Shown here piece by piece: positions 1 through 64,000 of a stretch of 64,000 bases of DNA. Origin of the DNA: Pelolinea sp. (GTDB lineage: Bacteria > Chloroflexota > Anaerolineae > Anaerolineales > Anaerolineaceae); NCBI GenBank assembly GCA_012797975.1, contig JAAZOD010000028.1, forward strand, positions 1 through 64,000. Direction: 5' to 3'. Both the position numbers and the translations under genes were made by a program. Position 1 is the stretch's first letter; every line of letters starts with the position of its first letter. The notes beneath the pieces are model-generated. The model made no database searches. It was not told where the DNA came from and saw nothing but the letters and a program-made list of their open reading frames with translations.

Positions 1-282
1 AATGCATTGTTCAGCTTTCCGTATGGCATCGCCCGTAGAAATGCTGAGCATGGGCTTCCCACGAAAACGTTCCATTGGCACCGTCGTATCCGCTGCCACA
101 ATCACCGCTTCCGCTTCCGCAATATCCTCTTTGGTCAGCTTATTGGAGACACCCCCCGCCCCATCCGTCTCCATCTTTACCTCGTACCCATGCTTCTTGC
201 CGGCTTTTTCCAGACTCTCAGCCGCCAGATAGGTGTGGGCAATGCCAGCCGGACATGATGCAACACCAACTATCTTTTTCAA
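1..282 (-). CDS. PTS fructose-type EIIB component, partial (C-terminus beyond left edge)
   Basis: The 94 visible residues match the N-terminus of a fructose-family PTS EIIB domain: a short beta strand, then the P-loop VGVASCPAGIAHTYLAAE whose Cys10 is the expected phosphorylation site, followed by the usual GxxNxLTxEDIxxA-type helix and a VIVAADTTVPMERF segment. EIIB passes phosphate from EIIA to the incoming sugar in the cytoplasm. The start is TTG at 282, chosen because GGAGG at 289-293 lies 6 nt upstream and the reading frame begins exactly at the conserved KKIVGVA strand. The gene follows the GH38 gene with overlapping signals, so it is the third or later gene of the operon; EIIA and EIIC parts, if present, lie left of the window. 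In MngA of E. coli a related PTS protein imports mannosylglycerate. Confidence 0.85.
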   Translation of the reverse strand, partial: MKKIVGVASCPAGIAHTYLAAESLEKAGKKHGYEVKMETDGAGGVSNKLTKEDIAEAEAVIVAADTTVPMERFRGKPMLSISTGDAIRKAEQCI

Positions 283-283
283 T

Positions 284-2980
284 CTATTCCTCCTGTCTCT
301 TCAAAACCAACAACATGTTCTTCAATTCTCCTTCTTTCATTGAGAGCGGGTCTCGACCTGCATCGCCGATCATTTCCTCCATTAAGTTCACATGCAGAAT
401 CTTTGCGCAGTCGAAACCAAGTTCGAGTTCACCTCCTTCAAGCAGTTTTTTTTCGCTATTGAAGATCTGCAAAACAAAGCCATCTTCTCGCTCGGATTTT
501 TTTAAAGTTCCAAAACTACCCAAAAAGTTTTTCACTTGCATGAATTGATAGTTTACCGGAAGGGTTTTTTCCAACCGATTGATGGGGAAATATGCAATGG
601 GATAGATAGTTTTATCAATGGTCTGATTCTGGTAGGCCATCTCATCTATGGCAAATTCAGTATAATCGCGCATGATCTGATTCCCATCAAACTTTTGATA
701 AAAGCCGATCCCAATATCGAAAAAGTTTTCTCCCAGCATTTGTTGCTCCGGCGCAGCAAAGATCTTGTTGGCAAGCCCGCTAGGTCTGCCGGGACGCCTG
801 TTCAGGTCCGGGAGACCCACGTAGCCAACCGACCGGAACAAGGTCAACTGGATATCGGAGAAATTCTCATTGACGAAATCATATTCTTTCAGACTGCGGG
901 TAAACACAGTCAACGTATATTCTTCGCCAACCGCCGAAACATGGTTCAGCAAGGGGCGGGTGCTGCAAGGTTCCTCAAAATATCCTTTTTCTTTCCAACC
1001 CTTCATTTCAACCGGATCGCAGGCACGTTGAACATACCCGAACTGCGTTCCTGCAAATGAGCATTGATTTTCCAAGCCCGTCCGGACACCCAGACACACG
1101 CGATGATCTTTCGCCTGGTTAAGTAATGTGCCATGAATTCGGATGACAGGAGAAGCCGAATTCAATTCAAACGTGATCGTGTACCCCAGCGGTGAATGAA
1201 CGAGATGATCTGCCCGTGCATCCAACGATTCGGGGATCATGACTGAGCCATGCAGTGTCATGCAAGCAAATTGTGGTGTCTGAACACATTCAACATACGC
1301 ATGGTCGAATGGATCGATAATGATGAGCTCTTTTTCTGGATCAGGATAGGAATAATCATAACTATCCCCTGCATCACCCCCATCCTGCAGATAGAGCATA
1401 CTATGCCATGTCTTTCCGATCTTTTTATCGGTTATCTGGATACCTTCGGGAACATATTCGATGACATAGCGTTCATTATGAATAGAATGGGAAGCATACT
1501 GCACGGATGCCGGAATCACTGCCACCTCATCCGTCTCTTTTACGGTGAATGTCCGATACCCGATCCCACTGAGCGGTCCAAAATCCACGACGATTTCGCT
1601 CTTATAGAACCACTTGTCTTCTTTCATCAAAGACTCGTCTTTGCGGACCACACCGCCATACACCATTTCCTGGTGCAATAACGAATAAGCCACCGTTTGT
1701 TGTTGCTGATCCAAAAGCCGGAAATGCGCTTTTTTTGAGATCACTGTCATTCTTGCAACAACCTGCCGTTCCCAGGGGATGGTATTGAAAAGAACCACAG
1801 CCGATTCCCCTTCAGGGCATGGCGGCAACGAAACAGCGACCAGCCGCATCAGATGGATCTTGGCCGCTTCGGAATAATTCAAGGCAGCCAGCCCATTCTC
1901 TTTCATCCAGCGGTTGGTCGCATCGACATGCGTTGCCGAGGCATGCGTCTGGCAGTTCACCAGGGTATACCAGGCTTTGTCTAAAATACCCTGATCATAG
2001 GGAATGCCCAGCGAATCGAGCATGGCCATCAACGGTTGGGTTTCGTAGGTCAGTGATCGTTCTGCTTTATCCAAGATGGCTTTGATATCGGCTCTGGCTG
2101 AGTTCATACCGGATAAATGAAGACGATGATACTGGGGGGAGTTGATCTCGGAACGGAAGGTTTTCAGCCCCCGGCCTTGCCCACGAACCCTGGCAAAATA
2201 CTCTTTCCAATTGGTATAGCGAAATTCCATATCAGGGAATTTTTGGTTGTAATATGCAATCAATTCATCAATATGAAGCATGATCGGATTTTGGTCAAAG
2301 CCAAGCGGAAAAACGAACTCGCCGGACAACGTGGAGCGGTCCAAAAGCCGCTGGATCAAACCATCCACCGCTATCTTGTTGTAATCCTCCGCTTCCCCGG
2401 TGAACAAGGTCTTGTCCATGAACGCATAGGTGCCATAGCCATACCCGGCCAGAAGCGTATGGCAAAGCACCTGGCTGCCATCATTGGATTCAAAGAAAAA
2501 TTCATTGCCAAGGCCATAGATATCGCCCACCCCTCTGGTAAAAACAAAGTCGTGAATCCCGAACTGGTTGAAGATCTTGGGGAAATCAATGGATTGACCG
2601 AATGGGTCTGCCAGATAAGCAATCAAGGAGGCCTTCCCCAATTTTTGTGCATGCCGGATGCCCAGCCGTAAATTATTGATCACGGATTCCCCACTGCACA
2701 GAAAAGGATCCAGTTGGGAAACAAAAGGCCCGATGATCAGTTTCTCCTGCGTTACCAGCTGACGGATTTTTGTTTCATCTTCGGGATGCACTTCCACATA
2801 CTCATCCACAGCAGCCGTTTGACCATCCAGGAAGAAGTCTTTGATCTTTCCTGCGTCAAATGCGCGCAGCATCTCGCGCATATTGTATGAGAAAACCACC
2901 ATCGAATCTTGAGAAGTGAAATACCAGAACGGATCCCAATGGGTATGGTGGATGCAGTGAGCGATTATCTTTTTTCCCAT
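284..2980 (-). CDS. Glycoside hydrolase family 38 alpha-mannosidase (MngB-like)
   Basis: This 898-residue protein has the family 38 layout. An N-terminal metal-site motif HTHWDPFW lies at residues 12-19 (His and Asp zinc ligands), the nucleophile motif ADPFGQS is near residue 125, and a long C-terminal beta-sandwich region typical of alpha-mannosidases follows. Position between a mannose-6-phosphate isomerase-like gene and a PTS EIIB gene points to hydrolysis of a phosphorylated mannoside in the cytoplasm, as MngB does with 2-O-(6-phosphomannosyl)-glycerate. No signal peptide is visible, which agrees with a cytoplasmic enzyme. I chose ATG at 2980 rather than an upstream in-frame ATG because it lies 4 nt after the stop of the preceding gene, has GGGAG within that gene's end, and starts directly before the conserved strand. 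The exact mannoside is unknown; an alpha-mannoside other than mannosylglycerate is possible. Confidence 0.85.
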   Translation of the reverse strand: MGKKIIAHCIHHTHWDPFWYFTSQDSMVVFSYNMREMLRAFDAGKIKDFFLDGQTAAVDEYVEVHPEDETKIRQLVTQEKLIIGPFVSQLDPFLCSGESVINNLRLGIRHAQKLGKASLIAYLADPFGQSIDFPKIFNQFGIHDFVFTRGVGDIYGLGNEFFFESNDGSQVLCHTLLAGYGYGTYAFMDKTLFTGEAEDYNKIAVDGLIQRLLDRSTLSGEFVFPLGFDQNPIMLHIDELIAYYNQKFPDMEFRYTNWKEYFARVRGQGRGLKTFRSEINSPQYHRLHLSGMNSARADIKAILDKAERSLTYETQPLMAMLDSLGIPYDQGILDKAWYTLVNCQTHASATHVDATNRWMKENGLAALNYSEAAKIHLMRLVAVSLPPCPEGESAVVLFNTIPWERQVVARMTVISKKAHFRLLDQQQQTVAYSLLHQEMVYGGVVRKDESLMKEDKWFYKSEIVVDFGPLSGIGYRTFTVKETDEVAVIPASVQYASHSIHNERYVIEYVPEGIQITDKKIGKTWHSMLYLQDGGDAGDSYDYSYPDPEKELIIIDPFDHAYVECVQTPQFACMTLHGSVMIPESLDARADHLVHSPLGYTITFELNSASPVIRIHGTLLNQAKDHRVCLGVRTGLENQCSFAGTQFGYVQRACDPVEMKGWKEKGYFEEPCSTRPLLNHVSAVGEEYTLTVFTRSLKEYDFVNENFSDIQLTLFRSVGYVGLPDLNRRPGRPSGLANKIFAAPEQQMLGENFFDIGIGFYQKFDGNQIMRDYTEFAIDEMAYQNQTIDKTIYPIAYFPINRLEKTLPVNYQFMQVKNFLGSFGTLKKSEREDGFVLQIFNSEKKLLEGGELELGFDCAKILHVNLMEEMIGDAGRDPLSMKEGELKNMLLVLKRQEE

Positions 2981-2984
2981 GACC

Positions 2985-4787
2985 TTACTCCCGCCAATCG
3001 CGAACCATAGCCTTATGCAGAACCAGCGGCTGTTTTCCTTTTGCCTTGATCTCAAAATCCTTCACCTGCGCAGGGAGCACAACCACATCCAGGTATTTTG
3101 CATCGTATTTACGGTCCGTATCTTCTGCAGATTCGATCTCTGCCTCCTCGCCATCCACCACCGTGAAAACGCAAAAACCATGATCGTTATGGCCGCAATA
3201 CGTCCCCCCTGCCCTCACATTCACCTTATAGGTTTCGAAATACATCAGGTCGGAATGCCCAACCAGGAATTCCTGATAATCTGCCTGATCGTTTACCAGA
3301 ACGGGATCGACCGCAACATTCTTGCTGACCCATTTTCCATCCCTGTTGAAATCCAGCGCTTTCTGCGCCAGCTGAGTATGGATGGGGCGCAACTTTCCAT
3401 TGTCATCCTTGCGCATGTAATCATAGATCTTATAGGTATAGGCATTAATCGTCAGACTGCCCAATTCAAGCACTACCTGGTTTCTACCTGAGCCGTGGAC
3501 GGTGCCTGCCGGCAGCAGCACCTGGAGACCGGGTTTGGAATCCAGCGCATTGATATACTCACGATACGGTATCCGTTCACCGCTGGATTCAGAAGCCATG
3601 CTGAGCTGTAAAAATTTCCGGCCATCCGCGCCATCTTTAAAGCCGCAATAGGTCTTTGCATCATGACCGGTGATAACAACGTAATATGCTTCACACTGAC
3701 CGGCAAAATCACCATGAATGCTCCTGGCCATTTCGTCAGTGGGATGGCACTGGATGGACATGTTGCCCATGCTATGCCAGGTATCATCATAGTTGAACCG
3801 GATGGGGAAATAACCGTTGAAACGGCTGTACAGTTCTTTTCCGATGATCTTCTCACCAACCGCATCCATGATGGTGAGAAAGGGAATATCCAGATAGCAT
3901 GCATTGACCTCCACCGCCACACTGGCTTCCGTGGCAATCAATTCAAACGACCAGGCGATCTTTGTTGCAACCTCGTCAGGAATATGGCGCAGTTTCTTAA
4001 TGAACTGACCGCCCCATACCCCATCGATATAAACCGGTTTCGGCCTGAAGGGTCGTTGACTGAGCGCAAGCAAGATCTCATGCAAAGCCACCGGTTCAAT
4101 ACAAGTAAATTGATCCTGGAAGTTCTCCAGAATATAGAAATCGAAGGGCTGCTTTTGGATCGCATTCCGCCGCAGCTTGGTCAAGACCTCCACATCCACA
4201 AAATATGCGCGGCGTGCCATGGCATCGAAATCAAGTTCGCCATCACTGCCAAGGTTCGTATATTTGTGATCGTTTATGCGAAAAGCAGCATCTTTGGGGG
4301 TGATATCAATATAGACGCTTTTCTCGGCAAATCCGGTAAACCGGTCATCGATGCAACCATATCCGTACAGGATTGTTTTTTCGTTGGGATCAAGATTTTT
4401 CAGGAAATTTTCCACTTTTTCGGAATCAAGAAAATCCTGGATCGTGCCGGAAAAGAGCTTGCCATAGATCAATTCTGGATCGCTCTTTCGATCTTCCGGC
4501 AAACACTCCGATACCAAGGCGTCGATCACCGGGCTGGGTTTGTAGAAAGTCCGGATATCGATGACACTCCTCGTGTCCGTTCTTTCAGCGATGAGCCAGG
4601 CGACCTTTTCGATGCTGGAGGTCATGTAACCATCCACCAGCAGCAATCCCTGTGAAAATCGGGAACCGATCCGATCCACGATTTTTTCGACCCCCTGCAC
4701 AACCGAACCCGTCGAGGGAAGCAAATCGGGGATCACATTGACCGCCTCCCGATCGTCAAACCTTACCGGATTAATAAGATAGCCCAT
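2985..4787 (-). CDS. Class I mannose-6-phosphate isomerase-like protein with long N-terminal extension
   Basis: The C-terminal half (about residues 330-600) is a type I phosphomannose isomerase cupin: the metal-site strand NMSIQCHPTDEMA and the later AGTVHGSG motif are both present. It would turn mannose 6-phosphate into fructose 6-phosphate. The first 320 residues form an extra region, including a VDGYMTSS loop, that resembles the N-terminal part of long isomerases found in some mannoside PTS operons; its role is not clear to me. ATG at 4787 was chosen because AAAGGAAG lies about 8 nt upstream and the residues before it in the longer frame look random. It is the first gene of the operon, 4 nt ahead of the GH38 gene, and sits downstream of a strong promoter with an inverted repeat. 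Confidence 0.8.
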   Translation of the reverse strand: MGYLINPVRFDDREAVNVIPDLLPSTGSVVQGVEKIVDRIGSRFSQGLLLVDGYMTSSIEKVAWLIAERTDTRSVIDIRTFYKPSPVIDALVSECLPEDRKSDPELIYGKLFSGTIQDFLDSEKVENFLKNLDPNEKTILYGYGCIDDRFTGFAEKSVYIDITPKDAAFRINDHKYTNLGSDGELDFDAMARRAYFVDVEVLTKLRRNAIQKQPFDFYILENFQDQFTCIEPVALHEILLALSQRPFRPKPVYIDGVWGGQFIKKLRHIPDEVATKIAWSFELIATEASVAVEVNACYLDIPFLTIMDAVGEKIIGKELYSRFNGYFPIRFNYDDTWHSMGNMSIQCHPTDEMARSIHGDFAGQCEAYYVVITGHDAKTYCGFKDGADGRKFLQLSMASESSGERIPYREYINALDSKPGLQVLLPAGTVHGSGRNQVVLELGSLTINAYTYKIYDYMRKDDNGKLRPIHTQLAQKALDFNRDGKWVSKNVAVDPVLVNDQADYQEFLVGHSDLMYFETYKVNVRAGGTYCGHNDHGFCVFTVVDGEEAEIESAEDTDRKYDAKYLDVVVLPAQVKDFEIKAKGKQPLVLHKAMVRDWRE

Positions 4788-4841
4788 AAAGAAACTTCCT
4801 TTGCAGCAAAGATGAACCATTAATCAAAATGTTATAACAAT

Positions 4842-4870
4842 ATAATAGTATTACATTACTATTCTGTCAA
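4842..4870 (-). promoter_or_regulatory. Sigma70-type promoter of the mannoside operon
   Basis: Read on the minus strand, TTGACA (4865-4870) is followed after 17 nt by TATTAT (4842-4847). The first start codon of the operon is 55 nt downstream of the -10 box. Confidence 0.75.
4844..4863. promoter_or_regulatory. Inverted repeat (candidate repressor operator) inside the mannoside operon promoter
   Basis: Seven-base arms AATAGTA and TACTATT flank 6 nt and fill almost the whole spacer between the -35 and -10 boxes. A protein bound here would block RNA polymerase. The ATAGTA half-site also occurs in the palindrome at 33332-33363 before the GntR-LacI hybrid regulator, with a different spacing. Confidence 0.6.
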
Positions 4871-5051
4871 TGAGGTGTATCAAATCAGGAGGAAAATCAT
4901 TTTTAGGGAATGATGAGCCGATCAACCTCACAAGATTTGATAGTTCTCCCACCCAAGTGCAGTATTTTCCAAACCATTTGTTGTAAAATCAAAAGAAAAC
5001 CAACCACCGTAGCCTTTGTATAGGCAGTACGACAGGACGAGGAAAATAGCA

Positions 5052-6701
5052 ATGCCACAATATGAATACAAAGTGATCAAAATCCCGCTGATCCAGCAGA
5101 CCTATTACTGCAGCTTCATGGCTTGCTTTGGCTGGCAGGTGCAGAACATGCAAGAAAGTGTGGACCGGGTGGTGAACCGCTCCATGGGTTTTTCCCACAA
5201 TACCAACTTCGGCAGCTTCAATGCCACCACGTACTTCCCCTCGCATACCAATCACGCCAACACGTACGGCTATTCGCGCAATCATGGCTGGGGCAGCCAG
5301 ATGAACATGGATGTCACGGACGTGGAAACCAGCCTGACCGTCACATTCTTCCGTGATGTTGCCATCCCATATCGCGGAGAATTGGTGGATATTGAAAACC
5401 GCTTCTTTGCCGCAACCCCCGCCTACCTGCAGCGTTGCGGCCGGGATAATAAAAAAAATGAGAGTCAATGGCCAGAACGTAAAGCAGTAGAAGCATGCGC
5501 CGATGCCGGGAGAGCTGTATTGGCACGTCGCCAACAGCAAGCACAGAATCCGGTGACCACTCAACAAAGCGCCCAGACCAGCACAACCACCACAACCCAA
5601 CCACAAACCCCCGTTCAGATCCCCTCCGAACCTGCCAGCGCAGCGATCCGCGAGATCGAGGTGACCCACAATGTGTTCCAATCCAATCAGGCAGGGCTGC
5701 AGATCCGGTTAAATTTCAGCATCAAAAACCGCAAAGGCATCCAGTGCCGGGCGGTGGCATACTTTTTCGATGAAGCACATAAACCGCTGCAGGATGTGAA
5801 CCAGCACTTTCAGACCGCGGACGGAAAGGTTTGCGTCGGCTCAACCTTTCAACCCGGATTTGAAGAAACCTTCTATAACAATTACATCCTGTTCCTGCCC
5901 TACAGCGAATTGGATCAAAAGGACGGAGAATACCGCCTTGGGCTGAATACCATGATCTATGACGATGTCACCAAGACCTTTTTGGCATCCTCTCCCGAGG
6001 TGTTTTTTCGCTATACGCAAAGCGGGCAAAGCAAACGCGGGGAAATGATCTCTGCCTCCACCATCCACACGGTCATCACTGAAAAACCCAAACCAAAGGA
6101 GAAAACCACCTCAACAACGCCAACCAAATCGGTGGTCGTTCCCCAACGTCCCAGCTTCAAGGAATATTCCAACAGCTTCTGCCAGAAAAATGGTTGGGAT
6201 GCACTAAACGAAGACCGCAAGGTCTTTCTGGAAGGATTATCGTACTGGTATAAAGATTACCAATCCAAGGAAGCGCAGGAACTTTTCCGAAAAGCGCTGT
6301 CCATGAATCCCCAAGAACCCATCTACTGGTCCTGGGTGTGCACCTCCTATTTCAACAAATTGCAGTTCGATGAAGCCATCACCCTTCTTAAAAAAGGTTT
6401 GAAAGAATTACCACAGCATCCCATCCTGCTTGCCCATCTCGGAAACGCCTATGTGCGAAAGGCCGATCTGGAGAATGCGCAGAAAATTGCGGACGAGCTG
6501 GCAGCATGCGAGGAGAAATTGGCAAAGATCGCCCGCTATGATCTGCTAGGGCAGATCGCAGAAGCGCGCCAGGAGTACAAGAATGCCATTCAATATTATG
6601 ACCAGGCGAATGAACTGCGCGACCCCGAAGCACAAAAAATCATGGTTTTCAACCAGGAGCGCTGCCGCAATCTGATGAAGCAAGGTAAAAAAGCCAAGTA
6701 A
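5052..6701 (+). CDS. Uncharacterised cytoplasmic protein with C-terminal TPR repeats
   Basis: The 549-residue product has three visible parts. Residues 1-130 form a conserved-looking globular segment that opens with YEYKVIKIP, of a type seen in small uncharacterised proteins. A Gln/Thr-rich linker follows, then a beta-rich middle domain around residues 190-320. A second Pro/Thr linker leads to a C-terminal tetratricopeptide region (about 390-540) that includes AQELFRKALSMNPQEPIYW and later repeat units. No signal peptide or membrane segment is visible. TPR units suggest protein-protein contacts. ATG at 5052 is preferred over an upstream ATG because GAGG lies 9-10 nt before it and the conserved segment begins there. 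It stands alone on the plus strand. I do not recognise a specific function. Confidence 0.7.
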   Translation: MPQYEYKVIKIPLIQQTYYCSFMACFGWQVQNMQESVDRVVNRSMGFSHNTNFGSFNATTYFPSHTNHANTYGYSRNHGWGSQMNMDVTDVETSLTVTFFRDVAIPYRGELVDIENRFFAATPAYLQRCGRDNKKNESQWPERKAVEACADAGRAVLARRQQQAQNPVTTQQSAQTSTTTTTQPQTPVQIPSEPASAAIREIEVTHNVFQSNQAGLQIRLNFSIKNRKGIQCRAVAYFFDEAHKPLQDVNQHFQTADGKVCVGSTFQPGFEETFYNNYILFLPYSELDQKDGEYRLGLNTMIYDDVTKTFLASSPEVFFRYTQSGQSKRGEMISASTIHTVITEKPKPKEKTTSTTPTKSVVVPQRPSFKEYSNSFCQKNGWDALNEDRKVFLEGLSYWYKDYQSKEAQELFRKALSMNPQEPIYWSWVCTSYFNKLQFDEAITLLKKGLKELPQHPILLAHLGNAYVRKADLENAQKIADELAACEEKLAKIARYDLLGQIAEARQEYKNAIQYYDQANELRDPEAQKIMVFNQERCRNLMKQGKKAK

Positions 6702-6765
6702 CAATTCCATGCTACTTTAAATTCGAACAGGATACTGATCCATCTTCATTAAATAATCATCTCTC

Positions 6766-7578
6766 TCATTCAGAGCCATTCTTCTGGAGATCGATCAATT
6801 GATAGGTATTTTCCCCAATGATCCATTGAATAATGGCAGGCATCTTGCCGCTGCCTAACAGAACATCCACCGCCGCATGGGTATATCGATCACTTTTCGC
6901 TTCCATGGAGAGGCTCATGAACACCCGCTGACCGGTACGCAGGTTTAACTTTTCCAATGGGAAAGCAGCCAGGATATAGTCCGTGCCGGCACCCCCATCA
7001 ATCTTGCTCTTGTGATCTTGATGGGCAAAACGGGCACTTTCCGGTTCCTGGATACCGGTTGGTTCATAAAAATAATAGGTATTGAGAGAGGGGAGATCCA
7101 CGATCGGCAGGTAGCTGGTATCCATGGCAAAGATCATCTGGTCCATGTTGTTCTCATCCACAATGTTCACTTTGCAACCGATGGCGCGAATGGCATCTCC
7201 TTCCACCGAGGTTGGTCTTTCAGGGATGACATCAAAAAAAGTGATCTTGGCATACAGATACTGTTCATCGGCGGCAAGGGTCAGCGATTTCACATCCAGG
7301 AAAGACAGCCGGTAGGGAGAGGGATTATCCTCCGCATTGAGAATTTCTTTGTTGGTTGCCATCATGACAAAATCATCCTGTTCATCATCGATAACGATCC
7401 CTCTGGCTATTGCACTTTCGACCTTTTGCACCTCAGAACGGGAAAGGAGCATGGCAACCCGATACAAATAGAGCGAATAGGCAATCACACCGATAAGCCC
7501 AACCAGGAACAGACGAAGAACCCATTTCAGCCATTCTTTCATTGAGCTTCTAAACCCTGATGCTTTTTCTTTTCCCAT
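6766..7578 (-). CDS. Membrane-anchored protein of unknown function
   Basis: The 270-residue product has one clear transmembrane helix near residues 15-38 (VLRLFLVGLIGVIAYSLYLY), preceded by a basic stretch, so most of the chain should lie outside the cytoplasm. The rest is a soluble beta-rich domain with no motif I recognise. The start at 7578 has GGAGGAG 6 nt upstream; the longer reading frame adds 32 arginine-rich residues without a ribosome site. It converges with the TPR-protein gene, with 64 nt between the stops and no obvious terminator hairpin. Confidence 0.65.
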   Translation of the reverse strand: MGKEKASGFRSSMKEWLKWVLRLFLVGLIGVIAYSLYLYRVAMLLSRSEVQKVESAIARGIVIDDEQDDFVMMATNKEILNAEDNPSPYRLSFLDVKSLTLAADEQYLYAKITFFDVIPERPTSVEGDAIRAIGCKVNIVDENNMDQMIFAMDTSYLPIVDLPSLNTYYFYEPTGIQEPESARFAHQDHKSKIDGGAGTDYILAAFPLEKLNLRTGQRVFMSLSMEAKSDRYTHAAVDVLLGSGKMPAIIQWIIGENTYQLIDLQKNGSE

Positions 7579-7706
7579 CGGTTCTCTCCTCCGTCTTCCA
7601 AATCGTATTTCCATTATCCCCTTCACCCTCTGAAAATGCAATCTGAGAGAACGGCAGGCCATCCGCACTCTCAAAAGGGAAGGGCCAAAAAAGCATTGGG
7701 TTTATT

Positions 7707-7737
7707 TTGCCCTCACAAATTTATATTCCGATACAAT
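7707..7737 (+). promoter_or_regulatory. Promoter-like sequence before the C45-type hydrolase
   Basis: TTGCCC (7707-7712) and TACAAT (7732-7737) are separated by 19 nt. The -10 box overlaps the most upstream ATG of the next gene, which favours the downstream ATG at 7766. Confidence 0.4.
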
Positions 7738-7765
7738 GAAGAAAAAGACCAGGAGCACAAAAACC

Positions 7766-8812
7766 ATGTACCACCCGCGATTGAAAGGCACTGCTTATGA
7801 AATGGGTCAGAAGATGGGCACAATCTTCAAAAAAAGCCACGCCCATTTTCCCATCCAACTGGACCCTTTCCAAATCCGTTTCGGGAAAGAAAGCGGGACT
7901 CTTCTCAAGCAATTCTTTCCCGAAGCGACGGAAGAGATCAGGGGAATCACGGACGTTCTCGGAATCGACAACGATATCTTCACCGCCTGGATGATGTGCA
8001 TGGGATGCTGCCTGGACATTCATGATGGGAAGAGTATGGAGACAAGGGGGTGCACAGTCTTCAGTTATCTACACAATGGTCGCACCTATCATGCCCGCAA
8101 CAATGATCTGCCCCCTTTCCTGAAAAAGGTCAGCAAAAGCATTTACTATCAGCCAGAGCATCGAAATCATTTCATTCTCAATACTTCCTCCTTCATCAAT
8201 GGAGAAGAAGGCATCAATGAACAGGGCTTCGTCGCAGCCATGACCTTTGTGGTCCCCCAATTGAATGAGATCCAGCCAGGCATCAATTCCGTTTTTCTGG
8301 TGCGTTATCTGCTGGAGAACTGCAACAGCGTGGCGGAAGGGCTGGCGGCATTGCGAAAGCTACCCATCGCTTCAAGCTGCAATATCATTCTTACAGACAA
8401 AGAGGGGAACATGGCCGCCGCAGAATGCAATCCTTTGGAAATCCATGTGCGCCAACCAGAGAAGAACAATCAGGGAGAACCCTTTCTCGTCGCCGTCAAT
8501 CATTTCACCTCACCGCATATGCGCAAGCATGAAGGCGGCGAGCACAATATTTCCCTCGCCGAAACTCGCTATCAAACAGCATATCGCGCTTTAAAAGGCC
8601 TGGAAGACAGCGACAGCGTGAAGTTCGCCCAAGCGATCTTGAGCGGAAAGCATGGTTTTCTGTGCCAATACGAGCAACAGGCCAATTTCGACACCATCTG
8701 GTCGTCGGTCTTTGCCATCTCCGATCAGAAGATATACAGGGCGGAAGGCAACCCGAAAAGCACAAGTTTTAAAGAAGATATGCGATTAGAGTTCACTTTT
8801 AAATGTCGCTGA
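7766..8812 (+). CDS. C45 family Ntn hydrolase (acyl-coenzyme A:6-APA acyltransferase-like)
   Basis: The 348-residue protein matches the C45 peptidase/acyltransferase family: an N-terminal LKGTAYEMGQKMG segment, the RGCTVF motif whose cysteine would become the N-terminal nucleophile after self-cleavage, the HARNNDL strand following it, and an NEQGFVAAM stretch. Members hydrolyse or transfer acyl groups on linear amides; the natural substrate here cannot be read from the sequence. No signal peptide is seen. ATG at 7766 is preferred because AGGAG lies 10 nt upstream and a probable -10 box overlaps the ATG at 7736. It is followed 15 nt later by the oxidoreductase gene, which seems to have its own promoter. 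Confidence 0.75.
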   Translation: MYHPRLKGTAYEMGQKMGTIFKKSHAHFPIQLDPFQIRFGKESGTLLKQFFPEATEEIRGITDVLGIDNDIFTAWMMCMGCCLDIHDGKSMETRGCTVFSYLHNGRTYHARNNDLPPFLKKVSKSIYYQPEHRNHFILNTSSFINGEEGINEQGFVAAMTFVVPQLNEIQPGINSVFLVRYLLENCNSVAEGLAALRKLPIASSCNIILTDKEGNMAAAECNPLEIHVRQPEKNNQGEPFLVAVNHFTSPHMRKHEGGEHNISLAETRYQTAYRALKGLEDSDSVKFAQAILSGKHGFLCQYEQQANFDTIWSSVFAISDQKIYRAEGNPKSTSFKEDMRLEFTFKCR

Positions 8813-8818
8813 TATAAT
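8813..8818 (+). promoter_or_regulatory. -10 box of a probably leaderless transcript
   Basis: TATAAT starts 1 nt after the stop codon of the preceding gene and ends 9 nt before the next ATG. With the usual 6-8 nt between a -10 box and the transcription start, the mRNA would begin at or next to the start codon. A TTCACT at 8792-8797 (15-nt spacer) is the best -35 candidate. Confidence 0.5.
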
Positions 8819-8827
8819 CACATTGAG

Positions 8828-10270
8828 ATGTCCAAAAAAACCTACACTGCCCTGCTGATCGGGGCGGGCAACCGCGGAAATGAGATCTACAGCACATGGT
8901 CGCTCAACCATCCTGACCAATTGAAGATCACCGCTGTCGCCGAACCGATCGAAACCCGGCGCCGGCTGATCGCCGAAAGGCACGCCATTCCTTCCAAATA
9001 CCAATACACCAGCTGGGAAGAAGCTCTCAGCCATCCGCAGGTGGCCGACGTAGCCATCATCTGCACCCAGGATCAACAGCATACCGCACCCGCCATCAAA
9101 GCCATGCAACAGGGCTATAACGTGCTGCTGGAAAAGCCCATGGCACATCGGCTGGCAGATTGCGTAACACTGGTGCAGGCGGCCGAAAAGTATGACCGGC
9201 TGCTGCAGATCGCCCATGTGTTACGCTACACCGATTTTTTCCAGCGCGTTTTCGAAACTGTGGCCACCGGCGAATTAGGCGAGATCATCACCGTTTCCCA
9301 TCGCGAGAACGTATCCGCCTGGCACATGGCTCACAGCTATGTGCGCGGCAACTGGCGTAATGCGGAAGAATCGAGCCCGATGATCCTGGCAAAATCATGC
9401 CATGATCTGGATATTCTGTACTGGATGCTCGCCAGCCCTGTTCAAACCGTGAGTTCGGTTGGAAATCTAAAACACTTCCGCCATCAAAACGCACCGGAAG
9501 GGGCACCGCAACGCTGTCTGGATGGCTGCCGGGTGGCTGATAGCTGTCCTTTCTACGCACCGGCGCTGTACCTTGACCTGGAACCGATCTACCGCGGATT
9601 GGCCAACGCGCAGAACAAGACCATGCGCCTGGCCGGGAAGATGATGCAGCGCAATCCGGCTGTGGTGCGCTCGGCAGCAAAAATCTACCCCGGGCTGCAC
9701 CAGATCACCGAATATACCGGCTGGCCGCGTTCGGTCATCTGCGATGACCCTGCAAACCCGGAGAGCGTACTGGAAGCACTGCGCAGCGGTCCGTATGGGC
9801 GCTGCGTATACCACTGCGATAATACGGCGGTCGATCACCAAATTGTGTTAATGGAATTGTTCAACGGCATCTCGATTTCGTTCACCATGCACGGGCACAG
9901 CTTCGAAGAAGGCAGGACCATCCGCATCGATGGTTCCAAAGGCACCCTGCTGGGAAAATTCGGATGGGATCGTTCGTTCATTGATATCCACACCCATCGC
10001 GGAGCCGGCTGCCAGCACACCGAATTGCCCAACAACATCGAACAGGGAGGACACGGCGGAGGGGATGCCAGATTGATCGAACATTTCATCCAGGCGCTGG
10101 ACGGAGTCCAGGATCCAGACCTCACCGATGCGCGCTCATCCCTGGAAAGCCATTTGCTGGCCTTTGCTGCGGAACAGGCACGCACCACAGGCAGCGTGGT
10201 CAGTATGTCCGCTTTCAGCTCCACTGCGGAAAAATTGGGACGAGAAAATTCGGAATCCCTGCAGATATAA
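8828..10270 (+). CDS. Gfo/Idh/MocA family NAD(P)-dependent oxidoreductase
   Basis: A Rossmann fold opens the 480-residue chain with GAGNRG at residues 12-17. The family motif EKPMAH follows at about residue 105, and a catalytic-type segment containing SCHDLDIL lies near 195. A cysteine-containing insertion (CLDGC...DSCPFYAP) sits between the cofactor and substrate domains; this occurs in a subgroup of the family and may bind a metal. These enzymes oxidise or reduce sugars, inositols or similar cyclic alcohols. No Shine-Dalgarno sequence is visible, in keeping with a leaderless message. A strong terminator follows. The neighbours do not reveal the substrate. Confidence 0.85.
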   Translation: MSKKTYTALLIGAGNRGNEIYSTWSLNHPDQLKITAVAEPIETRRRLIAERHAIPSKYQYTSWEEALSHPQVADVAIICTQDQQHTAPAIKAMQQGYNVLLEKPMAHRLADCVTLVQAAEKYDRLLQIAHVLRYTDFFQRVFETVATGELGEIITVSHRENVSAWHMAHSYVRGNWRNAEESSPMILAKSCHDLDILYWMLASPVQTVSSVGNLKHFRHQNAPEGAPQRCLDGCRVADSCPFYAPALYLDLEPIYRGLANAQNKTMRLAGKMMQRNPAVVRSAAKIYPGLHQITEYTGWPRSVICDDPANPESVLEALRSGPYGRCVYHCDNTAVDHQIVLMELFNGISISFTMHGHSFEEGRTIRIDGSKGTLLGKFGWDRSFIDIHTHRGAGCQHTELPNNIEQGGHGGGDARLIEHFIQALDGVQDPDLTDARSSLESHLLAFAAEQARTTGSVVSMSAFSSTAEKLGRENSESLQI

Positions 10271-10332
10271 AACATGGATTTTTAAAAATTGAAACAAACA
10301 ACTTCAATAACAAAAAATCCCGGCAATTCATC

Positions 10333-10364
10333 AAAAAGCGAGCTGTAAAAACAGCTCGCTTTTT
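10333..10364. terminator. Bidirectional intrinsic terminator
   Basis: A 14-bp stem (AAAAAGCGAGCTGT and its complement) with an AAAA loop lies between the convergent oxidoreductase gene and the membrane-protein gene. It has a T-run on both strands. Confidence 0.9.
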
Positions 10365-10398
10365 GATTGGGCCAAAAAACTTACCTCAGTCCGGTAAA

Positions 10399-11379
10399 TC
10401 AACCCTTGATCTGTTCTTCATTTCGCTCGTTCTTCTTTTTGCCCTGCTGAAGAAAATTGACAACCAGAATAGAAATCCCAACCACCACCAATGCCGCGGG
10501 GCCGATGATACCGGTAGATTCTTGGCTCAGCAGAACGATCACCGCAATGACCAGCAGCACCAAGGCCGGATATTTCGCCCAATCGGTTTGGTAGCGGGCA
10601 CGCATCAACCAAAGCATGCCAAAGGTAAAACCCAGGCCTGCCAGGAACAACTCTGCCGGAAAGGGAACATGCAAGAGCTGTTCGCTCAACAACCCGAGGG
10701 CGATACTTACGAAAACGCCCGCAGGGATGAGCGCCCACCAGTTTTGTTTTTTCCAGAAATACACCACCAGGAAAGGAACAGCCATCAAAAGAACGACCAC
10801 AACATCAAACCACCCGGCGGAGACGACCGATTCCAGCAAAGGGATGGTGCCAATCACCGCCATAGCAGTAAAGGGGATGAGTGCCCATTGTTTGCGCTTA
10901 TCTTTCAAATAAACATACAGAAAAGGCAAGGCGATACCATAAAGAATCAGCGCAGCGACCAGGTTGCCATTCACGTATCGTTCAAACACAACCACAGCAG
11001 AGATGACCGCCATCGCCCAGGTGGGGATCAAGGCCCATTGATTCGCTTTTGGATCGCTCAGGTAGCGGACAAAGAAGGGAAGCGCAATCCCGAGCAGGAC
11101 CGGCGCTGCGCTGAGGAATTCGCCGATCGCAGTATGTTCCAGCCCGATCAGCATGGCAATGCCGGCAAAGATCGTTGTCGGGAACAACCAGCCCCATTCC
11201 TGCCCACCCTTGAGAAGATAAGTGACCAGGAAAAAAGCGGCGACCACCGCAAAAATCAAAGCCCACACCATGCTTGACAGATCGCGCAACGTAATGAAAC
11301 CCAGCTCGTTCAACAGAAAAACCACACCCAACCCAACCAGAACGATCCCCCAGAAAAGATTCACAACCTTTGTTTTCAT
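10399..11379 (-). CDS. Polytopic membrane protein with about ten transmembrane helices
   Basis: The 326-residue protein is almost entirely hydrophobic helices separated by short charged turns; similar helix pairs with QWALIP or WWALIP in the loops repeat at least four times, suggesting internal duplication. The first helix (VNLFWGIVLVGLGVVFLLNELGF) resembles the membrane segment of LiaF/DUF5668-type proteins. The C-terminus is short, charged and probably cytoplasmic. GGAGGATT precedes ATG 11379. I do not recognise a transport or enzyme motif, so a role in envelope stress sensing is only a guess from the first helix. Confidence 0.7.
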   Translation of the reverse strand: MKTKVVNLFWGIVLVGLGVVFLLNELGFITLRDLSSMVWALIFAVVAAFFLVTYLLKGGQEWGWLFPTTIFAGIAMLIGLEHTAIGEFLSAAPVLLGIALPFFVRYLSDPKANQWALIPTWAMAVISAVVVFERYVNGNLVAALILYGIALPFLYVYLKDKRKQWALIPFTAMAVIGTIPLLESVVSAGWFDVVVVLLMAVPFLVVYFWKKQNWWALIPAGVFVSIALGLLSEQLLHVPFPAELFLAGLGFTFGMLWLMRARYQTDWAKYPALVLLVIAVIVLLSQESTGIIGPAALVVVGISILVVNFLQQGKKKNERNEEQIKG

Positions 11380-11471
11380 AATCCTCCTTCATTGCCTTTC
11401 ATTCGGCTTTCACCAATCCAATAAAAGTACCTCATTTTCATCACGGCAGACAACACCAATAAAAGACAGAA

Positions 11472-11520
11472 CCCTTTCTAGTTAGAAAGGGAGGTTGGCC
11501 AGGCGATTATGCCTGGCCAA
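11472..11520 (-). terminator. Two adjacent hairpins downstream of the small membrane-protein gene
   Basis: On the minus strand a 10-bp stem (TTGGCCAGGC and complement, 11495-11520) is followed by a 9-bp stem (11472-11491) and then a T-rich stretch. They would end or protect the transcript of the 73-residue protein. Confidence 0.5.
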
Positions 11521-11554
11521 GACCTCGCAGGATGTTTTTGATGACCGGTGAAAG

Positions 11555-11776
11555 TTACAAACCCAAATATTTTAAAGCCGCATAAACAAGGAAAGCAGGC
11601 CACACCAGCGCTTTCAGAAATCCAAGCACACCCAGTCCAAATGTGGCGGCATTTCCAATAAAATACACACAGGCACCGATGAAACCCAAACCATAGACCG
11701 CACCGGAAGACCCACCATGATGAACATGTCTCGGCTTGCAGCATTCTCGTTCATTCAAATCTTTTTCGTCATCCAT
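11555..11776 (-). CDS. Small membrane protein (73 residues)
   Basis: The N-terminal third is charged and contains ECCKPRHVHHGG, rich in cysteine and histidine. Two glycine-rich hydrophobic helices follow (AVYGLGFIGACVYFIGNAATF and the FLKALVWPAFLVYAALKYLGL end). The pattern resembles short conserved hypothetical membrane proteins of Gram-positive and Chloroflexota genomes. AGGAG lies 7 nt before the ATG. It is transcribed alone, between two hairpins and an upstream gap of more than 200 nt. The Cys/His cluster could bind a metal, but this is inference. Confidence 0.7.
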   Translation of the reverse strand: MDDEKDLNERECCKPRHVHHGGSSGAVYGLGFIGACVYFIGNAATFGLGVLGFLKALVWPAFLVYAALKYLGL

Positions 11777-11903
11777 TTTTTTGCTCCTTTTTCTTTACTT
11801 CCCATCACCCTTATATACGTCATTCCCCTTGATTTGGTTTTGCCCGGAGGAAGCACAAATCGACGAAATTTCTATTCTTCAGCAAAGTTCCCGAAGTAAA
11901 AAA

Positions 11904-11938
11904 AGACCTTTCAACTCCTAATGGAAGTTGAAAGGTCT
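11904..11938 (-). terminator. Intrinsic terminator of the first lipoprotein gene
   Basis: A 13-bp stem (AGACCTTTCAACT and complement) with a 9-nt loop is followed on the minus strand by seven T residues. It lies 61 nt after the stop of the gene ending at 11999. Confidence 0.85.
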
Positions 11939-11998
11939 GTAAATCCTTTGTTGAAACTCAACGCAGGTCTTAGCCCTCGGGTACGTATAAAATAGTTT

Positions 11999-13345
11999 TT
12001 ATTCCGCTCCACCGATACGGATAGTTTGGATCACATCCCAGAAGATGGTATCCGCATCGCCCTCTGCGGGGTAGATGATGATACGGAACGTTTCGGGAAG
12101 CAAACGACCAGCCGCACCGGCTACTTCCATCGGTTCATTAAAGAGATATTCCACTCTTTGCCCATCGGATGCATTGATAACGCCCTTGCAAAAATTATAG
12201 TTATCGGTCTGGATCCATTCTGCTCGTTCCAGGGTGGGAGACGTGCTATCAAATGCCAGCACGAATTCATTGAACACATCCGTGCACAAGTCAGAATACT
12301 GTTCATCGCTCAAGAGTGCAATGGTCTCATAGATAGTGAGATCCATCTGGCTGCCAGAGGGAGTTTCAAGGGAAGGATAATCAAAGTATTCCGTCAAAAA
12401 ATATACTTTTGGAAATTCAAAAGAAACTGCGGATGCATATGCACCGGTATAAGGCTGCCATTCGGTATTTTGAGCATCCACATATTCCGGAACGGTGAAT
12501 GTGGTGGTATTCCAACCCGTAAAATCCTTGACTATCTCCGCTTGTGACTGGTAATTGGTGGTCGCTCCCATGAATTCATAGTTTGTATCGAAATTATAGG
12601 CTTCCTGCATCCTGACCAGAAAACCATCTTCAGCATTCACAAAGAAGGTAATCTGTGGATATGGTTCAATGATGGTTTGCATATACCAGATCTGGGGTTT
12701 TCCAGCGTTATATGCATCAACGACCTCTTTGGCAACGCTCATTTCATATTTGAAAACTCTGATCCCATTCAAGGTATCTTCACCCACATAAGAATAAGTG
12801 GCATTCGGGATTTCCGAGAATTCCATATTGATCGATTCAATCATTGGTCGGACGGGTGCATAAGAGGATTGGGTCGGTTTCAACAATCCCGTGGCATCGG
12901 TCGTAAAGCAGGCTTCCTTAATGCATAAAAGGGTACTTTCCGTAACGTCATCGGCGGGTGGTTCGGGATTTTCATACAAACTGATCTGATCAACCTGGTT
13001 GACAGAATACACTCTTTTCCTTGTGGTATTTTTACCAGTCGTATCATTTGAGCTATACAAATGATTTTCAGTGAAGGATTGTGCAGAATCAAATTGGCGC
13101 AACGCATTCTCCAGCGCTGTTTCAGGTTGTGGAGGTTCATTGGTAGGGGTAGGGGTTACTTCAGCAGGAGTTACTTCAGGAACGCTTGCTGCAGTATTGG
13201 CAGGATTACAAGCGGCAAGAGCACTTAATAAAAAGAAGCCTGTCAGTAATCCAGAGAGCCATCGGGTATGATTCTTATTTTTCCAAGAACCGGAAAATGT
13301 CTTTTTAATATTTGCCTTTTTGAGAATAGGTTGTCGGGGAATCAT
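11999..13345 (-). CDS. Lipoprotein of unknown function, paralogue of the next one
   Basis: A signal peptide with an SALAAC lipobox (cysteine at residue 46) and a Pro/Thr/Glu linker anchor this 448-residue protein to the outside of the cytoplasmic membrane. The mature part is beta-rich and contains YVGEDTLNGIRVFKYEM, FVNAEDGFLVRMQEAYNF and TIFWDVIQTI, all of which reappear almost unchanged in the neighbouring paralogue. The overall pattern (repeated strands ending in a statement of the type VDGYLVKM) recalls LolA/LppX-like lipid-binding lipoproteins, though this is only a fold guess. AAAGGA lies about 10 nt before ATG 13345. Confidence 0.75.
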   Translation of the reverse strand: MIPRQPILKKANIKKTFSGSWKNKNHTRWLSGLLTGFFLLSALAACNPANTAASVPEVTPAEVTPTPTNEPPQPETALENALRQFDSAQSFTENHLYSSNDTTGKNTTRKRVYSVNQVDQISLYENPEPPADDVTESTLLCIKEACFTTDATGLLKPTQSSYAPVRPMIESINMEFSEIPNATYSYVGEDTLNGIRVFKYEMSVAKEVVDAYNAGKPQIWYMQTIIEPYPQITFFVNAEDGFLVRMQEAYNFDTNYEFMGATTNYQSQAEIVKDFTGWNTTTFTVPEYVDAQNTEWQPYTGAYASAVSFEFPKVYFLTEYFDYPSLETPSGSQMDLTIYETIALLSDEQYSDLCTDVFNEFVLAFDSTSPTLERAEWIQTDNYNFCKGVINASDGQRVEYLFNEPMEVAGAAGRLLPETFRIIIYPAEGDADTIFWDVIQTIRIGGAE

Positions 13346-13702
13346 TTATTCAGTCCTTTTAATATTTTTTTTGAAATTCGTATTGAATTTTATACTATAG
13401 CTTACTAAAAAGATATTGGTTTCTTTCAATGGATGCCATTAATTCCAAGAGATCTGATTGAATCAGTGTTTTTTACTCCTGTCTCCAGCGGGTAACGGTT
13501 AATGGTATTCGAATTTCCATTGTCTGCTTCCCCTTCACCGATCCCAGAGAATGCAGTCACACAGGTTTCTCCATATCGTTAAGGTGAAAGACCATTCATT
13601 TCTCCAGTGGAGAATCGAATGGTCTATTCCTTTCAGATTCTGATTTCAATTGTTGGTTCTTCGTGCATCATTCTATAAATCGTGGTGCACTCGAACCCTT
13701 CG
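13346..13702. other. Intergenic region between the paralogous lipoproteins
   Basis: This 357-nt stretch holds a -10-like TATAGT (minus strand, 13394-13399) for the gene at 11999-13345 and the terminator of the upstream gene (13589-13625). I see no ORF with coding character in either direction. Confidence 0.5.
13589..13625 (-). terminator. Hairpin terminator of the second lipoprotein gene
   Basis: AGACCATTC and GAATGGTCT arms (9 bp) enclose a further GGAGAA/TTCTCC stem. The minus-strand tail is short (TTTC), so termination may be partial. Confidence 0.6.
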
Positions 13703-15034
13703 TTATTCACTCGCGCCAAATTGGATGGTCTGGATCACATCCCAGAAGATGGTATTTACATCATCCCCTTCTGCCGGCTTAATGGAGATCCAGAAGGTAG
13801 CCGGGAGCATGCGCCCATTTGCCCAGGCATAATCAACCGGTTCATTGAAGAGATACTCCACCATCTGTCCATCATCCGATGCAATCACTGTTTTACAGAA
13901 ATCCAATTTCTCCATATCGAGCCACTCCGTGCTTTCGATCACAGGGGAGCCAGTGAAACCTGGCAACAGCCACAGTTGAACCACGCCGTTGCAAACAGCC
14001 ACACTTGTTTCCTGATCCCTTTCATTTCCCTCCAGAGGGCTTAGGGATGCAATATTTCCATAGACCTTGAAATCCATACTGGAACCCGCAGGGGTTTTGA
14101 GAGTTGGATAATCGTACGTCTCACTCAGAGAATAGACTTTAGGAAATTGAAAAGAAACCAGTGAAGAATACGTACCGTTGTAATCCTGCCAATCTGTGTT
14201 TTGAATATCCACAACCTCGGGGATAGCAAAAGTGGTTGAATTCCAACCGGAATAATTGTGTTCGAGCGTATACTCGGCCTGGTAATTGGTAACTTCATCC
14301 ATGAACTCATAGGTCCAATCATGGTTGTATATTTCAGTCATTTTCACCAGGTACCCATCCTCAGCGTTGACATATAAAGTCACCACCGGGTATGGTTCAA
14401 TCAATTTAATGGTGAAATAATCTTGAGTTGGGGCTTCAATATATGCATCAACCATTTCCTTTGTCATCCGTATCGCATATTCGAAAACTCTCATTCCATC
14501 AATCGTATTTTCACCCACATAGGTATAGTTGGAATCCAAGATTTCAGATAGGTCTTTACTGAGAGATTCAACTTTTGGGCGATAGATTGTATAGGCAGAT
14601 TGAACGGGTTTTAATAATCCGGTAGCATCCGCCGAATAACAAGTTGCCGACATGCAGAGCGTTACATGTTTAATATCCCAATCAAATGATGTTTCATATT
14701 CACGTAAACTTGTCTGATTTATCTGATCGACATATTGCGTTGAAGTGCTGGTCCAGCCATCGCTATTACTTTGCTTAACACCGGTTGAAGCGCTCACGGT
14801 AAACGACTGGGCTTCCTCAAAGTGCTGCAGTGCATTTTCCAATGCGGTTTCCGGTTTAGGTGGTTCGGGGGTGGGGGTAGGTATGGGAGTGGGGGTGGCA
14901 GCCGGGCTTTGTGGGCCACAAGCAGCCAGGGCCCCGATCAGTAATACACCAACCAACATTCCGGCAGTCACATGAGATAAAAATATCCTGTTTCCCAATC
15001 CCTTTTTTCTATCTTTTTGATAATTTTGAATCAT
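13703..15034 (-). CDS. Lipoprotein of unknown function, paralogue of the previous one
   Basis: The 443-residue product starts at ATG 15034, which has AAAGGATC about 7 nt upstream; the longer frame adds 27 polar residues without a ribosome site. A signal peptide ends in the lipobox GALAAC, followed by a Pro/Thr spacer (TPTPIPTPTPEPPKPE). The mature region shares long blocks with the protein at 11999-13345, including PETALENAL, YVGEN, VNAEDGYLVKM and NTIFWDVIQTI. The two genes are therefore a tandem duplication, each with its own terminator. Function unknown; surface-exposed lipid or peptide binding is possible. Confidence 0.75.
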   Translation of the reverse strand: MIQNYQKDRKKGLGNRIFLSHVTAGMLVGVLLIGALAACGPQSPAATPTPIPTPTPEPPKPETALENALQHFEEAQSFTVSASTGVKQSNSDGWTSTSTQYVDQINQTSLREYETSFDWDIKHVTLCMSATCYSADATGLLKPVQSAYTIYRPKVESLSKDLSEILDSNYTYVGENTIDGMRVFEYAIRMTKEMVDAYIEAPTQDYFTIKLIEPYPVVTLYVNAEDGYLVKMTEIYNHDWTYEFMDEVTNYQAEYTLEHNYSGWNSTTFAIPEVVDIQNTDWQDYNGTYSSLVSFQFPKVYSLSETYDYPTLKTPAGSSMDFKVYGNIASLSPLEGNERDQETSVAVCNGVVQLWLLPGFTGSPVIESTEWLDMEKLDFCKTVIASDDGQMVEYLFNEPVDYAWANGRMLPATFWISIKPAEGDDVNTIFWDVIQTIQFGASE

Positions 15035-15142
15035 GTTGTTGATCCTTTCGTATTTTTCATTTTGATTTCTTTTGATAGTATTGTTAATAGAAATTTCAAC
15101 AGCACCCTCGTTCAATCACAATGGGGGAGCGCAAATCGACCC

Positions 15143-15165
15143 TTTTCAATCTGCTAGATTGAAAA
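15143..15165. repeat. Short inverted repeat upstream of the second lipoprotein
   Basis: TTTTCAATC and GATTGAAAA are separated by TGCTA. It lies about 110 nt upstream of the lipoprotein start and has no clear T-tail on either strand. It could be an operator or part of an mRNA leader. Confidence 0.35.
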
Positions 15166-15313
15166 ACAAACCATGGAACCCGGTCTCTATATCTGTTTTA
15201 GCATCCCAATGAAAAAAGAACGATCTTTCCCGATACTATTTTACACTATCTGCTTTCCGGTATCCTTATAGATCGTCAGTGGTTCAGTAAAGGACAAGCT
15301 TTCAATTGAAAAA

Positions 15314-16237
15314 TCAATCTTTTCTGGCGCACTCGTGCGCATCGCCACGCAGGATCTCCACCGCATGCTGCATGACCGGCAGGAAAACCTCCAGGCATTC
15401 CACCGCTGCTTTGGGGCTGCCCGGCAGGTTGACGATCAACGTCTTGCCGCGAATGCCGGCGGCAGCGCGCGACAGCATAGCCCTGTCTGTCTTCTGCATG
15501 CTCGCCAGACGCATCGCTTCGGGAATGCCCGGCACCACCCTTTCCACCACAGCCATGGTCGCTTCGGGAGTGACATCACGCGGTGAAAAGCCGGTGCCGC
15601 CGGTGGTAAAAACAACATCCACTTCCCCGCCATCCGCCAGTTGACAGAGGGCGCTCTGAATCAGATCTTTTTCATCCGGGATGATGCTGGTTTGCACGAC
15701 ACTGGCAACTCCATGCAATGCCTCCACGAGTGCCGGTCCGCTTCGATCCTCCCTTTCCCCCCGGTAACCCTTATCGCTGATGGTCACGACCGCAGCACGG
15801 ATGGGAGCAAGAACCGTGATCTCGTCACCGGCCTGGATGCTGCCTTCCCTTAATACTTTGGCGAAGATACCCTCGGTGGGCATCACACACATGCCGACCT
15901 GCTGAAAAATCTGGCAGTGCTGATGACATTCCTTGCCGATCTGCGTCACTTCCAAAAGCACTTCACCGATCTGCAAACGGGTTCCGAGCGGCAGGGTGAA
16001 CAATTCGATCCCCTGCGTCGTGATATTCTCCGCGAATTTACCCGGAGTGAGGTCTTCAACACCCAGGGCAGACATTTTATCCACGCTTTCCTGAGCCAGC
16101 AGACTCACCTGCCGGTTCCAATTGCCAGCATGAGCATCCCCCACGATACCATGCTCGATCTTCAAGCAAGCATGCTCGATCGGATATTTGAACGTGCCCT
16201 TCTTTTCGCTGATATTCACCGCAATAACTTTTGCCAA
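15314..16237 (-). CDS. MOSC domain fused to MogA/MoaB-type molybdopterin adenylyltransferase
   Basis: Residues 1-140 form a MOSC domain (GDAHAGNWNRQVSLLAQ, GKFAENITTQG, and KECHQHCQIF with the family cysteines), a fold that handles sulfur on or near the molybdenum cofactor. Residues 150-305 form a MogA/MoaB domain (TISDKGYRGEREDRSGP, TTGGTGFSPRDVTPEAT, NLPGSPKAA), which adenylylates molybdopterin before metal insertion. The start is TTG at 16237: GGAGG lies 8 nt upstream inside the end of moaA, and it fits the beginning of the MOSC strand (LAKVIAVNIS). A longer ATG frame would overlap moaA by about 75 nt. It is the last gene of the cofactor operon. Confidence 0.85.
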   Translation of the reverse strand: MAKVIAVNISEKKGTFKYPIEHACLKIEHGIVGDAHAGNWNRQVSLLAQESVDKMSALGVEDLTPGKFAENITTQGIELFTLPLGTRLQIGEVLLEVTQIGKECHQHCQIFQQVGMCVMPTEGIFAKVLREGSIQAGDEITVLAPIRAAVVTISDKGYRGEREDRSGPALVEALHGVASVVQTSIIPDEKDLIQSALCQLADGGEVDVVFTTGGTGFSPRDVTPEATMAVVERVVPGIPEAMRLASMQKTDRAMLSRAAAGIRGKTLIVNLPGSPKAAVECLEVFLPVMQHAVEILRGDAHECARKD

Positions 16238-16241
16238 GGCA

Positions 16242-17189
16242 TCATCCTCCGATCTCCGCCATGCTTTTGTGTGATTCAAAACCGGTTTCAAAATGATGCC
16301 CCGCGGGTTTTTGAACAATGGTCTCGCGGATGATAGCTTTCAAATCCTCATCACTTTTCAACAAGGCATTTTTCAGAGAAACCTCCATATTATTGCCCAA
16401 ACAAGGCCGCAGCATTCCATCGCTCATCACGCGCACCCGGTTGCAGGTGCTGCAGAAACGGTGATAGATGGGACTGATAAACCCCACCCGGCCCAGATAG
16501 CCATCGATGGTGAAATCCTGCGAGGGCTGCCCGGCATAACGGGAAGGGACCGGTTTCAAATACGGGCGCGCAGCGATGAGGTCTTGATTATTCACCACCA
16601 GCGAGCGATCCTGCCCCAACTCCGCCATAGGCATCAATTCGATGATCCTGACGTCGAGCGGCCGCTCTTTGGCAAGAGCGATCAGATCATCCACCTCCTC
16701 ATCGTTCACTCCTTTAATCAGGACCATGTTCAGCTTCACCGGCAAAAGCCCGACTCTGAGCGCTTCGTCGATACCTGCCAGCACAGCGCTCAATTCCCCG
16801 CCGGTCAGTTCTTTATATTTTTTTGCATCCAGAGAATCGATGCTGATATTGATGCGCGTCAAACCGGCTTTTTTCAAACGGGCTGCATTCTCTGCCAGCA
16901 TCTGAGCATTACTGGTCATGGTCAATTCCTCAATCCCGGGAATTGTGGCCAGATCCTCGACGATCTCCACGATATCTCTGCGCAACAATGGCTCGCCACC
17001 CGTCAGTCGGATGCGGTTGATGCCAAGCTGCGCACATACCTGTGCGATACGGAAAAAATCATTTCGTGAAAGTTCAGCGGCTTTCGGGCAAAACCCTTCC
17101 TCTTTTCGGCAGTAAACACAGCGCAGGGTACAGCGTTCCGTGACAGACAGCCGCAGATATTGAATCGTGCGCCCGAACCGGTCAATCAT
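16242..17189 (-). CDS. moaA: GTP 3',8-cyclase MoaA (radical SAM)
   Basis: MoaA starts molybdenum-cofactor synthesis by cyclising GTP to 3',8-cH2GTP. The radical-SAM cluster motif CTLRCVYC lies at residues 20-27. The C-terminal second cluster is complete (Cys246, Cys249 and Cys263 in FCSTCNRVRV...LRPCLGN), and the chain ends in the conserved double glycine (EIGG). TGGEPLLR is also intact. The length of 315 residues is normal. ATG 17189 begins at the MIDRFGR segment typical of the family; the longer frame reads into moaC. It overlaps moaC by 8 nt and lies 4 nt before the MOSC-MogA start, so translation is probably coupled. Confidence 0.95.
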   Translation of the reverse strand: MIDRFGRTIQYLRLSVTERCTLRCVYCRKEEGFCPKAAELSRNDFFRIAQVCAQLGINRIRLTGGEPLLRRDIVEIVEDLATIPGIEELTMTSNAQMLAENAARLKKAGLTRINISIDSLDAKKYKELTGGELSAVLAGIDEALRVGLLPVKLNMVLIKGVNDEEVDDLIALAKERPLDVRIIELMPMAELGQDRSLVVNNQDLIAARPYLKPVPSRYAGQPSQDFTIDGYLGRVGFISPIYHRFCSTCNRVRVMSDGMLRPCLGNNMEVSLKNALLKSDEDLKAIIRETIVQKPAGHHFETGFESHKSMAEIGG

Positions 17190-17673
17190 GCTTTTCCCGC
17201 CCGCCCTTCCGAACAAAGTGCCCGGATCGGCCGCCATCCTTCTCCAATAACTGCACGGAGTTGATCTCCATTTCCCGATCGACGGCTTTGCACATATCAT
17301 AGATGGTCAGAGCGGCCACGCTGGCAGCACACATGGCCTCCATTTCAACGCCCGTTGTTCCACTGCATTTTGCCGTGACCAGAATACTCACCGTATCGGG
17401 TAGATCGGCTTGAATGTCAACGTCAATATGGCTCAATGCAATGGGATGGCAGAGCGGGATCAACTCTGCGGTACGTTTGGCAGCCATGATACCGGCAATA
17501 CGCGCACAGGAGAACACATCGCCTTTCTTCATCTGGCCCGCCAGGATCAGTTTCAAGGTACCCTCGTTCATCTTCACCGCTGCATGGGCAACTGCGATGC
17601 GTTGAGTGATCTCCTTCTCGCTGACATCCACCATTGAAACTTCGCCATTTTTCCTGACATGGGTTAATTCCAT
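17182..17673 (-). CDS. moaC: Cyclic pyranopterin monophosphate synthase MoaC
   Basis: MoaC converts the MoaA product to cyclic pyranopterin monophosphate. All family signatures are visible in 163 residues: IPLCHPI, TGVEMEAMCAAS, KAVDREM and KDGGRSG (the last with Asp in place of the usual Ser). The start overlaps the end of the MoeA-PBP gene by 10 nt and its stop overlaps moaA, placing it firmly in the operon. Confidence 0.95.
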   Translation of the reverse strand: MELTHVRKNGEVSMVDVSEKEITQRIAVAHAAVKMNEGTLKLILAGQMKKGDVFSCARIAGIMAAKRTAELIPLCHPIALSHIDVDIQADLPDTVSILVTAKCSGTTGVEMEAMCAASVAALTIYDMCKAVDREMEINSVQLLEKDGGRSGHFVRKGGREKHD

Positions 17674-19583
17674 AGTTTTACACTTCCCGGATTTTTCAAG
17701 GTATATCCGCCCAGCCGCTGCAAGCGCTGCGCGAATTCCTCACTTTTGATTATTATAATCAATCTGTTCACCGCTTCCGTCTCATAGGCATCCCCTGCAA
17801 TCAACAGATCATATTCCTCCTCTGCGATGGGAATGAAATCCAAGCCGTAGATCTTCGCGGCGGCCAGAATACCCAGCCCGGCATCGGCTGTTCCGGCAGC
17901 GATGGCCGCCGCCACCGCCGTATGGGTAAATTCCTCACGCTCGTATCCATTGATCAAGGACGGATCGATGCCATTCTGCTTCGACAGATAATCGCATAAA
18001 ACCCGCGTCCCGCTTCCCTTCTGCCGGTTCACATAGTCCAGACCGATCAGATCGCGGAAGCCTTTGATTCCGCGGGGATTTCCCGCCGGAACCATCAGCC
18101 CCTGCACACGCCCGACACATTCCATGAGCACCACCCCGCCTTCAGGAAAATATTTTTTCACATAGGGGATATTGTAAACGCCACTGGTTTCATCCAACAA
18201 ATGAACGCCCCCCAGATGCGCTTCTCCTCGCTTGACCGCCATGATGCCACCCATACTGCCCACATGCGACGACGCCACCATGCTGCCCGGATACTCACGC
18301 CGCATGATATCCGCCACTTCATCCAATAAAGGATCATGGCTGCCCGAGATCACCAGCATACGCCGGATCTCTTCAGAGGAATGTGTTAAACGGACCGTTA
18401 CCTTTTCGCCGGCTTCATATCCCTCCACATTTTGCGGCACATCGATAATTCCATCGGCTTTGACAAAAGAACTGACCACCCCGGCCCCCCGATTCAATGG
18501 GACTGCCACCATCTTTCCACCCACCCAGCCCAGCCGGGCTCGGATGAACTCCCGATACTTCAACGAAGAGGTTAAGCGGCGTGAAACCACCGCTTCAATG
18601 GTTTCCGCTTTTCCGAAGGTGCGATAGGTGAGCTTTTCCAGGAGCGGTTTGAAGATCGCATCCATGACAATAATGCCCGACACAGGATAACCGGGAACCC
18701 CAACGACCGGCACACAACAGGGCAGCCCTTCCCGCATGGCGAAAGCCAGCACAGCCGGTTTACCCGGTTTGATGGCAATGCCGTGCAGCACAACCTCGCC
18801 AACCTTCTGGATAGCTTCTTTGGCATAATCCGCCCTGCCCGCAGAGGAACCCGCATTGATGATGACCCCATCACATTCCCCAATCGCCACCGCCAGCGCT
18901 TCTTGAATGAGCACCAGATCATCCTTAACGATCGGATATACCTTGGGAATGCAACCCCATTCGGTCAGCATCCCTGAAAAAATGGAGGAGTTGAATTCGA
19001 TAATATCACCTTCGCGAGGTTTCTCAGTGGGCAACACCATTTCATCCCCGGTGGGCAGGATGCCGATCACCGGTCGTTTAACCACTTCCACCTGCAGCAC
19101 GCCAGCCGCCAGCATGGGTGCCATGCTGGCGGGGGTAATCACGGTAAAGGAGGGAATGATCATATCCCCGGCACTGATATCTTCCCCGATCTGGCGTACA
19201 TTCTGCCACGGCACTGCAGCAGAATACAACAGGTACCATCCATCCGCTTCCACCACATCCTCGACCATGACCACCGCATCACAACCTACCGGCAGTGGAT
19301 CGCCCGTGTCGACCCACAGAAAATCGGAAGCGCCCAGCTTGACCGGGGTTGTCTCGGTAGCGCCGAAGGTCTTCTTTGAGTCCAGTGCAATGCCATCCAT
19401 GCCGCAGGCGTTGTAGTGGGGAGCGCTGATGCGGGCATACACCGCATGGGCAGAAACCCTGTTCAGTGTATTTTGCGTATCGATAATCTCAGTGCGATAC
19501 CGCAATCCATGGCCGATCAACACATCCTGATATTTCTGTATTGCTTCATCCAACGCAGTGTTGGTAAGAAATGCAAATGGCAT
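17664..19583 (-). CDS. MoeA-type molybdopterin molybdotransferase fused to a periplasmic-binding-protein-like domain
   Basis: About residues 1-400 are a MoeA fold (CGMDGIALDS, VDTGDPLPVGCDAVVMVED, GILPTGDEMV, NAGSSAGRADYAKE, GIAIKPGKPAVLAF, GVPGYPVSG). Residues 410-639 resemble a solute-binding domain of the kind used for molybdate or tungstate (LVISGSHDPLLDEV, GSMGGIMAVKRGEAHLGGVHLLD, RQKGSGTRVLCDYL, TADAGLGILAAA). It has no signal peptide, so the binding domain should be cytoplasmic and could deliver or sense the oxyanion. ATG 19583 is preferred over the GTG two codons upstream because AAGGAG overlaps that GTG and lies 5 nt before the ATG. Such fusions are common beside an ordinary moeA. 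Confidence 0.85.
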   Translation of the reverse strand: MPFAFLTNTALDEAIQKYQDVLIGHGLRYRTEIIDTQNTLNRVSAHAVYARISAPHYNACGMDGIALDSKKTFGATETTPVKLGASDFLWVDTGDPLPVGCDAVVMVEDVVEADGWYLLYSAAVPWQNVRQIGEDISAGDMIIPSFTVITPASMAPMLAAGVLQVEVVKRPVIGILPTGDEMVLPTEKPREGDIIEFNSSIFSGMLTEWGCIPKVYPIVKDDLVLIQEALAVAIGECDGVIINAGSSAGRADYAKEAIQKVGEVVLHGIAIKPGKPAVLAFAMREGLPCCVPVVGVPGYPVSGIIVMDAIFKPLLEKLTYRTFGKAETIEAVVSRRLTSSLKYREFIRARLGWVGGKMVAVPLNRGAGVVSSFVKADGIIDVPQNVEGYEAGEKVTVRLTHSSEEIRRMLVISGSHDPLLDEVADIMRREYPGSMVASSHVGSMGGIMAVKRGEAHLGGVHLLDETSGVYNIPYVKKYFPEGGVVLMECVGRVQGLMVPAGNPRGIKGFRDLIGLDYVNRQKGSGTRVLCDYLSKQNGIDPSLINGYEREEFTHTAVAAAIAAGTADAGLGILAAAKIYGLDFIPIAEEEYDLLIAGDAYETEAVNRLIIIIKSEEFAQRLQRLGGYTLKNPGSVKLWN

Positions 19584-19585
19584 AT

Positions 19586-20794
19586 TCACTCCTTAAAAAG
19601 GATCACCTCTACCGGTTCACCTTTTTTCAACCCTTCCCGATCTCTGGCAATGCGGAAATAACCATCCGCACCCGCCAGGGTGGTGATCAACCCGGATTTT
19701 CCAATAATGGGATAGACTTGCTCTCCTTCGATGATTACCGGTACGATATCCTCGCGTCCCTGGTTAGAAGAAACCGCACACGCCAGGGAGAACACACTCT
19801 GCTTTTCATCCGGTTCTGCGCCCAACATGGAGTCGAGCAAAGGTTTGACCAGCAGCAGGAACATGAAATACGCTGCGACCGGATTTCCGGGAAGACCGAA
19901 AACCGGGATCTTTTCGATCTGACCGAAGATGGTTGGCTTCCCGGGTTTCACCGCCACGCCATGCACATACAAATCCCCCAATTTTGCAATGGTTTCTGGA
20001 ATGGAATCTTTCACCCCGGCCGAAGTGCCACCGGACAGAACCAGGATGTCGCAATCCCGAATCGCCTGGCGCACCGCACGTTCAAGGGAAAGCTGATCAT
20101 CTTTTACGATACCGTAAAATCTTGTGCTCGCCCCATGCTCCTGCGCAGCCGCCTTCAGCATAGGACCATTGACATCACGAACCGTTCCCAACGTCAAAGG
20201 GTCGTCGGCATTGACCAGTTCATCGCCTGATGAAATGATAACCACACGCGGTTTTTTCCTGACCGGAAGGATAGTCAAGCCCAATGCTGCCAGGGTACCG
20301 ATATCCACCGCATGAATCCTCTTTCCTTTTTTATAGATCCCACCGCCGGGTTTACCATCATCCCCCCGAAAAATAAGGTTGGCACCCGGAGCGCATGGTT
20401 TCCGCACGCCGATGGTACCATCGCCAAAATCTTCCGTGTCCTCCAGCATCACCACGGCATCCGCCCCTTGTGGAATTTCACCGCCGGTTGGAACGGAAAC
20501 ACATTGACCTGCCTGCAGGACGATCTCGGTATGTTTGCCCATGAGCGCTTCGCCCACCATTTTCAAAATAGCAGGCATGGCATCCGAGCAGCCAAAGACA
20601 TCCGATCCCTTCAGCGCATAACCATCCACCGTGGAACGGTCGAAGGCGGGAATATATTCCGTGAATGCAACATCTTCAGCCAAAACACGGTCCAATGCCT
20701 CATCCAGCATTATCAACTCAGCCGGCATTTGTACACCCGCAAATTTTTCCCGAATGAGCATCTGTACGTCAGAAAGGTTTTTTACATAGAGCAT
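19586..20794 (-). CDS. moeA: Molybdopterin molybdotransferase MoeA (copy 2)
   Basis: MoeA inserts molybdate into adenylylated molybdopterin. This 402-residue copy carries PAFDRSTVDGYAL, VPTGGEIPQGADAVVMLED, RKKPRVVIISSGDELV, LSGGTSAGVKD, GVAVKPGKPT and GLPGNPVAAYF, so the active site looks complete. Its stop lies 2 nt before the start of the MoeA-PBP gene. It is about equally similar in layout to the upstream copy, which suggests either tandem duplication with separate roles (molybdenum and tungsten) or cofactor-specific partners. Confidence 0.93.
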   Translation of the reverse strand: MLYVKNLSDVQMLIREKFAGVQMPAELIMLDEALDRVLAEDVAFTEYIPAFDRSTVDGYALKGSDVFGCSDAMPAILKMVGEALMGKHTEIVLQAGQCVSVPTGGEIPQGADAVVMLEDTEDFGDGTIGVRKPCAPGANLIFRGDDGKPGGGIYKKGKRIHAVDIGTLAALGLTILPVRKKPRVVIISSGDELVNADDPLTLGTVRDVNGPMLKAAAQEHGASTRFYGIVKDDQLSLERAVRQAIRDCDILVLSGGTSAGVKDSIPETIAKLGDLYVHGVAVKPGKPTIFGQIEKIPVFGLPGNPVAAYFMFLLLVKPLLDSMLGAEPDEKQSVFSLACAVSSNQGREDIVPVIIEGEQVYPIIGKSGLITTLAGADGYFRIARDREGLKKGEPVEVILFKE

Positions 20795-20832
20795 TTATCA
20801 CTCACCGTGTTTTCGAGGCACAATCTTTCAAT

Positions 20833-22044
20833 TCATCGATCCAGGAAGATGACCTCCACCAACTCCCCTTGCAGAACCTCGTTACGATCCCGTGGCACAC
20901 GCATGAATCCATCTGCGCAGGAAACGGTGGTGATCAGCCCTGATTTGCTGGCAACCGGATGAGCAGCGCCGTCTTTGAGGATGACCGGTACAAATTCTTC
21001 GCGACCATGATTGGTGATAAAGGTCTTTGCCAAAGGTGCGACCACCTTTCGATCCACAACCAGTGTGTCAAGAAAAGAATGGAGCAACGGACGAACGAAT
21101 GTATGAAACGTAAAATAAGCCGAGACGGGGTTGCCGGGCATCCCAAAAACCGGCTTTCCCTGAATGCAACCAATAATGGTAGGCTTCCCGGGCTTTACCG
21201 TAATGCCGTGTACGATCACCTCCCCCAATTCACTGATAATGGAAGTCAGCATATCCTTCACATCCATGGAAGTTCCCCCTGAAACGAGCAGAAGGTCGCA
21301 TTCTGCAATAGCGCTTTGAATATGCCCCAGAATAGCCGGACGATCGTCCGGTACAATACCATACAGGCGCGGTTCGCCACCGCTGACTTGAATGGCTTGG
21401 GACAACATGGGGGAATTCACATCCCGAATCATGCCCACCTGCGCCAGCGATTCACCGGCAGGCACCAGTTCATCGCCAGTGGAAATGACGCCCACCTGCG
21501 GTTTTCTCCTCACCGGCACCTTCACCAACCCCATGGCTGCCAGCGTGCCAATATCGGCAATCTTAAGCCGCTTACCTGCAGGGATCACCAGTGTACCGGG
21601 CTGCATGTCTTCACCCCGAAAGATCATATTCAATTTTGGCGAACAGGGTTTATGGAACCGAACAGTTTCATCCCCACCATCGCTGGTATCTTCAATCATT
21701 ATCATGGCTTCTGTTCCCGCAGGCACTTCGCCACCAGTTGGAACATACGCACATTGGCCTCCCTCAATTCGAAATTCGGTATGCGAGCCCATGCGGGAGC
21801 TTCCCATTCGTTTTAAGCATACAGGAGATGAATCCGAGCAGTCCAAAAGGTCGTTCACTTTTACAGCGTAACCATCCACCGTAGAGCGATCGAAATTCGG
21901 GATGTATGCCGAAGCCATCACATTTTCTGACAGAACACGTTCCAAAGCTTGCTGGAGCGAAACGGTCTCCGTCTGCGTGCGCATCTTTCCAAAGCGCTCA
22001 CGGATGATCTGGCTTACTTCGGCAACCGGTTTTGTTTTCAGCAT
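20833..22044 (-). CDS. moeA: Molybdopterin molybdotransferase MoeA (copy 1)
   Basis: This is the first gene of the minus-strand cofactor operon. The 403 residues contain PNFDRSTVDGYAV, VPTGGEVPAGTEAMIMIED, RRKPQVGVISTGDELVPA, VSGGTSMDVKD, GITVKPGKPT and GMPGNPVSAYF. The SGGTS loop differs from copy 2 (SMDVKD against SAGVKD). GGAGGAG lies 6 nt before ATG 22044. The gene faces modB across 142 nt, which places the cofactor operon and the oxyanion transporter in one divergent unit. Confidence 0.93.
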   Translation of the reverse strand: MLKTKPVAEVSQIIRERFGKMRTQTETVSLQQALERVLSENVMASAYIPNFDRSTVDGYAVKVNDLLDCSDSSPVCLKRMGSSRMGSHTEFRIEGGQCAYVPTGGEVPAGTEAMIMIEDTSDGGDETVRFHKPCSPKLNMIFRGEDMQPGTLVIPAGKRLKIADIGTLAAMGLVKVPVRRKPQVGVISTGDELVPAGESLAQVGMIRDVNSPMLSQAIQVSGGEPRLYGIVPDDRPAILGHIQSAIAECDLLLVSGGTSMDVKDMLTSIISELGEVIVHGITVKPGKPTIIGCIQGKPVFGMPGNPVSAYFTFHTFVRPLLHSFLDTLVVDRKVVAPLAKTFITNHGREEFVPVILKDGAAHPVASKSGLITTVSCADGFMRVPRDRNEVLQGELVEVIFLDR

Positions 22045-22153
22045 GAGGGTTCTCCTCCATCGTTCTTTTCAGTATATCGATTTTTCGATTGGTCAACAAA
22101 CGAATCGATCGAATCTCTGCAACCTCCCAAACGAGTATTCAGAGTATGTATAT

Positions 22154-22159
22154 TATAAT
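22154..22159 (+). promoter_or_regulatory. -10 box for modB
   Basis: A perfect TATAAT lies 27 nt before the modB start. No good -35 hexamer is found 16-18 nt upstream, so an activator may be needed. Confidence 0.45.
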
Positions 22160-22186
22160 TGTGAATAAAAGTAGCATGCTTTCACC

Positions 22187-23014
22187 ATGAAAAATAGCAC
22201 TGCCCATCATCCGAAAAAAGACAGCCAGTTATGGAAACTGCTTTCCGCTCCCATGCTGTTGTTCATCCTCATCCCGATCCTTTCCTTGTTTTTACGGACC
22301 TCCCCCGCTGACGTTTTTCAGAACTTGCATGACAAACAAGTCACCCAGGCGATTACCTTGAGCCTTTCTTCATCCCTTGTCTCCACATCATTAACCCTGC
22401 TTTTTGGCACCCCGGTGGCCTATCGTTTGGCAACTCGCCGCTTTCGCGGTTACCACCTAGTGGATACCATTATTGATCTTCCTACCGTACTGCCCCCGTC
22501 CGTTGCAGGTGTGGCACTGTTAATGGCTTTTGGACGAAACGGGTTGATTGGCAGCTTTCTGGCAGACATCGGGATCACCATTCCGTTCACTTTTTTTGCC
22601 GTGGTTCTGGCGCAAATGTTCATCGCTTCTCCCTTCTATATCAAGTCCGCTACGTTGGGTTTTTCCAATATTGATAAACAATTGATCCAGGCGGCGGAAC
22701 TGGACGGCGCCAGCCGCTGGCAAATTTTCCGTTATATTTTCATCCCCCTTTCCAGCAAAGCTCTGATGAGCGGAAGCGTGATGACCTGGGCAAGAGCATT
22801 GGGTGAATTTGGCGCAACCATCATCTTCGCAGGCAACTTTCCGGGGCGAACCCAGACCATGCCCCTGGCGGTTTACATCGGTTTTGAGATCTCCATGAAT
22901 GTGGCATTGACCCTCTCGATCATCCTGATCTGCTTTTCCTTCCTCACCCTGGTCATTGTAAAGGGGTTCTTGCATGCCCGCATGGAAACCGAAGAAGAAC
23001 TCATCTCCTATTAG
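22187..23014 (+). CDS. modB: Molybdate/tungstate ABC transporter permease ModB
   Basis: The 275-residue protein has about six transmembrane helices and the permease coupling loop near residue 165 (AAELDGASRWQIFRYIFIPL), with TVLPPSVAGVALL and RALGEFGATIIFAGNFPG, which are characteristic of ModB-type permeases. It forms the membrane channel for the binding protein ModA encoded next. No ATPase gene (modC) is adjacent; the ATPase must be encoded elsewhere or shared. It starts the plus-strand pair and faces the moeA operon. Confidence 0.9.
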   Translation: MKNSTAHHPKKDSQLWKLLSAPMLLFILIPILSLFLRTSPADVFQNLHDKQVTQAITLSLSSSLVSTSLTLLFGTPVAYRLATRRFRGYHLVDTIIDLPTVLPPSVAGVALLMAFGRNGLIGSFLADIGITIPFTFFAVVLAQMFIASPFYIKSATLGFSNIDKQLIQAAELDGASRWQIFRYIFIPLSSKALMSGSVMTWARALGEFGATIIFAGNFPGRTQTMPLAVYIGFEISMNVALTLSIILICFSFLTLVIVKGFLHARMETEEELISY

Positions 23015-23143
23015 CAGTTTTCAAAAGCAAGACAAGAAGGGCCGCATTTTTTCCAGAGGGTGTTTTCTTATCCGAATACTTACGAATATTTTTCATCGAA
23101 AAGTTGTTGTAATCCAGCTTGTTGAAATGATGCTACAATATTC

Positions 23144-23177
23144 ATAGTCATATAATGAATATTCATATTATGACTAT
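23144..23177. promoter_or_regulatory. 34-bp imperfect palindrome before modA (candidate operator)
   Basis: Arms ATAGTCATA and TATGACTAT flank a central ATGAATATTCAT, giving near-perfect two-fold symmetry with two mismatched pairs. A -10-like TACAAT (23135-23140) lies just upstream, so a bound protein would block initiation. A molybdate-responsive repressor is a natural guess, but the sequence does not match the E. coli ModE box well. Confidence 0.6.
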
Positions 23178-23240
23178 AAGAGCAAAGACCCAATCGGGGA
23201 TTTGATCTTTCCATTTTTCCTAAACCAAGGAGGTTAGAAT

Positions 23241-24092
23241 ATGCGCTCGAAAGTTTTATCTATTTGTTTGTTATTCACCATTCTGATGTCGGCTGCCTGC
23301 ACTACCCAAGCCGCAGCCACCCCCACCGAAGCTCCCACCGAAGCACCAAGCAGCACCCCTGTGGAAGAGCGGACCCTGACGGTCATGGCTGCAGCATCCC
23401 TGACCGAATCGTACACAGAAATAGGAGCCTTGTTTGAATCGCAGAACCCGGGAGTAACCGTCACGTTCAATTTTGCGGGTACGCAGGCATTGGTCGAACA
23501 GCTTACCCAAGGTGCCGAAGCGGATGTATTCGCCAGCGCAAATACCAAATACATGAACGCCGCAGTGGATGCAGGGCTGGTAGCGGCCGACACCGCCCAG
23601 ACTTTTGCCTATAACAAGCTGGTCGTGATCTATCCCAAAGATAATCCTGCAGGAATTGCGGAATTGAAAGATCTGGCAAAATCCGGATTGAAGCTTGACC
23701 TGGCCGATTCATCCGTACCGGTCGGGCAATACTCCCTCGATTTTCTGGATAAAGCCGCTGCTGATGCAGCCTATGGCACCGCGTATAAAGATGCGGTCTT
23801 GAGCAATGTTGTTTCCTATGAAGAAAATGTGAAAGCGGTCGTTACCAAGGTCTCTCTTGGTGAAGCCGATGCGGGGATCGTCTATCTTACCGATGTTACG
23901 GCCGATGCTGCAGAATCGGTGAGCAAGCTGGATATCCCGGATGAGCTGAACACCATCGCCACCTACCCCGTCGCCCCTCTGACTGCCAGCAAAAATGCCG
24001 ATCTGGCACAAGCCTTCGTGAATCTGGTGCTTTCCAGCGAAGGACAAACCATTTTAGCAAAGTACGGCTTTGTACCGGCAACGGCACAATAA
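23241..24092 (+). CDS. modA: Molybdate/tungstate-binding lipoprotein ModA
   Basis: The signal peptide ends in a lipobox (SAAC at about residue 20) and a Thr/Pro/Glu-rich spacer leads to a binding domain of the ModA class: LTVMAAASLTESYTEIG, NFAGTQALVEQLTQGAEADVFASAN, SVPVGQYSLDFL and VSLGEADAGIVYLTDV. The protein captures molybdate or tungstate outside the membrane and delivers it to ModB. AAGGAGG lies 6 nt upstream of ATG 23241. The 226-nt gap after modB and the palindrome within it suggest separate control of modA. Confidence 0.92.
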   Translation: MRSKVLSICLLFTILMSAACTTQAAATPTEAPTEAPSSTPVEERTLTVMAAASLTESYTEIGALFESQNPGVTVTFNFAGTQALVEQLTQGAEADVFASANTKYMNAAVDAGLVAADTAQTFAYNKLVVIYPKDNPAGIAELKDLAKSGLKLDLADSSVPVGQYSLDFLDKAAADAAYGTAYKDAVLSNVVSYEENVKAVVTKVSLGEADAGIVYLTDVTADAAESVSKLDIPDELNTIATYPVAPLTASKNADLAQAFVNLVLSSEGQTILAKYGFVPATAQ

Positions 24093-24189
24093 TCGATCCG
24101 GCTCCAATCTCGATCCTTTGAAAACCAGCGGCGGAAAACTCGAGAAATTTCAATCGATCAAATAATTTTTCAAAGGATCTGCACACAAG

Positions 24190-24220
24190 AAACCAGCGGC
24201 TTTCATCGGGTCGCTGGTTT
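24190..24220 (+). terminator. Probable terminator after modA
   Basis: AAACCAGCG and CGCTGGTTT form a 9-bp stem, followed by GCG and five T residues. It lies between convergent genes. Confidence 0.6.
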
Positions 24221-24239
24221 GCGTTTTTCAACAGAAATT

Positions 24240-25553
24240 TCAGCGTTGATAGTCAAATGGGTTCTTAAAAATCTCCGAGCCGGTGCAAAGGCCGGTTTGG
24301 TTTTCCACTTTCAGGTGATGATCATCGAGAAGCTGCACGAGAATCTTGCCGTGCACACTCCAGCTATCCGCATTGTAGCAGTAGATTTGTCCATCGGCCG
24401 TTACTTCCGCCGGTTCACGATCAATGGTCCCGGAATGGTTGGGAGTGAACATAAAGGCACCGGCTTGGCTGGTAAAATTTCCGCCGATGGAAAGTTCTGC
24501 TTGGGTAGGATCGATATTGTTGTGCAAAAAAGCCAGGCCTTTTCCTTGAAACTCAAGACCATCTCCCTTTCCTCCGGGTTCGCCTCCATACCACATTCCC
24601 TGAATGGTTCCCGGAAGGTCCTGATTCACCTGCCCGCAAATCGGCTCCACAGTGCGCGGGACAAAATCAGGAGTGGGGTCATCGGCAGGCTTGAAACGAT
24701 TATCCCCGCCGAATTTTTGGTCGTATTGTTCTTTCAAATCACCAGAATAGAGATCGAACAAACAAAAAGAATGAGCGTATCGATCGTCATTATAAAAATC
24801 CCAGTTCACATCACTCCGTACCGGCACATTGTAGTTTGCCGCCCAAATCTCAAACGGCAGTGACAAACCCCACTCCGTTTCCTCCGCCTGCACATACCCG
24901 ATCTGTTCGCCCGCTTTGACGGGATAGCTCAGATTGTAATAACATTGCCCCTCACCGGCATTGTCATGTCCCGGTTTGACGATCCCATAAACACAGTTCG
25001 ATCGGGATTGTTTTTCTATTTCCGCTTTCAAATCCGGAATAATGTCATTGTACTGTGCAAAATCCAGCACCAACCCATCACAAACCGTGTATGAAATCAC
25101 ATATCCATTCTGAATATAGTTGCCGGAACCATCGTTGGTGGATAAAACCGTGATACTGGTGATCCAGGCATCTGCCGGTGCAAACAGGGGGATCTGCCCC
25201 TCATAATCGGTAGAAAAATAGATATGATCAACCGGAGAAGTATGTCCGGGTGGATTGATATTTCCCAAGGGGGTCAGTGCGTAAATATACTTTGGTTCCA
25301 TAAGTGGAGCGGTTAAGATTCCTTCCAGATCGGCCGGACAGGAGGGATAGGAACCAGTTTTTGCCATGATGTCTTTGATCATAGGGTTCCCCGTTGATCG
25401 ATCGTTGAGCTTCATTATCCAGCCGGCGATCAGGATCAAACCTGCTGCCAAGAGCGATAGCCCGAGCCACTTCAATCTTGAGAGCATTTTCCGTTTATCG
25501 TTCATTCGTCTTTTCTCACCTTGGTCCATGACATCCCACTGATTTTTCATCAT
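24240..25553 (-). CDS. Membrane-anchored extracellular protein with degenerate peptidase-M23-like region
   Basis: The protein of up to 437 residues has one transmembrane helix (LGLSLLAAGLILIAGWIM, about residues 30-47), with the rest outside. The middle part contains GHTSPVDHIYF, PLFAPADAWITSI and KAGEQIGYVQ, an order reminiscent of LytM/M23 metallopeptidase beta sheets. Most catalytic histidines and the HxH pair are missing, so peptidase activity is unlikely. The C-terminal 120 residues have no recognisable motif. The first ATG (25553) lacks a clear ribosome site; ATG 25505 has GGTGAG about 11 nt upstream and may be the true start. Confidence 0.6.
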   Translation of the reverse strand: MMKNQWDVMDQGEKRRMNDKRKMLSRLKWLGLSLLAAGLILIAGWIMKLNDRSTGNPMIKDIMAKTGSYPSCPADLEGILTAPLMEPKYIYALTPLGNINPPGHTSPVDHIYFSTDYEGQIPLFAPADAWITSITVLSTNDGSGNYIQNGYVISYTVCDGLVLDFAQYNDIIPDLKAEIEKQSRSNCVYGIVKPGHDNAGEGQCYYNLSYPVKAGEQIGYVQAEETEWGLSLPFEIWAANYNVPVRSDVNWDFYNDDRYAHSFCLFDLYSGDLKEQYDQKFGGDNRFKPADDPTPDFVPRTVEPICGQVNQDLPGTIQGMWYGGEPGGKGDGLEFQGKGLAFLHNNIDPTQAELSIGGNFTSQAGAFMFTPNHSGTIDREPAEVTADGQIYCYNADSWSVHGKILVQLLDDHHLKVENQTGLCTGSEIFKNPFDYQR

Positions 25554-25636
25554 GAGGATACAAATACGGTTTTTGTAGTTTAATTAGAAGGTTGCTTTAT
25601 TAAACTATAGTAGACCTTTTTTGAAATAAGGAAACC

Positions 25637-26215
25637 ATGAAAATTCATCTCATCATTGATCACCCTGATTCAAACAGCTTCAACCATTCCATCATGAACG
25701 CTTTTATCAAAGGGATCGATACCAGCCGTCACAGTCTGGATATCCTCGACCTGCATGCCGACCATTTCAACCCGGTCATGAACAAGGAAGAAATTGCCGG
25801 ATATGGCCGTGGAGAATGGCTTGATCCTCAAGTGCACGATTATCAACAACGTTTACGATCTGCCGATTACCTGGCACTGTTCTTCCCCATCTGGTGGATC
25901 GTGATGCCTGCAATGATGAAAGGTTGGATGGACAAAGTTCTTTTACCGGGGTTTGCATTCACCAAAGGGGCCAATCCAGATCCGCTGCTCACGCATATCA
26001 AGACAGCAGCCATCTTCACCACCACCGCAGTGGATGATGAAACGCATCACAAAAATTTCAATAATGCTCTGGATTGGGTACTTTGCAAAGGAACATTGAA
26101 CTTCATAGGGATTTCAGACACACGCTGGCTCAATTTCGGAGAAACCGGCATTGCCAGCCCCGAAAAACATCAAGCATGGTTGGAACACGTCAAAAATTTT
26201 ACTGCAAAACTATAA
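25637..26215 (+). CDS. NAD(P)H-dependent flavodoxin-fold oxidoreductase (quinone reductase-like)
   Basis: This 192-residue protein belongs to the flavodoxin_2 family (KefF/MdaB/NQO type). It shows the N-terminal strand and phosphate loop (DHPDSNSFNHSI), then FPIWWIVMPAMMKGWMDKVLLPGFAFTKG, the signature of the FMN/FAD and dimer contact region. These enzymes reduce quinones or nitro compounds with two electrons. AAGGAAACC precedes ATG 25637. It is a single-gene unit that ends at a perfect terminator. Confidence 0.85.
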   Translation: MKIHLIIDHPDSNSFNHSIMNAFIKGIDTSRHSLDILDLHADHFNPVMNKEEIAGYGRGEWLDPQVHDYQQRLRSADYLALFFPIWWIVMPAMMKGWMDKVLLPGFAFTKGANPDPLLTHIKTAAIFTTTAVDDETHHKNFNNALDWVLCKGTLNFIGISDTRWLNFGETGIASPEKHQAWLEHVKNFTAKL

Positions 26216-26216
26216 G

Positions 26217-26244
26217 AAAATGCCCCTGCTAGCAGGGGCATTTT
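26217..26244. terminator. Bidirectional intrinsic terminator
   Basis: A perfect 28-bp palindrome with AAAATGCCCC arms lies between two convergent genes and carries a T-tail on either strand. Confidence 0.9.
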
Positions 26245-26279
26245 CATACCAATAAACAAGGGGTACCGTTAAAGCGAAC

Positions 26280-27374
26280 TTATTTGGTTGGATATCCGCA
26301 GACATCCAGCGCAGCAGAAAGATGATTTTCAAGAGACTCTTCCGGCAGATCTTCAACATGCTCGATGATCAATGTCTTTTTGCCATGCTCTTCCAGGATC
26401 TTTTCATACCCTGCGTGCAGCTCCTCTTTGCTGGCATAAGCAAGATGTGGAGGAAGGTTCACGGAAAGGATCTTTTCAGGAAAGAATTCTTTTGCTTCGG
26501 TGAGGGAAATATTGCCAATAGGAGGAACGGTAAACGAATCGACGATATCAATCTTCGTTTCATGGATCTCTTTCGCCAAATGACGCAAGAGACCATCATG
26601 GTGAACGGCAAATTTTTTACCCGTACCTGCCAGAGCTTGAACATAGATATCATAAATGGGCATGCAGTATTCGCGGTAATACTTCGGCGAAATGAAGTTG
26701 GTGATGTTATCGACCAGCGTGATGTGCTGCGCAGGGCAGCCGGCAGTGATCTCAGCCGCTTTGAGATGGAAGCGGTGTTGAATATCGAGGTATTCCAGCA
26801 GCAGGTCCGGCTTGGTCTTGAAGTCGATCGCAGCCCGCTCCACCGAAGCCAGCTCTACCCAGGCACGTTGGAAAGGTGTTTTATCCACTACCGCAATGGT
26901 GGTGCCACTGGTGCCCAGGTCTTTTTGATCGCCTTCCAATTCATCGTAATTCGGCAGCATGCTTTCAAGCATTTTTTCAAAAATGAAATTGATAACGCGC
27001 CAATCTTCCACCTCTTTCACAAAAAATGTCTTCGCTGAATGAGTAAGCACATTCACCCCCGGATTGATGCCAACGATCGAATCCACGGTACCAAGCGGGG
27101 TTTCAAAGATATGCTGGATCATCCAGACACCATTTTGGCAAAAGCTCTTTTGGGTATAAGCAATATCCTGGTGAAATGGGTTGATCATGTGATCGAAGAA
27201 AAACATGGGTTTATAGGGAGGAACAATGTGCGTGATCCCCATACCCCGTTCAGTCAAACGGCGCAGCATGCCATGCGTGGGTCCGCCGCGCAGCCCGAGA
27301 GCAAAGACAACATCCACCTTATCTGGTTCTTGATTGTTGATTACCGATAAATGACGTTCATAAGGATTCATCAT
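26280..27374 (-). CDS. Uroporphyrinogen decarboxylase-fold protein (MtaA/CmuA-like methyltransferase)
   Basis: The 364-residue chain has the URO-D/methyltransferase fold in place of a heme enzyme: NPYERHL at the start, VDNITNFISPKYYREYCMPIYDIYVQ and FAVHHDGLLRHLAKEI (a candidate zinc-binding histidine pair), and a C-terminal TLIIEHVEDLPEESLENHL. Relatives transfer methyl groups between corrinoid proteins and cofactors. It is the last gene of the ABC transporter operon, 2 nt after the permease, and a corrinoid protein is encoded divergently 7 kb upstream. A zinc site of the usual HxCxnC type is not evident, so the methyl donor or acceptor is uncertain. Confidence 0.75.
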   Translation of the reverse strand: MMNPYERHLSVINNQEPDKVDVVFALGLRGGPTHGMLRRLTERGMGITHIVPPYKPMFFFDHMINPFHQDIAYTQKSFCQNGVWMIQHIFETPLGTVDSIVGINPGVNVLTHSAKTFFVKEVEDWRVINFIFEKMLESMLPNYDELEGDQKDLGTSGTTIAVVDKTPFQRAWVELASVERAAIDFKTKPDLLLEYLDIQHRFHLKAAEITAGCPAQHITLVDNITNFISPKYYREYCMPIYDIYVQALAGTGKKFAVHHDGLLRHLAKEIHETKIDIVDSFTVPPIGNISLTEAKEFFPEKILSVNLPPHLAYASKEELHAGYEKILEEHGKKTLIIEHVEDLPEESLENHLSAALDVCGYPTK

Positions 27375-27376
27375 GA

Positions 27377-28324
27377 TTATTCACCTTTGGTTTCTGGTTC
27401 GTTGGTTGCAATGGATGTCAAAAGCGTGGTTGATTTTCTGCTCTTGCGAACAGCACGGAACACCAAAGCAAAAATTGTGGTGAGGTAAGGCAGCATCAGC
27501 GTGAACTGAGAAGGAATGCCCATATTTTGGATGCGCAACGAAATTCCTTCGGCCAAACCAAAAAGTAAAGAGGTGATCGCCATGGTAATGGGATTTGAAC
27601 CTCCAAAAATCACCGCAGACAAAGCGATAAAACCACGCCCTGCGGTCATATCTTCCACGAACATTTTTAAATATCCCAATGAGAGATGCGCCCCTGCCAA
27701 TCCGCACATCACGGAGCAAATGACGTTCGCGATCCAGCGTATTTTGTTCACCTGGATACCGGTGGTTCCCAACGCCTCGGGATGCTCACCGGCAGCCCGA
27801 AAATAAAACCCATACGGTGTGCGATAGATGAGAAGCCAGAAAATAAAGATCATGACCCAGGAAATGTATACAAAGGCAGAATGGTTGTTGAACAACTGGT
27901 CAAGGATCGGAACATTATCCAAAAACGCAATATGGATGTTAGGGATGCCTTGGATGCGAGGATCACTAAAAGAACCGCGCACATTGAAGAACAAACGCGA
28001 GAAGAACACGGTCGCTTCCGAAGCCAACAGGTTGAGGGCAATTCCGACCACAAACACGTCTGCCTTCAAACGGATCGTGAACAACCCAAAAAGCAATCCA
28101 TAGATCACGGTTGCCATCAATGCAAAAGCGATGCCGACCAGGTAGCTTTCAAAGAGATAGCTTCCCAGTACGGCAAAAAAGGCACCGATCAACATGAAAC
28201 CTTCCAACGAAATGTTGAGGTCACCCGCACTCAAGCTGATCAATCCTCCCAATCCTGCCAGGATGAAAGGAGTGGCCATCCGCAAACCGGTACCTAAAAC
28301 ATCCAAAATAAAATCCAGGTTCAT
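27377..28324 (-). CDS. BMP-type ABC transporter permease (second subunit)
   Basis: The 315-residue protein has eight or more transmembrane helices and matches the branched-chain/ribose permease superfamily, subgroup found with BMP lipoproteins (nucleoside uptake in other bacteria). GLGGLISLSAGDLNISLEGFMLIGAFFAV lies near the start, and EHPEALGTTGIQVNKIRW is the ATPase coupling loop. The start overlaps the preceding permease by 4 nt (ATGA). The URO-D-like gene follows 2 nt after its stop. Confidence 0.9.
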   Translation of the reverse strand: MNLDFILDVLGTGLRMATPFILAGLGGLISLSAGDLNISLEGFMLIGAFFAVLGSYLFESYLVGIAFALMATVIYGLLFGLFTIRLKADVFVVGIALNLLASEATVFFSRLFFNVRGSFSDPRIQGIPNIHIAFLDNVPILDQLFNNHSAFVYISWVMIFIFWLLIYRTPYGFYFRAAGEHPEALGTTGIQVNKIRWIANVICSVMCGLAGAHLSLGYLKMFVEDMTAGRGFIALSAVIFGGSNPITMAITSLLFGLAEGISLRIQNMGIPSQFTLMLPYLTTIFALVFRAVRKSRKSTTLLTSIATNEPETKGE

Positions 28325-29388
28325 TGTTTCACCTCTTCATCCACCAGAATGACGTGTTTTCTTCTTCTGAACAGGATGGAAACGAATTCACGCCCAGTGA
28401 TAAACAGTATCAGTGCTGCAAGCAACACTCCGGTCAGGTCAGAAGGAACGCTGGCAACCTGTTCCATGCCCAAGGCACCGTTTTTAAAGATGCTGAAAAC
28501 AAAACTTACGGCAACGATCGCGATGGGATTGTTTTTCGCAAGCATGGCGATCAAAACCCCATCCCAACCATAGGGGCCTGCGATCGCTTCCCAGAAACGG
28601 TAATTGGAACCGCACACCAGCACCGCGCCGGCCAGCCCCGAAAGAAATCCACTAAGGACCATGGCCTTCATTTGATCCTTGCCAACGTTCACTCCGCCAT
28701 ATTGGGCAAAGCGCGGGTTCAAACCAATCATCTTCCAACGGTATCCTTGATTGGTGTAATTCAATATCCAGTAAATGATAGCTGCAGCCACCAAGGCAAA
28801 AACAATACCGGAGCGCAGATCGATGCTTTTGACCAGATAAGGGAGCGTTGCAGAATCCAGAATGGGAGGGGTGGTGCCGCTCCAGCGGGTGACATCGCGG
28901 AACGGGTAATTCGCCAGGTAGCTGGTGAACATAAAGAAAACCGAGTTCAGCATGATCGTGGAAATGACCTCATCCACTTTCCATTTCACCCGCATGTAAC
29001 CAGGAATGGCCGCCCCCAGAATGCCCATGACCACAGCAGCCAGGATACACAAAGGGAGATGGATATAGAGGGGAAGCCCCACCAATTTATACCCGACCAC
29101 CGCGGCCGCGATCGCACCCAGCTCGATCTGACCCTTCCCGCCCAAATTGTAAATACCGGCATTTGAAGCCACTGCAGCGCACAAAGCGGAAAGGATCAAC
29201 GCCATCGAGCGGTTCATGAGATTAGCAATGGCACTCACGTCGCCCATCGCGTACGAGAACATTGCGGAATACGCCAGCAGCGGATCCTTCCCGATCATTA
29301 AAATAATCAACGCGCCAAAGATCATCGTTGCTAAAAATACCCCTACGATCGAAATTAATGAGTTTGTAGATTTCTGTAGTTTTTTCAC
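28321..29388 (-). CDS. BMP-type ABC transporter permease (first subunit)
   Basis: This 355-residue permease pairs with the next gene product. It has about ten transmembrane helices, the segment NLGGKGQIELGAIAAAVVGY and the coupling loop LNPRFAQYGGVNVGKDQMKAM. Translation begins at GTG 29388; GGAG lies 7 nt upstream, inside the ATPase gene, and the two genes overlap by 4 nt (GTGA). Confidence 0.9.
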   Translation of the reverse strand: MKKLQKSTNSLISIVGVFLATMIFGALIILMIGKDPLLAYSAMFSYAMGDVSAIANLMNRSMALILSALCAAVASNAGIYNLGGKGQIELGAIAAAVVGYKLVGLPLYIHLPLCILAAVVMGILGAAIPGYMRVKWKVDEVISTIMLNSVFFMFTSYLANYPFRDVTRWSGTTPPILDSATLPYLVKSIDLRSGIVFALVAAAIIYWILNYTNQGYRWKMIGLNPRFAQYGGVNVGKDQMKAMVLSGFLSGLAGAVLVCGSNYRFWEAIAGPYGWDGVLIAMLAKNNPIAIVAVSFVFSIFKNGALGMEQVASVPSDLTGVLLAALILFITGREFVSILFRRRKHVILVDEEVKQ

Positions 29389-30956
29389 AGTGAACTCCCT
29401 ATTCTTGGGGTCATGCGTTTAGCACCGGTCATATAAAGTCCGACCTCTTCCGGGGTGACCTGATCGGGTATGAAATTCGCAACGATCTCTCCCTCATAGA
29501 TCACCAAAATGCGGTCACTCAACAGGAACAATTCATCCAGGTCAGCGGAAACCAGCAAGATGGCATTATTCGCTTCGCGTGCATCCAGCAACTGTTGGTA
29601 AATGAATTCAGAAGCGCCGATATCCAAACCGCGGGCAGGCTGAAGCACCAACAAACACGTATGCTTTCCGGAAAGTTCCCGGGCAACCACTACCTTCTGC
29701 AAATTACCTCCGGAAAGGGTCCCCACCACAGTTTCTGGACCCTGGGCAACGATGTTAAATTTTTTGATCAATTCGTCGGTATGTTTCTCGATCTCTTTCC
29801 AGTTCATCACACCCGGTTTCGAAATAAACGGAACGCAATCGTTCTGGTCGATCATCAAATTCTCTTTGATGGTTGCTTTAACGCTGGCGCCAGTGGCCAT
29901 ACGGTCCTCAGGGATCAAGCGGATCCCCAAGGCGCGCAGTTCGGAAGTGGATTTATTCAAAATGGAAGAACCATTGAAAAACACATCACCCTGGTCAATG
30001 GGAACCAAACCAGCCAATGCGTCCATCAATTCTGATTGACCATTCCCTTCCACACCAGCAACGCCAACAATCTCACCAGCTTTCACATCAAACGATACAT
30101 TCTTCACACAAAATGAAGTGAAGGTTTTCTTCACAGAAACATTCTTCGTTTCCAGAACAACAGATTGGTCATGACTTTTCTTTTGTTTTCCGACGGTCCA
30201 TAATTGATCGCGGCCAACAATAAGACGAGCCAGCTCCGGTTCAGTGGTATCTTTGGTATCCAACGTTACCAGCGTTTCACCCTTGCGCATGACAGTGACC
30301 TTGTTGGAAAGGGTCAGCACTTCTTTGAGTTTATGAGAAATGAAGATGATAGTTTTATCCTTCGCCACCATTTCTCGGCAGATATTGAACAGTTCCTCTG
30401 TCTCAAAGGGTGTCAGCACGGCCGTGGGTTCATCCAGGATCAGGATTTCGGCTCCGCGATAGATCGCTTTGATGATTTCAACACGTTGCTGGATACCGAC
30501 CGAGACATCCTGTACCAGTGAATGGAGCGGAATGGTCAAGTTGTAGTGCTCGCAGATCTCCTTCACCTTTTTTTCAGCCCGCTTGTTGTCAACAAAGACA
30601 AGATTCTGCCTGGGTTCATAACCCAAAATCACGTTTTGAAGAACCGTGAATGAGGGAACCAGCATAAAATGCTGGTGGACCATACCAATACCCAATCGTT
30701 TTGCTTCACGGGCAGAAGAGATCGAAACCTCTTTATCATTGAGATAGATTTTTCCTTCATCTGGCTGTTGAACACCATAGAGGATATTCATCAACGTCGA
30801 TTTACCCGCCCCGTTTTCCCCAACGATGGCATGGATCTCACCTTTCTTGACGACAAGATTGGCATTGCGATTTGCACGCACACCACCCTCAAATGTTTTG
30901 TTGATATTTTCCAAACGAAGTAGAGTTTCTGTTGTCATGAGTTCTCGATTTTCCAT
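29385..30956 (-). CDS. BMP-type ABC transporter ATP-binding protein (tandem ATPase)
   Basis: The 523 residues contain two ABC domains, like RbsA. The first has Walker A GENGAGKST and the aspartate box ILILDEPTAVLTP. The second has a degenerate Walker A (GVEGNGQSEL) but a good signature LSGGNLQKVVVAREL. It drives uptake through the two permeases that follow. The start at 30956 has no strong ribosome site; ATG 30938 (MTTETLL) is an alternative. It lies 57 nt downstream of the binding-protein gene. Confidence 0.9.
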   Translation of the reverse strand: MENRELMTTETLLRLENINKTFEGGVRANRNANLVVKKGEIHAIVGENGAGKSTLMNILYGVQQPDEGKIYLNDKEVSISSAREAKRLGIGMVHQHFMLVPSFTVLQNVILGYEPRQNLVFVDNKRAEKKVKEICEHYNLTIPLHSLVQDVSVGIQQRVEIIKAIYRGAEILILDEPTAVLTPFETEELFNICREMVAKDKTIIFISHKLKEVLTLSNKVTVMRKGETLVTLDTKDTTEPELARLIVGRDQLWTVGKQKKSHDQSVVLETKNVSVKKTFTSFCVKNVSFDVKAGEIVGVAGVEGNGQSELMDALAGLVPIDQGDVFFNGSSILNKSTSELRALGIRLIPEDRMATGASVKATIKENLMIDQNDCVPFISKPGVMNWKEIEKHTDELIKKFNIVAQGPETVVGTLSGGNLQKVVVARELSGKHTCLLVLQPARGLDIGASEFIYQQLLDAREANNAILLVSADLDELFLLSDRILVIYEGEIVANFIPDQVTPEEVGLYMTGAKRMTPRIGSSL

Positions 30957-31013
30957 TCATAAAGGATGTGACCAGGAAGGTCATCCTGGTCACATCAAAA
31001 ACAAAATTATGGT

Positions 31014-32081
31014 TTATTGAGGTCGAAATTCAGTAACGCTAATCTCGCCATTGGCGATCTTGGTCTGAAGAGCATTGATTTGAGAAACAATATCGGCCGG
31101 GACCAAATCTTCAGACATAACCAGGTACATGCCACCTTCTTTGACGCCCCAGTTGAACGTATCACCTTTCTTGAGTTCGCCATTCAGGTACATTTCGGTG
31201 AGGTCATGGATGGATACATCACAGGCCTTCATAACGCTGGCGATCGTGTAATCAGGGCTGAGCCAGCGCTGATCGAAACCACCACCAATGATCCAGGTTT
31301 CCGCGCCTTCATTCGCAGCATTGAAACCACCTTCACCACTCAAACCGGCATACATGAAGTTGATATCAGAACCCTTTTCAATAAGGGCCAAGGTAGCTTC
31401 TTTACCTTTGGCAGGATCAACCCAGGAACCAACGAAAATGGATTCCAGTTTTCCTTCGGGGGCAACATATTTCAAACCCTGTTCGTAACCCCAAAGTGCA
31501 CGCTGCATAACCGGAGAATCGACGCCACCAACGTATCCGATGGTTTGATCAGCATTGATGTACTTGAGGTCAGTGCGGGTGGTCATCAAACCGGCCAAAG
31601 CGCCAGCCAGGAAAGCACCTTCATGGTCCTTGTAGCCCAAGGAAACCACATCGGGAGAATCGAGAACGCCATCCAGATAGATATAGAGCGTATCAGGATT
31701 CTGGGGAGCAACCTCGAGCATGGCATCAATGGCTTCAAAACCAAGGACGAAGACGATATTATCGGTTTTGGCTGCATTGGTCAGCAAGGTCTTGTAGTTC
31801 TCATAGTCCAGTTTGCCTTCATAGGTATGGGTAACAGCGCCAAAGTCATCTTCGATCATTGTGATGCCGTTCAGGGCAATATCATAGAAAGCACGATCGC
31901 CGAAGGAATCTGCCACGAACACACCCACGGTAATGGGTTCAGTTTCAGCAGCAGGTTCTGCTTCCGTAGTGGTCTCGTCACTCGCAGCCGGCTCTGTCGT
32001 CTCAGCAGCGGGGCTGCATGCAGCAAGAAGCATTGTTGAAACAAGCGCTAACACAATGAGGGGTAACAAAATTTTCTTCAT
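31014..32081 (-). CDS. BMP family substrate-binding lipoprotein
   Basis: A lipoprotein signal (TMLLAACSPA) and a Glu/Ala/Thr spacer precede a binding domain of the basic membrane protein family: GVFVADSFGDRAFYDIALNGITMIEDDFG, VGYVGGVDSPVMQRALWGYEQGLKYV, FVGSWVDPAKGKEATLALIEKGSDINFMYAG and VMKACDVSIHDLTEMYLNGELKKGD. Known relatives bind nucleosides (PnrA, MED1) or other small cyclic compounds. AAGGA lies 6 nt before the ATG. It is the first structural gene after the regulator. Confidence 0.9.
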   Translation of the reverse strand: MKKILLPLIVLALVSTMLLAACSPAAETTEPAASDETTTEAEPAAETEPITVGVFVADSFGDRAFYDIALNGITMIEDDFGAVTHTYEGKLDYENYKTLLTNAAKTDNIVFVLGFEAIDAMLEVAPQNPDTLYIYLDGVLDSPDVVSLGYKDHEGAFLAGALAGLMTTRTDLKYINADQTIGYVGGVDSPVMQRALWGYEQGLKYVAPEGKLESIFVGSWVDPAKGKEATLALIEKGSDINFMYAGLSGEGGFNAANEGAETWIIGGGFDQRWLSPDYTIASVMKACDVSIHDLTEMYLNGELKKGDTFNWGVKEGGMYLVMSEDLVPADIVSQINALQTKIANGEISVTEFRPQ

Positions 32082-32177
32082 TTTTTTCCTTTTCTTCTTC
32101 CTAAATATAATTTATAAAATGTTTGTTGCGTCTATCTACAAGTTTGCTTGTGCACACCTCCTTCCTATAATTGGTTT

Positions 32178-33323
32178 TCATTTTTTTTGCTTACACCCGC
32201 AACTTTCTCGGATAACCAAAGCAGTTGGTATCGTGAGAGGTTGCCTGGAAACACTCTGTTTGTTCATAAGGGCCAGCAACAACCTGGCACTTTCCTCACC
32301 CATTTTTTCCGCGGAAATGGTGATGCTAGTCAGTGTAGGAGAAACGAAATTGCAGATATCAATATCGTTATAGCCAACGATGGCCACATCTTCCGGAATT
32401 CGAATGGCATGTTCGCGTAAAGCCTTCATTGCTCCAATCGCCAGCATATCGCCTGCTGCAAAAATTGCCGATGGCAAAAGATGTTCTTCGATCAGCTTCA
32501 GACCGGCCAAATACCCGGCCTGATAAGAAAATTCTTTTACATCAACCACGATCCGTTCATCGAATGATAGGCCGCCGTTCTCCAGCGCCTCTTGGTATCC
32601 TTCATACACCGTATGCAGAGTGGGAATATCGAGATTACCGGTCAGCATGGCGATCTTTTGATGGCCATGTCCGATGAGATGCTGTGTACCCTTGAATCCT
32701 GCGCCTTTGCCATCCAAGATTACGGAATATCCTTTTATGTTCGGACGATCAACAAAAACCAGCGGGATCGGAAAATCATAAAATTCTCCCGAATCAAAAT
32801 AATCTATGGTGCTTGGATAGGAGCCCATGGGAGAGAGCAGCATGCCATCCACACGTTTTGCAATGAGCATATCAAAAAACGCTTTGCCCAGTGTTGTATG
32901 CTCGCGGGTATCACAGGTGATCATGAGCACATTTTGTGCGCTCGCCACCTTGCCCGCCCCGCTTAATAGAGATGGATAGAATGGGTTTTGAAGATCGGGG
33001 ACGATGATGCCGAAGGTGTTCGTCGGCAATGTGTTGGTTGCCACCGTGGCAGAAGGGTCATACTCGAGCACCACAGAACCCAAGCCCTGGCGGGTGGATA
33101 TCAGGTTTGATCCTTCCAGCAGTCGATACGCCGCGCGAACCGTATGGAGGTTCACATTGAGGTGATCGGCCAGCGTGCGTACCGAGGGAAGGATATCGCC
33201 GGGTTTGATTTCATTGACAACGATCAACCAACGAATCTGGTCGGCAATTTGAGAAGCAAGAGAACAATTCTCATTCAAACCTACCTGAAGCCGCTTAAAG
33301 ATAATCTCAGTATGATTTTCCAT
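32178..33323 (-). CDS. GntR-LacI hybrid transcriptional regulator
   Basis: The first 75 residues are a GntR-type winged helix (IADQIRWLIVVNEIKPGDILPSVRTLADHLNVNLHTVRAAYRLLEGSNLI) and residues 100-381 a LacI/periplasmic-binding effector domain (GIIVPDLQNPFYPSLLSGAGKVASA, FVDRPNIKGYSVILDGKGAGFKGTQHLI, VAIVGYNDIDICNFVSPTLTSI). This AraR-like layout senses a sugar or similar ligand. The gene lies directly upstream of the BMP operon on the same strand, and a 32-bp palindrome begins 9 nt before its start, between it and the divergent corrinoid gene. That suggests autoregulation and control of both directions. No clear Shine-Dalgarno is visible. Confidence 0.88.
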   Translation of the reverse strand: MENHTEIIFKRLQVGLNENCSLASQIADQIRWLIVVNEIKPGDILPSVRTLADHLNVNLHTVRAAYRLLEGSNLISTRQGLGSVVLEYDPSATVATNTLPTNTFGIIVPDLQNPFYPSLLSGAGKVASAQNVLMITCDTREHTTLGKAFFDMLIAKRVDGMLLSPMGSYPSTIDYFDSGEFYDFPIPLVFVDRPNIKGYSVILDGKGAGFKGTQHLIGHGHQKIAMLTGNLDIPTLHTVYEGYQEALENGGLSFDERIVVDVKEFSYQAGYLAGLKLIEEHLLPSAIFAAGDMLAIGAMKALREHAIRIPEDVAIVGYNDIDICNFVSPTLTSITISAEKMGEESARLLLALMNKQSVSRQPLTIPTALVIRESCGCKQKK

Positions 33324-33331
33324 GGCATTTA

Positions 33332-33363
33332 ACTGATATAGTATTATATAATACTATATCAGT
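33332..33363. promoter_or_regulatory. Perfect 32-bp palindrome in the regulator/corrinoid divergent region
   Basis: The 16-bp arms are perfectly complementary and contain ATAGTA/TACTAT half-sites 8 nt apart. The minus strand has a TTGAAT-N17-TATAGT promoter for the regulator that runs into the palindrome; the plus strand has TATAAT at 33347-33352. It is the best candidate operator of the GntR-LacI hybrid. Confidence 0.7.
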
Positions 33364-33437
33364 AATACTGTGAGAATTCAATATAGAGACCACACTTTTA
33401 ACCATTATTTTTATTTATCATTACGAAGGAGAAATCT

Positions 33438-34073
33438 ATGAATGCTTCATTGAACGAAATCAACCAGGGGATCATCGAAGGAGATTTGAACACTGTTTCC
33501 ACTTTGGTAGAAAAAGCCTTGCAGGAAAAAGTTGAACCGCATGCCATTCTGGATGCCATGACCAGTGCCATGAGCGAAGTGGGACGCCTTTTTGAAACCG
33601 GTGAGTACTTTGTGCCCGAAATGCTGGTTTCAGCGCGCGCCATGCAAAACGGATTGGATATTCTGCAACCGGCATTGACCTTAAAAGATACCCAGCCCAA
33701 AGGGAAAGTCATATTAGGCACCGTCAAGGGCGATTTGCACGATATCGGCAAGAATCTGGTCGCCATTCTGCTGAAAGGTGCTGGCTACAAAGTGATCGAT
33801 CTTGGCTCGGATGTTGCGCCAGAGGCATTTGTCGAAAAGGTCAAGGAAAATGGAAAGTGCGTGGTTGCCCTTTCGGCGCTCTTAACCACCACCATGATCA
33901 ATATGAAAACAGTGATCGATGCACTCAGCACATCCGGTTTGCGCAAGGATGTCAAGATCATCGTTGGCGGTGCACCGGTAACCCAGGAGTTCTCCGCCCA
34001 GATCGGCGCGGACGGTTATGCATCGGATGCCAATAAAGCGGTGCGGCTAGTGGATCAGTTATTGGCACAATGA
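33438..34073 (+). CDS. Corrinoid-binding methyltransferase component (MtbC/MttC-like)
   Basis: The 211-residue protein has the two B12 domains of methylamine- and methoxy-type corrinoid proteins. A four-helix cap covers residues 5-85 (with GRLFETGEYFVPEMLVSARAM). The cobalamin fold covers 88-211, with the GDLHDIGKN motif (Asp99, His101 as lower cobalt ligand) and GGAPVTQEFSAQIGADGYASDA. It carries methyl groups between a substrate-specific methyltransferase and an acceptor enzyme. AAGGAGA lies 7 nt before ATG 33438. No MttB- or MtaB-type substrate methyltransferase lies beside it; the URO-D-like protein of the divergent operon is the likely partner. Confidence 0.9.
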   Translation: MNASLNEINQGIIEGDLNTVSTLVEKALQEKVEPHAILDAMTSAMSEVGRLFETGEYFVPEMLVSARAMQNGLDILQPALTLKDTQPKGKVILGTVKGDLHDIGKNLVAILLKGAGYKVIDLGSDVAPEAFVEKVKENGKCVVALSALLTTTMINMKTVIDALSTSGLRKDVKIIVGGAPVTQEFSAQIGADGYASDANKAVRLVDQLLAQ

Positions 34074-34300
34074 TGGGGTCCATCAACTCAATGTAAGCGA
34101 TTGTGCAAGCAGATCGAAAACAAAAGCTGTAATTCTTGGAATTACGAGTCAATACTTTTGGTTGACCAGATTTTTCCAGGCCTCCCTTACCCATTCTGAG
34201 AACCGGCATTGTTGTTTTCACAAATGTACCTGTCAGAAAGCATGCAACGGCGGTCATAGTATAATTCGGGAACTTTATTAAAAGGCTAGAAATTTACAAA

Positions 34301-34963
34301 ATGGTTTCTTTTAGTCCTCTTCAAGCTGTGATCTGGGATATGGATGGCGTACTCATTGATTCACTACCCACCCACGTTGAGGCATGGCAAGTCATTCTGA
34401 AACGCTTTGGATACGATTACACCTATGAACAAATGACTCCCTTGTTCGGCATGACCGATGTGAATGTTTTAAAGACTCTCAGCGGTGAGCGCTTCACGGA
34501 AAGCGAACGGGGGGCGCTTGCTCAAGAAAAAGAAAGCATCTATCAGGACCTGATCAGCCAGAAGTTGCAACCCTTGCCCGGCGTCATTCCCTGGCTGGAA
34601 AATTTCCGCGCAGCCGGGTTGAAACAAGCGTTGGCCTCCTCCAGCACGGTAAAATCCATATCCATCATCCTCAACGCTCTGCAGATCAATTCTTTTTTCG
34701 ATGCGGTCATCAGCGGGGAAGGTGGACCCAGCAAGCCCAATCCAATGGTCTTTTTGCGGGCTGCAGAGAAGATGACCATCCCCCCCCAGCGTTGTCTGGT
34801 CGTAGAGGATGCGGTGGTGGGAGTGCAAGCAGCAAAAGCAGCGGGAATGCGCTGCCTGGCTGTCACGACCACCAACCCGGAAGAGAAATTGCAGCAGGCA
34901 GATCTCATCGTCGCACGGCTGAATCAGCTCACCATTTCCGCTCTCCAATCCATTCTTGCCTAA
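34301..34963 (+). CDS. HAD-superfamily phosphatase/phosphomutase (beta-PGM-like)
   Basis: The 220 residues show all HAD motifs: IWDMDGVLIDS (nucleophile Asp), LASSSTVKS (Thr/Ser motif), SKPNPMVFL (Lys) and CLVVEDAVVGVQAAKAAGM (acidic pair). The helical cap resembles beta-phosphoglucomutase and sugar-phosphate phosphatases. It lies between the corrinoid gene and the PTS operon, all on the plus strand. A role in removing phosphate from a PTS-derived intermediate is possible. AAAGG lies about 15 nt upstream, so the ribosome site is weak. Confidence 0.85.
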   Translation: MVSFSPLQAVIWDMDGVLIDSLPTHVEAWQVILKRFGYDYTYEQMTPLFGMTDVNVLKTLSGERFTESERGALAQEKESIYQDLISQKLQPLPGVIPWLENFRAAGLKQALASSSTVKSISIILNALQINSFFDAVISGEGGPSKPNPMVFLRAAEKMTIPPQRCLVVEDAVVGVQAAKAAGMRCLAVTTTNPEEKLQQADLIVARLNQLTISALQSILA

Positions 34964-35172
34964 GAATGGATCCGATTTTCATCTTTGGGTTCAATTCACG
35001 TCTGTGAGAGTTAACGCCATATTGTTACGAAAAAACATGCGGTGTGTTATAGTCTAAAAATAATCGGAGTGTCTTTATTATTTGAGGATTTATGGTTATG
35101 TTTGGGAAGAGGTGTGTGTTCATGATGCTCTATTTTCCATTTTCAGGGGGAGAATTGGGAAGTAGAAAATAA

Positions 35173-35259
35173 ATGGTGAGCAATATGGGCTGCACCGGTT
35201 TTATTGGTTTTTCTTTTATCGGCATTATCGTGAATAAAAAATCTACGGTTTACTATTAA
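35173..35259 (+). CDS. Possible leader peptide (28 residues)
   Basis: The short ORF reads MVSNMGCTGFIGFSFIGII followed by VNKKSTVYY: one hydrophobic helix-like stretch and a polar tail. It ends 2 nt before a terminator stem. The ribosome site is weak (GGGAAG about 10 nt upstream). It may be a leader peptide or a small membrane protein; coding potential is not proven. Confidence 0.35.
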   Translation: MVSNMGCTGFIGFSFIGIIVNKKSTVYY

Positions 35260-35260
35260 C

Positions 35261-35289
35261 ATTTCGCTGCCGGGCGAAATATTTTTTTT
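35261..35289 (+). terminator. Intrinsic terminator/attenuator upstream of the PTS operon
   Basis: A 7-bp stem (ATTTCGC/GCGAAAT) with a TGCCGG loop is followed by A and eight T residues. It lies about 100 nt before the first gene of the operon. Confidence 0.75.
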
Positions 35290-35389
35290 AATACATAAAC
35301 AAAAATTTTTCAAAAGGATCTGTTTCTGATGAAAAATAAGATCATCATCCATGGAGACCTTTCTCATAGAATGCTTGGGAGGTTTTTCT

Positions 35390-35818
35390 ATGCTTCCTGA
35401 ACTACCCACCAACATTATCGGCACCGTTCTTGGTATTTGGTTGATATTCTTTTTGTTGGCCAGAGAACAGTACAAACACATCATCGATAAAACTCAACGA
35501 ATCGTTCTGGATAATATTGAAGCGGCGCTAAAAGAAAACAAAGATCTTTCAGTAGATCAATTTTATGCACAAATCAACCCACTATGGGAGCAGATGGTTC
35601 CCCATACAGCAAAATTCATTCTTCATAAAACGGAACTCTACCCGGTTCCAGCAAAACTGGAAACTGTGCGCAGCCGTATGAAATTTTCGCCTGAATGGCT
35701 TGGTGCTTTTCTGAGTCTGCATGGCTACAAGTTGCAAGCCACACCCAGCCAGCAGGAAGAGATCAACCGCATTCTCTCCTTCAGCAAACATGATCCAACA
35801 CAACAAGGAGCGAAATGA
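35390..35818 (+). CDS. Small membrane-anchored protein of the PTS operon, unknown function
   Basis: The 142-residue protein has a single N-terminal transmembrane helix (IIGTVLGIWLIFFLLAREQY, about residues 9-28) and a cytoplasmic helical domain of about 110 residues with no motif I recognise. ATG 35390 has GGGAGG about 7 nt upstream; an earlier in-frame ATG lacks one. It precedes the PTS EIIC gene by 100 nt, so it may be an accessory or regulatory subunit of this transporter. Confidence 0.65.
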   Translation: MLPELPTNIIGTVLGIWLIFFLLAREQYKHIIDKTQRIVLDNIEAALKENKDLSVDQFYAQINPLWEQMVPHTAKFILHKTELYPVPAKLETVRSRMKFSPEWLGAFLSLHGYKLQATPSQQEEINRILSFSKHDPTQQGAK

Positions 35819-35918
35819 GAAAGGAGGTCGTAACCCCGGATCGACAACCAAAAATGTTTTCATTTTTATTTCGATAAGTTTTTTATTGATTCGCAGTTTA
35901 TAAAAAAGGAGTAATACA

Positions 35919-37337
35919 ATGAATCTTGATACCTTTCTGCAGAGTGTAAGTACTGTATTCAATACATTCGGCTCTGCCATCGTAGTACCGGTGATCATTA
36001 TCGTGATCTGTCTGGCTTTCGGCGTTGAGACTAAGAAAGCCATCACCGCTGGTTTGAACGCTGGCATCGGTTTGGTTGGCTTCGGTTGGGTTATCAACAG
36101 TTTTGCCCCCGTTATCGTCCCCGCCATCAATGCCTTCGTACAGAGCACTGGCCTCGACCTTCCCGTGGTTGACCTTGGCTGGCAGGCAGTTTCTGTGATT
36201 GCTTATGCAACCCGCGCCGGCATGGTCTTCCTGGTCTTCGGTCTGTTATTCCAGATCCTGCTCTACGTGACCAAATTCACCAATGTCTTTTTCCCTGGCG
36301 ATCTGTGGAACAATTATTCCTACATGTTCTGGGGTTCCATGGTTTACGTTATCTCCAACAACATGTGGCTCGCCATTGCTTGTATGTTCCTGCAGGTTCT
36401 CTATAACGTGATCTTCGTTGAGATGCTGAGCAAACGCTGGTCAACCTACTACGGTTACCCGAACTGCGTTATCCCCGCACTGCACATCGCGCCCGGAACT
36501 CCCTTTGCAGTGGCCGGCAACTGGATCCTCAACAAATTGGGTGCAAACAAGGTACGCTGGAGCCCCGAAAGCTTACGCAAGAACCTTGGTTTCATTGGTG
36601 AACCCATTTTCTTGGGCTTGATCCTTGGCTTCTTGATCGGTATCCTTGGTCACCTCAAAGATCTGGGCACGCTGGCTGCCTGGGGCAATATCCTCACCAT
36701 CGCCCTCAGCACCTCCGCCATCATGGCAATCTTCCCCCGTGTGGCTAACATCTTCTCTTCCGCTTTCATGCCACTGACCGAAGCCGCCCGCAAACGCACC
36801 GCCAAGAACGTGAAACAGGGTGATGAGATCTACATTGGTATCAACGACGCCACCGGTTACGGTGAGCCCGCCACCCTCATTTCCGGCATCCTCCTTATCC
36901 CCATCATGCTGCTGCTATGCGTTGTTCTGCCCGGCAACAAAGTCTTATTGCTGGCTGACCTGATCGCTATCGGTTACATCATCCAACCGTTCGTTGCAGT
37001 GACCAACGGCAACATCTTCAAAACCATCATCCTGGCCGCTATCTGGTTCTCGATCGGTCTGTATGTCTGCACCGCCACCGCTCCGATGTTCACCCAGGTC
37101 TATTCCCAATTCATCTCTGAACCCCTGGCCGAAGGCATCATGGTCACCTCTGGTATGATCGCCAACAAACCCATCGCTGGCGGTTTGATCTTCATGCCCA
37201 TCGTGAAATGGGGTTGGACTGCAGTAGGTGTTTTGACTGCCGTTTATATTCCGCTCTATATCACCTGGAAGAAGAACAAGAAGAAAGTTCATCAATTCAT
37301 GGAAGACCAGGCTGCATTGGATGTGGCATCCAAATAG
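35919..37337 (+). CDS. PTS galactitol-family EIIC permease
   Basis: The 472-residue membrane protein matches the galactitol (GatC) EIIC family. It has about ten hydrophobic segments, an early GVETKKAITAGLNAGIGLVGFGWVIN, the loop FPGDLWNNYSYMFWGSMVYV, and IGINDATGYGEPATLISGILLIPIMLL, a conserved substrate-site region in this family. It transports an alditol, sugar or sugar acid that is phosphorylated by the EIIA and EIIB proteins encoded next. AAAAAGGAG lies 7 nt before the ATG. The substrate cannot be assigned from sequence alone. Confidence 0.92.
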   Translation: MNLDTFLQSVSTVFNTFGSAIVVPVIIIVICLAFGVETKKAITAGLNAGIGLVGFGWVINSFAPVIVPAINAFVQSTGLDLPVVDLGWQAVSVIAYATRAGMVFLVFGLLFQILLYVTKFTNVFFPGDLWNNYSYMFWGSMVYVISNNMWLAIACMFLQVLYNVIFVEMLSKRWSTYYGYPNCVIPALHIAPGTPFAVAGNWILNKLGANKVRWSPESLRKNLGFIGEPIFLGLILGFLIGILGHLKDLGTLAAWGNILTIALSTSAIMAIFPRVANIFSSAFMPLTEAARKRTAKNVKQGDEIYIGINDATGYGEPATLISGILLIPIMLLLCVVLPGNKVLLLADLIAIGYIIQPFVAVTNGNIFKTIILAAIWFSIGLYVCTATAPMFTQVYSQFISEPLAEGIMVTSGMIANKPIAGGLIFMPIVKWGWTAVGVLTAVYIPLYITWKKNKKKVHQFMEDQAALDVASK

Positions 37338-37358
37338 TTTGGAAATCTAAACATACGC

Positions 37359-37386
37359 TTAGGGGCGCAGTGTACTGCGCCCCTAA
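37359..37386 (+). other. Perfect intercistronic hairpin between EIIC and EIIA
   Basis: Twelve base pairs (TTAGGGGCGCAG and complement) close a TGTA loop. No T-run follows, so it is more likely an mRNA-stabilising or processing element than a terminator. Confidence 0.7.
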
Positions 37387-37403
37387 CAGAAGGTACTTAA
37401 TAA

Positions 37404-37862
37404 ATGGAAGATATAAAGTATGATGCTCGACTCATTGAAATCAAGGTCAAAGCGAGCAAAAAAGAAGATGTTTTGAAGATCCTGGCTGATGATCTGAAAG
37501 CTTTGGATTATGTCGAAGATAATTTTTACGAACATGTAATCGAACGAGAAAAGAATTTTCCAACTGGATTGCCCACTGCCATTCCCATTGCACTTTGTCA
37601 CACAGAAGCACAATATGTCAAACATGCAGCCGTATGCCTTGCGACGCTTGAAAAACCAGTAAAATTCCAAGAGATGGGCACACCTCAAAATACGATCATG
37701 GCAGAGATGGTTTTTCTCATTGCAATGAAAAATCCCAAGGACCAGGTTCCCTGGCTGCGCAAGATGATGGAATTTTGCAAAGACCTTCACGGACTGGAAA
37801 CCATCCGTGATTCAGTTGATAAAGTGAAACTGGCCGATTTTCTACGCCAGCACCTGGCATAA
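37404..37862 (+). CDS. PTS EIIA component (fructose/mannitol/galactitol type)
   Basis: The 152 residues match PTS EIIA type 2. The phosphorylated histidine is His66 in PIALCHTEAQYVKHAA, and VFLIAMKNPKDQVPWLRKMMEF corresponds to the conserved helix of this fold. The protein takes phosphate from HPr and passes it to EIIB. AAGG lies 9 nt upstream of ATG 37404. It follows EIIC after the hairpin. Confidence 0.9.
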   Translation: MEDIKYDARLIEIKVKASKKEDVLKILADDLKALDYVEDNFYEHVIEREKNFPTGLPTAIPIALCHTEAQYVKHAAVCLATLEKPVKFQEMGTPQNTIMAEMVFLIAMKNPKDQVPWLRKMMEFCKDLHGLETIRDSVDKVKLADFLRQHLA

Positions 37863-37929
37863 AAATGCTCCATCCATCCCAATGACTGGAGTATAATTTC
37901 AAGATACTGTCTTCGGAGGACTTATATCT

Positions 37930-38241
37930 ATGGCAAAAAAGACTCTCAATATTCTAGCTGTGTGTGGCTCCGGCGTTGTATGCTCTTCCATGATCGCAAC
38001 CAGACTGGAAGACATCATGAAATCGCTTGGAGCGACAGCAAATGTTACTGGTTTACTTCCTAATTCTGTAGAATCGTATGTCGAGCGAGGTGGTATTGAT
38101 ATGGTCATCACCACCAGCCCCATTCCAGGTGACATTAAAGTTCCTGTGATCAACGGGGTCGCCCTGCTGAGCGGTTTTGGTGAAGAACAGTGCATCGAAG
38201 AGATCACGAAGGTAGCCCAAGAAATCCTGGCAACCAAGTAA
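37930..38241 (+). CDS. PTS EIIB component (galactitol type)
   Basis: The 103-residue protein begins with a strand and the phosphocysteine loop LAVCGSGVVCSSM (Cys12), as in GatB. The DMVITTSPIPGDIKVPVINGVALLSGFGEE segment is typical of lactose/galactitol-type EIIB folds. GGAGGAC lies about 10 nt before the ATG. A TATAAT at 37892-37897 could be an internal promoter. Separate EIIA, EIIB and EIIC chains follow the galactitol pattern. Confidence 0.9.
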   Translation: MAKKTLNILAVCGSGVVCSSMIATRLEDIMKSLGATANVTGLLPNSVESYVERGGIDMVITTSPIPGDIKVPVINGVALLSGFGEEQCIEEITKVAQEILATK

Positions 38242-38253
38242 AACTCTGACACT

Positions 38254-38289
38254 CACAAATAATCCCCGCGAACACGGGGATTATTTGTG
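38254..38289 (+). other. Perfect intercistronic hairpin between EIIB and the VOC gene
   Basis: A 15-bp stem (CACAAATAATCCCCG and complement) closes a CGAACA loop. No T-run follows on the plus strand. It is the second such element in the operon. Confidence 0.7.
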
Positions 38290-38317
38290 AATGACCTTTA
38301 TTAATAAACGGAGCATG

Positions 38318-38797
38318 ATGAATATCGATTTATCTCATATCAATCCCATTATTAAATTGACCAATCCCGACCAGGTTGGGATCGTCGTAGAAGACGCGAA
38401 CAGCGCTGCCTTATCCTTTGCGAAAGTTTTTGGAGCGGATCCTGTGGAGGTATTGGATTGGCCCGCCGCCGGTTTTGACCCGGAATCTTATTATTACGGC
38501 AAACCAGCCCATTGGAAAATGCGCGTTGGTTTTTTCCAAATTGGCAACCTGCAGTGGGAATTGATTCAACCGCTGGAAGGGCCCAACATTTTCACGGATT
38601 TCTTGAAAGAACATGGCCCCGGTTTACATCATATCCGCTTTACGGAACCTGATTTCGACCAGCATGCCGCGGCTTTACAGGCAGCCGGCATTCCCATGAT
38701 CTCCAACGGTAAAGGCATCCATAAGGTATCCCGTTGGGCATATTTCGACACACGCGCTGTGTTGAATGGATATCTCTTAGAGATGCGCAAGTTATAA
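38318..38797 (+). CDS. VOC-superfamily (glyoxalase/epimerase-like) protein
   Basis: The 159-residue protein has two beta-alpha-beta-beta-beta units of the vicinal oxygen chelate fold: QVGIVVEDANSAALSFAKVFG with WELIQPLEGPNIFTDFL, then HGPGLHHIRFT with DTRAVLNGYLLEM. Related single-domain proteins include methylmalonyl-CoA epimerase and several sugar-acid enzymes. Metal ligands of the usual His/Glu set are only partly visible (His in GLHHIRF, Glu near the C-terminus). The ATG at 38318 has GGAG 4 nt upstream; ATG 38315 is also possible. It lies between PTS and RuBisCO-like genes. Confidence 0.8.
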   Translation: MNIDLSHINPIIKLTNPDQVGIVVEDANSAALSFAKVFGADPVEVLDWPAAGFDPESYYYGKPAHWKMRVGFFQIGNLQWELIQPLEGPNIFTDFLKEHGPGLHHIRFTEPDFDQHAAALQAAGIPMISNGKGIHKVSRWAYFDTRAVLNGYLLEMRKL

Positions 38798-38825
38798 GCA
38801 ATTACTTCATTTCAAGGATCAAACT

Positions 38826-39971
38826 ATGAAACCCGAAGCTCCTTTTAATTTACAGTTAAGTGGCGAACGCTTCCATGTGCTTTATTCCATCTGGGGCAGC
38901 GAAGCGGAAGTGACAGCCTGCGCAAAAGCAATGACCATTGAGGAAACGGTAGAATATCCTGAAGATGTGCTTCCGGATGGCGATATTCGTGAAAAAATGA
39001 CCGGCCAGGTGGAAGATATTTCCCATGCAGAAGACCAGCGCTGGTCAGTGGAAATTTCGTACGCGGTGGAAACCACCTCTTTTGAGTTGCTTCAGTTTTT
39101 AAATGTAGTCTATGGAAATATCAGCATGATCACCAATATCCGTGCTGAATCCTTTACGTTGCCCCCTTCGCTAGCACGCTGCTTCAAAGGTCCTCGACTG
39201 GGGAAAAATGGATTGCGCAAACAATTGGGCGTTCCCGAACGCGCCATCACTGCCACAGCCACCAAACCGATGGGGCTCTCTTCCAAAGTTCTGGCAAAAA
39301 TGGCGTACGATTACGCGCTGGGCGGGCTGGATATCGTCAAGGACGATCACGGTTTGTCCGACCAACGTTTTGCTCCATACCAAGAACGCGTACGCCAGTG
39401 CGCTGATGCCGTAGCTGAAGCCAATGCAAAAACAGGTGGAAAGTGCATTTATTTCCCCTCTGTCACCGCTCCGGCAGACCAGGTAAAAGAACGCGCTTAT
39501 TTTGCCAAAGAGGTTGGGGCGGGAGGATTGTGTATCATCCCCTCTTTGATCGGTTGGGATACCACACGTATGCTGGCAGAAGATGATGCGCTCGGGCTAC
39601 CGATCATCTGCCATCCCTCTTTCCATGGCGCTTACAGCATGTACCGGCGTGGCGGTTTCTCTGCCCACATCCTTTATGCGCTCCTACCGCGCTTGATCGG
39701 AGCAGACATCAGCATTTTCCCCAATTACATTGGCCGTTTCTCCGGCACTCTGGAAGATTGCCAATCGACCTTGCGCGGCTGCGCCGATCCCATGGGTCAT
39801 ATCAAATCCTGTTTTGGAGCAGCCGGGGGTGGGGTAACACTGAATACCCTACCTGAACTTTCCACCCAATATGGACACGACATCGTTTACCTGATCGGTG
39901 GGGGATTGCATCACGGTGATTCGCTGGTGGAATCTTGCCGTGCCTTCCGCCATTTTGTTGACACTCATTAA
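38826..39971 (+). CDS. RuBisCO-like protein (form IV)
   Basis: The 381 residues cover both RuBisCO domains. The active-site loop is GGLDIVKDDHGLSDQ: the lysine corresponding to carbamylated K201 (K172) and the following DD are kept, but the metal-ligand glutamate is His175. The K175-equivalent is kept (K147 in TATKPMGLS), while the K177 position is lost. Loop 6 lysine is replaced (FPNYIGRFSG, Arg304) and the HR pair is HPSFHGA. Phosphate-binding glycines are intact (AAGGGV, IGGGLHHG). Carboxylation is therefore not expected; an isomerase, enolase or decarboxylase acting on a phosphorylated keto compound is more likely. It starts 28 nt after the VOC gene. Confidence 0.93.
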   Translation: MKPEAPFNLQLSGERFHVLYSIWGSEAEVTACAKAMTIEETVEYPEDVLPDGDIREKMTGQVEDISHAEDQRWSVEISYAVETTSFELLQFLNVVYGNISMITNIRAESFTLPPSLARCFKGPRLGKNGLRKQLGVPERAITATATKPMGLSSKVLAKMAYDYALGGLDIVKDDHGLSDQRFAPYQERVRQCADAVAEANAKTGGKCIYFPSVTAPADQVKERAYFAKEVGAGGLCIIPSLIGWDTTRMLAEDDALGLPIICHPSFHGAYSMYRRGGFSAHILYALLPRLIGADISIFPNYIGRFSGTLEDCQSTLRGCADPMGHIKSCFGAAGGGVTLNTLPELSTQYGHDIVYLIGGGLHHGDSLVESCRAFRHFVDTH

Positions 39972-39991
39972 GTATTTTTGGAGGTATTTCC

Positions 39992-40366
39992 ATGTCTATT
40001 ATTCATAAAGCAACCAGCAAGCCAACCTTCCTGCAATGGGAGGGGATTCCCGTGAGAGATTACGGACGGGAAGGTTTTGAAGGCGTTTCCCGCCAGGTCA
40101 TCATCGGCCCGCATGACGGTTCGCTGAATTTTGCAATCCGCTATTTCCGTGTTGAACCTGGCTGCAGCACCCATCTGGACCAACACGAACATGAGCATGG
40201 TGTGGTCATCGTGCACGGGCGTGCCCGGCTGCAACTCAATGATACATTCTATGAAATGGAACCCTGGGACAGTGTCTTTATCAGCGGAAACGACATTCAT
40301 CAATTTAGCTGTATCTCTGAAGAGTCCATGGGATTTTTATGCGTTATTAAACCTCACCTAACCTGA
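39992..40366 (+). CDS. Single-domain cupin
   Basis: This 124-residue cupin has both motifs of the metal-binding barrel: GCSTHLDQHEHEHGVVIVHGRARL (three candidate histidine ligands) and EPWDSVFISGNDIHQFSC. In catabolic operons such proteins are often sugar-phosphate or sugar-acid isomerases, epimerases or decarboxylases. GGAGG precedes the ATG by 8 nt, and the gene begins 20 nt after the RuBisCO-like gene. It is the last gene of the operon, which ends at a strong terminator. Confidence 0.88.
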   Translation: MSIIHKATSKPTFLQWEGIPVRDYGREGFEGVSRQVIIGPHDGSLNFAIRYFRVEPGCSTHLDQHEHEHGVVIVHGRARLQLNDTFYEMEPWDSVFISGNDIHQFSCISEESMGFLCVIKPHLT

Positions 40367-40396
40367 CAAAATGCATAACCGATAGTAAATTCCACC

Positions 40397-40431
40397 AAAA
40401 GGGACTGACATGTACGCCAGTCCCTTTTTTT
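40397..40431. terminator. Terminator of the PTS/RuBisCO-like operon
   Basis: AAAAGGGACTG and its complement (11 bp) with a 10-nt loop are followed by seven T residues in all on the plus strand. The minus strand also has a short T-tail, serving mgtA. Confidence 0.9.
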
Positions 40432-40454
40432 CGCATATTTGTTCGGGATTTGTT

Positions 40455-43040
40455 TCAATCTCCAAATTTCTTATAGAACCAAGTTTTCACCAATTGAGTG
40501 ATCACGACGTAAGCAAACAACATTCCCAGCAGATACAACCAGTACTGAGCCGGCAGTGCAGTGAAACCCAATGCAGCGGCAATGGGGGAATAAACAAGGG
40601 CAACGGCAGCGATAACAATTAACAAAGATGTGACAAGCAATGCCCGACTGGCATTACTCTGAATGAAGGGGATCCTTTTTGTCCGGATAACATGGATGAT
40701 GAGGGTCTGTGTGAAGATCGACTCGATGAACCAGCCAGTATGGAACAGCTCTGGATTATTCCAGCAATGGAACACATTCAGCATCAAGAAAAATGTCAGA
40801 TAATCAAAGATTGAGCTGAGCGGGCCGATGAAAAGAATAAATCTGCGAATTTCACCCATCGTCCATTTGCGTGGTTTTTCCAGCCACTCAACATCCACCT
40901 CGTCGGTGGGGATGGTGGTTTGAGAAAAATCATACAACAGATTATTGGTAAGGACCTGGATCGGCAACATGGGAACAAACGGAAGAAAGGCACTGGCGCC
41001 CACGATGCTGAACATATTTCCGAAATTCGAGCTGGCTGCCATTTTGATATATTTGGTAATATTGCCGAAGATCCTGCGCCCCTCTACCACACCATCTTTC
41101 AACACCAGCAGGCTGGTTTCCATGAGAATGATATCGGCCGACTCCTTGGCAATATCCACCCCCCCATCCACTGAAATACTGACATCGGAAGATTTCAACG
41201 CCAGTGCATCATTGATACCGTCCCCCATATATCCCACCACATGTCCGTTTCGCTGCAGGGCATGAATGATGCGATCCTTATGAACGGGAGAAAGTTTGGC
41301 AAAAATGGTTATGGAATCCACCATTTTATCCAATTGTGCATCATCCAGCTTTTCGATCTCTGAACCCAGCAACACTTTCTCCGCATTCAACCCCACCGTT
41401 CTACAGATGCTGGAGGTGACCACGTCATTATCACCGGTCAAGATCTTCACAGAAATGTGATAGTGATCAAGTTCTTCCAATGCTTCTTTGGCAGATTCTT
41501 TTGGGGGATCCAAAAAGGCAAGAAAACCCATTAAGGTCATGGAACTTTCATCTTCAATGGTATAGGCGGGTTCGTCGATCGGCATCTTCTTGTAAGCGAT
41601 CGCAATCACACGAAAACCCTGTGAATTCAAGACGTCCACCCGCTCTCGGCGATGACGATCATGTTCTTCGATCACTGGCAGAATTTGCCCATCCAGTTCC
41701 ACGCTGATACAAAGGGACATGATTTCTTCCACCGCCCCCTTACAAATAAGCCAATGCTGGCCCTGTGCATCCTGCACAACCACCGACATGCGCCGGCGCT
41801 GAAAATCGAAGGGGATTTCATCGATCTTTTTATAGAATCCGGTTTCCACAATTTCTTGTTTCAGTTCTTTGTGATCAAGGATGGCAATATCCATCAGGTT
41901 CTTCAACCCGGTTTGGAAATAGCTGTTGAGATAAGCATATTCCAGCACTTTTTCATTCTCGTTCCCGCGCGGGTCAATGTGTTTTTCAAGCACCACTTTC
42001 CCTTCGGTGATCGTGCCGGTCTTGTCGGTACAGAGCACATCCATGGCACCCAGATTTTGAATGGAGTTCAAGCGTTTAACGATTACTTTTTTCTTCGAGA
42101 GCACCAAGGCACCCTTGGAGAGGTTGACTGTGACAATCATGGGCAACATTTCCGGAGTTAATCCCACCGCCACAGCCATGGCAAAAAGAAATGCTTCCAG
42201 CCAGTTGTGTTTTGTCAAGCCGTTAATTAAGAAAACCAGAGGGACCATAATGGCAATGAAACCCAACATCATCACCGTAAATTGGTTGATGCCTTTATCG
42301 AAGCTGGTCTCAATGCGCGGGCCGATGATGTTCCTGGAGATGGCACCGAAATAAGTTTCTTTCCCGGTACAAATCACGACAGCCACCGCTGTTCCACTCA
42401 CCACATTAGATCCCATGAAACAAATATTATTGAACTCGAGCGGATTTTCAACATCCTGAGCAATCGCTTGGGGCTTTTTTTCCACCGGTAAGCTTTCCCC
42501 GGTCAGAGCGGATTGATTAATGAACAGATCTTTTTCCGAAAGCACCCTCAAGTCGGCTGGTATCATATCCCCCGCAGAAAGCTGGATGATATCGCCAGGG
42601 ACAACCTGATTCAGAGGAATTTCTTTTTTTTCTCCATCACGCAAAACGGAGGTGGTGATGTTCACCATGGCCTTTAATTTGTCGGCAGCGTTATCTGCGC
42701 GAACCTCCTGCACGTAGCGCAAAGAAATTCCCAGAATGACCATAACCAGGATCACAACGGTAGCACGCAGGTCTCCGGTCAGATAACTGATCAAAGCCAG
42801 AGCCATAAGGAGCAATACCAGAGGGTTTTTGATCTCATTGAAAATACGCTTAGGAAACGTCATGCTTTTTTCTTTGGCGACTTCATTCAGCCCATAGGAC
42901 GCTTGCCGCCGTGCTACTTCATCCTCTGAAAGACCATTCATTGTTGAATTCAATTTCGCCACTACTTGGTCAGCGCTCGAATTAGCACTTTCGATCAGAG
43001 CAGGATTAAAGTGGATATTCGTAGATGATTCTTTTTTCAT
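40455..43040 (-). CDS. mgtA: Magnesium-transporting P-type ATPase MgtA
   Basis: The 861-residue protein is a P3B-type ATPase: phosphorylation motif CTDKTGTITEGKV, actuator SALTGESLPVEKK, MKAL-type nucleotide region ILTGDNDVVTSSICRTVGL and hinge GYMGDGINDALALKSSDVSI. About ten membrane helices flank these domains. It imports Mg2+ with the electrochemical gradient, powered by ATP. ATG 43040 is chosen because AAGGA lies 9 nt upstream; for ATG 43049 the same site would be adjacent. The gene is a single-gene unit. A bacterial MgtA leader was not recognised in the upstream 170 nt. Confidence 0.92.
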   Translation of the reverse strand: MKKESSTNIHFNPALIESANSSADQVVAKLNSTMNGLSEDEVARRQASYGLNEVAKEKSMTFPKRIFNEIKNPLVLLLMALALISYLTGDLRATVVILVMVILGISLRYVQEVRADNAADKLKAMVNITTSVLRDGEKKEIPLNQVVPGDIIQLSAGDMIPADLRVLSEKDLFINQSALTGESLPVEKKPQAIAQDVENPLEFNNICFMGSNVVSGTAVAVVICTGKETYFGAISRNIIGPRIETSFDKGINQFTVMMLGFIAIMVPLVFLINGLTKHNWLEAFLFAMAVAVGLTPEMLPMIVTVNLSKGALVLSKKKVIVKRLNSIQNLGAMDVLCTDKTGTITEGKVVLEKHIDPRGNENEKVLEYAYLNSYFQTGLKNLMDIAILDHKELKQEIVETGFYKKIDEIPFDFQRRRMSVVVQDAQGQHWLICKGAVEEIMSLCISVELDGQILPVIEEHDRHRRERVDVLNSQGFRVIAIAYKKMPIDEPAYTIEDESSMTLMGFLAFLDPPKESAKEALEELDHYHISVKILTGDNDVVTSSICRTVGLNAEKVLLGSEIEKLDDAQLDKMVDSITIFAKLSPVHKDRIIHALQRNGHVVGYMGDGINDALALKSSDVSISVDGGVDIAKESADIILMETSLLVLKDGVVEGRRIFGNITKYIKMAASSNFGNMFSIVGASAFLPFVPMLPIQVLTNNLLYDFSQTTIPTDEVDVEWLEKPRKWTMGEIRRFILFIGPLSSIFDYLTFFLMLNVFHCWNNPELFHTGWFIESIFTQTLIIHVIRTKRIPFIQSNASRALLVTSLLIVIAAVALVYSPIAAALGFTALPAQYWLYLLGMLFAYVVITQLVKTWFYKKFGD

Positions 43041-43217
43041 ATCCTTCATTCCTTAAGTTTTCTTCAATATTGATAATCTGTTAATAGTCATCCATCCCAT
43101 CCTGATTACAATTCTATCAAGAATATATTCATCAGTTCAAGTACAATGAATGGAGAAGTCGAAGAGGAGAGATTTGTCCATTTCAAAAAACAAATGAATT
43201 TTGTGATGGAGGAATCT

Positions 43218-43628
43218 ATGAAAAAAGAAGTGGGTCTGTGGTTGGATCATCGTGAAGCCGTGCTCGTCACACTGGAAAATGGAACGGAAACGACGCAAGA
43301 AGTTCGATCCAACATGGAAAAACGAGTTCGCTTTTCCAGTAGCATGCGTTCGAACGATCACACTGATACCCTGGGCTCTGCAGCGGAGGATATCCGCGAT
43401 CGGTCGTATAAAGCCCATCTCGACCAGTATTATGGCAGGTTACTTTCTTTTATCGGCGATGCCGATGCGATTTTAATTATTGGCCCTGGCGAAGCGAAAG
43501 TCGAACTGGAGAGCCTGCTGGAGCATCATGGACTCCGCGAACGCGTGGTCGGGATTGAATCGGCAGACAAAATGACCAACCGTCAAATTGCAGCCAGGGT
43601 TCGCACTTTTTTTCAGAAGAAAACATAA
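43218..43628 (+). CDS. Conserved protein related to archaeal release-factor eRF1 domain 3
   Basis: The 136-residue product begins VGLWLDHREAVLVTLENG and ends with ILIIGPGEAKVELESLLEHHGLRERVVGIESADKMTNRQIAARVRTFF. This pattern is found in small bacterial proteins annotated as eRF1-domain-3/translational machinery relatives. GPGEAK resembles the L7Ae-like fold that contacts RNA. ATG 43218 has GGAGG 7 nt upstream; upstream in-frame codons lack one. It diverges from mgtA. Its function is not established, but a link with ribosome rescue or stress has been proposed for the family by similarity only. Confidence 0.7.
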   Translation: MKKEVGLWLDHREAVLVTLENGTETTQEVRSNMEKRVRFSSSMRSNDHTDTLGSAAEDIRDRSYKAHLDQYYGRLLSFIGDADAILIIGPGEAKVELESLLEHHGLRERVVGIESADKMTNRQIAARVRTFFQKKT

Positions 43629-43745
43629 AAAGGTGCTACAAAATTTTTTCATGTAAAAAATAAAGCAGCCCAGCATCGATTTTTCGATTGAAAGCAGGGG
43701 AATCTTGATCAGCGTATATATACTATACATAACCCAGGAGCTATC

Positions 43746-44159
43746 ATGAAAAGAAATGTTCCATTTTGCTTTGTTTTATTCGCTGCGGTCATGCTCTTAT
43801 CAGCATGCAATCCAATTCTTTCACGGGATCCTTTGAACGGCACATCCTGGTCATTAGGTGCCATCGATGAAACCCCTACGCTGCAAGGGATCCTGGTAAC
43901 GCTTGCATTCGCTGACGGACAGGTCAGCGGTTCGTCGGGTTGCAATTCGTATGGCGGCTCTTATAAGGTCAATGGAGAAAAAATCACCATCCGTTCGCTG
44001 GTCTCTACCCTGATGGCATGCCAAGACATAGACATCATGGAACAAGAACAAACTTACATGCAATATTTACAGAATGCACAAACCTACCAGATCGACAGTG
44101 ATCAGCTTCAGATCGCTACAATAGATGGGAAAGTGCTGGTTTTCACTCTGCAGAAATAG
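43746..44159 (+). CDS. META-domain lipoprotein (HslJ-like)
   Basis: The signal peptide ends in LLSACN (lipobox cysteine about residue 20). The remaining domain has the META order: LNGTSWSLGAI, VTLAFADGQVSGSSGCNSYGGSYKV, STLMACQDIDIMEQEQTYMQYLQNAQTYQI and a closing strand. Such small lipoproteins occur in heat-shock or envelope-stress contexts, but no enzyme activity is known. AGGAG lies 6 nt before ATG 43746. Confidence 0.85.
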   Translation: MKRNVPFCFVLFAAVMLLSACNPILSRDPLNGTSWSLGAIDETPTLQGILVTLAFADGQVSGSSGCNSYGGSYKVNGEKITIRSLVSTLMACQDIDIMEQEQTYMQYLQNAQTYQIDSDQLQIATIDGKVLVFTLQK

Positions 44160-44173
44160 GAAGTTTTTTATAT

Positions 44174-44198
44174 AAAATGGATTTCGATTATCCATTTT
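44174..44198 (+). other. Hairpin after the META lipoprotein
   Basis: AAAATGGAT and ATCCATTTT form a 9-bp stem with a 7-nt loop. It precedes the stronger terminator and may act as a weak terminator. Confidence 0.4.
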
Positions 44199-44216
44199 CA
44201 CAGGATCAGCGAAAAC

Positions 44217-44251
44217 AAAAAGAGCGGCTTGGTTTTCAAGCCGCTCTTTTT
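44217..44251. terminator. Bidirectional terminator between convergent lipoprotein genes
   Basis: A 15-bp stem (AAAAAGAGCGGCTTG and complement) with a GTTTT loop has T-runs on both strands. Confidence 0.92.
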
Positions 44252-44269
44252 TAACCCTATCGTTTTCAA

Positions 44270-44722
44270 TTACTCGACGGTGATTTCAACAAGCCCTTTG
44301 ACATTCTGTTTGCCAGAAAGACCAGGCATCACAGAGCGCAGACTGCCGTCTTCATCGAACGCGACGATGCAGTTGGTGCAGGCAGCCAATTCATCTTTGG
44401 TCACTTCAGCGGTGAATCCATCAGAAGCGACCAGGGTGAGTTTTGTATAATCGGCCACACCGGCTGCGGAAAGCAGATCGCTGATGAGAACACCATTGAA
44501 CTTTGTGGTTTCACCATCTTTGTTGGTATATTCTGCTTCCACCTGGGTCATGGCATTCAAATCATCCGCGGTCCAGGAGGCATCGGCTGCGCCACTGAGC
44601 TTAAGGGCGGCTTCAGCAACCACAACGGCTTCTTCGCCAGTGGTCTCGGCAGCTTTGGTTGCGCAGGCTGAGAGCAACAACCCTGCAATTAGCACACTGA
44701 TCAGAATAATTTTTTTGTTCAT
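44270..44722 (-). CDS. Lipoprotein with molybdopterin-oxidoreductase-like (SUOX-fold) domain
   Basis: A lipoprotein signal (LLLSACATKA) is followed by a domain of about 110 residues resembling a shortened sulfite-oxidase/YedY-type molybdopterin-binding fold: LKLSGAADASWTADDLNAMTQVE, GVLISDLLSAAGVADYTKLTLVASDGFTAEV and VMPGLSGKQNVKGLVEITV. The usual cofactor-ligating cysteine arrangement is not evident; the only cysteines are the lipobox and CTNC. It may bind the cofactor or may keep only the fold. AGGAGAAG lies just before the ATG. A structured leader of about 220 nt with a terminator precedes the gene, and that is the strongest clue to its regulation. Confidence 0.8.
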   Translation of the reverse strand: MNKKIILISVLIAGLLLSACATKAAETTGEEAVVVAEAALKLSGAADASWTADDLNAMTQVEAEYTNKDGETTKFNGVLISDLLSAAGVADYTKLTLVASDGFTAEVTKDELAACTNCIVAFDEDGSLRSVMPGLSGKQNVKGLVEITVE

Positions 44723-44790
44723 TTTCTTCTCCTATTTTTTGAACGATGTACGGGCGGCTTTTCGATCCCTGTCCCTAGTGTGCCATTCAT

Positions 44791-44954
44791 GAAAAACAGC
44801 AGCCAGAAAGAAGCTGCTGCCTGTTGACACCATTCACCAGTTCACCTTCTTTCCAAGCGGGAGGCGGGAGCGTTTCCGCTCACACCCTATCGGTCCAAAA
44901 GCCATTGTCATTATCCTTTAGGCTGATGAACTCGAAGATGTAAACAGTATTGTA
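44791..44954 (-). promoter_or_regulatory. Structured leader with intrinsic terminator (candidate riboswitch)
   Basis: On the minus strand, -10 TACAAT (44949-44954) is followed by an RNA with a GAGCG-GAAA-CGCTC hairpin, a GCCTCCC stretch (GCCT at 44862-44865) that can pair with AGGC (44819-44822) to close a roughly 45-nt purine-rich internal region. A terminator stem CAGCAGC/GCTGCTG (44797-44819) with a T5 tail follows immediately. The gene start is 70 nt further on. The element fits an aptamer plus terminator, but I cannot assign a known class. Confidence 0.55.
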
Positions 44955-44985
44955 GCACAATCAAAAAAAAGTGATAGAGGGTATT

Positions 44986-45996
44986 CTAGTTCAAAGAAAA
45001 TCTATAGACCTCATGGTAATGGCGTCCAATAGCCACTTGGATCGTGCCGTGTTCCAGGTCATATAGCACGGACCAGCGCGTGGCAAAATCGCCTGGTTGA
45101 GATACCTTCTCCAATAATTCCATTGCTTTACCCTCGCCCAATCCCCCCTGAAAGCGTTGAAGCTCTTGCTCGAGCAGGTTATATCGCCAACAATTTGGAG
45201 CGGTGGATGAAGAAGTTTCACTGATCAAAAAGTTGGTTGCCACCTGCCAGTTCTTGTCATTGCGGATCACGACCGGTTCACCATGGATATATTCGATAAT
45301 CGCAGAATTTCCCTCCCGATCCGCAATCAGGTAATGGATGGGGATATCATCGAAATCAACATTGTAATCTTGGATCAGGGCAAGAGCTGATTCTACGTTT
45401 GCCGCATGATCCAGCATCAAACGCATCAATTCCAAGCTGCCAATGGTAATTTTCTCAGGATCATCTCCTCCTTCGGCATGGGCAACGCTCATCATGCCTG
45501 CCGCGAATCCCATCTCATTCATTCCATCGAATGGAAGATAGGGGACGTATCGTAAAGCTTCGGGGTCATCCAACGGTGTGTTTTGATCATCGTATCCAAG
45601 GTAAGAAATATCCACCATGGAAACAGAGCGATAGCCGCCGGAAGGTTGGGTAAACAGAATCATCACGGGATGAAAATACCAATCAAAGTTACGGCCAAAA
45701 ATCGCCTGACCCATATTCCCAAAGCTGGCAAAACAGGAACAGGCAAAATGCGGTTGAGAGAATGAAACCGCCTGCCTGTCATCCATCATTCCGGTCTTCA
45801 GGTATTCGTCGAATCCATAATCCCCCGGATAGGAATACCAATAAAAAGGGTAATCAGAAATCTGTTCCACCGCAGAGGAACCATCAAGGTCTTTTGCATC
45901 TTCCAAGGGCTCATTGAAACCATCCTTCATTCCTGCACAATCCGACAGGAACCCTATGATAAAAACCGTGACGACAAGAATAAATTTCTTTACCAT
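44986..45996 (-). CDS. Ntn-hydrolase, choloylglycine/penicillin V acylase-like, with N-terminal signal
   Basis: The 336-residue protein has a hydrophobic N-terminus (FILVVTVFIIGFLSDCAG) that may be a lipobox-like signal anchor. The domain contains HFACSCFASFGNMGQAIFGRNFDWYFHP, where a cysteine near the start of the mature enzyme and the GRNFDW strand mark linear-amide C-N hydrolases. GFAAGMMSVAHAE and ADREGNSAIIEYIHGEPVVIRND are also family strands. The substrate could be an N-acyl amide or bile-salt-like compound. Which cysteine is the nucleophile is not certain, because signal removal would be needed first. No ribosome site is strong. Confidence 0.7.
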   Translation of the reverse strand: MVKKFILVVTVFIIGFLSDCAGMKDGFNEPLEDAKDLDGSSAVEQISDYPFYWYSYPGDYGFDEYLKTGMMDDRQAVSFSQPHFACSCFASFGNMGQAIFGRNFDWYFHPVMILFTQPSGGYRSVSMVDISYLGYDDQNTPLDDPEALRYVPYLPFDGMNEMGFAAGMMSVAHAEGGDDPEKITIGSLELMRLMLDHAANVESALALIQDYNVDFDDIPIHYLIADREGNSAIIEYIHGEPVVIRNDKNWQVATNFLISETSSSTAPNCWRYNLLEQELQRFQGGLGEGKAMELLEKVSQPGDFATRWSVLYDLEHGTIQVAIGRHYHEVYRFSLN

Positions 45997-46182
45997 GCTT
46001 CAACCCATCCTAACGATCACTCGCAGAACCATTTCTTCAACTTACAGCATAGAAAGATCAAGCTGTATTGTCATCCGCTGCTTGTAGCATTTTAAACTGT
46101 ACATCCCGATAAAAAGAAAACGCTTCAGCGAAGGAAATAATTCTTTAAAATTCCGCAAATCGCTTCGCGTTCGCTTTTTTGC

Positions 46183-46188
46183 TATAAT
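46183..46188 (+). promoter_or_regulatory. -10 box for the LVIVD/beta-helix gene
   Basis: TATAAT lies 56 nt before the ATG. No matching -35 hexamer is obvious at 16-18 nt. The mRNA leader includes the ribosome site TAGGAGGATG. Confidence 0.5.
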
Positions 46189-46244
46189 TCCCTAAGGTCT
46201 CTCAAGAAAATTACCCAAAATTGCATTGTCCGTAGGAGGATGTC

Positions 46245-49200
46245 ATGAAGAAAGGGAATCACCTTCGATTTGGCTTAATAGTGGCGCTGTTGTTATTGTT
46301 CATCCCCAACGCAACTTTCGCAGCCGCACAAGATAACGGCAGTGACTGGAAGCTTATCTCGCAAGTCGGTGGCACGACCCAGGCGATCTTCCTGGACGAG
46401 CAAACTCTCTATGTGGGGGTTGGAATGCACATTGAAGTCTTTGATGTGTCCAATATCCAGGCGCCTGTTCTGCTGGGCAGCAGCCCCATCCTGCCAAATT
46501 TCATCGAAAGCATCACCGGCGATGGATCGCAATACCTTTACGCAGCTTGCGGTGCATCTGGCGTGCAGGTGCTGGATATTTCCAATCCCTCCTCCCCCGC
46601 ACTGGCCGGATCCTATGACACCTTAGGATATACAGAAGATATTTATCTAAAAGACAACCATGCCATTCTCGCTGACGGACCCAATGGCATTCAGGTGCTG
46701 GATATTTCCGTCCCCTCTTCCCCACAATGGGTCAGCGAAGCCTATTCACTGGCCTATGCATATGATATAGAAATGAGTGGGAATACCCTGTACGCGGCAG
46801 GCGGGGGAAGCGGGTTACTGGTGGTTGATCTCAGCAATGTTGCCCAACCGCAGGAAAAGGGCGTCGTCAGCATGGATGGTTTCCTGTATGCCCTGGCCAT
46901 CTCCGGGAAATCGCTTTACAGCGCCAACGCCTGGGGCGGTGTGGGAATGGCAGATATCAGTGATCCACTCGTTCCCAAGGTTCTGGATGCCCTTACCACC
47001 AATGGCTGGGCAATGGATGTCGATATTGAGAATACCGGTTTGCTGGTCATGGATGGAACGGATGGGGTGCGCTTGTATGATATTTCCAATTCATCTCCCC
47101 AATTGTCGATCCTTTATGAAGATACCGGTTTCACCTATCAGGGTATCTTGCAAGGCAGCCACGCTTTTGTGACCGATAAAGAGCAAGGGTTGCTGACGCT
47201 CGATTTCAGCAACAAAAACGATCCACGCCTGGTTCACAACTATCTCCCCATTCTGGATGCCAGACGGGTGACGATGAGCGGGAATGCTGCTTATGTGGCA
47301 GCAGGCCTATCGGGAATGCGGGCGATCGACCTCAGCTCGCCAGCCAAGCCGCAAGAGACCTTCTGGTTCGATACCGAAGGCGGGTATGCCAACAAAGTGC
47401 TGGTGGAAGGGAACACCGCCTATCTCTCTACACACCTGGCAACCCAGTATCCCCTGCGCATCTTTGACATCAGCGATCCGCTCCATCCACAATTGGTGGG
47501 GCAGGTACCCAATGACGAGGCAGTCTTTAATTCCGCCTTCCGTTCTCTCGCCTATTCCAATGGCTATATCTATGTCCCCGGAGAGAATTTCGACATTGCA
47601 GTGGATGTGCAGGATGCAACCAACCCCAAAGTCATGGGAAACATCCCTTTTGAAAATCCCATCAACGCAGATGCGCAGGGAAACCTGCTTATCACGGTGA
47701 ACAACAATGAGCTACAGTTGGTGGATGTAAGTGATCCAAGCGCATTAGCCGAAATATCAAAATTCGCGCGCACGACCACGGGGGAAGGGATCGTTTTTTT
47801 GGATGAGACCACGGTGGTGACATCCAGCGATAGCGGGATCATGGTAGTGGATGTCAGTAATCCCGCTTCGCCACGCCAGATTTCCAACCTGGCAGTTCAA
47901 GGCACGGTCATGGAAATATTCCTGGATGGAAGCACTGCTTACCTGAGCTGCCTGGGCGGCGGCATTCAAATCGTGGATCTCTCCGCGATTGAGCAGCCCA
48001 CGTTGATCGGATCGGTGGAAACGCCCGGCATCGCCTATGATTGTTCCGTGCAGGGAAACACACTGCTGGTAGCAGACAGTTATGGCGGACTGTTGGTATA
48101 CCAAAAAGGTGCTGCCAACAGTTCGACCATGGACAGGAACGATGGGCTTGCTCTGGCCAAGTCTTCTATCGAAAACACTACAAACCCAGCCATTCATTTG
48201 AGCAGTTTTGAAACCAACCTGCGGGAATATTCCACCGGTAAGTCTGCGCACGAAAAAAGGACCACCACTGTATCGAATTCCGCCACCTGCACGGTCAGCA
48301 CGACCGCGGATGATGGCAGCGGCAGTTTGAGGGAGTGCATTTCCACCTTGAGCGAAGGAACCACGATCACCTTTGATACCCAGGTCTTTTCACCAAGCAA
48401 ACCCGCCACCATCCAGCTGCTCTCGCCGCTGCCGGTGATCGATCAGATCACTTTTACCATTGACGGCAGCAATGCAGGGGTAATTCTGGATGGCAGTCAA
48501 TTGGAAACCGGCAGCGGTTTGGAGTTCTATTCCTCCAACAGCATGATTAAGGGGCTGCAGATCATCAACTTCCCCGAAAACGGCATCCGCGTGAACGGCG
48601 ACAACAATCAGATCGGCGGCAATCGATTGATCGGTGAAGGCCCCCTCGGCGAAGGCAATCTGCTGAGCGGGAACGGGATCAACGGCATCATCCTGTATGG
48701 CAACAACAACATCATCCGTGGAAACCTGGTCGGTACCGATAGCAAGGGCAGCAAGGCAATGGCGAACTACTATGGAATTTTCATTTCGGAATGGTGTAAA
48801 GATACCATAGTGGGTGGAACGGAAGAGGGAGAGGGGAACGTGATCAGCGGCAATACCTGGGCAAACATGGATACCTGGGGGAACCATGCGCAGGTCATTG
48901 GCAACCTGATCGGATTGGACATTTCCGGGACCAAAGCCGTGAATCCACAAACCGGCGCCAACCTCATTATCGAATCCGGCGCTTCCAATTCGCTCATCGG
49001 TGGAACGCGACCCGAAATGCGCAACATCATCAGCGGCAGCGATCTGGGTATCGTCATCAGTGATCCAAACACCTACCAAAATTCCATCATCGGCAATTAC
49101 ATCGGCACGGATATCAGCGGCACCTATGCCATTCCAAACAACACCGGCTTCACCATCTTCACCGTAAGCTACAACCGCATCGGCGGCGCAGGAGAGGGTG

Positions 49201-49952
49201 AAAGCAACCTGATCAGCGGCAACCAAACCGGCATCAATTTGAACGGTTATGGGGTAACCGACAATATCATTCAAGGCAACATCCTTGGGTGGGATGCAAG
49301 CGGCAAAAAGCAACTGCCCAACAACACCGGCATTTCCATCAACATGGGGCAGCGGCATATCATCGTCGGCGGATACAGTGCTGCCGAAGGCAATCGCATC
49401 GCCTCCAAAGATCTTGGAATGCGCATCAGCGACGCAGGCATTGAATATAACTTCATCGCCGGCAATTCCTTCAGCGGTTCCAGCGTTTCCGGGATCTTTT
49501 TCGAAAACCATTCCTCCAACAACTTTGTCCAGGGCAATTCCTTCACGGATATGAATTCCAATGCTGTTCGGGTCGACTACGGCAGCGGCAACCAGATACG
49601 CTCCAATACCTATGATATAAAGGCACAGAACGCAATTTTTCTGGTAGAGAATGGGAACCTGAACTTGGCCGCACCGTTGATCGATCGTGCAACACCCTAC
49701 AGCGTTTCCGGCAGCACCTGCCCGAATTGTCTGGTAGAGATCTATTCCATTTCAGGCCAGACCATTCGCTATGCAGGCAAAACAACCTCCGATGCAACCG
49801 GGGCCTTTCAATGGACAAGCTGCCAGGCAAGCGAGGGAAACCAGGTGGCGGCATTGACCATTGATGCGCAGGGGAATACCTCCATGTTCTCCAATCCGAT
49901 CAGCATGGAAAACGATGAAAGCGGGCAACCCTCAACCTGCAACATCCCGTAA
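46245..49952 (+). CDS. Large secreted protein with LVIVD beta-propeller and right-handed beta-helix
   Basis: A signal peptide (LIVALLLLFIPNATFAAAQD) starts the 1235-residue chain. Residues 30-640 carry about fourteen LVIVD-type repeats (for example GVQVLDISNPSSPALAGSYDT and GIQVLDISVPSSPQWVSEA), each ending in a disulphide-free blade; this is a beta-propeller. A low-complexity joint is followed by TCTVSTTADDGSGSLRECIS, typical of autotransporter-like beta-helix starts. Residues 720-1160 form a parallel beta-helix with NLIGTD, SGNG and GNVISGN coils. The end has a short Ig-like domain. There is no LPXTG or membrane anchor, so it may be released or bound to polysaccharide. AGGAGGATGTC precedes the ATG. 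Confidence 0.88.
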   Translation: MKKGNHLRFGLIVALLLLFIPNATFAAAQDNGSDWKLISQVGGTTQAIFLDEQTLYVGVGMHIEVFDVSNIQAPVLLGSSPILPNFIESITGDGSQYLYAACGASGVQVLDISNPSSPALAGSYDTLGYTEDIYLKDNHAILADGPNGIQVLDISVPSSPQWVSEAYSLAYAYDIEMSGNTLYAAGGGSGLLVVDLSNVAQPQEKGVVSMDGFLYALAISGKSLYSANAWGGVGMADISDPLVPKVLDALTTNGWAMDVDIENTGLLVMDGTDGVRLYDISNSSPQLSILYEDTGFTYQGILQGSHAFVTDKEQGLLTLDFSNKNDPRLVHNYLPILDARRVTMSGNAAYVAAGLSGMRAIDLSSPAKPQETFWFDTEGGYANKVLVEGNTAYLSTHLATQYPLRIFDISDPLHPQLVGQVPNDEAVFNSAFRSLAYSNGYIYVPGENFDIAVDVQDATNPKVMGNIPFENPINADAQGNLLITVNNNELQLVDVSDPSALAEISKFARTTTGEGIVFLDETTVVTSSDSGIMVVDVSNPASPRQISNLAVQGTVMEIFLDGSTAYLSCLGGGIQIVDLSAIEQPTLIGSVETPGIAYDCSVQGNTLLVADSYGGLLVYQKGAANSSTMDRNDGLALAKSSIENTTNPAIHLSSFETNLREYSTGKSAHEKRTTTVSNSATCTVSTTADDGSGSLRECISTLSEGTTITFDTQVFSPSKPATIQLLSPLPVIDQITFTIDGSNAGVILDGSQLETGSGLEFYSSNSMIKGLQIINFPENGIRVNGDNNQIGGNRLIGEGPLGEGNLLSGNGINGIILYGNNNIIRGNLVGTDSKGSKAMANYYGIFISEWCKDTIVGGTEEGEGNVISGNTWANMDTWGNHAQVIGNLIGLDISGTKAVNPQTGANLIIESGASNSLIGGTRPEMRNIISGSDLGIVISDPNTYQNSIIGNYIGTDISGTYAIPNNTGFTIFTVSYNRIGGAGEGESNLISGNQTGINLNGYGVTDNIIQGNILGWDASGKKQLPNNTGISINMGQRHIIVGGYSAAEGNRIASKDLGMRISDAGIEYNFIAGNSFSGSSVSGIFFENHSSNNFVQGNSFTDMNSNAVRVDYGSGNQIRSNTYDIKAQNAIFLVENGNLNLAAPLIDRATPYSVSGSTCPNCLVEIYSISGQTIRYAGKTTSDATGAFQWTSCQASEGNQVAALTIDAQGNTSMFSNPISMENDESGQPSTCNIP

Positions 49953-49974
49953 GAATTAGTGCCTTTTCTTTTCC

Positions 49975-50012
49975 AACCTCCCCATTCTGCAAGCAGCAAT
50001 GGGGAGGTTTTT
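49975..50012 (+). terminator. Terminator after the LVIVD/beta-helix gene
   Basis: AACCTCCCCATT and its complement form a 12-bp stem, with an extra CTGC/GCAG pairing in the loop, followed by five T residues. Confidence 0.9.
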
Positions 50013-50169
50013 ATTCAATGGTGAACGGGTTTTCATGACCATCTTTGAATTGAAACAACCCCGGTCACAGCGGTCCCTCGGTTTGCCCCATGTACATATT
50101 TGGACAGTCGAACAGTGCTTTTTTAAGGTACAATGACGTGGTTCAACCTCAATCTCAGGAACAACCCTT

Positions 50170-51588
50170 ATGCTAAAAAGCTCTTTTTGTGTCCACGGAC
50201 ACTTCTACCAACCACCGCGCGAGGATCCCTTTACAGGGGAAATCCCCAATGAGTATGGAGCAGGCCGTTTTGGGAACTGGTGTGAACGCATCTACCAGGA
50301 GTGCTACCTGCCCAACGCACAGGTTGGAAACTTTCAAAAGATCAGCTACAATATCGGCCCCACCCTGTTTGCCTGGATGGAAAAAAAACATCCCGAGACC
50401 GTGCGCGCCATTGCCGAGCAGGAAAAACAGGTTTTTCAAAGAACCGGCATCAGCAACGCCATGGCTCAGCCCTATTTTCATAACATTCTTCCGCTTGCCA
50501 GCGAGCGGGACAAAAACACACTGATCCTGTGGGGCATTAAAGACTATACGAAACGCTTTGGACATGCGCCGCAGGGCATGTGGCTGCCTGAAACGGCCAT
50601 GGACCTGGCCTCCTTGGAAGCGATGGCGGTCTATGGGATCCAGTTCACCATTCTGGCGCCCTGGCAAGCCAAAGATCCCCGCCTGGATACCACCCAGCCC
50701 TACCGGGTGGCATTGGCAAGCGGTAAAGAATTCTATGTTTTCTTTTACAATTCATTTCTTTCCGGTGAGGTCAGCTTCAACCCCAGTTCGACCGAGAACG
50801 CGGATACTTTTGTGAGGGATTGGCTGATCCCTCAGTTGGATTCCATAAAGGTCGACCATGAACTCTTCAGCATGGTTGCATCAGATGGAGAATTGTACGG
50901 GCATCACCAGCCCTTCCGCGAACGTTTCCTCAGTTACCTGCTGGATGGAGCAGTCGAAAAAACCGGGATCGAACGACAATTTCCGGCACTGTGGTTGAAA
51001 GAACACGCCGTGGAACACAGCGTGGAACTGCTCGAAAATACCTCCTGGAGCTGCCATCACGGCATTGAACGCTGGCGCAATGTGTGCGGAGATGCGCCCT
51101 CGGCAACCTGGAAAAAACCGGTGCGCGAATTCATGAATAGACTGGCGGATTCCATCGACCGGGAATTTGAAACCCATTTGCAAAACCTGATCCGCGATCC
51201 CTGGGAATTGCGCAATGCCTATGTGGAAGTTCTGCTGGGAGAAAAGAGCGTGGAAGATCTTGTGGCAGATCATGCCACACAGGACCTGACCCCCGGGCAA
51301 CGTTCCCTGATCCGTATCCTACTGGAAGCAGAATATGACCGCATGCGCATGTTCGCATCGGATGCCTGGTTCTACTTCGACCTCGATCGTATCGAGCTAT
51401 TGAACTCCTTAAAATATGCTGCGCATGCCGCCGGTCTGGTGGAGCAAGCCACCGGCCACAACCCTACTGATGAAGCGGTCAAGATCCTGACACAGGCGCA
51501 CAGTGAGGTCTCCAGTTTGAGCGGAGATATCACCTTCCTGGGTTATTTGAAGAGCTTCGAGATGAAGATCGAGCAGAATTCTCACTGA
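50170..51588 (+). CDS. Glycoside hydrolase family 57 (alpha-amylase/glucan-acting)
   Basis: The 472-residue protein is a GH57 enzyme: VHGHFYQPPREDPF near the start, the nucleophile motif MWLPETAMD (Glu) and the SDGELYGHHQPF motif with the catalytic aspartate (about residue 240). A helical C-terminal domain follows. There is no signal peptide, so it should act on an internal alpha-glucan such as glycogen. A -10-like TACAAT (50139-50144) lies 26 nt before the ATG. Its stop overlaps the GH13 stop by 7 nt on the opposite strand, and no terminator lies between them. Confidence 0.88.
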   Translation: MLKSSFCVHGHFYQPPREDPFTGEIPNEYGAGRFGNWCERIYQECYLPNAQVGNFQKISYNIGPTLFAWMEKKHPETVRAIAEQEKQVFQRTGISNAMAQPYFHNILPLASERDKNTLILWGIKDYTKRFGHAPQGMWLPETAMDLASLEAMAVYGIQFTILAPWQAKDPRLDTTQPYRVALASGKEFYVFFYNSFLSGEVSFNPSSTENADTFVRDWLIPQLDSIKVDHELFSMVASDGELYGHHQPFRERFLSYLLDGAVEKTGIERQFPALWLKEHAVEHSVELLENTSWSCHHGIERWRNVCGDAPSATWKKPVREFMNRLADSIDREFETHLQNLIRDPWELRNAYVEVLLGEKSVEDLVADHATQDLTPGQRSLIRILLEAEYDRMRMFASDAWFYFDLDRIELLNSLKYAAHAAGLVEQATGHNPTDEAVKILTQAHSEVSSLSGDITFLGYLKSFEMKIEQNSH

Positions 51589-54500
51589 TCCAAGAGTTCC
51601 TGAAAACGCTGCAATTCATACCCGCACGCTTCCGCTGTATTCTGAAATTGCATGATCAGCGTTGACAGCCGCTCCAATTGCCGTTGGGTCTGTTTGGCGG
51701 TCGGTTTGGAACGCTGCAGCACCTCCATGGCCCCTTCAAAAGCCATCCATAGAAAGGCAGTTTCCGCTCTTTCTTGATTGAACCATGTTTTTCCTTTGTA
51801 ATCGTTGACTTTCAAGAACTCCCGAACCTTGGGATCCATCAACAAACTGCCCATGCTCGTTCCGGGAGAGGTGCGCGACGACTTTTTCAGCCAACCCTCA
51901 ATACTGTTCATGAAGAGCAGCGATGCCCGAATATCCCCATCCATCTCTTTCAGAAAACCCGCCTTCTGCAATGTTTCTTCGATCAGCGGGAAAACCCGCC
52001 ACTCGTCCAAGAGGGAGCCGAAACGCTCCACATCCATCGACAATGCCGAGCGCAGTCCTTCCATAAAAAGCCAGCCAATGGCAGCCAACCAAGTATAGGG
52101 AGAGGTATGCAAGCGCAGATGACTTGAAAGTTCACGAAGCTCCGGCAAAGCAAGATCGGGGCGCAGCGCATCCAGCCATTCGACATAGAACAAAGCCATT
52201 AGTTTTGAACGAAACTCCGCACACGGTTTTGTACAATCCAGCTCCCTTCCCAACAATTCTGCCGCACCGCGGATCAAGTTTTCCAGTTTGTGCACCGCTT
52301 CGTTCAAGAATGGTTCAGGGACAATTTCGGTATATACTCTGGGTCGCTGCTCGACCAAGTAGTGAAAATAACTGCCATTCAGGATCTCACCCAGAGGTTT
52401 CAAAACCGGCCGCAGTGGAAGCTGCCATTGCAGCGCTTTCATATCGGCAATACCGCGCCCGTTCAAGGCATCGTGGACCTGCTGCCAGCTCCCCTTTTCA
52501 TCCTCTTCCACGATCTGAAAATCCAGAAAAACATGCGCGCGATACGCATCCAGCTGGACATACAATCCCTGCCGGGCAACTTCACCGCAATTTCGAATGT
52601 ACTGCAGTCCGCTGAGAGCATCGCGGAAAATCACGAAGGTATGCCTGCCACCCGGCAGATCCAAACCGGTGCGCAAATCCACCTGCTGTACTATGCCTTT
52701 TTGTTTATCCATAAAACTCGCGCTGGTGCGCACCCATCCCGCCGTATCTCCAAAGCGATTATGGTACACCACCAGCGAACGTTCCTCACCCGCGCGATTG
52801 GAATAAGCAAAGACATTTTCATCCACCATGCCCTCTGAATCATAGAAATCGTACAGGTAGAATCGCTCAACATTGGCGAACAGGGAACGTTTCTTCAACA
52901 GCGGGAATATCTGCCAGGCATGACGATCCATCAGTCCTTGATCGGATTGTTCATCCCAATAGGCACGTTTATACTCCATGCCGTATTTCTCGGTGAACCC
53001 TTCGATTTGTCCATGCCCGAACATGGGCAGGCCGGGCATGGTGGCCATGAGGGTACAAATGCCAAAATATTTATCACCCTTCCCGAACTGCATGGCAGCA
53101 GTTTGTTCATCGGGATTGTTCATAAAATTGACGAACCGTTTGAGTATCTCGGGGTCAAATTCAAGCGTGTTCTTCATCACTTGCCGGTATTTGGCATTTT
53201 CTTCATCACGCAACAGGTTCATGAAAGCAGAATTATAAACACGATGCATGCCCAGGGTGCGCACGAAATAACCTTCCATCAGCCAGAAGGCCTCCGCCAG
53301 CAGCAAAGTATCAGGGGCTTCGGCAGCCACACGGTCCACCACCTCGCGCCAGAACTCCTGGGGCATATACTGGTTGAATGTTTCCTGCGACAGACTGAAA
53401 TCGCTGCGCGAAGGGATATCACAACCGCTACCGGGCAAGGGGAACCACAAACGCTGATAATGCCGTTTCGCCAGCGTCATGGCGGCATCAAAGCGGATGA
53501 TCGGGAATCGTCGGGCGACATCCAAAATGGTGCGTATGACCGCTTCACGCACGTTGGGATCCAGATAATTGAGCTGGGCAGTGTCATTCCAGGGCATGCT
53601 GGTGCCATCATTCCCGTGATACATGTAGTAGGTGCGTTCCTTGCTCCGCTCAACATACTTGAAAACCACCGCTGCGTCGCTGCGGTCGTAATAATGATCT
53701 TCAATATAAATCTCTCCGCGCCCATCTTCACTCAAGTTCATTCCGTTGAACGTATAGGATGGGAAAGGAGAGAACGGCAGCGAGACGAACCAGTCAGGGT
53801 GCTCGATCACCCATGTGGAATCAACCGCCATGTGGTTGGGAACCATATCGCTGGCAAGGCGAATGCCGCGCTGCTGACAGCGAACCCGCAGATCTTGCAG
53901 CGCTTCTTCACCCCCCAGGTCAGCAGCAATACGATATTCCTTGAGAGAATAGGCCGAAGCAATGGCTTCAGGGTTTCCGCAGGCCTGTTTAATGCGCGCC
54001 GAAGCCCGGCTGCGCTCCCATAACCCGATCAACCACAGACCCGTGAAACCCCACTCCGCCAATCGGTCCAGTTCTTCATCGGGAACCTGGTCCAGACGCG
54101 TAATCGGGCGCCGATAGCGTTTGCCGAGCTGATCGAGCCAGACATAGATATTCTTGGCCATCATCACCAGGCGCGGCATCCAATCGGCATCGGGGCTGAA
54201 TCGCTCCGGTTCCAGTTCGCCACCTCTGGCATACACCGGTATGCGCAGCGGGCCGGGTCCCATCCCCCGCAACTGTTCCTCTTCGGCAAAGAGGTTCAAA
54301 CTGCCAAGCAGCTTCAACAGATAGTGTCCCAGCAAGTCTCCCCAACGACTGCGAATATATTCAAGCTGCCCATGCAGAGAATCGGGCACCGCGATGGCGG
54401 GGCTGCGCAGCATATCCACCAGGTTTTGATTATCCGGTCCAAAGACGGGTTGTGATTCAAAGAACTCCTGCAGGGTGGTCATGAAAAGAGGGTACAAGGT

Positions 54501-55019
54501 CTTTTCTGCCAGAGCACGATCATCGAACAATTCCCGGTAAGGGCTACAGGCCAGATTCTGGTTGGTCACCCACAGCATCAAAATCTCTTCGAAACTGGAG
54601 AAGCGATTGGGCACGCCGTCGGTTTCCTCCGCCAGGTATTCGTCGATGGTCATTTTTCCCTGATAAACCACAATGGGCGGAAAATCTCGCGTAAAAGAGC
54701 GCAGCAACGCCTTTAATTTCCCCTTTCCCAATTTTTCTTGCAGGGTAGCTTCCAGATCTTGATACAGGCGGGGAGCTTTTTGTGTGCGATACAGGGAGAT
54801 GACGTAATGGAGGATCTCATCGATCAATCCCATAGCGTTCACCTGTCCGGCACGGGCCGTGAGATCAGGCGCGGCTGTCAGGTCTCTTTTGTCGTTGATA
54901 CGCTGTGCGAAAACTCGGGCTGCATGGAAATTGGCAAAGATCACATTGCCATCGAAGGAAAAAAGGGAATCTTCAAACTGATATTTCTTCCGTGCTTTGA
55001 AAGAAACATGAAATTCCAT
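51582..55019 (-). CDS. Very long GH13 alpha-amylase-type protein (1145 residues)
   Basis: The catalytic domain occupies about residues 310-760: DMVPNHMAVDSTW, the nucleophile in IIRFDAAMTLAK, the acid/base LLLAEAFWLMEG and FVNFMNNPDEQTA. The N-terminal 300 residues and the C-terminal 350 residues form large helical domains not found in ordinary amylases, so this is one of the long cytoplasmic GH13 proteins seen in Chloroflexota and Cyanobacteria. I chose ATG 55019 because TATAAT on the minus strand (55026-55031) lies only 6 nt upstream, which makes the message leaderless; the longer frame (to 55154) lacks any ribosome site. It probably works with the GH57 enzyme on stored glucan. Confidence 0.8.
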   Translation of the reverse strand: MEFHVSFKARKKYQFEDSLFSFDGNVIFANFHAARVFAQRINDKRDLTAAPDLTARAGQVNAMGLIDEILHYVISLYRTQKAPRLYQDLEATLQEKLGKGKLKALLRSFTRDFPPIVVYQGKMTIDEYLAEETDGVPNRFSSFEEILMLWVTNQNLACSPYRELFDDRALAEKTLYPLFMTTLQEFFESQPVFGPDNQNLVDMLRSPAIAVPDSLHGQLEYIRSRWGDLLGHYLLKLLGSLNLFAEEEQLRGMGPGPLRIPVYARGGELEPERFSPDADWMPRLVMMAKNIYVWLDQLGKRYRRPITRLDQVPDEELDRLAEWGFTGLWLIGLWERSRASARIKQACGNPEAIASAYSLKEYRIAADLGGEEALQDLRVRCQQRGIRLASDMVPNHMAVDSTWVIEHPDWFVSLPFSPFPSYTFNGMNLSEDGRGEIYIEDHYYDRSDAAVVFKYVERSKERTYYMYHGNDGTSMPWNDTAQLNYLDPNVREAVIRTILDVARRFPIIRFDAAMTLAKRHYQRLWFPLPGSGCDIPSRSDFSLSQETFNQYMPQEFWREVVDRVAAEAPDTLLLAEAFWLMEGYFVRTLGMHRVYNSAFMNLLRDEENAKYRQVMKNTLEFDPEILKRFVNFMNNPDEQTAAMQFGKGDKYFGICTLMATMPGLPMFGHGQIEGFTEKYGMEYKRAYWDEQSDQGLMDRHAWQIFPLLKKRSLFANVERFYLYDFYDSEGMVDENVFAYSNRAGEERSLVVYHNRFGDTAGWVRTSASFMDKQKGIVQQVDLRTGLDLPGGRHTFVIFRDALSGLQYIRNCGEVARQGLYVQLDAYRAHVFLDFQIVEEDEKGSWQQVHDALNGRGIADMKALQWQLPLRPVLKPLGEILNGSYFHYLVEQRPRVYTEIVPEPFLNEAVHKLENLIRGAAELLGRELDCTKPCAEFRSKLMALFYVEWLDALRPDLALPELRELSSHLRLHTSPYTWLAAIGWLFMEGLRSALSMDVERFGSLLDEWRVFPLIEETLQKAGFLKEMDGDIRASLLFMNSIEGWLKKSSRTSPGTSMGSLLMDPKVREFLKVNDYKGKTWFNQERAETAFLWMAFEGAMEVLQRSKPTAKQTQRQLERLSTLIMQFQNTAEACGYELQRFQELLDQ

Positions 55020-55025
55020 ATAAAG

Positions 55026-55031
55026 ATTATA
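55026..55031 (-). promoter_or_regulatory. -10 box of the leaderless GH13 transcript
   Basis: TATAAT on the minus strand is 6 nt before the proposed ATG. A convincing -35 box is not present. Confidence 0.5.
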
Positions 55032-55120
55032 GCGGAGAGTGGAAAAAAATGACGGATCGGTGAGCCCCTTATGTGCTTCTGGAGACGCATGAGAACATTT
55101 TCCATATTCAGTGAAGTAGC

Positions 55121-55150
55121 TTGTAATCCATCTTTTCTTGTTTGTATAAT
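55121..55150 (+). promoter_or_regulatory. Promoter of the zinc-ribbon membrane protein
   Basis: TTGTAA (55121-55126) and TATAAT (55145-55150) are 18 nt apart. The ATG follows 19 nt later with GGAGG between. Confidence 0.65.
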
Positions 55151-55169
55151 CCAAAGAAAGGAGGAGATC

Positions 55170-55724
55170 ATGGTCCGAGTTTCAACCGCATGTCTCTCCA
55201 GTTACCAATCGGTAAACCGGTGTGTTGTTTGTGGAAATCCCACCACCACCGCGCTTTTCCCCGTGCATGGATCGAGCAACAGCTACAAGCGTATTGATAC
55301 CATAACCGTCCAGTTTCCAATTTGCAACGCTTGCGACGAAGCGATCCATTCCAGCGAAGCTCTCATCAAACCGTTTCGCAGATGGGGCTGGCTTTCCTTC
55401 CTGGCTTTCATTCTTGTGTTCATCCTCTTGAGCGTATTTGCCAATCAACAAAGCTATTATGGCGCATTGATCGTGGTCGATCTGTTGGTTTGGATGGCCA
55501 TTATGATCATGCTGGGGGTACTGCGCTCCATTGCCAAACGAAACAATAAAGAAAGCTGGGATTTGAGCAAAAAAGTTCGCCGCAGTGTGAGCATTTTAAG
55601 CTTCATCCGGCCTTCCCTGTTCAACGGCAGCGGAAAAGTTGTTTTTCGTTTTGAAGATGACGCTTACGGACGCGAATTTGCCCAGCTCAATATGGGCAAG
55701 GTGCTGGAAAAACTGTTCAGCTAA
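55170..55724 (+). CDS. Membrane protein with N-terminal zinc-ribbon-like motif
   Basis: The 184-residue product has CVVC at residues 18-21 and CNAC about 34 residues later, a spacing that fits a zinc ribbon. Two transmembrane helices (LSFLAFILVFILLSVFA and ALIVVDLLVWMAIMIMLGVL) follow. The C-terminus is soluble with FRFEDDAYGREFAQLN. ATG 55170 is set by AAAGGAGGAG just upstream. No known family was recognised. Confidence 0.7.
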   Translation: MVRVSTACLSSYQSVNRCVVCGNPTTTALFPVHGSSNSYKRIDTITVQFPICNACDEAIHSSEALIKPFRRWGWLSFLAFILVFILLSVFANQQSYYGALIVVDLLVWMAIMIMLGVLRSIAKRNNKESWDLSKKVRRSVSILSFIRPSLFNGSGKVVFRFEDDAYGREFAQLNMGKVLEKLFS

Positions 55725-55844
55725 GTGGAATTCGCCATCTTTTTGACATTGAAAAGCTGCATTGCTCCAAGAATCAGACTACACGGAACAGCGATCATTC
55801 AACAAGGTGAATCTTTGCCATTGTACCCATAGGAGGAAAAGGCC

Positions 55845-56207
55845 ATGTCGAGTAGAGAGAAAAAACATGCGTCGGTAGGCTGCATCGTCCTGTCAATTTT
55901 CTGCATTGCGATTCTTGCCACTCTTTTTGCAGTCATCTTTCATTCACAAAAATATGAGTCGCGGCTCGAATTGGATGGTACTGCCGGCGACTTGATCCCC
56001 ATTTACCGTTATAACCATGAAAAAAGTGCATTGGAAGAGTTGACCAAACTTCCAGTTGGAACGGAGTGCGAATTCATTGAAGATATCGGCATCTCCTACC
56101 GCTACGGGGGCACCATCCGCACTGCTACATGGAGTAGGGTGGAATGCAATGGAATCAAAGGATATGTGCAGCCAGATTTATTGAAGACGAAGTTCTATAA
56201 AAAATAG
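55845..56207 (+). CDS. Single-pass membrane protein with SH3-like extracytoplasmic domain
   Basis: One helix (VGCIVLSIFCIAILATLFAVIF, about residues 11-32) is followed by about 80 residues including KLPVGTECEFIEDIG and VECNGIKGYVQPDLL, which look like a bacterial SH3 fold. Such domains bind cell-wall or protein ligands. AGGAGG lies about 8 nt before the ATG. It is a single small gene between two unrelated neighbours. Confidence 0.65.
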   Translation: MSSREKKHASVGCIVLSIFCIAILATLFAVIFHSQKYESRLELDGTAGDLIPIYRYNHEKSALEELTKLPVGTECEFIEDIGISYRYGGTIRTATWSRVECNGIKGYVQPDLLKTKFYKK

Positions 56208-56248
56208 ATCCCTTCGCGATTCCAGAGCATACAAGCCCGCCGACCGGC

Positions 56249-56294
56249 TTGACCGTTTTCAATCTGCGCAATATAATGCATTTATGCGCATAAA
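56249..56294 (+). promoter_or_regulatory. Promoter and operator of the DeoR-family gene
   Basis: TTGACC (56249-56254), 17 nt, TATAAT (56272-56277) form a strong sigma70-like promoter. The perfect palindrome TTTATGCGCATAAA (56281-56294) starts 4 nt after the -10 box and covers the likely transcription start, so it should act as an operator, probably for the gene product itself. Confidence 0.75.
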
Positions 56295-56327
56295 CGCGCG
56301 TTCTCATGCACAAAGACAGGAGCAAGC

Positions 56328-57098
56328 ATGCAAACCTCCGACCTTCCCCAAGAACGACAGCAAGCCATTCTGGATGAACTGCATCTGCACGGCCGAGTGG
56401 TCGCATCCGAATTGAGCACCCTCTTTAGGGTATCCGAAGATACCATACGCCGCGATCTGCGCGACCTGGCAGCCGCCGGTTTATTGAAACGCGTACACGG
56501 GGGAGCGCTGCCCATCGCTCCCAATAATATCCCGTTCATGGAACGCGACAAACAGAATCCCATCAGCAAGATCAAACTGGCACAAGCCGCACGCCAACTC
56601 GTGCACGACGGGCAATTGATCCTGCTGGCGGGTGGAACCACCAATACCGGCCTTGCAAAAAACCTGCCACTCGATCTGCACGCCACCATCGTCACCATCA
56701 GCCCGCAAATCGCGTTGCATCTGGCTGGCTACCGCAATATTGAAGTGATCCTGATCGGAGGCCGTCTGAACAAGCGTGAACTGGTGGTCTGCGATGCAGA
56801 AACGATCGAGCAACTGAGCCATTTTCAAGCGGACATTTGTTTCCTAGGCATTTGCGGATTGCACCCCGAAACGGGCTGCAGTATCTTTGATTACGAAGAA
56901 GTGAGCATCATGCATGCCTTCATCGAACAATCAGGAGAAGTAGTCGCCACGATCAGTGAAGAGAAACTTGGAACCGTCGGGCCTTATATTGTCGCCCCCT
57001 GCACTGCCATCACCCATATCATCACGGAGAAACAAGTGGCAGAAGAAATCCTTGTGCCCTATCGCAAGCAAGGCATTCAAGTGATCAAAGCAGAATAA
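56328..57098 (+). CDS. DeoR-family transcriptional regulator
   Basis: The 256-residue protein has the DeoR helix-turn-helix at its N-terminus (RQQAILDELHLHGRVVASELSTLFRVSEDTIRRDLRDLAAAGLLKRVHGG) and a phosphosugar-binding C-terminal domain (ILLAGGTTNTGLAKNL, VTISPQIALHL, VILIGGRLNKRELVVCDAE, FLGICGLHPETGCSIFDYEEV). These proteins repress sugar-catabolic genes until a phosphorylated sugar binds. AGGAG precedes ATG 56328. The nearby genes give no clear target, so it may act elsewhere. Confidence 0.9.
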   Translation: MQTSDLPQERQQAILDELHLHGRVVASELSTLFRVSEDTIRRDLRDLAAAGLLKRVHGGALPIAPNNIPFMERDKQNPISKIKLAQAARQLVHDGQLILLAGGTTNTGLAKNLPLDLHATIVTISPQIALHLAGYRNIEVILIGGRLNKRELVVCDAETIEQLSHFQADICFLGICGLHPETGCSIFDYEEVSIMHAFIEQSGEVVATISEEKLGTVGPYIVAPCTAITHIITEKQVAEEILVPYRKQGIQVIKAE

Positions 57099-57182
57099 CC
57101 TTTCCTAAAAAGTAATCGGGGTCGCAGCCCAGGGGTGAGATGAAAGAGAAATAAGGAAAATAACTTCACAAGCACTGCAGGA

Positions 57183-57221
57183 AAATAAAAAGTGGGTGGA
57201 TAAACCACCCACTTTTTATTT
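57183..57221. terminator. Bidirectional terminator
   Basis: A 17-bp stem with GTGGGTGG core and an ATAAA loop lies between the convergent DeoR and HAAS genes. It overlaps the last codons of the latter and has T-rich tails on both strands. Confidence 0.9.
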
Positions 57222-58244
57222 CTTCAAAGATTGACCGCGCACTTCTCCAACGATACGCTGGATGATATCGACGATATTGCCGAAGATCCCCAGCCCAAAG
57301 ACCACTGCCAGTGCCGTATTCACCTGCGGTTCCGCATTCCCGAGATCCACCATTCCCGTGATGGCGCGAAAGATATCCAGCGTGACCAGCGGCCGGGAGG
57401 AGATCAGGAAGATCAGCAGGACGATATCCGCCACTTTCTGGGCAACGTCCCACCAGTTGGTGAGGGAACTGTGATAGCCCTGCACCAGCAAGGTAAGATT
57501 GCGGGCGATCTCCATGCCGGTCAGAGCCAGCATGAAGGGGATGAAGCGGACGAAGTTCTCGGTGAACAGCCGCACCATCTGTTGGGCAGCCGAAGCGTTC
57601 GTCCAGTAAGGGATCAGGCCGGCGGTTTTCTGGACATAGGTGAGAAAGACCACGCCGAGAACACCCAACACGATCTCAATGGAAACACCTACCCGTTTCA
57701 CTTCTTTCTCGTTCTCTGGCAGTTCCGGCAGCGCGCTGATATCAAGCTTCTGCAATTCCTCCATTTCTTCAACGCTTTTTCCTTCCGAAACACGCTCGAT
57801 GATGGCAAAGATCAGAGTGATCATGCCGATCACGGAGAGCGCACTGCTCCACCAGGAACCGAGCAGGCCAAGCAGCTCCAGCCAGACATTCCCCATGGAT
57901 CCGACAATGAAAGAAATGATTTTGGAAAGGGTGAGCGCCCCCAGCACCACCAGCAGCAAGATGCGCAACACCAGCAGATAGGTGGGGAAAAGGCGCGGAC
58001 CAATGAGATAACGCTGGGCGGAATACTGCCCGGCCACCTTGCGCGGTGCACCCATTTCGTTGAGCACTTCCTCCAGTTCCTTTTCCGTCACTTCAACAGC
58101 TTGGGGATGGCGTTCATCCAGACTGTCATAGATATACGATTCGATCTCCGCCACGATATCCATGCGCTCCCTGCCGCTCAGTTCTCTTTTTACCGCCAAG
58201 AGATAGCGCTCCAACAACACCTGTGCATTCTTATTCAGCTTCAT
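57216..58244 (-). CDS. HAAS-domain membrane protein paired with PadR
   Basis: The first 70 residues (LLERYLLAVKRELSGRERMDIVAEIESYIYDSL and VTEKELEEVLNEMGAPRKVAGQY) match the HAAS signalling domain found in proteins next to PadR regulators. At least six transmembrane helices follow, with cytoplasmic loops rich in Glu/Lys. The gene overlaps the PadR stop by 14 nt, so the pair is co-translated. HAAS proteins are thought to couple membrane state to gene control. Confidence 0.85.
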   Translation of the reverse strand: MKLNKNAQVLLERYLLAVKRELSGRERMDIVAEIESYIYDSLDERHPQAVEVTEKELEEVLNEMGAPRKVAGQYSAQRYLIGPRLFPTYLLVLRILLLVVLGALTLSKIISFIVGSMGNVWLELLGLLGSWWSSALSVIGMITLIFAIIERVSEGKSVEEMEELQKLDISALPELPENEKEVKRVGVSIEIVLGVLGVVFLTYVQKTAGLIPYWTNASAAQQMVRLFTENFVRFIPFMLALTGMEIARNLTLLVQGYHSSLTNWWDVAQKVADIVLLIFLISSRPLVTLDIFRAITGMVDLGNAEPQVNTALAVVFGLGIFGNIVDIIQRIVGEVRGQSLKK

Positions 58245-58578
58245 TTAACAACCTCCTTATCACTTCCGTTTGCAATCGCCAATCTTCCGAGAGCTGGCGA
58301 AGCACTTCTTTACCGTTGTCGTTCAGCCGGTAATACCGGCGCGGACGCGGGTCTTCCACACGCCATTCGCTGTCGAGCAGTTGCTGCTCCTCCAGCCGGC
58401 GCAGCAGGGGGTAGAGCGTATCCTGCCCGATCTCAAATCCCTGTTCGTTGAGACTCTTGATGAGCGAGTAGCCATACTGCTCGCGGGTGAGCTGGCTCAT
58501 GGTTGCCAGCACAATCGTTCCGCGCCGCATTTCCTGCTTCAGTTTTTCCAGTTCCAGATTCTGTTTATTGTTCATCAT
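58231..58578 (-). CDS. PadR-family transcriptional regulator
   Basis: The 115-residue protein has the PadR winged helix: MRRGTIVLATMSQLTREQYGYSLIKSL, QDTLYPLLRRLEEQQLL and RRYYRLNDNGKEVL. ATG 58578 (or 58575) lies 6-9 nt after the -10 box, so the transcript is leaderless; the longer frame to 58710 crosses the promoter and is unlikely. The 21-bp palindrome in its promoter suggests autorepression. Confidence 0.88.
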   Translation of the reverse strand: MMNNKQNLELEKLKQEMRRGTIVLATMSQLTREQYGYSLIKSLNEQGFEIGQDTLYPLLRRLEEQQLLDSEWRVEDPRPRRYYRLNDNGKEVLRQLSEDWRLQTEVIRRLLNEAE

Positions 58579-58584
58579 GATCCC

Positions 58585-58614
58585 ATTATACTGTATATAA
58601 CACAGTATTGTCAA
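58585..58614 (-). promoter_or_regulatory. PadR promoter with operator in the spacer
   Basis: On the minus strand TTGACA (58609-58614), 18 nt, TATAAT (58585-58590) form a consensus promoter. The palindrome ATACTGT...ACAGTAT (58588-58608, 7-bp arms) fills the spacer and part of the -10 box. Confidence 0.85.
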
Positions 58615-58710
58615 TAGGCAATATTTGTTAATTTTTACTATTACATGGATAACAGCAATAAAGATTCGGGCAAAAAACAATCGCCAAACCAAATTCCAAT
58701 TAACCTGCAA

Positions 58711-58716
58711 TACAAT
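58711..58716 (+). promoter_or_regulatory. -10 box of the leaderless DUF2877 gene
   Basis: TACAAT ends 8 nt before the ATG at 58725 and no ribosome site is present. Confidence 0.5.
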
Positions 58717-58724
58717 ATCCTTAC

Positions 58725-59594
58725 ATGAGCAGCCATCTTATTAACCACGCCAAAACCATAGGACATCAAGCAAAATGGCATCTTCAAAAAAGCCAGCAGG
58801 CGACCATCTCCGGCCTCATCTCCCACGGCATCTTCCTTTTCCTGAAAGATGGAGCAATCGTATTCATTACCAGTGACCCATATCGCGGACCGCTGACCAT
58901 CAACCTGGAGCCCGGTGCAAGTCTGCCCAAGGAAGGAAACCCCGGTGATTCCGTCCTCATCCATCCCGGGCAGATCGTTTTTCCTGATCAGATCTTGCAG
59001 TTCGATCACACCACACAGCTCTGGAAGCCTGCGCCCTTCACAATCCACGCCAATGGGCTGGAAGCGATCTTAAAACGCGCCCAACGCCTTGTTTCCCTGA
59101 TTCCGCAATCTCGGGAAGATGGGATCTTCGGGGATATCCTGCCAATCATCCTGAACCCTGTTTCTTCCTGGGAAGAAAAACAGCTCCTACTGCAGAAGGG
59201 ACTGAATCTCGAGGATGGAGACGGGCAGAAAAAGCGGTTGGAAGATGTGCTTCTGCCATGGCTTGGGCGTGGAAGAGGATTAACCCCTGCCGGGGACGAT
59301 TTTCTGTGCGGTTTTCTGCTTGCCCACTCTCACCTGTTCAACGCTCCCCCCCTAGATCGCCGTGAGCTGGCCGCACAGGCAAAAAACCGCACCACTGCCT
59401 TGAGCAGCTCTTTGATCGAGTGCGCCGCACAGGGAACGGCTGATGAACGCCTAGTCAGCACGCTGTATTATCTGGCGTATGGAGAAGGCAGCCCCGAGCA
59501 ACACAAAGAAGAGCTGCTCTCTTACGGCAGCTCTTCCGGAATCGATACGCTGGCGGGCATGCTCACCGCCCTTTTTATGCCAACCTTTTCTTAG
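58725..59594 (+). CDS. DUF2877 protein (AllH/YlbF-like)
   Basis: The 289-residue protein carries the DUF2877 signature GRGRGLTPAGDDFLCGFLLA. In E. coli the DUF2877 protein YlbF (AllH) is needed with FdrA and YlbE (AllFG) for oxamate carbamoyltransferase activity. Here it faces the minus-strand operon that ends with DUF35 and begins, at the right edge, with a DUF1116 (AllG-like) gene. The stop overlaps the DUF35 stop by 4 nt. No Shine-Dalgarno sequence is visible. Confidence 0.85.
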   Translation: MSSHLINHAKTIGHQAKWHLQKSQQATISGLISHGIFLFLKDGAIVFITSDPYRGPLTINLEPGASLPKEGNPGDSVLIHPGQIVFPDQILQFDHTTQLWKPAPFTIHANGLEAILKRAQRLVSLIPQSREDGIFGDILPIILNPVSSWEEKQLLLQKGLNLEDGDGQKKRLEDVLLPWLGRGRGLTPAGDDFLCGFLLAHSHLFNAPPLDRRELAAQAKNRTTALSSSLIECAAQGTADERLVSTLYYLAYGEGSPEQHKEELLSYGSSSGIDTLAGMLTALFMPTFS

Positions 59595-59941
59595 GGATAC
59601 AGCACCAGCCCATACACGGCTTCCCCCGCCACCTGACGCACCGGCTGCCAGGCCGGTTTGAGGAGCATGCCGGCATGAATACCCTCCAGGGATGCCGCAT
59701 GGATCTGCCCCATGGCCTTTACCTTATTCTCGAATTCCACGATGCCGATGATCAAGAAACGCACTTCGAAACCCCAGGGTAGATTGAAAATCTGGGTATA
59801 GGTGAGCAATTTTGCATCCCCTTCGGCGACAAGCCGGTCAAAATCGCGGCCTTTGCAATCCAGACAGCGGTCATGGCAAGGATAATGGATGCGGCCGCAT
59901 TTCTTGCAACGATACGCAACGATCTGATCCATCCGGTTCAT
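59591..59941 (-). CDS. DUF35 OB-fold protein with zinc ribbon (ChsH2-like)
   Basis: A rubredoxin-like zinc ribbon YRCKKCGRIHYPCHDRCLDC is followed by an OB-fold (RDFDRLVAEGDAKLLTYTQI, AMGQIHAASLEGIHAGMLLKPAWQ). Such proteins form complexes with thiolase-fold partners and are required for their activity (for example ChsH2 with Ltp2). The start overlaps the thiolase stop by 4 nt (ATGA), so the two are co-translated. Length 116 residues is normal. Confidence 0.9.
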   Translation of the reverse strand: MNRMDQIVAYRCKKCGRIHYPCHDRCLDCKGRDFDRLVAEGDAKLLTYTQIFNLPWGFEVRFLIIGIVEFENKVKAMGQIHAASLEGIHAGMLLKPAWQPVRQVAGEAVYGLVLYP

Positions 59942-61128
59942 TCCGCCCTCCTCAACACAAAGGAAACAATATTATTGCCGAACCCTCCAAAATTCAACGT
60001 GAAGCCGACCTTGGCATTCTTCACCTGGCGCCCTTCGGGCAAGGCATGGCGCAATTGAAACACGATATCCACCACCTGAGCCACGCCGGTCGCCCCTACC
60101 GGATGCCCGCGGGCCTTCAACCCGCCGGACATATTGATGGGTATTTTGCCACCCAGAGCAGTCTCCCCTCTTTCCGCCGCTTTGCCCCCCTCGCCAGTTT
60201 TGAAAAAGCCCACCCGTTCGCTTTCCACGATCTCCAGAATAGTGAAGGCATCATGCAGTTCGGCCACATCCACATCTTGCGGGGTAAGCCCGGCGCGCGC
60301 GAACGCCTGCTGGGCGGCTAGGGTCACCGCTTTCAATTCGGTGGGGTCATCGCGCTCCTGTAGGGTATGCGTGTCGGTCGCCTGTCCAAAACCAGCCACC
60401 ACAACCGGAACGTTGGATGTGAACTGGCTGGCCTTTTCCAGGGCGCACAGCATCACCGCCGCCGCGCCGTCGCTGACCGGACACATATCATACAAATGCA
60501 AGGGGTCCGCAGCCATCGGGTTATTGACGATGGCATCGCGATGGTCGTGAATGCCCTCCTTGGTAATCATCATTTCCACGTGCGAATAGGGGTTCAGGGA
60601 ACCCATGCGCTGGTTCTTCAGCGATACCGCGATCAACTGTTCCTCGGTCAAGCCGTACTTTTCCATGTACAAACGGGCAAGCATTCCGGCCATACCCGGC
60701 AGGGTAATGCCGTAAGGATACTCCACCTGCGGGTGGGTAAGGGTGGCCACAAAATCGGTGGCCTTCCAACCCACCACCTCGCGCATCTTCTCTCCCCCCG
60801 CCACCAGCACAGTATCATAATAACCAGAAGCGATCGCCAACACTCCGTTTTTGATGGCAGAAGCCCCGGAGGCAGGCCCGTTCTCGACCGTATCGGCGGA
60901 ACAGGGCAGCAATGAAAGCCGGTCCGCCAGCGCGCTGGCTATTGCGGTCTGATGCTGCAGAATGCCCGCCCCCATATTGGCCACGTACAGGGCATCCACG
61001 CCTTTCTCCCCCAGCCCGGCATCGTCAAGCGCTTTCAACGAAGAGTATGCCAGCATATCCAGCAAGCTATCCTCATCACGCCTGCCGAAAGGAATGATCC
61101 CAACTCCAATCACCGCCACATCTCTCAT
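59938..61128 (-). CDS. Thiolase-fold protein lacking the nucleophilic cysteine
   Basis: The 396 residues match SCP-x/archaeal type thiolases throughout. The active-site loop that normally reads EAACASG is VENGPASGAS, with Pro85 at the position of the nucleophilic cysteine. His292 (LHDAF) and His342 (GHPVGATG) are kept, as is the C-terminal NFGGFGNN. Normal thiolysis needs the cysteine, so another reaction is likely, such as a retro-aldol or Claisen-type step of the kind done by Ltp2 with a DUF35 partner. The gene sits between GNAT and DUF35 genes with only 2-nt gap and 4-nt overlap. Confidence 0.88.
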   Translation of the reverse strand: MRDVAVIGVGIIPFGRRDEDSLLDMLAYSSLKALDDAGLGEKGVDALYVANMGAGILQHQTAIASALADRLSLLPCSADTVENGPASGASAIKNGVLAIASGYYDTVLVAGGEKMREVVGWKATDFVATLTHPQVEYPYGITLPGMAGMLARLYMEKYGLTEEQLIAVSLKNQRMGSLNPYSHVEMMITKEGIHDHRDAIVNNPMAADPLHLYDMCPVSDGAAAVMLCALEKASQFTSNVPVVVAGFGQATDTHTLQERDDPTELKAVTLAAQQAFARAGLTPQDVDVAELHDAFTILEIVESERVGFFKTGEGGKAAERGETALGGKIPINMSGGLKARGHPVGATGVAQVVDIVFQLRHALPEGRQVKNAKVGFTLNFGGFGNNIVSFVLRRAE

Positions 61129-61130
61129 CG

Positions 61131-61823
61131 CTACCTGCCTTTCACACCACAGATCTTTTCGGTGACTTCTGCTTCACTGGCGATCAGGATGCTTTGCATG
61201 GCCTGATCGAGCAGTTCTTGAGGCACCGGCCGAACACCGGCCACCAAGCGCGGCTTGGTCTCAAAATACAGGTCGCGCGTCAATTTATAGGAGGTTGCCC
61301 CACCCAGTTCGTGTTGCACCCCCTCCTGTTTGATCAAGCCATACTCGATCATCCAGCGCCGAAAACCAATGGGGCTTTCAGCGGTTATCCAAACTTCCTG
61401 TTGCCCCAGATGCTCGATATGATATTCCATTTTGGAGGCGAACAGGTGCGCGCCAACGTGCAACCCCCGGTCGATCGCCAGAGTGTGCAAACTGATGCCA
61501 ATGTTCTGATCCCACATGCGCCCATTGACCATGCCGACCACAAAACCGTCCACCTGCCCGATCAGGCAGTATTCGTTGCGCACCCGGTAGCGGTACCAGC
61601 CCAGCAGCTCCGCATACAGACGCGCCCCGACAATATCATAATAATCGCGTGGAATATCCAGGGTGGGACGCACCACCTTCAAGAGCGTTGGCACATCCTC
61701 CCGTTTTATCGGCCTTACCACCATTTTTTTGCTGTTCGCCAGCGTGATCACTTTCGGCGGATAGGGCGGCATCTCCAGTTCGGGCGCCCGCAGCACCGCT
61801 TCCAGTTCCATATCAACGGTCAT
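61131..61823 (-). CDS. GNAT-family acetyltransferase-like protein
   Basis: The 230-residue protein shows a GNAT core: VVRPIKREDVPTLLKVV, GFVVGMVNGRMWD and LHTLAIDRGLHVGAHLFASKMEYHIEHLGQQEVWI, where the acetyl-CoA loop would lie. The N-terminal 25 residues are an extension. GGAGGAGG lies 4-6 nt before ATG 61823. It lies inside the operon, so it may modify an intermediate or a partner enzyme. Confidence 0.8.
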   Translation of the reverse strand: MTVDMELEAVLRAPELEMPPYPPKVITLANSKKMVVRPIKREDVPTLLKVVRPTLDIPRDYYDIVGARLYAELLGWYRYRVRNEYCLIGQVDGFVVGMVNGRMWDQNIGISLHTLAIDRGLHVGAHLFASKMEYHIEHLGQQEVWITAESPIGFRRWMIEYGLIKQEGVQHELGGATSYKLTRDLYFETKPRLVAGVRPVPQELLDQAMQSILIASEAEVTEKICGVKGR

Positions 61824-61850
61824 ATCCTCCTCCTTCCCCGGATGGCTGCA

Positions 61851-62732
61851 TCAATCCAAATTCTTTTTGGTGAATGTTTCAATCTGCTGCACATGCGCCG
61901 GATTGAACGCATCACCAAACTTTGTCTTCGGCAGTTTTTCCTTCTGCGCCATGAGTTCTTCATATTCCTGATCATCCAGCATGGCCACGCAACGCCCGAT
62001 GCTCGATTCGCCATCCACAAAGCGCCAGGGGAAGAAACCCACCTGAACCCGCCGATTGAGCAGTAAATCAATCTCCCCTCCCAGGCACTCCGCATGGATG
62101 ATGCCGTGGGGGAACATTTCAATGTGCATGAGCTGGTATTTGCTATCATCGAAGAACTCCGCCAGCGGTTTTCCAAATTTCTTTTGAAAAACCTTATCGG
62201 CCTGGCGTGCCTGGCGCGGCATCCAATCGCGGATAATGGTGTTCATGGGATGATCCGCACTGCCGCAATCCACCCCGATCCAGCGCAGTTTTTTCTGTTT
62301 TGCCCACAACGCAAACTCGCGATCAGGACCGGGATGTTTGACCATGTAACGGATCTCATCCGCGGTCGGCATATCCCAGCCAAAATGATGGTAGCCGGTA
62401 TGAATGATGAGGATGTCGCCCTCCTTCACTTCCACCCTGTCTTCCACCATCTTGCTGGTATAAACATCATAATCACCGCACGCATCGCTCAAATCCACCA
62501 CAGCCGCTTCGTGCACCAGGTAATCCATCGTGAGCGCCGCAATATCCTTTCCCGGTGTATAGAAATGGATCTCCCCATCCAAATGGGTGCCCAGATGATT
62601 AGAATGGGTCAACACCTGCCCGTTGGCACCATTGGGTGCCAGCCGTTTGAAATACTTAATCTGCAGCGGCTCATAGGTCGGCCAAGGTGGTGTCGCCACC
62701 CCCAAAGGAACGGTCAAATCAATGAATCTCAT
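61851..62732 (-). CDS. Cyclase-family metal hydrolase (kynurenine formamidase-like)
   Basis: The 293 residues include the cyclase motif HLGTHLDGEIHF (His46, His50, Asp52, His56), which binds two metal ions in this family, and GDILIIHTGYHH. Members open lactams or formamides (kynurenine formamidase, isatin hydrolase). The start overlaps the DUF1116 stop by 4 nt (ATGA). Its place suggests ring opening or amide cleavage next to a carbamoyl-transfer step. Confidence 0.88.
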   Translation of the reverse strand: MRFIDLTVPLGVATPPWPTYEPLQIKYFKRLAPNGANGQVLTHSNHLGTHLDGEIHFYTPGKDIAALTMDYLVHEAAVVDLSDACGDYDVYTSKMVEDRVEVKEGDILIIHTGYHHFGWDMPTADEIRYMVKHPGPDREFALWAKQKKLRWIGVDCGSADHPMNTIIRDWMPRQARQADKVFQKKFGKPLAEFFDDSKYQLMHIEMFPHGIIHAECLGGEIDLLLNRRVQVGFFPWRFVDGESSIGRCVAMLDDQEYEELMAQKEKLPKTKFGDAFNPAHVQQIETFTKKNLD

Positions 62733-64000
62733 GTGTTCTTCTCCTTTTCCTCACAAAAGTTTTTTTGGAATGCAGTGAATGCTTCTTCAAAGCATGTCTG
62801 CGGTGCTCTTAAAATCCCTGCCCCCACCATGCCGATACCCGGCAGGCGATGGGCAATGCCGGTATTGATCTGCGGCAAAATACCGCTTTCCATCACGCGG
62901 CGCACATCAATTCCCAGCGGCGTTCCCCTGAAACCCAGCGCAGGAATGGTGAAATCACGATGTTCGGTCTGGGTGATCTCATACATTTCCAAGGTGGTAT
63001 GGAGCGCCATTTCCGGGCTTCCACCCACGAACTGGGTGATGGCAGGTGCCGCCGCCATGGCAAAGCCGCCAAACCCGGCTGTTTCGGTCACCGTGCTGTC
63101 GCCAATATCAGGGTTGGCATCTTTTTCAGAAAAACCAGGCAGATACAGCCCTTTCACTTCTCCGGCAGGGGCCGTGAACCATTCACCCGGCATGCTGGCC
63201 AGGCGGATGCCAAAATCAGTTCCATTGCGCGCCATGGTGGTAAGGACAGTGCTGCCCGCAACACCTTCCGCAGCCAGCAAGGTGGCTTTCCCGGCCGCCA
63301 TGCTCAGGTTCAGGAAGAAATGGTCATTGCCGTTGATGAACTCGATGACCCGTGCGGTATCTTCCGCAGCTCTTTGCGTGCGCACCAGGGTCGGTGAGAT
63401 GGCGCGCAGGAAAAGCGAAGTGCCGGCACGATTGCGGTTATGACACTCATCCCCCATATGCAATGCCTGCGCGATCAAGCTTTTAATATCAATGCCATGC
63501 GGCAAAGCATCCAGCGCCCGAGCCAGCGTGGGATACAGCACATCGCGCATCCAGTGCAGGCGGGCATAGACTTCTTCGCCCATCGCTCCGTAACGCAGCA
63601 CCTTTCCCAACCCTTCATTGAGCGTGGCATACGAACGTACGCCAAAAGCGGCATTCTCCATGATGAAAACCGGCATGCTGGCCGAAACGATGCCAGCCAT
63701 GGGACCCACCGTCTGATGATGGTGGCAAGGTTCAAATTGAAGGTCGCCCGAAGAAGCCAGGGCTTCGGCTTCTTTTTCATCCCTGGCAAGCCCTTCATAA
63801 ATCAAAGCACCCATGATCGCTCCGCGCGTGGGCCCGCACATGCGCTCCCACGTGACGGGCGGTCCGGCATGCAGGATGAGGTCAGCGCGCATCCCGGGGA
63901 TCATATCCCTGGCAAGACCCATTCCTACCAGCACCGCCCCGGAGTCAACGATCCGCTTGCATGCTTCACGGTTTGCATCATCGATGGAAATCCCATCCTT
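62729..64000 (-). CDS. DUF1116 protein (AllG/YlbE-like), 5' end beyond right edge
   Basis: The 423 visible residues match DUF1116: ANREACKRIVDSGAVLVGMGLARDMIPGM, LILHAGPPVTWERMCGPTRGAIMGAL, CHHHQTVGPMAGIVSASMPVF, GDECHNRNRAG and PAITQFVGGSPE. The E. coli relative YlbE (AllG) forms oxamate carbamoyltransferase with FdrA (AllF) and YlbF (AllH). The frame is open to the window end, so the start and any FdrA-like gene lie further right. Confidence 0.88.
   Translation of the reverse strand, partial: KDGISIDDANREACKRIVDSGAVLVGMGLARDMIPGMRADLILHAGPPVTWERMCGPTRGAIMGALIYEGLARDEKEAEALASSGDLQFEPCHHHQTVGPMAGIVSASMPVFIMENAAFGVRSYATLNEGLGKVLRYGAMGEEVYARLHWMRDVLYPTLARALDALPHGIDIKSLIAQALHMGDECHNRNRAGTSLFLRAISPTLVRTQRAAEDTARVIEFINGNDHFFLNLSMAAGKATLLAAEGVAGSTVLTTMARNGTDFGIRLASMPGEWFTAPAGEVKGLYLPGFSEKDANPDIGDSTVTETAGFGGFAMAAAPAITQFVGGSPEMALHTTLEMYEITQTEHRDFTIPALGFRGTPLGIDVRRVMESGILPQINTGIAHRLPGIGMVGAGILRAPQTCFEEAFTAFQKNFCEEKEKNT

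Follow-up and report, generated by a model that had tools for sequence, protein, structure and literature searches.

Recurrence of a phosphorylating importer together with a RuBisCO-like protein (RLP) in anaerobic Chloroflexota suggests an undescribed route of sugar breakdown. In Pelolinea sp., a galactitol-type PTS is encoded with a VOC protein, an RLP and a cupin at positions 35390-40366 (+) of the window, i.e., the whole stretch of 64,000 nucleotides that was analysed, and a profile search of the window confirmed this set (Table 1). It may be a sugar-catabolic operon in which the PTS would phosphorylate a ketose-level sugar and the RLP would take over the product. With all the steps described below included, this proposal falls just short of an even chance. 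It starts from what was observed (which genes are present, how they are conserved and to which family each protein belongs) and leads to a substrate and reactions that we infer.

The operon and its boundaries

The sequence-only reading had placed EIIC, EIIA, EIIB, VOC, RLP and cupin genes on one strand, closed by a terminator. Each family was indeed matched by Pfam, and all genes lie on the + strand with gaps of 20-67 nt (66, 67, 49, 28 and 20 nt in gene order, the VOC gene being taken as its ORF). The terminator was recovered as a hairpin and T-run after the cupin gene. The operon encodes neither a dehydrogenase nor a kinase, in keeping with a PTS product that is already at the ketose-phosphate level. 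Hairpins are also found in the EIIC-EIIA gap of the related operons L035 and L115, where their sequence is unrelated to that of the window, and in the EIIB-VOC gap of both.

Table 1 Features of the operon and its surroundings in the window
Feature	Positions	Strand	Match or remarks
HAD gene	34301-34963		Upstream of operon
'DUFx', one N-terminal hydrophobic segment	35390..35818	+	ORF from 35351; homologues start at 35390
PTS EIIC, galactitol (AG) type	35919..37337	+	PF03611, 210 bits
Intergenic hairpin, EIIC-EIIA gap	37358..37387	.	12-bp perfect stem, -24 kcal/mol
PTS EIIA	37404..37862	+	PF00359, 86 bits
PTS EIIB, CGSG phosphocysteine loop	37930..38241	+	PF02302, 32 bits
Intergenic hairpin, EIIB-VOC gap	38254..38290	.	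~16-bp stem, -27 kcal/mol
VOC-fold protein	38318..38797	+	PF13669, 57 bits; ORF from 38291, homologues start near 38318
RuBisCO-like protein, KDDH superclade	38826..39971	+	PF00016, 90 bits
Single-domain cupin, Rru_A2000 type	39992..40366	+	PF07883, 39 bits
Intrinsic terminator, operon end	40400..40430 (approx.)	+	Hairpin GGGACTG..CAGTCCC then T7, 3' of cupin

A HAD phosphatase had also been noted ahead of the operon. The gene is real but probably forms a separate unit in the window. Its distance from the operon is about 390-430 nt, and it was rejected as a member because a terminator-like hairpin with a T-run lies in between (35261-35288) and no HAD gene adjoins the operons of L115 and L035. 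Elsewhere, L096 has a related HAD gene directly 3' of its RLP, and in L024 a HAD gene with weak similarity lies further upstream.

The gene beginning at the operon start given by the earlier reading, 35390, had not been named there. It encodes a small membrane protein of 142 aa ('DUFx') that had no match in Pfam or NCBIfam and is present in 4 of 301 genomes of the host's order. Homologues are found in the PTS-RLP operons L035, L115 and L135 and in the GAT-PTS operon L169. An RLP-specific role was rejected, as L169 has 'DUFx' in a PTS operon without RLP; the protein is probably an accessory of the window's PTS subfamily.

PTSs of the AG family mostly carry alditols or ascorbate, which speaks against a ketose as cargo. 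The EIIC reaches 245 bits with TIGR00827 (cut-off 542) and is therefore not GatC itself. The curated GatA and GatB models give 57 bits for the EIIA (cut-off 139) and 26 bits for the EIIB (cut-off 95), and galactitol models outscore ascorbate models for both. All three components belong to the galactitol family, like GatABC, but stay under the curated cut-offs. The operon also differs from the galactitol system in lacking genes for galactitol-1-P dehydrogenase, tagatose kinase and aldolase, and in having the small membrane protein, the VOC protein and the RLP in addition. Enzyme I is encoded in the host genome.

Recurrence in the Anaerolineales

The sequence-only reading had allowed for a pairing peculiar to this genome. 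Instead, PTS-VOC-RLP was found in four other Anaerolineales genomes (L115, L035, L024 and L027, the last at a contig edge with EIIB-VOC-RLP only), and is hence conserved in five genomes, five genera and two families. The five PTS-VOC-linked RLPs form one clade (support 100/98). EIIB is 61-70% identical to its counterparts in related operons, and the VOC protein 45-50% to those of four. In a scan covering the host's order (301-genome sample), an RLP lay within 10 kb of 4/5 EIICs with at least 50% identity and of 2/53 more distant EIICs (Fisher p = 1.7e-4, with kinship not corrected).

None of the four further genomes from the host's genus has an RLP of the window's kind, as might be expected if the genes were chance or hitchhiking neighbours with no joint function. 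Such an explanation is very improbable, given that the gene order is the same in five genera, the EIIC is 74-75% identical between the window and three other operons, and other RLPs have become linked to a PTS independently. Indeed, EIICs of the window's subfamily have further RLP neighbours, from an independent branch as well as from a distant RLP clade. That the PTS is paired with three or more separate lineages of RLP suggests that enolisation chemistry is applied to PTS products more generally. The 'PTS' label of L031 in the tree was discounted, its source being a stray EIIA-like ORF.

Some EIIC relatives point to another type of route, in which an alditol or aldose enters through the PTS, the ketose phosphate is made by enzymes whose genes lie elsewhere, and the RLP carries out another enolisation (enolase, epimerase or dehydration) in a pentitol-type pathway. 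L169, with a closely related EIIC and no RLP, has two alcohol-dehydrogenase-type genes, transketolase halves and a class II aldolase/epimerase, and the close EIIC relatives L145 and L146 are accompanied by RpiB, an aminotransferase and a distant RLP. This route is unlikely for the window, since the sequenced parts of the PTS-VOC-RLP operons contain no dehydrogenase or RpiB genes, and the RLP keeps the residues common to its superclade.

In a class-wide scan with PF00016, in which the host's order was thinly sampled, 116 of the 396 genomes had an RLP or RuBisCO. No RLP relatives were found among viral contigs. The literature search returned no description of a PTS-fed RLP pathway, nor any work of relevance in which RLP and PTS are linked.

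Family placement and likely chemistry of the RLP

The best PDB sequence match of the RLP is 3qfw of R. palustris (237 bits), presumably RLP1 (RPA2169), which is also the nearest solved fold to its AlphaFold model (pLDDT 88.5; rmsd 1.8). In the tree, the RLP groups with 3qfw and with cupin- or MtnA-linked RLPs (split support 100, stem 1.43), and the same split sets the 3qfw-containing superclade apart from MtnW and OiaX. Scores with the curated MtnW models are 147 bits (cut-off 513.6) and 189 bits (cut-off 409). By score and by tree, the RLP belongs with neither MtnW nor OiaX. Membership of the MtnW clade, named earlier as a possible objection, is not borne out; nor does a methionine-salvage set lie beside the RLP. 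Other members of the superclade often neighbour MtnA and split transketolases, and once mtnK-mtnA. Such MtnA-transketolase-RLP clusters occur in many phyla; they share the RLP superclade of the window but have transketolase halves and MtnA where the window has PTS and VOC.

The candidate catalytic residues K147, K172-D-D-H175, H263 and R304 are kept. KDDH is found in 10/11 members of group A1, and KEDH in the remaining one. RLPs of the DeepYkr clade from R. rubrum and R. palustris are 5-methylthioribulose-1-P 1,3-isomerases, form both the xylulose and the ribulose epimers, and have the cupin Rru_A2000 or a homologue as partner (PMC5893883; PMC4958253). The closest kin of the window RLP are of the KDDH type, and those among them that have been characterised are 1,3-isomerases; isomerisation is therefore favoured over decarboxylation. 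At eight positions that are conserved in the rest of the superclade, the PTS-linked clade has other residues, including I for G302 near R304, and its reaction may therefore have shifted.

The VOC protein scores 37.5 bits with the methylmalonyl-CoA epimerase model TIGR03081 (cut-off 115), and its nearest PDB entry is 3gm5 (77 bits). It is proposed to be a sugar-phosphate epimerase. In Azospirillum, a homologous VOC gene adjoins an OiaX-like RLP, a neighbourhood that would suit a decarboxylating RLP acting on a 3-keto sugar acid phosphate, like OiaX, or like UlaD for imported ascorbate, with an acid or lactone as PTS cargo. Moreover, PF03611 takes in ascorbate EIICs as well. However, the tree places the RLP at a great distance from OiaX-type RLPs, the OiaX model gives it 71 bits (cut-off 700), KDDH stands where the OiaX-like reference has KDDE, EIIA and EIIB fit galactitol better than ascorbate models, and the operon contains no lactonase gene. 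Decarboxylation of 3-oxo-isoapionate-4-phosphate by OiaX-type RLPs is established (PMC6302742), and the D-apionate pathway likewise employs an RLP on a phosphorylated sugar derivative, but it relies on a TRAP transporter and an acid-sugar kinase instead of a PTS. Decarboxylation is thus improbable here.

The cupin brings the MTA-isoprenoid shunt (RLP Rru_A1998 and cupin Rru_A2000) into consideration. Its PDB matches are 3ibm (69 bits) and 3jzv, which is Rru_A2000 (67 bits), and His 65, 67, 69 and 103 are conserved. As in the shunt, RLP and cupin are encoded together, and both match in superclade and family. In a variant of it, the two would process 5-methylthioribulose-1-P, made by MtnA from the cell's own MTA, to DXP and methanethiol, the PTS being incidental. 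The host does encode MtnA (about C4:110862-111857, 399 bits), in a block that, by reading of the sequence, also holds a PfkB-type kinase and an SAH-hydrolase-like gene. MtnA was nevertheless rejected as a discriminator, matches being found in 14/14 genomes tested. It does not lie near the RLP, whose company is PTS and VOC and not an MtnP and MtnA feed. Furthermore, no match to TIGR01326 (O-acetylhomoserine sulfhydrylase) was found at 1e-20 in the host genome, which is 98.5% complete, and ordinary methionine salvage is therefore unlikely despite enzyme I and MtnA. The cupin is 47% identical to that of the PTS-RLP operon L135 but occurs in just one of the five PTS-VOC-RLP operons, that of the window (the contig of L024 ends shortly after the RLP); the conserved partners of the RLP are PTS and VOC. 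In genome G714, a second RLP lies next to MtnA, which makes a different job for the PTS-linked RLP probable. On these points, the shunt variant is improbable.

The proposed route and its meaning

The PTS-fed pathway can be drawn as follows. The PTS would import and phosphorylate a ketose-level sugar to a ketose 1-phosphate; candidates are a C5-substituted ribulose, e.g., the 5-deoxy or 5-methylthio form, or an unsubstituted pentulose. Acting as a 1,3-isomerase, the RLP would use enolisation to shift the carbonyl from C2 to C4 and so turn the molecule end for end; the resulting ketose, of xylulose or ribulose type, would carry its phosphate at C5. The C3 epimers may be interconverted by the VOC protein, and in the window's genome the cupin may take off a C1 substituent. 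The products would enter pentose phosphate or DXP pools. This detailed version, set within a broader association of galactitol-type PTSs with different RLP clades that evolved repeatedly in Anaerolineales, is held tentatively, at somewhat below an even chance. Of the earlier suggestion that an imported sugar is phosphorylated on entry and then isomerised or decarboxylated by the RLP, the conserved unit stands and decarboxylation is disfavoured; the PTS product as RLP substrate is still the best reading.

The route resembles the 5-deoxyribose/DHAP shunt, in which C5-substituted ribose is salvaged via ribulose 1-phosphate. That shunt comprises a kinase or phosphorylase, MtnA and a class II aldolase, and some of its clusters contain sugar transporters (PMC6079011). 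It differs in using a kinase where the window has a PTS, and aldolase cleavage where RLP isomerisation is proposed.

For many families of form IV RuBisCO, a function has yet to be assigned. As the PTS product is likely the RLP substrate, the function of the whole RLP clade could be assigned with one uptake assay and one enzyme assay. The proposed enzyme is a relative of the CO2-fixing enzyme that would rearrange an imported sugar phosphate. If this is true, RLPs would serve anaerobes in a further branch of sugar catabolism, beyond sulfur salvage and apionate use.

Operon layout and neighbouring genes

The genome comprises 2.57 Mb in 35 contigs and is 98.5% complete; the window lies on contig C11. 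The sequence-only reading had described an operon of EIIC, EIIA, EIIB, VOC, RuBisCO-like protein (RLP) and cupin genes closed by a terminator. This arrangement stood, with a clear terminator 3' of the cupin gene, but a seventh gene at the 5' end had gone unnamed. Its product has a single N-terminal hydrophobic segment and no Pfam or NCBIfam match. Of 301 genomes, four encode this membrane protein. Three have it in a PTS-RLP operon; in the fourth it lies in a PTS operon that lacks an RLP gene and carries genes for transketolase halves, two alcohol dehydrogenases and a class II aldolase. Since it occurs in both kinds of operon, it is called a putative PTS accessory protein. Strong hairpins lie in the same two intergenic gaps at L035 and L115, related loci in other genomes, with unrelated sequences; in the three operons they perhaps provide segmental mRNA stabilisation. 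The BMP-type importer, URO-D-family and corrinoid protein genes are probably a separate methyl-transfer system.

Features of the window and gene orders at PTS-RLP loci (L) of other genomes
Locus	Coordinates	Strand	Content
Window	26280-33323	-	BMP-type ABC importer, URO-D-family protein
Window	33438-34073	+	methyltransferase-type corrinoid protein, divergent from the importer block
Window	35261-35288		terminator-like hairpin and T-run, 5' of the seven-gene set
Window	35390-40366	+	seven genes: 142-aa membrane protein, EIIC, EIIA, EIIB, VOC, RLP, cupin
Window	37358-37387		strong hairpin after EIIC
Window	38254-38290		strong hairpin after EIIB
L115, L035			SorC regulator, membrane protein, EIIC, EIIA, EIIB, VOC, RLP
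L024			SorC, EIIC, EIIA, EIIB, VOC, RLP; near contig end
L027			EIIB, VOC, RLP; at contig edge
L096			EIIA, EIIB, EIIC, RLP, HAD
L135	3492-9440		EIIC, cupin, membrane protein, EIIA, EIIB, SorC, RLP nearer MtnW; downstream, by sequence reading, PdxA-like, class II aldolase, two alcohol dehydrogenases, HPr, SIS-domain
L141, L144			PTS, class I/II aminotransferase, RpiB (Pfam-tested in L144), RLP of another clade
L145, L146			PTS, RLP of the same clade as in L141/L144

Conservation of the PTS-VOC-RLP gene set

Relatives of the window RLP, at 46-53% identity, occur in further genera of the host's family and order; the four other genomes of the host genus have none. In the neighbourhood search proposed with the sequence-only reading, the set recurs at L115, L035, L024 and, in part, L027. 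Identity across these operons is 46-51% to the window RLP and 45-50% among the VOC proteins. For EIIC, identity to the window protein reaches 74-75% (L115, L035, L024), 56% (L096) and 52% (L145, L146). EIIC homologues from 301 genomes of the host order split into two groups, at ≥52% or ≤35% identity. An RLP gene lies within 10 kb of EIIC in 4/5 of the close group vs 2/53 of the distant one (Fisher p = 1.7e-4, uncorrected for kinship).

Other RLPs have similar partners. The L135 RLP scores 380 bits against NF007095 (cut-off 409). L141, L144, L145 and L146 pair one distant RLP clade with two aminotransferase families, a class III enzyme and RpiB being read from sequence at L145. L032 and L147 are further cases. 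From these loci and the tree, galactitol-type PTSs thus adjoin RLPs from three or more distinct branches.

RLP identity and methionine salvage

The window RLP missed the cut-offs of the curated MtnW and OiaX models by wide margins. In a 125-row tree, the phylogenetic check suggested earlier, it lies outside both, grouping with the R. palustris RLP structure 3qfw in a KDDH-motif superclade split from MtnW, OiaX-like and other RLPs at support 100. A careful superclade tree unites the five PTS-VOC RLPs in a single clade (100/98). The AlphaFold model (pLDDT 88.5) also matches 3qfw best (rmsd 1.8). In the alignment, K147, KDDH 172-175, H263 and R304 are kept; on our reading, R304 would correspond to the loop-6 lysine of RuBisCO. 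The PTS clade deviates at eight positions otherwise conserved in the superclade, including I302 near R304, and the I302 change is shared by the L096 RLP, whose PTS linkage is independent.

Split transketolase genes are the commonest superclade neighbours (65 of 98 members), and MtnA is often present. An MtnA, transketolase N, transketolase C, RLP cluster is widespread (L022, L041, L042, L093, L154 and many others) in Bacillota, Spirochaetota, Nitrospirota, Pseudomonadota, Planctomycetota and more, with mtnK present once. On a Mariluticola plasmid, mtnK and mtnA lie side by side with genes for a sugar ABC importer subunit, transketolase halves and an RLP. The widespread cluster suggests a so far undescribed route for 5-methylthioribose or 5-deoxyribose, ending in a transketolase-type step.

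DeepYkr RLPs of R. rubrum and R. palustris convert 5-methylthioribulose-1-P to 1-methylthioxylulose-5-P and 1-methylthioribulose-5-P (3:1), after which a cupin step frees the methylthio group and yields DXP (PMC5893883; PMC4958253). The window cupin keeps the histidines common to its family and matches 3ibm (69 bits), 3jzv, which is Rru_A2000 (67 bits), and 3kgz (52 bits). The window RLP and cupin might then serve methionine salvage. This is disfavoured because no O-acetylhomoserine sulfhydrylase was found in the 98.5% complete genome and because the conserved RLP partners are PTS and VOC, not cupin. Moreover, one compared genome (G714) carries both a PTS-VOC RLP and an MtnA-linked RLP. The window genome's MtnA gene is far from the RLP and, by sequence reading, has a PfkB-type kinase gene and an AhcY-like one next to it.

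Proposed sugar phosphate pathway

The operon proteins are all of known families; their combination and the pathway are without description in the literature searched. That search returned no PTS-to-RLP link; subscription papers were mostly beyond reach, and absence is not proven. VOC relatives at about 200 bits are found in other sugar-type operons (L161-L166). The companion genes there, read from sequence, encode a DegT-like aminotransferase, a GntR regulator, an SDR and a class II aldolase, together with a Pfam-tested xylose-isomerase-like protein. Sugar ABC importers lie near several of these operons. In Azospirillum, a weaker VOC homologue (38 bits) adjoins an OiaX-like RLP, a four-carbon acid sugar kinase and a TRAP transporter.

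The gene set, its conservation and the protein families are observed, and the genome encodes enzyme I. The PTS would make a ketose 1-phosphate, and the RLP would shift the carbonyl from C2 to C4. VOC may equilibrate the C3 epimers arising in the R. rubrum-type reaction, and the cupin, present in the window genome, could take off a C1 substituent. The PTS-VOC-RLP operons hold no dehydrogenase or kinase gene, in keeping with import that directly yields a product at the ketose-phosphate level. The full pathway remains a tentative reading, which we rate as somewhat short of probable. Candidate substrates are 5-deoxyribulose, 5-methylthioribulose and a plain pentulose; E. coli is known to excrete 5-methylthioribose; 5-deoxyribose, too, has been proposed to be excreted (PMC5893883; PMC6079011).
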